Assembly (NCBI GenBank): GCA_937915285.1
Contig: CALDNG010000182.1
Span: 1-10,787 of the forward strand
From: an uncultured Desulfomonile sp.
Lineage (GTDB): Bacteria > Desulfobacterota > Desulfomonilia > Desulfomonilales > Desulfomonilaceae
Reading direction: 5' to 3'
DNA: 10,787 bases
Within the stretch, counting starts at the first letter, position 1; each line of letters opens with the position of its first letter. Positions 1 through 10,787 of this stretch are shown here, one piece after another. The position numbers were made by a program, and so were the translations under genes. The notes under the pieces are model-generated. The model saw nothing but the letters and a program-made list of their open reading frames with translations. It had not been told where the DNA came from and did not search any database.

Positions 1-1
1 T

Positions 2-1258
2 TTGATGTTTTTCCTTGAAATTCCGGTCGGTTTGGCGATGGGTGTTGTTGGAGTGGGAGGTCTTTGGTACCTGGTGACGCCTGAGGCAGCGCTTAATCTT
101 CTTGGAACAGAGATATGGACCACCTTTTCGCAGTATGGTCTGAGTGTGATCCCGCTTTTCGTTTGGATGGGACAAATATGTTTCTATTCGGGGGTAAATG
201 AGAACCTCTACAACACGGCATATACGTGGATGGGCCGGACCCGTGGAGGTCTAGCCATGTCAACAGTAATGGCGTGCGCAGGTTTTGCGGCAATCTGTGG
301 TTCAAACACAGCTACGGCGGCCACTATGACTGCAGTAGCTCTGCCTGAGATGGAGAAGCGGGATTATGATCCGCAATTGAGTTCAGCGTCCATTGCATGT
401 GGGTCAACCCTTGGAGCCGTAATTCCCCCAAGTGTGGTCCTGCTGGTTTACGGGATATATACGGAGCAATCCATAAGCAAACTCTTTTGGGCTAGCGCAA
501 TCCCCGGTCTGGCTATCGCTGGCTTGTTCTGTCTTACCATTTACTTAATGTGTGTCATCAAACCAGATATAGGTCCCGCAGGCCCTGCTTCGACCCTGTT
601 AGAGAAAATAAAATCCTTACCAGGCGCATTTGAAATGATTTTCCTGTTTGTAATGGTCATGGCCGGTTTGTTTTTTGGACTGTTCACACCTACCGAGGCC
701 GGAGCCGCAGGGGCATTTTTTTCGCTCGTCATGGCGCTGATGAGGCGCAAGCTTAGCTGGGAAGGGTTTGTGCTTTCAATCATGGACTCTCTGAAAGTCG
801 CATGCATGATCATAGTCATAATAACCGGGGCAATCATTTTCGGTCGATTCCTGACCCTCAGCGGCCTGCCCTCAGAGATTACGGAACTGGCTTCCGGGCT
901 CCCTGTTGATCCTTGGGTGATCATGGCGATCATACTGTTGACCTATGGTGTAGCTGGCTGTGTGATGGACGCTTTGGGTTTCCTACTGGTTTCAATCCCG
1001 ATCTTTTTCCCTTTGGTTGTTAAAATGGGTTATGACCCCATCTGGTTTGGGGTAACGCTGACTGCAGTAACGACCATGGGGGCTGTAACCCCTCCGGTGG
1101 GGATATCTGCATACGTGGTTTCTGGGATGAGTAAAACCATCCCGCTGGCGACCGTTTTCAGGGGTATATTCTGGTTTTTGCCCGCATACGTAGCAATTAT
1201 CGCTCTGCTGCTTATTTTTCCCAAGATGGTTCTATGGCTGCCCGCATATGTGAATTAG
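2..1258 (+). CDS. dctM: TRAP transporter large permease subunit, DctM family (5' end probably cut)
   Basis: This is the large inner-membrane subunit of a tripartite ATP-independent periplasmic (TRAP) transporter, which takes up organic acids or related solutes delivered by a periplasmic binding protein and driven by an ion gradient. The roughly 418 visible residues are almost wholly hydrophobic. They carry family landmarks: a GSNTATAATMTA stretch, GSTLGAVIPPSVVLLVYGI, then LFTPTEAGAAGA, and near the C-terminus TMGAVTPPVGISAYVVSG. The paired PP-containing re-entrant motifs are typical of DctM. The reading frame is open at the left edge. Visible TTG and ATG codons lie at 2 and 5, but the protein begins inside what is normally the first hydrophobic helix, so about 10 residues are probably missing. 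The binding-protein and small-permease genes would lie outside the window to the left. The substrate cannot be told from this subunit. The gene converges with the flippase gene. Confidence 0.93.
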   Translation: MMFFLEIPVGLAMGVVGVGGLWYLVTPEAALNLLGTEIWTTFSQYGLSVIPLFVWMGQICFYSGVNENLYNTAYTWMGRTRGGLAMSTVMACAGFAAICGSNTATAATMTAVALPEMEKRDYDPQLSSASIACGSTLGAVIPPSVVLLVYGIYTEQSISKLFWASAIPGLAIAGLFCLTIYLMCVIKPDIGPAGPASTLLEKIKSLPGAFEMIFLFVMVMAGLFFGLFTPTEAGAAGAFFSLVMALMRRKLSWEGFVLSIMDSLKVACMIIVIITGAIIFGRFLTLSGLPSEITELASGLPVDPWVIMAIILLTYGVAGCVMDALGFLLVSIPIFFPLVVKMGYDPIWFGVTLTAVTTMGAVTPPVGISAYVVSGMSKTIPLATVFRGIFWFLPAYVAIIALLLIFPKMVLWLPAYVN

Positions 1259-1343
1259 ATTTCTGTTTAGCGTGGAAGTAAAGGCTGAGGTGTTGAGGGT
1301 TGTTGGGGCGGTTCCTGATAAGCAGATTACGATAGTCCTTGTG

Positions 1344-2801
1344 TCATTTCTGCTTTTTGAGCCGTGGCATCGGTCCCATAATCCGAACACCAAAATGCAT
1401 GAGCATGGTTAAATAAAATCCCAGCATCAAGACTACTGCTACGTGGATATTCACAAATTGCCTGAGCAACTCGAAACCCGAGAAAAGAAAAAATGCCAGG
1501 GTTAATGGTAGCAGGAAATCTCGGAAGTCGATTATTTTCAGATAAAACCTACAAAACGAGAAGGTAAGAGAGGTGGTAACGAGCTTGGTCAGTATAATGA
1601 CCAGGCAGCCCCCTTTAAGGCCCAGCGAGCCGACGAGAAAATGGTTGAAGGCAAGATTGAAAACCGTGGCAACCGCCTGGATGGCCAGAAGGATCTTTGC
1701 TGAGCCAGCAACCATCATGACGTAGGAAAAGAGGTTATTTTCAAAAGACAGGATTATTGTCCAGACGAGATATTTCTGCATCCAGACGGCATCCCTGTAT
1801 TCCTCAGGATAAATGATTCCGATTATTAAATCGCTTTCAGAGGACAGCAGGAACATGATCGGAAAAGCGAAGGCCATCAACCACTGAGCATTGCTCCTGA
1901 CGAGGTTCTGGGCATCATTTCTATGTTTCCACCACATCCCGGCTAGCAGTGGGAAAATCACCCATCCCAAAAACTGCTCGGAGGCGAGCACCGAAATCGC
2001 GTCAATAATGTTCCATGTAGCGCTGTAAAAGGCTACTCCAGTTACTCCTGTGTGTTTCTCCAGGTAGAATATATTGGTTTTATTGTAGATTATCCCAAGG
2101 ATCTCGATGAGAGCAAATACAATTGATGCCCCGAACATTTGTTTGATCAGGCGCCATTTAGGCATGACAAAAATGCTCGAAGAGTAGTCTTTCAAATATG
2201 CCGACAGGGCCAGAGCAATTCTGATCAGAGAGGAAATCAGTTTGAAAAGGCTTATTACAACGGGGCCTAATCCCAGCGCGACTGTTCCAAAGGCATAGAC
2301 ATATGAAATGATTGAAGCCGTTATCTTTATCTGGGCTTCCTGGGCCTGATGCCCACGAACTCTGAGGTCGGCAAAAAAAGTGTCAGCTACAGCTTCGGCC
2401 GCAAACCCTATGGACATGGCCATCAACACTGCTGACATTTCCCATGAAAGGCCCCTTTGCCAGGCTATTGCCAAAACTCCAAACATTGCGGGGATAAGTA
2501 GTCCAAGCTTTATCACGAAAACCCGATTTATGATTGATGGCGACTCCTCTTTCGAGGATGCGCCGAGTTCAGAAACCAGGGGATAATACAATCCGAACTG
2601 TATGACCGTGAAAACGATACTTCCGGCTGCCAGGGCATACATGATCTGGCCGTAATCAGAAGAATTTACCCATGCCAGGTATAGGAAAAAAAGGCCACCG
2701 ACCGCGCCATCGACCCCTTGGGCTGACAGGAGACTGATAAACCGGCCCAGGATTCCTGATTGGGAGGAACGTCCGGGTTTTTGAAGGTCGGGTTCAGGCA
2801 T
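1344..2801 (-). CDS. Wzx-like polysaccharide flippase (MOP/MATE superfamily)
   Basis: This is a multi-pass inner-membrane protein of about 485 residues with 12 or more hydrophobic segments separated by short charged loops. It has the size and pattern of lipid-linked oligosaccharide flippases (Wzx/RfbX, polysaccharide biosynthesis protein) of the MOP superfamily. The N-terminal entry (GILGRFISLLSAQGVDGAVG...) and the first paired helices ending before the YGQIMYALA segment are typical. The likely role is moving undecaprenyl-linked glycan units from cytoplasm to periplasm for O-antigen, capsule or exopolysaccharide. I chose the ATG at 2801. A TTG at 2840 would add 13 polar residues, but it sits almost at the predicted transcription start. 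Neither start has a clear ribosome-binding site. No glycosyltransferase or polymerase lies beside it in the window, which is unusual for a wzx. It could be a general lipid-glycan or teichoic-type exporter instead. Confidence 0.82.
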   Translation of the reverse strand: MPEPDLQKPGRSSQSGILGRFISLLSAQGVDGAVGGLFFLYLAWVNSSDYGQIMYALAAGSIVFTVIQFGLYYPLVSELGASSKEESPSIINRVFVIKLGLLIPAMFGVLAIAWQRGLSWEMSAVLMAMSIGFAAEAVADTFFADLRVRGHQAQEAQIKITASIISYVYAFGTVALGLGPVVISLFKLISSLIRIALALSAYLKDYSSSIFVMPKWRLIKQMFGASIVFALIEILGIIYNKTNIFYLEKHTGVTGVAFYSATWNIIDAISVLASEQFLGWVIFPLLAGMWWKHRNDAQNLVRSNAQWLMAFAFPIMFLLSSESDLIIGIIYPEEYRDAVWMQKYLVWTIILSFENNLFSYVMMVAGSAKILLAIQAVATVFNLAFNHFLVGSLGLKGGCLVIILTKLVTTSLTFSFCRFYLKIIDFRDFLLPLTLAFFLFSGFELLRQFVNIHVAVVLMLGFYLTMLMHFGVRIMGPMPRLKKQK

Positions 2802-2847
2802 TTTTTGAGACGGGCCTTTTGAACTGAGATTAGAACACAAGCTTTTT

Positions 2848-2856
2848 AATATACCA
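2848..2856 (-). promoter_or_regulatory. Candidate extended -10 promoter element for the flippase gene
   Basis: On the minus strand the sequence reads TGGTATATT, an extended -10 element (TGn followed by TATATT). No good -35 hexamer is found about 17 bases upstream, as is tolerated with extended -10 promoters. Transcription would start near 2841, leaving about 40 bases of leader before the ATG at 2801 and almost none before the TTG at 2840. Prediction only. Confidence 0.3.
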
Positions 2857-2974
2857 TTTCAGCAATATCGAAGGAAGCAAAAAGGATCTGAGAGAATCAA
2901 TGCAATCGGTTATGGGAAAGAGCCTTTTGAGAAATTTCCTGATTTGAGTTGATGAATTATCTGCCGGGTTTTTG

Positions 2975-2980
2975 TATACT
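2975..2980 (+). promoter_or_regulatory. Candidate -10 hexamer for the ABC permease group
   Basis: TATACT at 2975-2980 matches the sigma-70 -10 consensus at five of six positions. The nearest -35-like hexamer, TTGATG at 2949-2954, is 20 bases away, which is longer than optimal. A start near 2987 would give a leader of about 30 bases before the TTG start at 3018 and would exclude the upstream in-frame ATGs at 2952 and earlier. It diverges from the flippase promoter. Confidence 0.3.
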
Positions 2981-3002
2981 GTATGGTCACACTCATGAAA
3001 TT

Positions 3003-3009
3003 GGTGAGG
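3003..3009 (+). promoter_or_regulatory. Ribosome-binding site that fixes a TTG start
   Basis: GGTGAGG at 3003-3009 is a good Shine-Dalgarno-like sequence 8 bases before the TTG at 3018. It decides between that codon and the in-frame ATGs upstream, around 2949-2952, which lack such a site and would add a non-family N-terminal extension of 23 residues. Confidence 0.5.
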
Positions 3010-3017
3010 CGCTGTTT

Positions 3018-4202
3018 TTGAAATTAAACGATCTGATAACAATGTGCTGGCGCTCGGTCCTTCGAAACAGGCGGCGTTACAAGGCTGTTATGGCTGGAAT
3101 TGCAGTGGGCGCGGCGGGTTTTATAATTATTCAGACTATGGGTGACTCAGTAGAGAAGAAGATGGGTGAGCACCTGGAACTTCTCGGTGAGGCTACGGTA
3201 ATGAAGGCCCAGTGGCGAAATGATGATAGCTATCATCCCGGCGAATATTACATGTCGGATGTAAAAAAGCTGAAGAATATACCTCATGTTATGGCAGTAG
3301 CCCCTGTGGTCACTCTTCCGTCCGTTGAGGCGGTCTTCAAATCGAATGAATGGACTCCGGGACTGATGGGAATAGACCACGAGTTCTGGGTTACACAAAC
3401 CGCCAAACTTGAAAAAGGAAGGCTCATAGGCCCGACTGATGTTGTAGGCAGAAAGATGGTTTGTGTGGTTGGAGAGAATGTCCTCAAGCACCTCCTGAAG
3501 CTCCCCAATCCTGTAGGTGAAGTAATTGGTGTTGGGAGTCTGAAATTTGAGATCATAGGTGTTCTCGGTGGAATACAGAACAATGACCTCCAGAGAATGA
3601 TCGTGTTGCCTATAACTACTGCGCAGAGTTTGTTTCCTGGGTTGTACTGGATTCGGGAGATTTACCTGAGGGTAGACGACTGGAATTACGTGGAACCGGT
3701 CAGGGAAGAGGCTTTAAGGGTTTTAAGGGAATCACATCCTGGATATGAGAGTGGACTTGAACTGATCTATTATCCACGTAGGCTTGAAAAGGTTAAGTCA
3801 ACTGTTTTGCTAGTAAAGATGTTTATTTACGCTGCACTGGGCGTGACGGTAGTCTTGGGAGGCCTTGGAATTACTTCGGTCATGCTGGCCGCTATTCAGG
3901 ACAGAACTCGAGAAATAGGACTCCGAAAAGCGTTGGGCGCTAAAGAGGAGATAATTCTGCTGCAGTTTCTGATTGAGGCGGTTCTGATCAGCCTCATAGC
4001 TGGGGTTATTGGTGTAGCTTTGGGGATTTTCTTTGTAAATTTTCTCAAGGGTCCCTTGGGGGTAGAGATTTCGAGGGCAATGTTGACACTAAGCATATTT
4101 CTGGGCCTATTTTTTACTTTATTACTGGGAATCGTGTCTGGAATATATCCATCGCTTAAAGCGAGCAGGATGGATTCTGTTACAGCCATGAGATTCGAAT
4201 AA
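3018..4202 (+). CDS. MacB/FtsX-type ABC transporter permease
   Basis: This is an inner-membrane permease of the MacB/LolCE/FtsX type (about 394 residues). The order is one N-terminal helix after a basic stretch (RSVLRNRRRYKAVMAGIAVG), a large periplasmic domain of roughly 220 residues (MacB-PCD-like), then three C-terminal helices forming the FtsX domain. The coupling motif REIGLRKALGA is at 3909-3941 (residues 298-308), and the C-terminus SGIYPSLKASRMDSVTAMRFE is classic. Family members act mechanically on periplasmic substrates such as lipoproteins, peptides or enzymes rather than simply pumping through the membrane. A cognate ATPase is needed, but none is present in the window. I place the start at TTG 3018 because of the GGTGAGG site and because family proteins begin with this segment. 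The stop is two bases before the next gene's ATG, so the two are probably translationally coupled. Confidence 0.9.
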   Translation: MKLNDLITMCWRSVLRNRRRYKAVMAGIAVGAAGFIIIQTMGDSVEKKMGEHLELLGEATVMKAQWRNDDSYHPGEYYMSDVKKLKNIPHVMAVAPVVTLPSVEAVFKSNEWTPGLMGIDHEFWVTQTAKLEKGRLIGPTDVVGRKMVCVVGENVLKHLLKLPNPVGEVIGVGSLKFEIIGVLGGIQNNDLQRMIVLPITTAQSLFPGLYWIREIYLRVDDWNYVEPVREEALRVLRESHPGYESGLELIYYPRRLEKVKSTVLLVKMFIYAALGVTVVLGGLGITSVMLAAIQDRTREIGLRKALGAKEEIILLQFLIEAVLISLIAGVIGVALGIFFVNFLKGPLGVEISRAMLTLSIFLGLFFTLLLGIVSGIYPSLKASRMDSVTAMRFE

Positions 4203-4204
4203 TT

Positions 4205-4783
4205 ATGGAACCCTCCACCAGTTTCTTTAAAAAATATTATGTCAAGTTCCGTGAAACCTTCGTTGACCCACTAGTCTATTCGAAGAACAGTCCTCATTTC
4301 GATGCCCTTGGGGTTTCTCTCGGGCTTGTTATAGGGTTTCTCATCCCTGTAGGTGGTCAACTGGCGTGCCTTGGATTGCTTAGAATAGTTCTAAGGTTCA
4401 ACATTATCGTTGCAGGCGCCTTTACTCTGGTCAGCAATCCGTTGAACATGATCCCGCTGTATTATGGATACTATCTTCTTGGCTCGCTTGTGATCGGAAA
4501 ACCTGAACAAACTATAGAGTTCGATTCATTTGAACTCATAATGAGCCCGATCATGAATGCAGACTATTTCTGGGAGTCATTGGACGGATTTTTGGGGCTG
4601 AGCCAGGCCTTTCTCATAAGGTGGCTAATAGCTGCGATCATTTTGGCGGTAGTTTTCGGAATACTGGGTTATGTCATAACGCACAGAATTCAAAAGCAGC
4701 GCATAATGGCGACTGCCAGGAGCATGGATACTGAATACCATGCATTGACCAGGAAGCTTCAGGAACATCAGGAAGACAAATAA
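4205..4783 (+). CDS. DUF2062 domain membrane protein
   Basis: This is a 192-residue protein of the DUF2062 family, whose biochemical role is unknown. The landmark region spans residues about 33-95: a hydrophobic stretch with GFLIPVGGQ, then LVSNPLNMIPLYYGYYLLG, which matches the family's G-x-x-P-x-x-G-Q and N-P-x-x-x-x-P-x-Y pattern. A final hydrophobic helix lies at about 135-158, followed by a charged, probably cytoplasmic, tail rich in Arg, Gln and Glu. It begins two bases after the ABC permease stop and has no convincing ribosome-binding site, so it is likely coupled to it. In other bacteria, DUF2062 proteins are often found with lipid or envelope glycan genes. That fits the transporter neighbours here, but a specific role would be a guess. 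Confidence 0.85.
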   Translation: MEPSTSFFKKYYVKFRETFVDPLVYSKNSPHFDALGVSLGLVIGFLIPVGGQLACLGLLRIVLRFNIIVAGAFTLVSNPLNMIPLYYGYYLLGSLVIGKPEQTIEFDSFELIMSPIMNADYFWESLDGFLGLSQAFLIRWLIAAIILAVVFGILGYVITHRIQKQRIMATARSMDTEYHALTRKLQEHQEDK

Positions 4784-4822
4784 AGTTTGGCGGCTGCGAT
4801 CAGGCCGGGAACGTGAACAGGG

Positions 4823-4859
4823 TTGAAAGTTTCAAACAAATCAGATTGTTATTTCAAAC
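4823..4859. promoter_or_regulatory. Cluster of TTTCAA half-sites with a possible weak promoter
   Basis: The 101-base gap before the RND gene holds a perfect short dyad, TTGAAA-G-TTTCAA (4823-4835). It also holds a direct repeat, TTTCAAAC, at 4830-4837 and again at 4852-4859, exactly 22 bases (about two helical turns) apart. TTGAAA at 4823 could also serve as a -35 with TGTTAT (4847-4852) as a poor -10, spaced by 18. This may be an operator, but the AT-rich short repeats could also be chance. Confidence 0.3.
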
Positions 4860-4884
4860 TAGCGCTTGACCCGGGTGTTGCCAA

Positions 4885-7446
4885 ATGCCTCTAATTGTTC
4901 GAGCGCTCCGACTGATTCTAGCCATATCGCTAACATATCCAAGGTTGGTGATCGCTACCTTCGTAATATTGTCTATTTTTGGCTATTCGTGCGCCCCGAA
5001 GATAGTTATTAGCTCGAACTTGATAGCTGGGGTGGGTGACACGAATTCCATCATCAGCATCAACAAGGAGAATGGGGAGATATTTGGGGAGCAGGACTCT
5101 TTGATAGTGGTGCTGGAGTTTCCAGAACCGCCAGGGTCAAACCGACTTGAATTTGTCAAACAACTCGGTGATGCAATTTCTAACGTCGAGGGTGTTCGTC
5201 GTGTCCGCTACAGATGGCTCGACCCGGAAGATTACGAGCATGTGTCAATGCTTTTTGGTCATTTCCTGCTTGGTATGAATGAACGTGAGCGCCAGCAAAT
5301 CCAGACTATATTAAGTCCGTCAGGAATAGAGGAGTCGGTTCGAAGAACGCGGAATCGACTTTTCTTGGTTGAAAATCCCTACCTTCAGACGAGAATTCTG
5401 CAAGATCCACTTGAATTAGGGCAGTTTGTATCCTCCTCCATGGAGAGACGCGTCGGCGCAGTCAGTCTTGGAGACACATACCTCTTGATCGGGAGTCCGG
5501 ACAGTACCGTGTACCTGATTCAGGTAACTCCTGACTTTCCAAGCGCGGACATAGTTAAGGGCAAGGCCTTGATGGGCAAGGTCCGGGAAGTGATTCCTAA
5601 TCAGATCGCCATGCTTTCGGAAACGATTCCTGTCCCTGGTCTCAAATCAGGTGATTTGAAATGGCACATCACCGGAAAAACCGCCTTCCATAATGAGTCT
5701 GATCGAATTTTTGATGAGGAAACATTCAGAATCCTGACTTTTTCGTTCGGCATGGTTCTGGCTCTAATGGTCGTAGTTTACCGTAGCGGATTCTCGGGAC
5801 TGGTGCTAATGGCGCCGATTGCGGCGGGCGTCGGGCCTAATTACGGGGTAATATATTTAAGCTATACAGGGGTTAATCCTGTGGTTATGGGAGCCACGGG
5901 CGTTCTGTTCGGCCTGGGGGCAGACTATGGGGTTCATCTGTGGAACCGTTTCCGCGAGGAGTTGGACGCTGGACGCAGTCCGGAAGACTGTATGAGGACC
6001 GTCTATGAGCAGACAGGTCCACCGGTAGCCCTAGGCGCAATGACCAGTATTCTGGCTTTTTTGTGTCTTTGCCTGTCTGAGCAGCCGGCCATGGCCCAGT
6101 TCGGATACGTGGGGGCCATAGGACTGGCCCTGACTTTTCTGTCTACCGCATTCCTTATTCCTGCCATAATGCTGGGAATAAAACGACTCCAGGCTGACCG
6201 TTTCCCCAGAATGAGGGTTTCTTTTGGGATGTTCGCCCGTTTTTACCAAAAGGGCCCGGTAACGATAGTAATAATCTCTGCAGCGGTGATTTGTGTGAGT
6301 TTCATTTTCGCGTCCAGGGTATCCCATGAAAAGGATTTGCAGAAGGTTTTTCTGGCTCGGAACATGGACTCGATGTCCGTATCCAACATGATTTCGAAAA
6401 AGTTTCGTTCCAATTTTTCGCAACCGACATTGTTATCGTTCGACACCGATGATTTCGATGCTGGCCTGCTAATTCAAAGGAAAATCGATTCCATGCTGGA
6501 AGAATTGATGGTTCAATATAAGGAGGTAGCGTCCTTCGACTCGATTTCCTATTTGGTAGCCCCCGAATCAGTTAGAGGCCTGAACCAGCAAGAGTTGGCT
6601 GAGACGGTCAGTAAATGGCCTGAATTGGAAAATGCTTTCACGAAGGCGGTCAACAGGAGCGGCTTGTCTGAAGACGCTGTCCGCATCATGAGGCAATCGT
6701 TTGACGGAACCGGTCAACTTTTGAGGAAACTGTCTGAGAACCCCGACCAGGTAATTACTGAAGACGCCAGCGAGGAGCGATCATGGTATAGCGCAAAGAT
6801 TAGGGGTAAGTATCGATTCCTGACTCAAATACGCTATTCGGAGAAAGTCACCAATCCCAAGATGCTAAAGGAAGCGGACCAAAAAATGATGGAGGCTTTG
6901 AGTTCCCTTCCTGTGGAAATAACCTTGACCGGACCACGTCAGGTGATGGAGGAAATTTTGTCCGGTCTGGTGTCCGAACTGGTTAGATTGGCGCTTTACG
7001 TTCTGGCCGCAGTCATTATCTTCTTTTTCACACTTTTTCACAGCCCATTGGGTGTCGCTCTAAGCCTGATACCCATGGCAGGCGCTTTTTGCATGACTCT
7101 GGGTGTGATGGGCCTCATCGGATATGGTCTGCCGTTTTCAATAGTTGGTGTGGCTCCGCTCATTTTTGGTCTGGGAATGGACAATGGAGTGCATCTTGTC
7201 ATGGGAAGTCTGGGTGAGGAAGGATCAAGTGTTGAGGAGACAATGTCGCGGGTTACAGGCCCTATAATCTTCACTTCTCTAACCAACGTGATGGGATTTG
7301 TTTCAATGATCACATCCAAGCATTACTCAATGGAGTTCCTCGGTTGGGCGATGGTTATAGGAATGGTCTCGTCTGTGGCGATAACCCTGTTGACCCTTCC
7401 AGCCATTTTAACGATGCTAGAGAGACGCAAAGGATCTGTAGCCTGA
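4885..7446 (+). CDS. MMPL-family RND transporter (hydrophobe/lipid exporter-like)
   Basis: This is an 853-residue inner-membrane protein of the RND superfamily, MMPL/sterol-sensing-domain branch. The layout is duplicated. There is a first helix at about 15-37, a large periplasmic loop at about 40-275, and a helix cluster at about 278-435. A second single helix at about 453-473, a second loop at about 475-690, and a final helix cluster to the end complete the duplication. Each half has the helix-4 motif with a buried acidic residue used for proton relay: GLGADYGVHLW (Asp347) and GLGMDNGVHLV (Asp766). The second has Asn in place of Tyr. Relatives such as MmpL and HpnN move lipids or hopanoids across the periplasm. 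The substrate here is unknown. The ATG at 4885 has only a weak GGGTG site before it. It follows the ABC permease and DUF2062 genes in the same direction after 101 bases, suggesting a shared envelope-transport task. Confidence 0.92.
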   Translation: MPLIVRALRLILAISLTYPRLVIATFVILSIFGYSCAPKIVISSNLIAGVGDTNSIISINKENGEIFGEQDSLIVVLEFPEPPGSNRLEFVKQLGDAISNVEGVRRVRYRWLDPEDYEHVSMLFGHFLLGMNERERQQIQTILSPSGIEESVRRTRNRLFLVENPYLQTRILQDPLELGQFVSSSMERRVGAVSLGDTYLLIGSPDSTVYLIQVTPDFPSADIVKGKALMGKVREVIPNQIAMLSETIPVPGLKSGDLKWHITGKTAFHNESDRIFDEETFRILTFSFGMVLALMVVVYRSGFSGLVLMAPIAAGVGPNYGVIYLSYTGVNPVVMGATGVLFGLGADYGVHLWNRFREELDAGRSPEDCMRTVYEQTGPPVALGAMTSILAFLCLCLSEQPAMAQFGYVGAIGLALTFLSTAFLIPAIMLGIKRLQADRFPRMRVSFGMFARFYQKGPVTIVIISAAVICVSFIFASRVSHEKDLQKVFLARNMDSMSVSNMISKKFRSNFSQPTLLSFDTDDFDAGLLIQRKIDSMLEELMVQYKEVASFDSISYLVAPESVRGLNQQELAETVSKWPELENAFTKAVNRSGLSEDAVRIMRQSFDGTGQLLRKLSENPDQVITEDASEERSWYSAKIRGKYRFLTQIRYSEKVTNPKMLKEADQKMMEALSSLPVEITLTGPRQVMEEILSGLVSELVRLALYVLAAVIIFFFTLFHSPLGVALSLIPMAGAFCMTLGVMGLIGYGLPFSIVGVAPLIFGLGMDNGVHLVMGSLGEEGSSVEETMSRVTGPIIFTSLTNVMGFVSMITSKHYSMEFLGWAMVIGMVSSVAITLLTLPAILTMLERRKGSVA

Positions 7447-7452
7447 TGATGA

Positions 7453-7469
7453 TTGACATTCCCTGTCAA
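7453..7469. promoter_or_regulatory. Inverted repeat TTGACA-N5-TGTCAA, candidate Rrf2/IscR-like operator
   Basis: A perfect 6-base inverted repeat separated by five bases lies 74 bases before the IscS-like start. Its core, YYGAC-N7-GTCRR, has the same half-sites and spacing as the E. coli IscR type 1 box as I recall it, although the outer bases match poorly. The left arm TTGACA is also a perfect -35 hexamer, with a poor -10 (TACTTT, 7476-7481) at 17 bases. A second promoter option is TTTAAA (7479-7484) with TATGTT (7502-7507). No Rrf2-family regulator is in the window, so the regulator assignment is inference. Confidence 0.4.
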
Positions 7470-7530
7470 GATAGTTACTTTAAAAATGCAAACTTTTTGT
7501 GTATGTTAAATGCCTTTAGCTCAGGTTCTA

Positions 7531-7536
7531 AGGGGG
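7531..7536 (+). promoter_or_regulatory. Strong ribosome-binding site of the IscS-like gene
   Basis: AGGGGG lies 7 bases before the ATG at 7544. It selects that start over the out-of-frame ATG at 7539. Confidence 0.6.
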
Positions 7537-7543
7537 CCATGAC

Positions 7544-8725
7544 ATGAGAATAATAAACATGGATCACGTGGCTGCTTCTCCGTTGTTGCCGGAAGTGGTT
7601 GACTCCATGATCCCGTTCCTGAAGGAAAAATACGGTAACCCATCGAGCATGCATAGCCTTGGTGAGGAAGTTACTGAAGCCATAGATGAATCTCGTGAAG
7701 AAGTGGCGAAACTTATCAACGCCAAGCCTACAGACATAATTTTTACGTCCGGTGGCACCGAGTCAAACAACTGGGCCCTCAAGGGAGTCATGCAAGCCAA
7801 CAGGTCCAGAGGTAATCACCTCATTACTTCATCGATTGAACATTTCTCCATAATGCATGCCATAAAAGCGCTTGAGAAAAGTGGTATCGAAGTAACCAGA
7901 TTACCCGTAGACCAATATGGTTTTGTAGATCCTGATGATGTGAAAAAGGCAATTACGCCACAAACAACTCTTATCTCTGTCATGCACGCAAATAACGAGA
8001 TAGGAACTATAGAACCTATAGCTGAAATAGGTAAGATTGCCCGCGAACGTGGCATTCCGTTCCACACGGATGCAGTCGCCACGGTTGGAGTGATCCCGGT
8101 AGATGTTCAGGCCATGAATGTTGATCTCCTGTCTCTCGCATCTAACCCGATGTATGGTCCTCATGGAGTTGGAGCCCTTTATGTCAAAAAGGGAGTAAAA
8201 ATAGCTCCCCTCCTGGATGGTGGCATCCAGGAAAGCGGTATGAGGGCGGGAACGGAGAACGTGTTGGGTATTGTAGGCATGGGCAAGGCGGCGGAGATAG
8301 CTTTAGGCCAGATGGACAACAGGATAGCCCATCTGATTCCTTTACGCGACAGGCTTATCAACGAAATTCCCAAAGCAATTGAAGAGGTTGATCTTGTGGG
8401 ACATCCCACGGACAGGTTACCTGGTAACGCAAGCTTAACCGTGAAATATGTCGAAGGTGAATCAATGCTTCTGTTTCTTGACATGGAAGGTGTCAAGATA
8501 GCCAGTGGATCGGCTTGCATATCCCGTTCACTCAAAGTTTCACACGTAATGCTTTCAATGGGAATTGACGCCGGAACGGCTCAGGGATCGTTGCTTTTCA
8601 CTTTGGGCGCTGACAACTCTTCAGAAGATGTGGACGATGTGCTGAGGGTGTTGCCACCGATCGTCCAGCGCCTCAGGGAAATGTCACCGCTTTATAAGAA
8701 GACGTCAAAAACCAAACCGGTTTGA
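7544..8725 (+). CDS. IscS/NifS-family protein lacking the PLP-binding lysine (probable non-desulfurase)
   Basis: This is a 393-residue fold-type I PLP-family protein, collinear with E. coli IscS. Conserved features are SGGTESNN (Thr72), the IEH ring-stacking histidine (His100), HANNEIGT, the pyridine-N aspartate (Asp176), GMRAGT, and the mobile loop SGSAC with Cys325. Cys325, Asp176 and His100 align without gaps to IscS Cys328, Asp180 and His104 by local offsets. The invariant HKxYGPKG lysine region instead reads S-N-P-M-Y-G-P-H-G, so Lys206 becomes Pro202 and His205 becomes Asn201. Gln183 becomes Ala179, Ser203 becomes Ala199, and the substrate-carboxylate Arg354 becomes Leu351. Canonical cysteine desulfurase chemistry therefore looks impossible. 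Archaeoglobus fulgidus IscS is a known relative that lacks the lysine and has no desulfurase activity, yet donates a cysteine ligand to an Fe-S cluster on IscU. The iscU gene follows 111 bases downstream. Automatic annotation would probably call this an active desulfurase. Confidence 0.93.
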   Translation: MRIINMDHVAASPLLPEVVDSMIPFLKEKYGNPSSMHSLGEEVTEAIDESREEVAKLINAKPTDIIFTSGGTESNNWALKGVMQANRSRGNHLITSSIEHFSIMHAIKALEKSGIEVTRLPVDQYGFVDPDDVKKAITPQTTLISVMHANNEIGTIEPIAEIGKIARERGIPFHTDAVATVGVIPVDVQAMNVDLLSLASNPMYGPHGVGALYVKKGVKIAPLLDGGIQESGMRAGTENVLGIVGMGKAAEIALGQMDNRIAHLIPLRDRLINEIPKAIEEVDLVGHPTDRLPGNASLTVKYVEGESMLLFLDMEGVKIASGSACISRSLKVSHVMLSMGIDAGTAQGSLLFTLGADNSSEDVDDVLRVLPPIVQRLREMSPLYKKTSKTKPV

Positions 8726-8784
8726 TAGCATCTATACTGAAAGAATGACGAGAGAGTCGGTCAAAAAAATATAAAACACAGAAT

Positions 8785-8823
8785 CGGATGTGCTTAAACC
8801 GGCCAGGCCTGAAAAGACATCCG
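8785..8823 (+). promoter_or_regulatory. Possible hairpin in the iscU leader
   Basis: CGGATGT (8785-8791) can pair with ACATCCG (8817-8823) as a 7-base stem. The 25-base loop contains the small palindrome CAGGCCTG. The 3' arm ends two bases before the GGAG ribosome-binding site (8826-8829) of the ATG at 8837, so folding could tune translation or mark an RNA-processing site between the two genes. There is no U-tract, so it is not an ordinary terminator. Confidence 0.3.
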
Positions 8824-8836
8824 GCGGAGAACAAAG

Positions 8837-9322
8837 ATGTATAATGAAACGGTAATGGAACATTTCAAAAATCCCCGAAACGTAGGTGAGATTGCAGATG
8901 CTGATGGTGTAGGGAGTGTCGGCAATCCGGCATGTGGGGATATCATGGAGTTCTACATCAAGGTGAAAGATGACGTTCTCGAGGACGTCAAGTTCAAGAC
9001 ATTCGGATGTGGAGCGGCAATAGCCGTATCCAGCATGGTCAGCGAGATGGCCAAAGGTAAGACCCTGGATGAGGCGCTTAAAATATCAAACAAATCTGTG
9101 ATAGAGGCATTGGAGGGCTTGCCCAAGAAGAAACACCACTGTTCCAATCTTGGCGCAGATGCATTGCACAGGGCAATAGAGGACTACTTTGCCAAGCAGA
9201 AAGGGTCTGACTCTGAAAAACAAGTGGATGGCCCTGAGATTTGTTCATGCCCGGTATGTGATGTAAACGATCCTGCCGAGGCCCCATTCTGCGCATCGGT
9301 TTGTGAAAGAACTTCGAAATAG
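8837..9322 (+). CDS. iscU: IscU/NifU-N iron-sulfur cluster scaffold with a Cys-rich tail
   Basis: This is a 161-residue scaffold on which [Fe-S] clusters are built before transfer to apo-proteins in the cytoplasm. Residues 1-118 form the IscU domain. The three cluster cysteines and the aspartate are present: Cys33 and Asp35 in GNPACGDIM, Cys58 in FGCGAAIA, and Cys102 in HHCSNLGADAL. The LPPVK motif bound by the HscA chaperone in E. coli is LPKKK here, so HscA-type handling is unlikely. Residues 119-161 are an extension: a polar linker, then C-x-C-x2-C-x10-C-x3-C (Cys136, 138, 141, 152, 156). The position and the I-C-x-C start resemble the beginning of the Bfd-like [2Fe-2S] domain in nitrogenase NifU, but that domain is missing. 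A GGAG site precedes the ATG by 7 bases. The gene follows the IscS-like gene and ends before a strong terminator. Confidence 0.93.
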   Translation: MYNETVMEHFKNPRNVGEIADADGVGSVGNPACGDIMEFYIKVKDDVLEDVKFKTFGCGAAIAVSSMVSEMAKGKTLDEALKISNKSVIEALEGLPKKKHHCSNLGADALHRAIEDYFAKQKGSDSEKQVDGPEICSCPVCDVNDPAEAPFCASVCERTSK

Positions 9323-9347
9323 CATGCCAGAATTCGCAAGACTTATT

Positions 9348-9380
9348 AAGGGAAGCGTTTGAGTCGCTTCCCTTTGTTGT
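9348..9380. terminator. Bidirectional intrinsic terminator between iscU and truA
   Basis: AAGGGAAGCG (9348-9357) and CGCTTCCCTT (9365-9374) form a perfect 10-base stem with a 7-base loop. It is followed on the plus strand by TGTTGT (U-rich), and on the minus strand by the complement of TTATT. It sits in the gap between two convergent genes and can end transcription from both sides. Confidence 0.88.
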
Positions 9381-9419
9381 CTCAATCAAGCTATTCAATT
9401 AAAAAATCTGCCCTAATCT

Positions 9420-10160
9420 TTAGTAGTCCACCCGGGCTAAAGACAAACCGCATGCCGACGCCTTTCCGATGGCAAGTGACCTGTCACGCGAATCCAGAAC
9501 AAGCTTAACATGGTCTGAGCTGATCTCTCGCTTTCCTACGCGTATTAGTGAAGCAACCAGGGTTCTAACCATATATCTTAGGAATCCGGATCCACGAATG
9601 GTGAAAATCAGGGTTTGATGGCTCTGATCCACTTTCCATTTAGCTGAAAAAATTTGACGAACCGTAGACGGTGTGCCATCTGTAGGCGCTCCAAAAGCGG
9701 CAAAATCGTGAGTTCCGATCAGCCAGTCTGAAGCCAGGTTCATTTGCTCCAAATCCAGGGATTGGGGAACATGGCATGAGTAAAACCGGTGAAAAGGTGA
9801 TTTTATTTTTTCGTTGAACACTGAGTAAATGTAGGTCTTTGAAACAGCGCCATGCCTTGCATGAAAATCAGGGGTCGTTTTTTGAAGATCAATGACGGAT
9901 ATGTCCTGGGGTAACAGAGAATTGAGCGCTTTTTGCAGTTTTTCCAGATCATGGCGCCAATTTACTGAGAAATGGGCCACCTGTCCGGAGGCATGCACAC
10001 CCGAGTCAGTTCTGCCAGCCCCGTGAATTCTTGTCTGTGCCTGAAGGATTCGCCCCAGGACCTTTTCAATTTCACCCTGGATCGTCGGAACATCGGGCTG
10101 GAACTGCCACCCACAATAAGAAGTTCCGTCGTACTGTATTACGGCTTTGAGTTTGTCCAT
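9420..10160 (-). CDS. truA: tRNA pseudouridine synthase A
   Basis: This is a 246-residue TruA that isomerises uridines 38-40 in the anticodon stem-loop of many tRNAs. The catalytic motif GRTDSGVHA is present, with the nucleophilic aspartate at residue 52. Other family marks are the N-terminal QYDGTSYCGWQFQP, the DFHARHGAVSKTYIYSV segment, the HDFAAFG stretch, RGSGFLRYMVRTLVASLIRVG, and the end ASACGLSLARVDY. Length is normal for the family, and nothing essential seems missing. The ATG at 10160 is the natural family start, although the upstream bases hold no clear ribosome-binding site. It lies 75 bases downstream of pdxT on the same strand and is probably cotranscribed. Its 3' end faces iscU across the shared terminator. 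Confidence 0.97.
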   Translation of the reverse strand: MDKLKAVIQYDGTSYCGWQFQPDVPTIQGEIEKVLGRILQAQTRIHGAGRTDSGVHASGQVAHFSVNWRHDLEKLQKALNSLLPQDISVIDLQKTTPDFHARHGAVSKTYIYSVFNEKIKSPFHRFYSCHVPQSLDLEQMNLASDWLIGTHDFAAFGAPTDGTPSTVRQIFSAKWKVDQSHQTLIFTIRGSGFLRYMVRTLVASLIRVGKREISSDHVKLVLDSRDRSLAIGKASACGLSLARVDY

Positions 10161-10235
10161 GAGGGAATTAGCCGATCCCTGGGGAATGGGCCGCCTGCGG
10201 ATCCAGGGTCATGAGCCTAAGCCCCCGGAATAGAG

Positions 10236-10787
10236 TTAATCTGACTGGGCTGATCTAGATTCTTCAATCATTCTAACAAAGTATCTGTGCAGTCGATCGT
10301 CATCAGTCAGTTCGGGATGGAATGACATGGCAAGCAGATTTCCCTGCCTTACTGCGACTATCCTTCCATCCTCAAGCCTGCACACTACTCTTACCCCATC
10401 GCCAACGCGAGTGACCACAGGGGCCCTGATAAAGATCCCAGGGAATGGTGGACCTTCAAGGCCGCTTATGACGAGATCCGTTTCAAAACTCTCCAGTTGT
10501 CTTCCAAAAGCGTTACGCTCAACATCCATATCAATCAGGTTGAGGAGAGGCTGGTCAAAACCGACATCTTTTGCCATCAAGACCAAGCCCCCACAAGTTC
10601 CCCAGAAAGGTATTTTTCGGGATAGTTCTCGCAGTTCCTCAATGAACCCCCACTGGCGCGCCAGTTTGCCCACCGTGGTGCTTTCACCACCAGGGATTAT
10701 GAGGCCATCTATTCCCTCAAGGTCCTCTGGAAGACGAACCTCTATAGTCTCGATTCCCAGCCTTTTCATGGCCGAGCAATGCTCTTC
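10236..10787 (-). CDS. pdxT: PLP synthase glutaminase subunit PdxT (N-terminus cut by window edge)
   Basis: PdxT is the class I glutamine amidotransferase subunit of the PdxS-PdxT pyridoxal 5'-phosphate synthase. It hydrolyses glutamine and channels ammonia to PdxS for ribose-phosphate-dependent PLP synthesis. The family motifs appear in order: IIPGGESTT, the nucleophile in FWGTCGG (Cys codon 10593-10595), ERNAFGRQ, IFIRAP, and SFHPEL with the His and Glu of the triad. The usual GTCAG is GTCGG here, a mild change. The frame stays open to 10787 and reads E-E-H-C-S-A before an internal Met at 10769. Family proteins have about a dozen more residues (typically starting MKIGVLALQG), so the start lies beyond the edge. 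The pdxS partner is not in the window and is probably just outside to the right. Confidence 0.95.
   Translation of the reverse strand, partial: EEHCSAMKRLGIETIEVRLPEDLEGIDGLIIPGGESTTVGKLARQWGFIEELRELSRKIPFWGTCGGLVLMAKDVGFDQPLLNLIDMDVERNAFGRQLESFETDLVISGLEGPPFPGIFIRAPVVTRVGDGVRVVCRLEDGRIVAVRQGNLLAMSFHPELTDDDRLHRYFVRMIEESRSAQSD

Follow-up and report, generated by a model that had tools for sequence, protein, structure and literature searches.

In an uncultured Desulfomonile sp., an IscS-like protein encoded next to iscU (designated IscS*) lacks the PLP Schiff-base lysine of cysteine desulfurases as well as two further active-site residues, and it belongs to a class of such proteins that is represented in several phyla, among anaerobic bacteria as well as some archaea. 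We consider it likely that IscS* is a natural non-desulfurase IscS, which probably serves as a platform for cluster assembly on IscU and is fed by sulfide or by a TusA/DsrE persulfide. Textbook Fe-S cluster synthesis starts from cysteine via a PLP desulfurase. The window, i.e., the whole stretch of DNA analyzed (10,787 nt), carries the following features:

7544-8725, + strand: iscS*, encoding a Lys-less IscS/NifS-like protein of 393 aa (open reading frame; Pfam Aminotran_5, 265.3 bits)
8078-8080, + strand: Ala179, replacing Gln183 in E. coli numbering (alignment)
8144-8149, + strand: Asn201-Pro202 (codons AAC CCG), replacing His-Lys; Lys206 of E. coli IscS is the PLP Schiff-base Lys
8516-8518, + strand: Cys325, the catalytic-loop cysteine, retained (Cys328 in E. 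coli, Cys321 in A. fulgidus; alignment)
8594-8596, + strand: Leu351, replacing Arg354 in E. coli numbering (alignment)
8837-9322, + strand: iscU, encoding a NifU_N scaffold of 161 aa (TIGR03419, 198.2 bits; cut-off 187.9)
9242-9304, + strand: Cys-rich, zinc-ribbon-like tail of IscU (Cys136, 138, 141, 152 and 156; alignment)

The iscU gene begins 111 bases downstream of iscS* on the same strand and is followed by truA and then pdxT, both on the opposite strand. The latter (PLP synthase glutaminase subunit, Pfam SNO; 10236-10787, - strand), which is truncated by the window end, thus lies near iscS*, past iscU and truA; the closeness of pdxT to a Lys-less IscS is probably due to chance.

The iscS* translation contains DAVATVGVIPVDVQAMNVDLLSLASNPMYGPHGVGALYV, and its codons 200-204 read TCT AAC CCG ATG TAT, with residue 202 beginning at 8147 (CCG, 8147-8149). 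The resulting motif is LSLASNPMYGPHGVGALYV, where the canonical counterpart reads ..HK..GPKG... An earlier note on this DNA had read Asn201-Pro202 in place of His-Lys, had counted 26 residues from Asp176 to Pro202 and had called the alignment secure; the codons and the spacing were both confirmed, and the alignment was upheld by HMMER, which placed Pro202 on the Lys of 9wep, a canonical solved desulfurase, with the closest gap approximately 30 residues away, as well as by the match of the predicted fold to IscS structures. A Schiff-base Lys shifted within the same loop was also considered and appears unlikely for the window protein, because the second Lys of the motif (YGPKG) is missing as well, with His207 in its place; this second Lys is missing in 117 of the 120 close homologues listed (see below) and is still present, as in canonical proteins, in 62 of the 90 Lys- and Arg-less loci of the wider survey.

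While the earlier note correctly recognized the loss of the Lys, it treated this residue as the mark of the class and overlooked the replacement of Gln183 by Ala179 and of Arg354 by Leu351; the class is marked mainly by the joint loss of Lys, Gln183 and Arg354. In E. coli IscS, Gln183 is reported to form a hydrogen bond to the PLP phenolate oxygen and Arg354 to touch the cysteine carboxylate, and activity is reported to be lost in variants at His104, Asp180, Gln183, Lys206 and Cys328 (PMC9978102). Loss of the Arg alone need not abolish activity, since an Arg354-to-Lys variant is described in the same paper as fully active, the substitute there being Lys and not Leu. IscS* retains His100 (His104 in E. 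coli), Asp176 (Asp180 in E. coli) and Cys325. Having lost the Lys and the Gln that engage PLP and the Arg that engages the substrate carboxylate, IscS* should not cleave cysteine and, judged from its sequence, is predicted to have no desulfurase activity. Family models place the protein close to the desulfurases and below their thresholds: it scored 512.6 bits with the NifS model TIGR03402 (cut-off 530.75) and 385.7 with the IscS model TIGR02006 (cut-off 643.2), and the class V aminotransferase fold was recognized far above its cut-off of 21.5 bits. The fold model (pLDDT 87) was matched by Foldseek to human NFS1, A. fulgidus IscS and E. coli IscS, with E ≤ 1e-40 and a TM-score of approximately 0.9 for the best chain of each.

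A protein homology search, in which 7999 candidates were scored, returned 120 listed matches including the window's own protein. Among these 120, the Lys was missing throughout (116 Pro, 4 Ala), the Gln183 site carried Ala, the Arg354 site carried Leu, the loop Cys was retained, and Asp176, His100, Thr72 and Arg234 were invariant. Named homologues in the list include Syntrophaceae, Desulfomonile (with P0081 assigned by its sources to Desulfomonile tiedjei) and Desulfomonilaceae, among others, and their source labels, where given, read "cysteine desulfurase" or "cysteine desulfurase family protein", as the earlier note had foreseen when it wrote that annotation pipelines would mislabel such proteins. 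The note had further stated that no single sequencing error turns a Lys codon into CCG; the replacement is not a sequencing error, given that the Lys is also missing in the 119 listed proteins besides the window's own. Between the window and its relative L001, dN was 0.057 and dS approximately 3.3; saturation precluded a dS estimate for three more loci.

We scanned genome contigs and used the best 80 of 84 relatives, 66 of which were non-canonical (including six with the Lys but without the Arg and the Gln) and 14 canonical. Record titles of the non-canonical relatives name Deltaproteobacteria or Desulfomonile, Nitrospirae, WOR-3, Chloroflexi, Omnitrophota, Aminicenantes, Schekmanbacteria and Bacillota, among others. 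Phylum-wide searches then covered the phyla of genomes G001 (198 genomes), G208 (196), G009 (118) and G010 (201), with up to 30 best loci taken from each and 20 extra loci hand-picked from the G208 phylum; the labels Desulfobacterota-, Halobacteriota-, Nitrospirota- and Chloroflexota-type follow the titles of the centre loci. In one more phylum (149 genomes), two matches were found at E 1e-165, one of them new. The count base comprised 277 loci (L001-L217 and L238-L297) gathered with Lys-less queries, so that the counts are no measure of class frequency; these were reduced to 262 by removing proteins with fewer than 200 bits or fewer than 340 aligned residues, and to 191 by merging at ≥95% identity, which included loci fetched twice. 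The canonical rows are the closest canonical relatives returned by the same searches, and not a random sample.

Among the 191 non-redundant loci, 90 encode an IscS without both Lys and Arg, five have the Lys and are without Arg and Gln, four are without the Lys and keep the Arg, and 92 are canonical; the Lys is thus missing in 94 loci, and the non-canonical total is 99. The loop Cys is retained in all 191. In the 90 Lys- and Arg-less loci, the Lys site is occupied by Gln (49), Pro (12), Ser (8), Asp (8), Ala (4), Thr (4), Arg (3), Met (1) or Val (1); 87 of them also have another residue for Gln183, and all 90 have Cys, His100 and Asp176. Proteins that retain the Lys and are without the Arg suggest that the substrate and PLP contacts can be lost before the Lys itself. 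In six Nitrospirota-titled loci (L020, L025, L027, L028, L072 and L076), IscS has His-Lys together with Met for Gln183 and Leu for Arg354; an ORF that reads as CO-dehydrogenase-like lies upstream. The earlier note had proposed that a Lys-less IscS beside iscU in a bacterium would extend a known exception into a class and had called for an alignment with a count of such homologues and their iscU neighbors; on sequence evidence both parts of this proposal hold, given 94 Lys-less loci of 191 across several phyla and the presence of iscU on the same strand, no more than 1.5 kb away, in 79 of 99 non-canonical as compared to 57 of 92 canonical loci.

The exception in question is A. fulgidus IscS, which is reported to be without desulfurase activity and to use Cys321 as a [2Fe-2S] cluster ligand (PMC7585200, PMC9769115), and in which the Lys site is occupied by Asp. 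A second archaeal case was already in print, as M. acetivorans IscS1 is reported to be without the Lys (PMC7585200). Three Methanosarcina-type loci in our set (L213, L214 and L216), in which Thr replaces the Lys, Arg354 is retained and His104 is changed to Asp, may be counterparts of IscS1. Archaeal loci also showed fusions of IscU: in the wider version of locus L213, designated L300, IscU carries a fused FeS_assembly_P (DUF59/MIP18) domain (10408-11040), with tusA and a DrsE_2 gene upstream, and L214 and L216 show by eye a similar IscU extension; in the Methanosarcinaceae Lys-less locus L154, IscU is fused to a pyridine nucleotide-disulfide oxidoreductase (Pyr_redox_2; 2662-4026), perhaps a built-in electron supply. 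An ORF that reads as DUF59/MIP18-like was also seen downstream of iscSU in L013, L014, L016, L017, L018, L043 and L077.

A tree of 85 proteins, built with the trait columns left out, placed the bacterial class and the Lys-retaining group in one clade (support 100/99), the Archaeoglobi type in a second (100/99) and the four Lys-less, Arg-keeping archaeal rows (the three with Thr and L215) in a third (100/94). Forcing the bacterial and Archaeoglobi types into a single clade was 35.7 log units worse without being rejected (AU p 0.13). Three to four state changes are needed on this tree, and the linkage statistics reported below therefore rest on few independent losses; an independent-pairs sign test of trait versus linkage, underpowered with one to three pairs, was not significant.

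The neighboring genes of non-canonical and canonical loci differ. At a distance of up to 1.5 kb, a same-strand tusA, which encodes a persulfide carrier, is found in 58 of 99 non-canonical loci and in none of the 92 canonical ones (Fisher p ~3e-22, ignoring kinship); among loci with at least 2.6 of 3.0 kb of flank present, the counts are 44 of 69 and 0 of 75, respectively. Because the first TusA model was seeded from a Lys-less locus, the count was repeated with a broader model based on 18 of the 20 loci in which Pfam had found TusA, which left the counts unchanged and added a divergent tusA in one canonical locus (L170). In the set L238-L297, which is not de-duplicated and partly overlaps earlier loci (e.g., L240 and L099 are L021 again), tusA was found in 31 of 33 Lys-less, 5 of 6 Lys-retaining and Arg-less, and 0 of 21 canonical loci. 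A dsrE-family gene was detected in 21 of the 99 non-canonical loci (19 of them also with tusA) versus 0 of 92 canonical, using models that had themselves been seeded from Lys-less loci. Pfam identified TusA together with DsrE or DrsE_2 in L298, L300 and L303, TusA in L299 and DrsE_2 in L302. The linkage to tusA occurs in the bacterial clade as well as in the Archaeoglobi-type and Methanosarcina-type groups; of the 58 loci, 20 have tusA on the upstream side (L055, one His-Gln class and the Archaeoglobi and Methanosarcina types) and the other 38 on the downstream side. Two Chloroflexota-type loci (L302 and L303) cluster a canonical iscS, an ORF that reads as NadA-like, a Lys-less iscS, iscU and a DrsE_2 gene. 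No TusA or DsrE match was found within the window, which thus has no same-strand tusA within 1.5 kb of iscS*; neither an adjoining tusA nor an adjoining dsrE was found in its nearest relatives (L001-L018 and kin), and no adjoining tusA in the WOR-3 loci L064, L078 and L080. The carrier route is therefore weakest for the window protein itself.

The IscU encoded in the window keeps Cys33, Asp35, Cys58 and Cys102, the last of which is invariant in 17 aligned rows, and was modeled well in its core and with low confidence in its Cys-rich tail, for which Pfam gave no match; among five tailed partners that were run, two (L017 and L020) reached the cut-off of a zinc-ribbon family. Tails of fewer than 120 residues with at least four Cys were found in 32 of 78 IscU partners of non-canonical IscS versus 2 of 57 canonical partners, with six other canonical rows carrying at least four Cys in a longer, NifU-type continuation. 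Among the 78 partners, 38 have tusA only, 23 the tail only, 9 both and 8 neither, a distribution that is suggestive of the IscU tail as a substitute for tusA.

Genomes carrying the Lys-less class were hand-picked for two further surveys, i.e., 12 for desulfurases and TusA and 24 for SufB/D, NifU_N and dsrA. A Lys-containing NifS/IscS-type protein is also present in all 12, and those cells therefore need not have lost cysteine desulfuration; TusA genes occur elsewhere in the genome in all 12. SufB/D was detected in 5 of the 24 genomes, with 14 of 14 control genomes positive. The adjoining IscU was detected in 19 of the 24 and is the sole NifU_N match in 8. In 5 of these 8, no SufB/D was detected, and the only scaffold of the NifU/IscU type that turned up is that of the Lys-less pair; one of these five, G011, carries L064 and is a 3.26 Mb record titled "chromosome", and the other four may be incomplete. 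Sulfate reduction was considered as a common trait of the class and set aside, since dsrA scored over the cut-off in just 9 of the 24 genomes; in the window's wider group (G001-G007), it did so in 6 of 7.

IscS* retains the fold of IscS, the cysteine of the mobile loop and IscU as its partner, and we propose that it has dropped cysteine cleavage. It would dock IscU as a cluster-building platform, with Cys325 acting as a cluster ligand and/or persulfide acceptor after the model of the A. fulgidus IscS cysteine. Sulfur would arrive as sulfide or, in relatives that encode them alongside, via persulfide carriers of the TusA/DsrE family; we infer both the sulfur source and the direction of sulfur flow. 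Binding of PLP or of a derivative may nevertheless persist, as Asp176, His100 and Thr72 are invariant among the 120 listed proteins and the A. fulgidus complex is drawn with PLP in a figure legend (PMC9769115). For the class, the best explanation in its specific form is a relay in which TusA, with DsrE, would load a persulfide onto the cysteine equivalent to Cys325, from where it would pass to IscU, and we regard this form as having nearly an even chance of being correct. The 58 of 99 versus 0 of 92 loci with linked tusA (also in the comparison limited to near-full flanks), the recurrence of the linkage in one bacterial and two archaeal groups and the Pfam confirmation of TusA and DsrE/DrsE_2 in example loci all argue for it. 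In E. coli, sulfur passes from IscS to TusA, and the proposed relay is the reverse; linkage is silent on the direction of flow, so TusA could be an acceptor, and the relay also has to contend with the small number of independent origins and with the missing tusA in the window's lineage and in the WOR-3 loci. DsrE is reported to be persulfurated by sulfide alone in vitro (PMC3397948). Another route, in which IscS* would only give a cysteine ligand and dock IscU while free sulfide is the sulfur source, is possible, if in our judgment appreciably short of even. It has the A. fulgidus precedent as reported, the presence of dsrA in 6 of the 7 genomes of the window's wider group, and an account that H2S can sustain IscU-dependent cluster synthesis in an E. 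coli that has no IscS (PMC13015791); on the other hand, it leaves the tusA/dsrE linkage unexplained, and dsrA reached its cut-off in 9 of 24 genomes only. For the window itself, we give equal weight to a TusA relay on the one side and to direct use of sulfide or an unlinked carrier on the other.

The remaining explanations retain less of our confidence. A canonical NifS or IscS encoded elsewhere could make the sulfur, with IscS* as a non-catalytic partner or regulator, e.g., in a mixed dimer; the Lys-containing protein in 12 of 12 genomes and the canonical iscS approximately 1-2 kb from iscS* in L302 and L303 (the latter with tusA by Pfam) are compatible with this, but in L081-L083 and L086 the canonical gene is set apart with its own NifU-type gene, and iscS* has its own same-strand iscU in 79 of 99 loci, so that we rate such a partnership as unlikely. 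An active PLP enzyme with a changed mechanism or substrate is more improbable still, as Gln183 and the substrate-carboxylate Arg are gone and the residue at the Lys site varies loosely across the class, from Gln and Pro to Met and Val; in its favor, Asp176, His100, Thr72 and Arg234 are conserved in all 120 close homologues listed, and K206A E. coli IscS is reported to retain some PLP binding, with a partial reaction at a very low rate being assumed by its authors (PMC9978102). A decaying pseudogene or a sequencing artefact has nothing to recommend it besides the loss of catalytic residues itself and was set aside as almost certainly wrong on the basis of the low dN relative to dS and of a loss shared by 120 of 120 listed proteins; the loop Cys in 191 of 191 loci and the linkage to iscU also speak against it.

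Returning to the platform reading, we tentatively extend it, with somewhat less assurance than even, to a widespread Fe-S system in which sulfide or sulfane sulfur, rather than cysteine, would supply a Lys-less IscS and IscU through a persulfide relay of TusA and DsrE. Such a system would have arisen in bacteria and archaea by loss of desulfurase activity, and some anaerobes would depend on it as their principal or sole scaffold system; the window's sulfate-reducer-like lineage would be a branch in which the carriers are not linked and IscU has a Cys-rich tail. A conserved group that is without desulfurase chemistry and keeps the rest of the machine, often with carriers encoded alongside, would show that a cysteine-independent route is still in use; the class would also make the sulfur source in sulfidic anaerobes a testable question and correct the common "cysteine desulfurase" annotation. 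Among the titles and abstract openings listed by our searches of open-access literature, a bacterial Lys-less IscS class, its three-residue signature, Lys-retaining intermediates and a tusA/dsrE linkage were not found; relative to the papers listed, these four points are apparently new, and single archaeal cases are already known.

Compared to known systems, IscS* shares with the group I cysteine desulfurases (E. coli IscS, human NFS1, TIGR03402) the fold, the loop Cys, the equivalents of Asp180 and His104 and the IscU partner, but is without their Schiff-base Lys, Gln183 and Arg354 and falls under the NifS and IscS model cut-offs. With the minimal IscS-IscU system (MIS), it has in common the two-gene iscS-iscU layout without carrier proteins; the MIS, however, is described as having a cysteine desulfurase (PMC12192291), while IscS* is without the catalytic residues. 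M. acetivorans IscS1, as published, resembles IscS* as a Lys-less IscS beside IscU, a likeness by description only. A further close counterpart is A. fulgidus IscS (PDB 4eb5, 4eb7 and 4hvk), although it has Asp where the window protein has Pro, falls into the separate archaeal group (100/99; a common clade with the bacterial proteins was not rejected, AU p 0.13) and has relatives with tusA immediately upstream (L199, L203, L204, L206, L207, L209 and L210), which the window does not. It shares with IscS* the same fold, with 44-46% identity in the structural alignment, the change of Gln183 to Ala, of His-Lys to Asn-X (Asn-Asp in the PDB sequence) and of Arg354 to Leu, the retained Cys and an IscU partner, and its structure, hitherto seen as an oddity, would become the model of a class.
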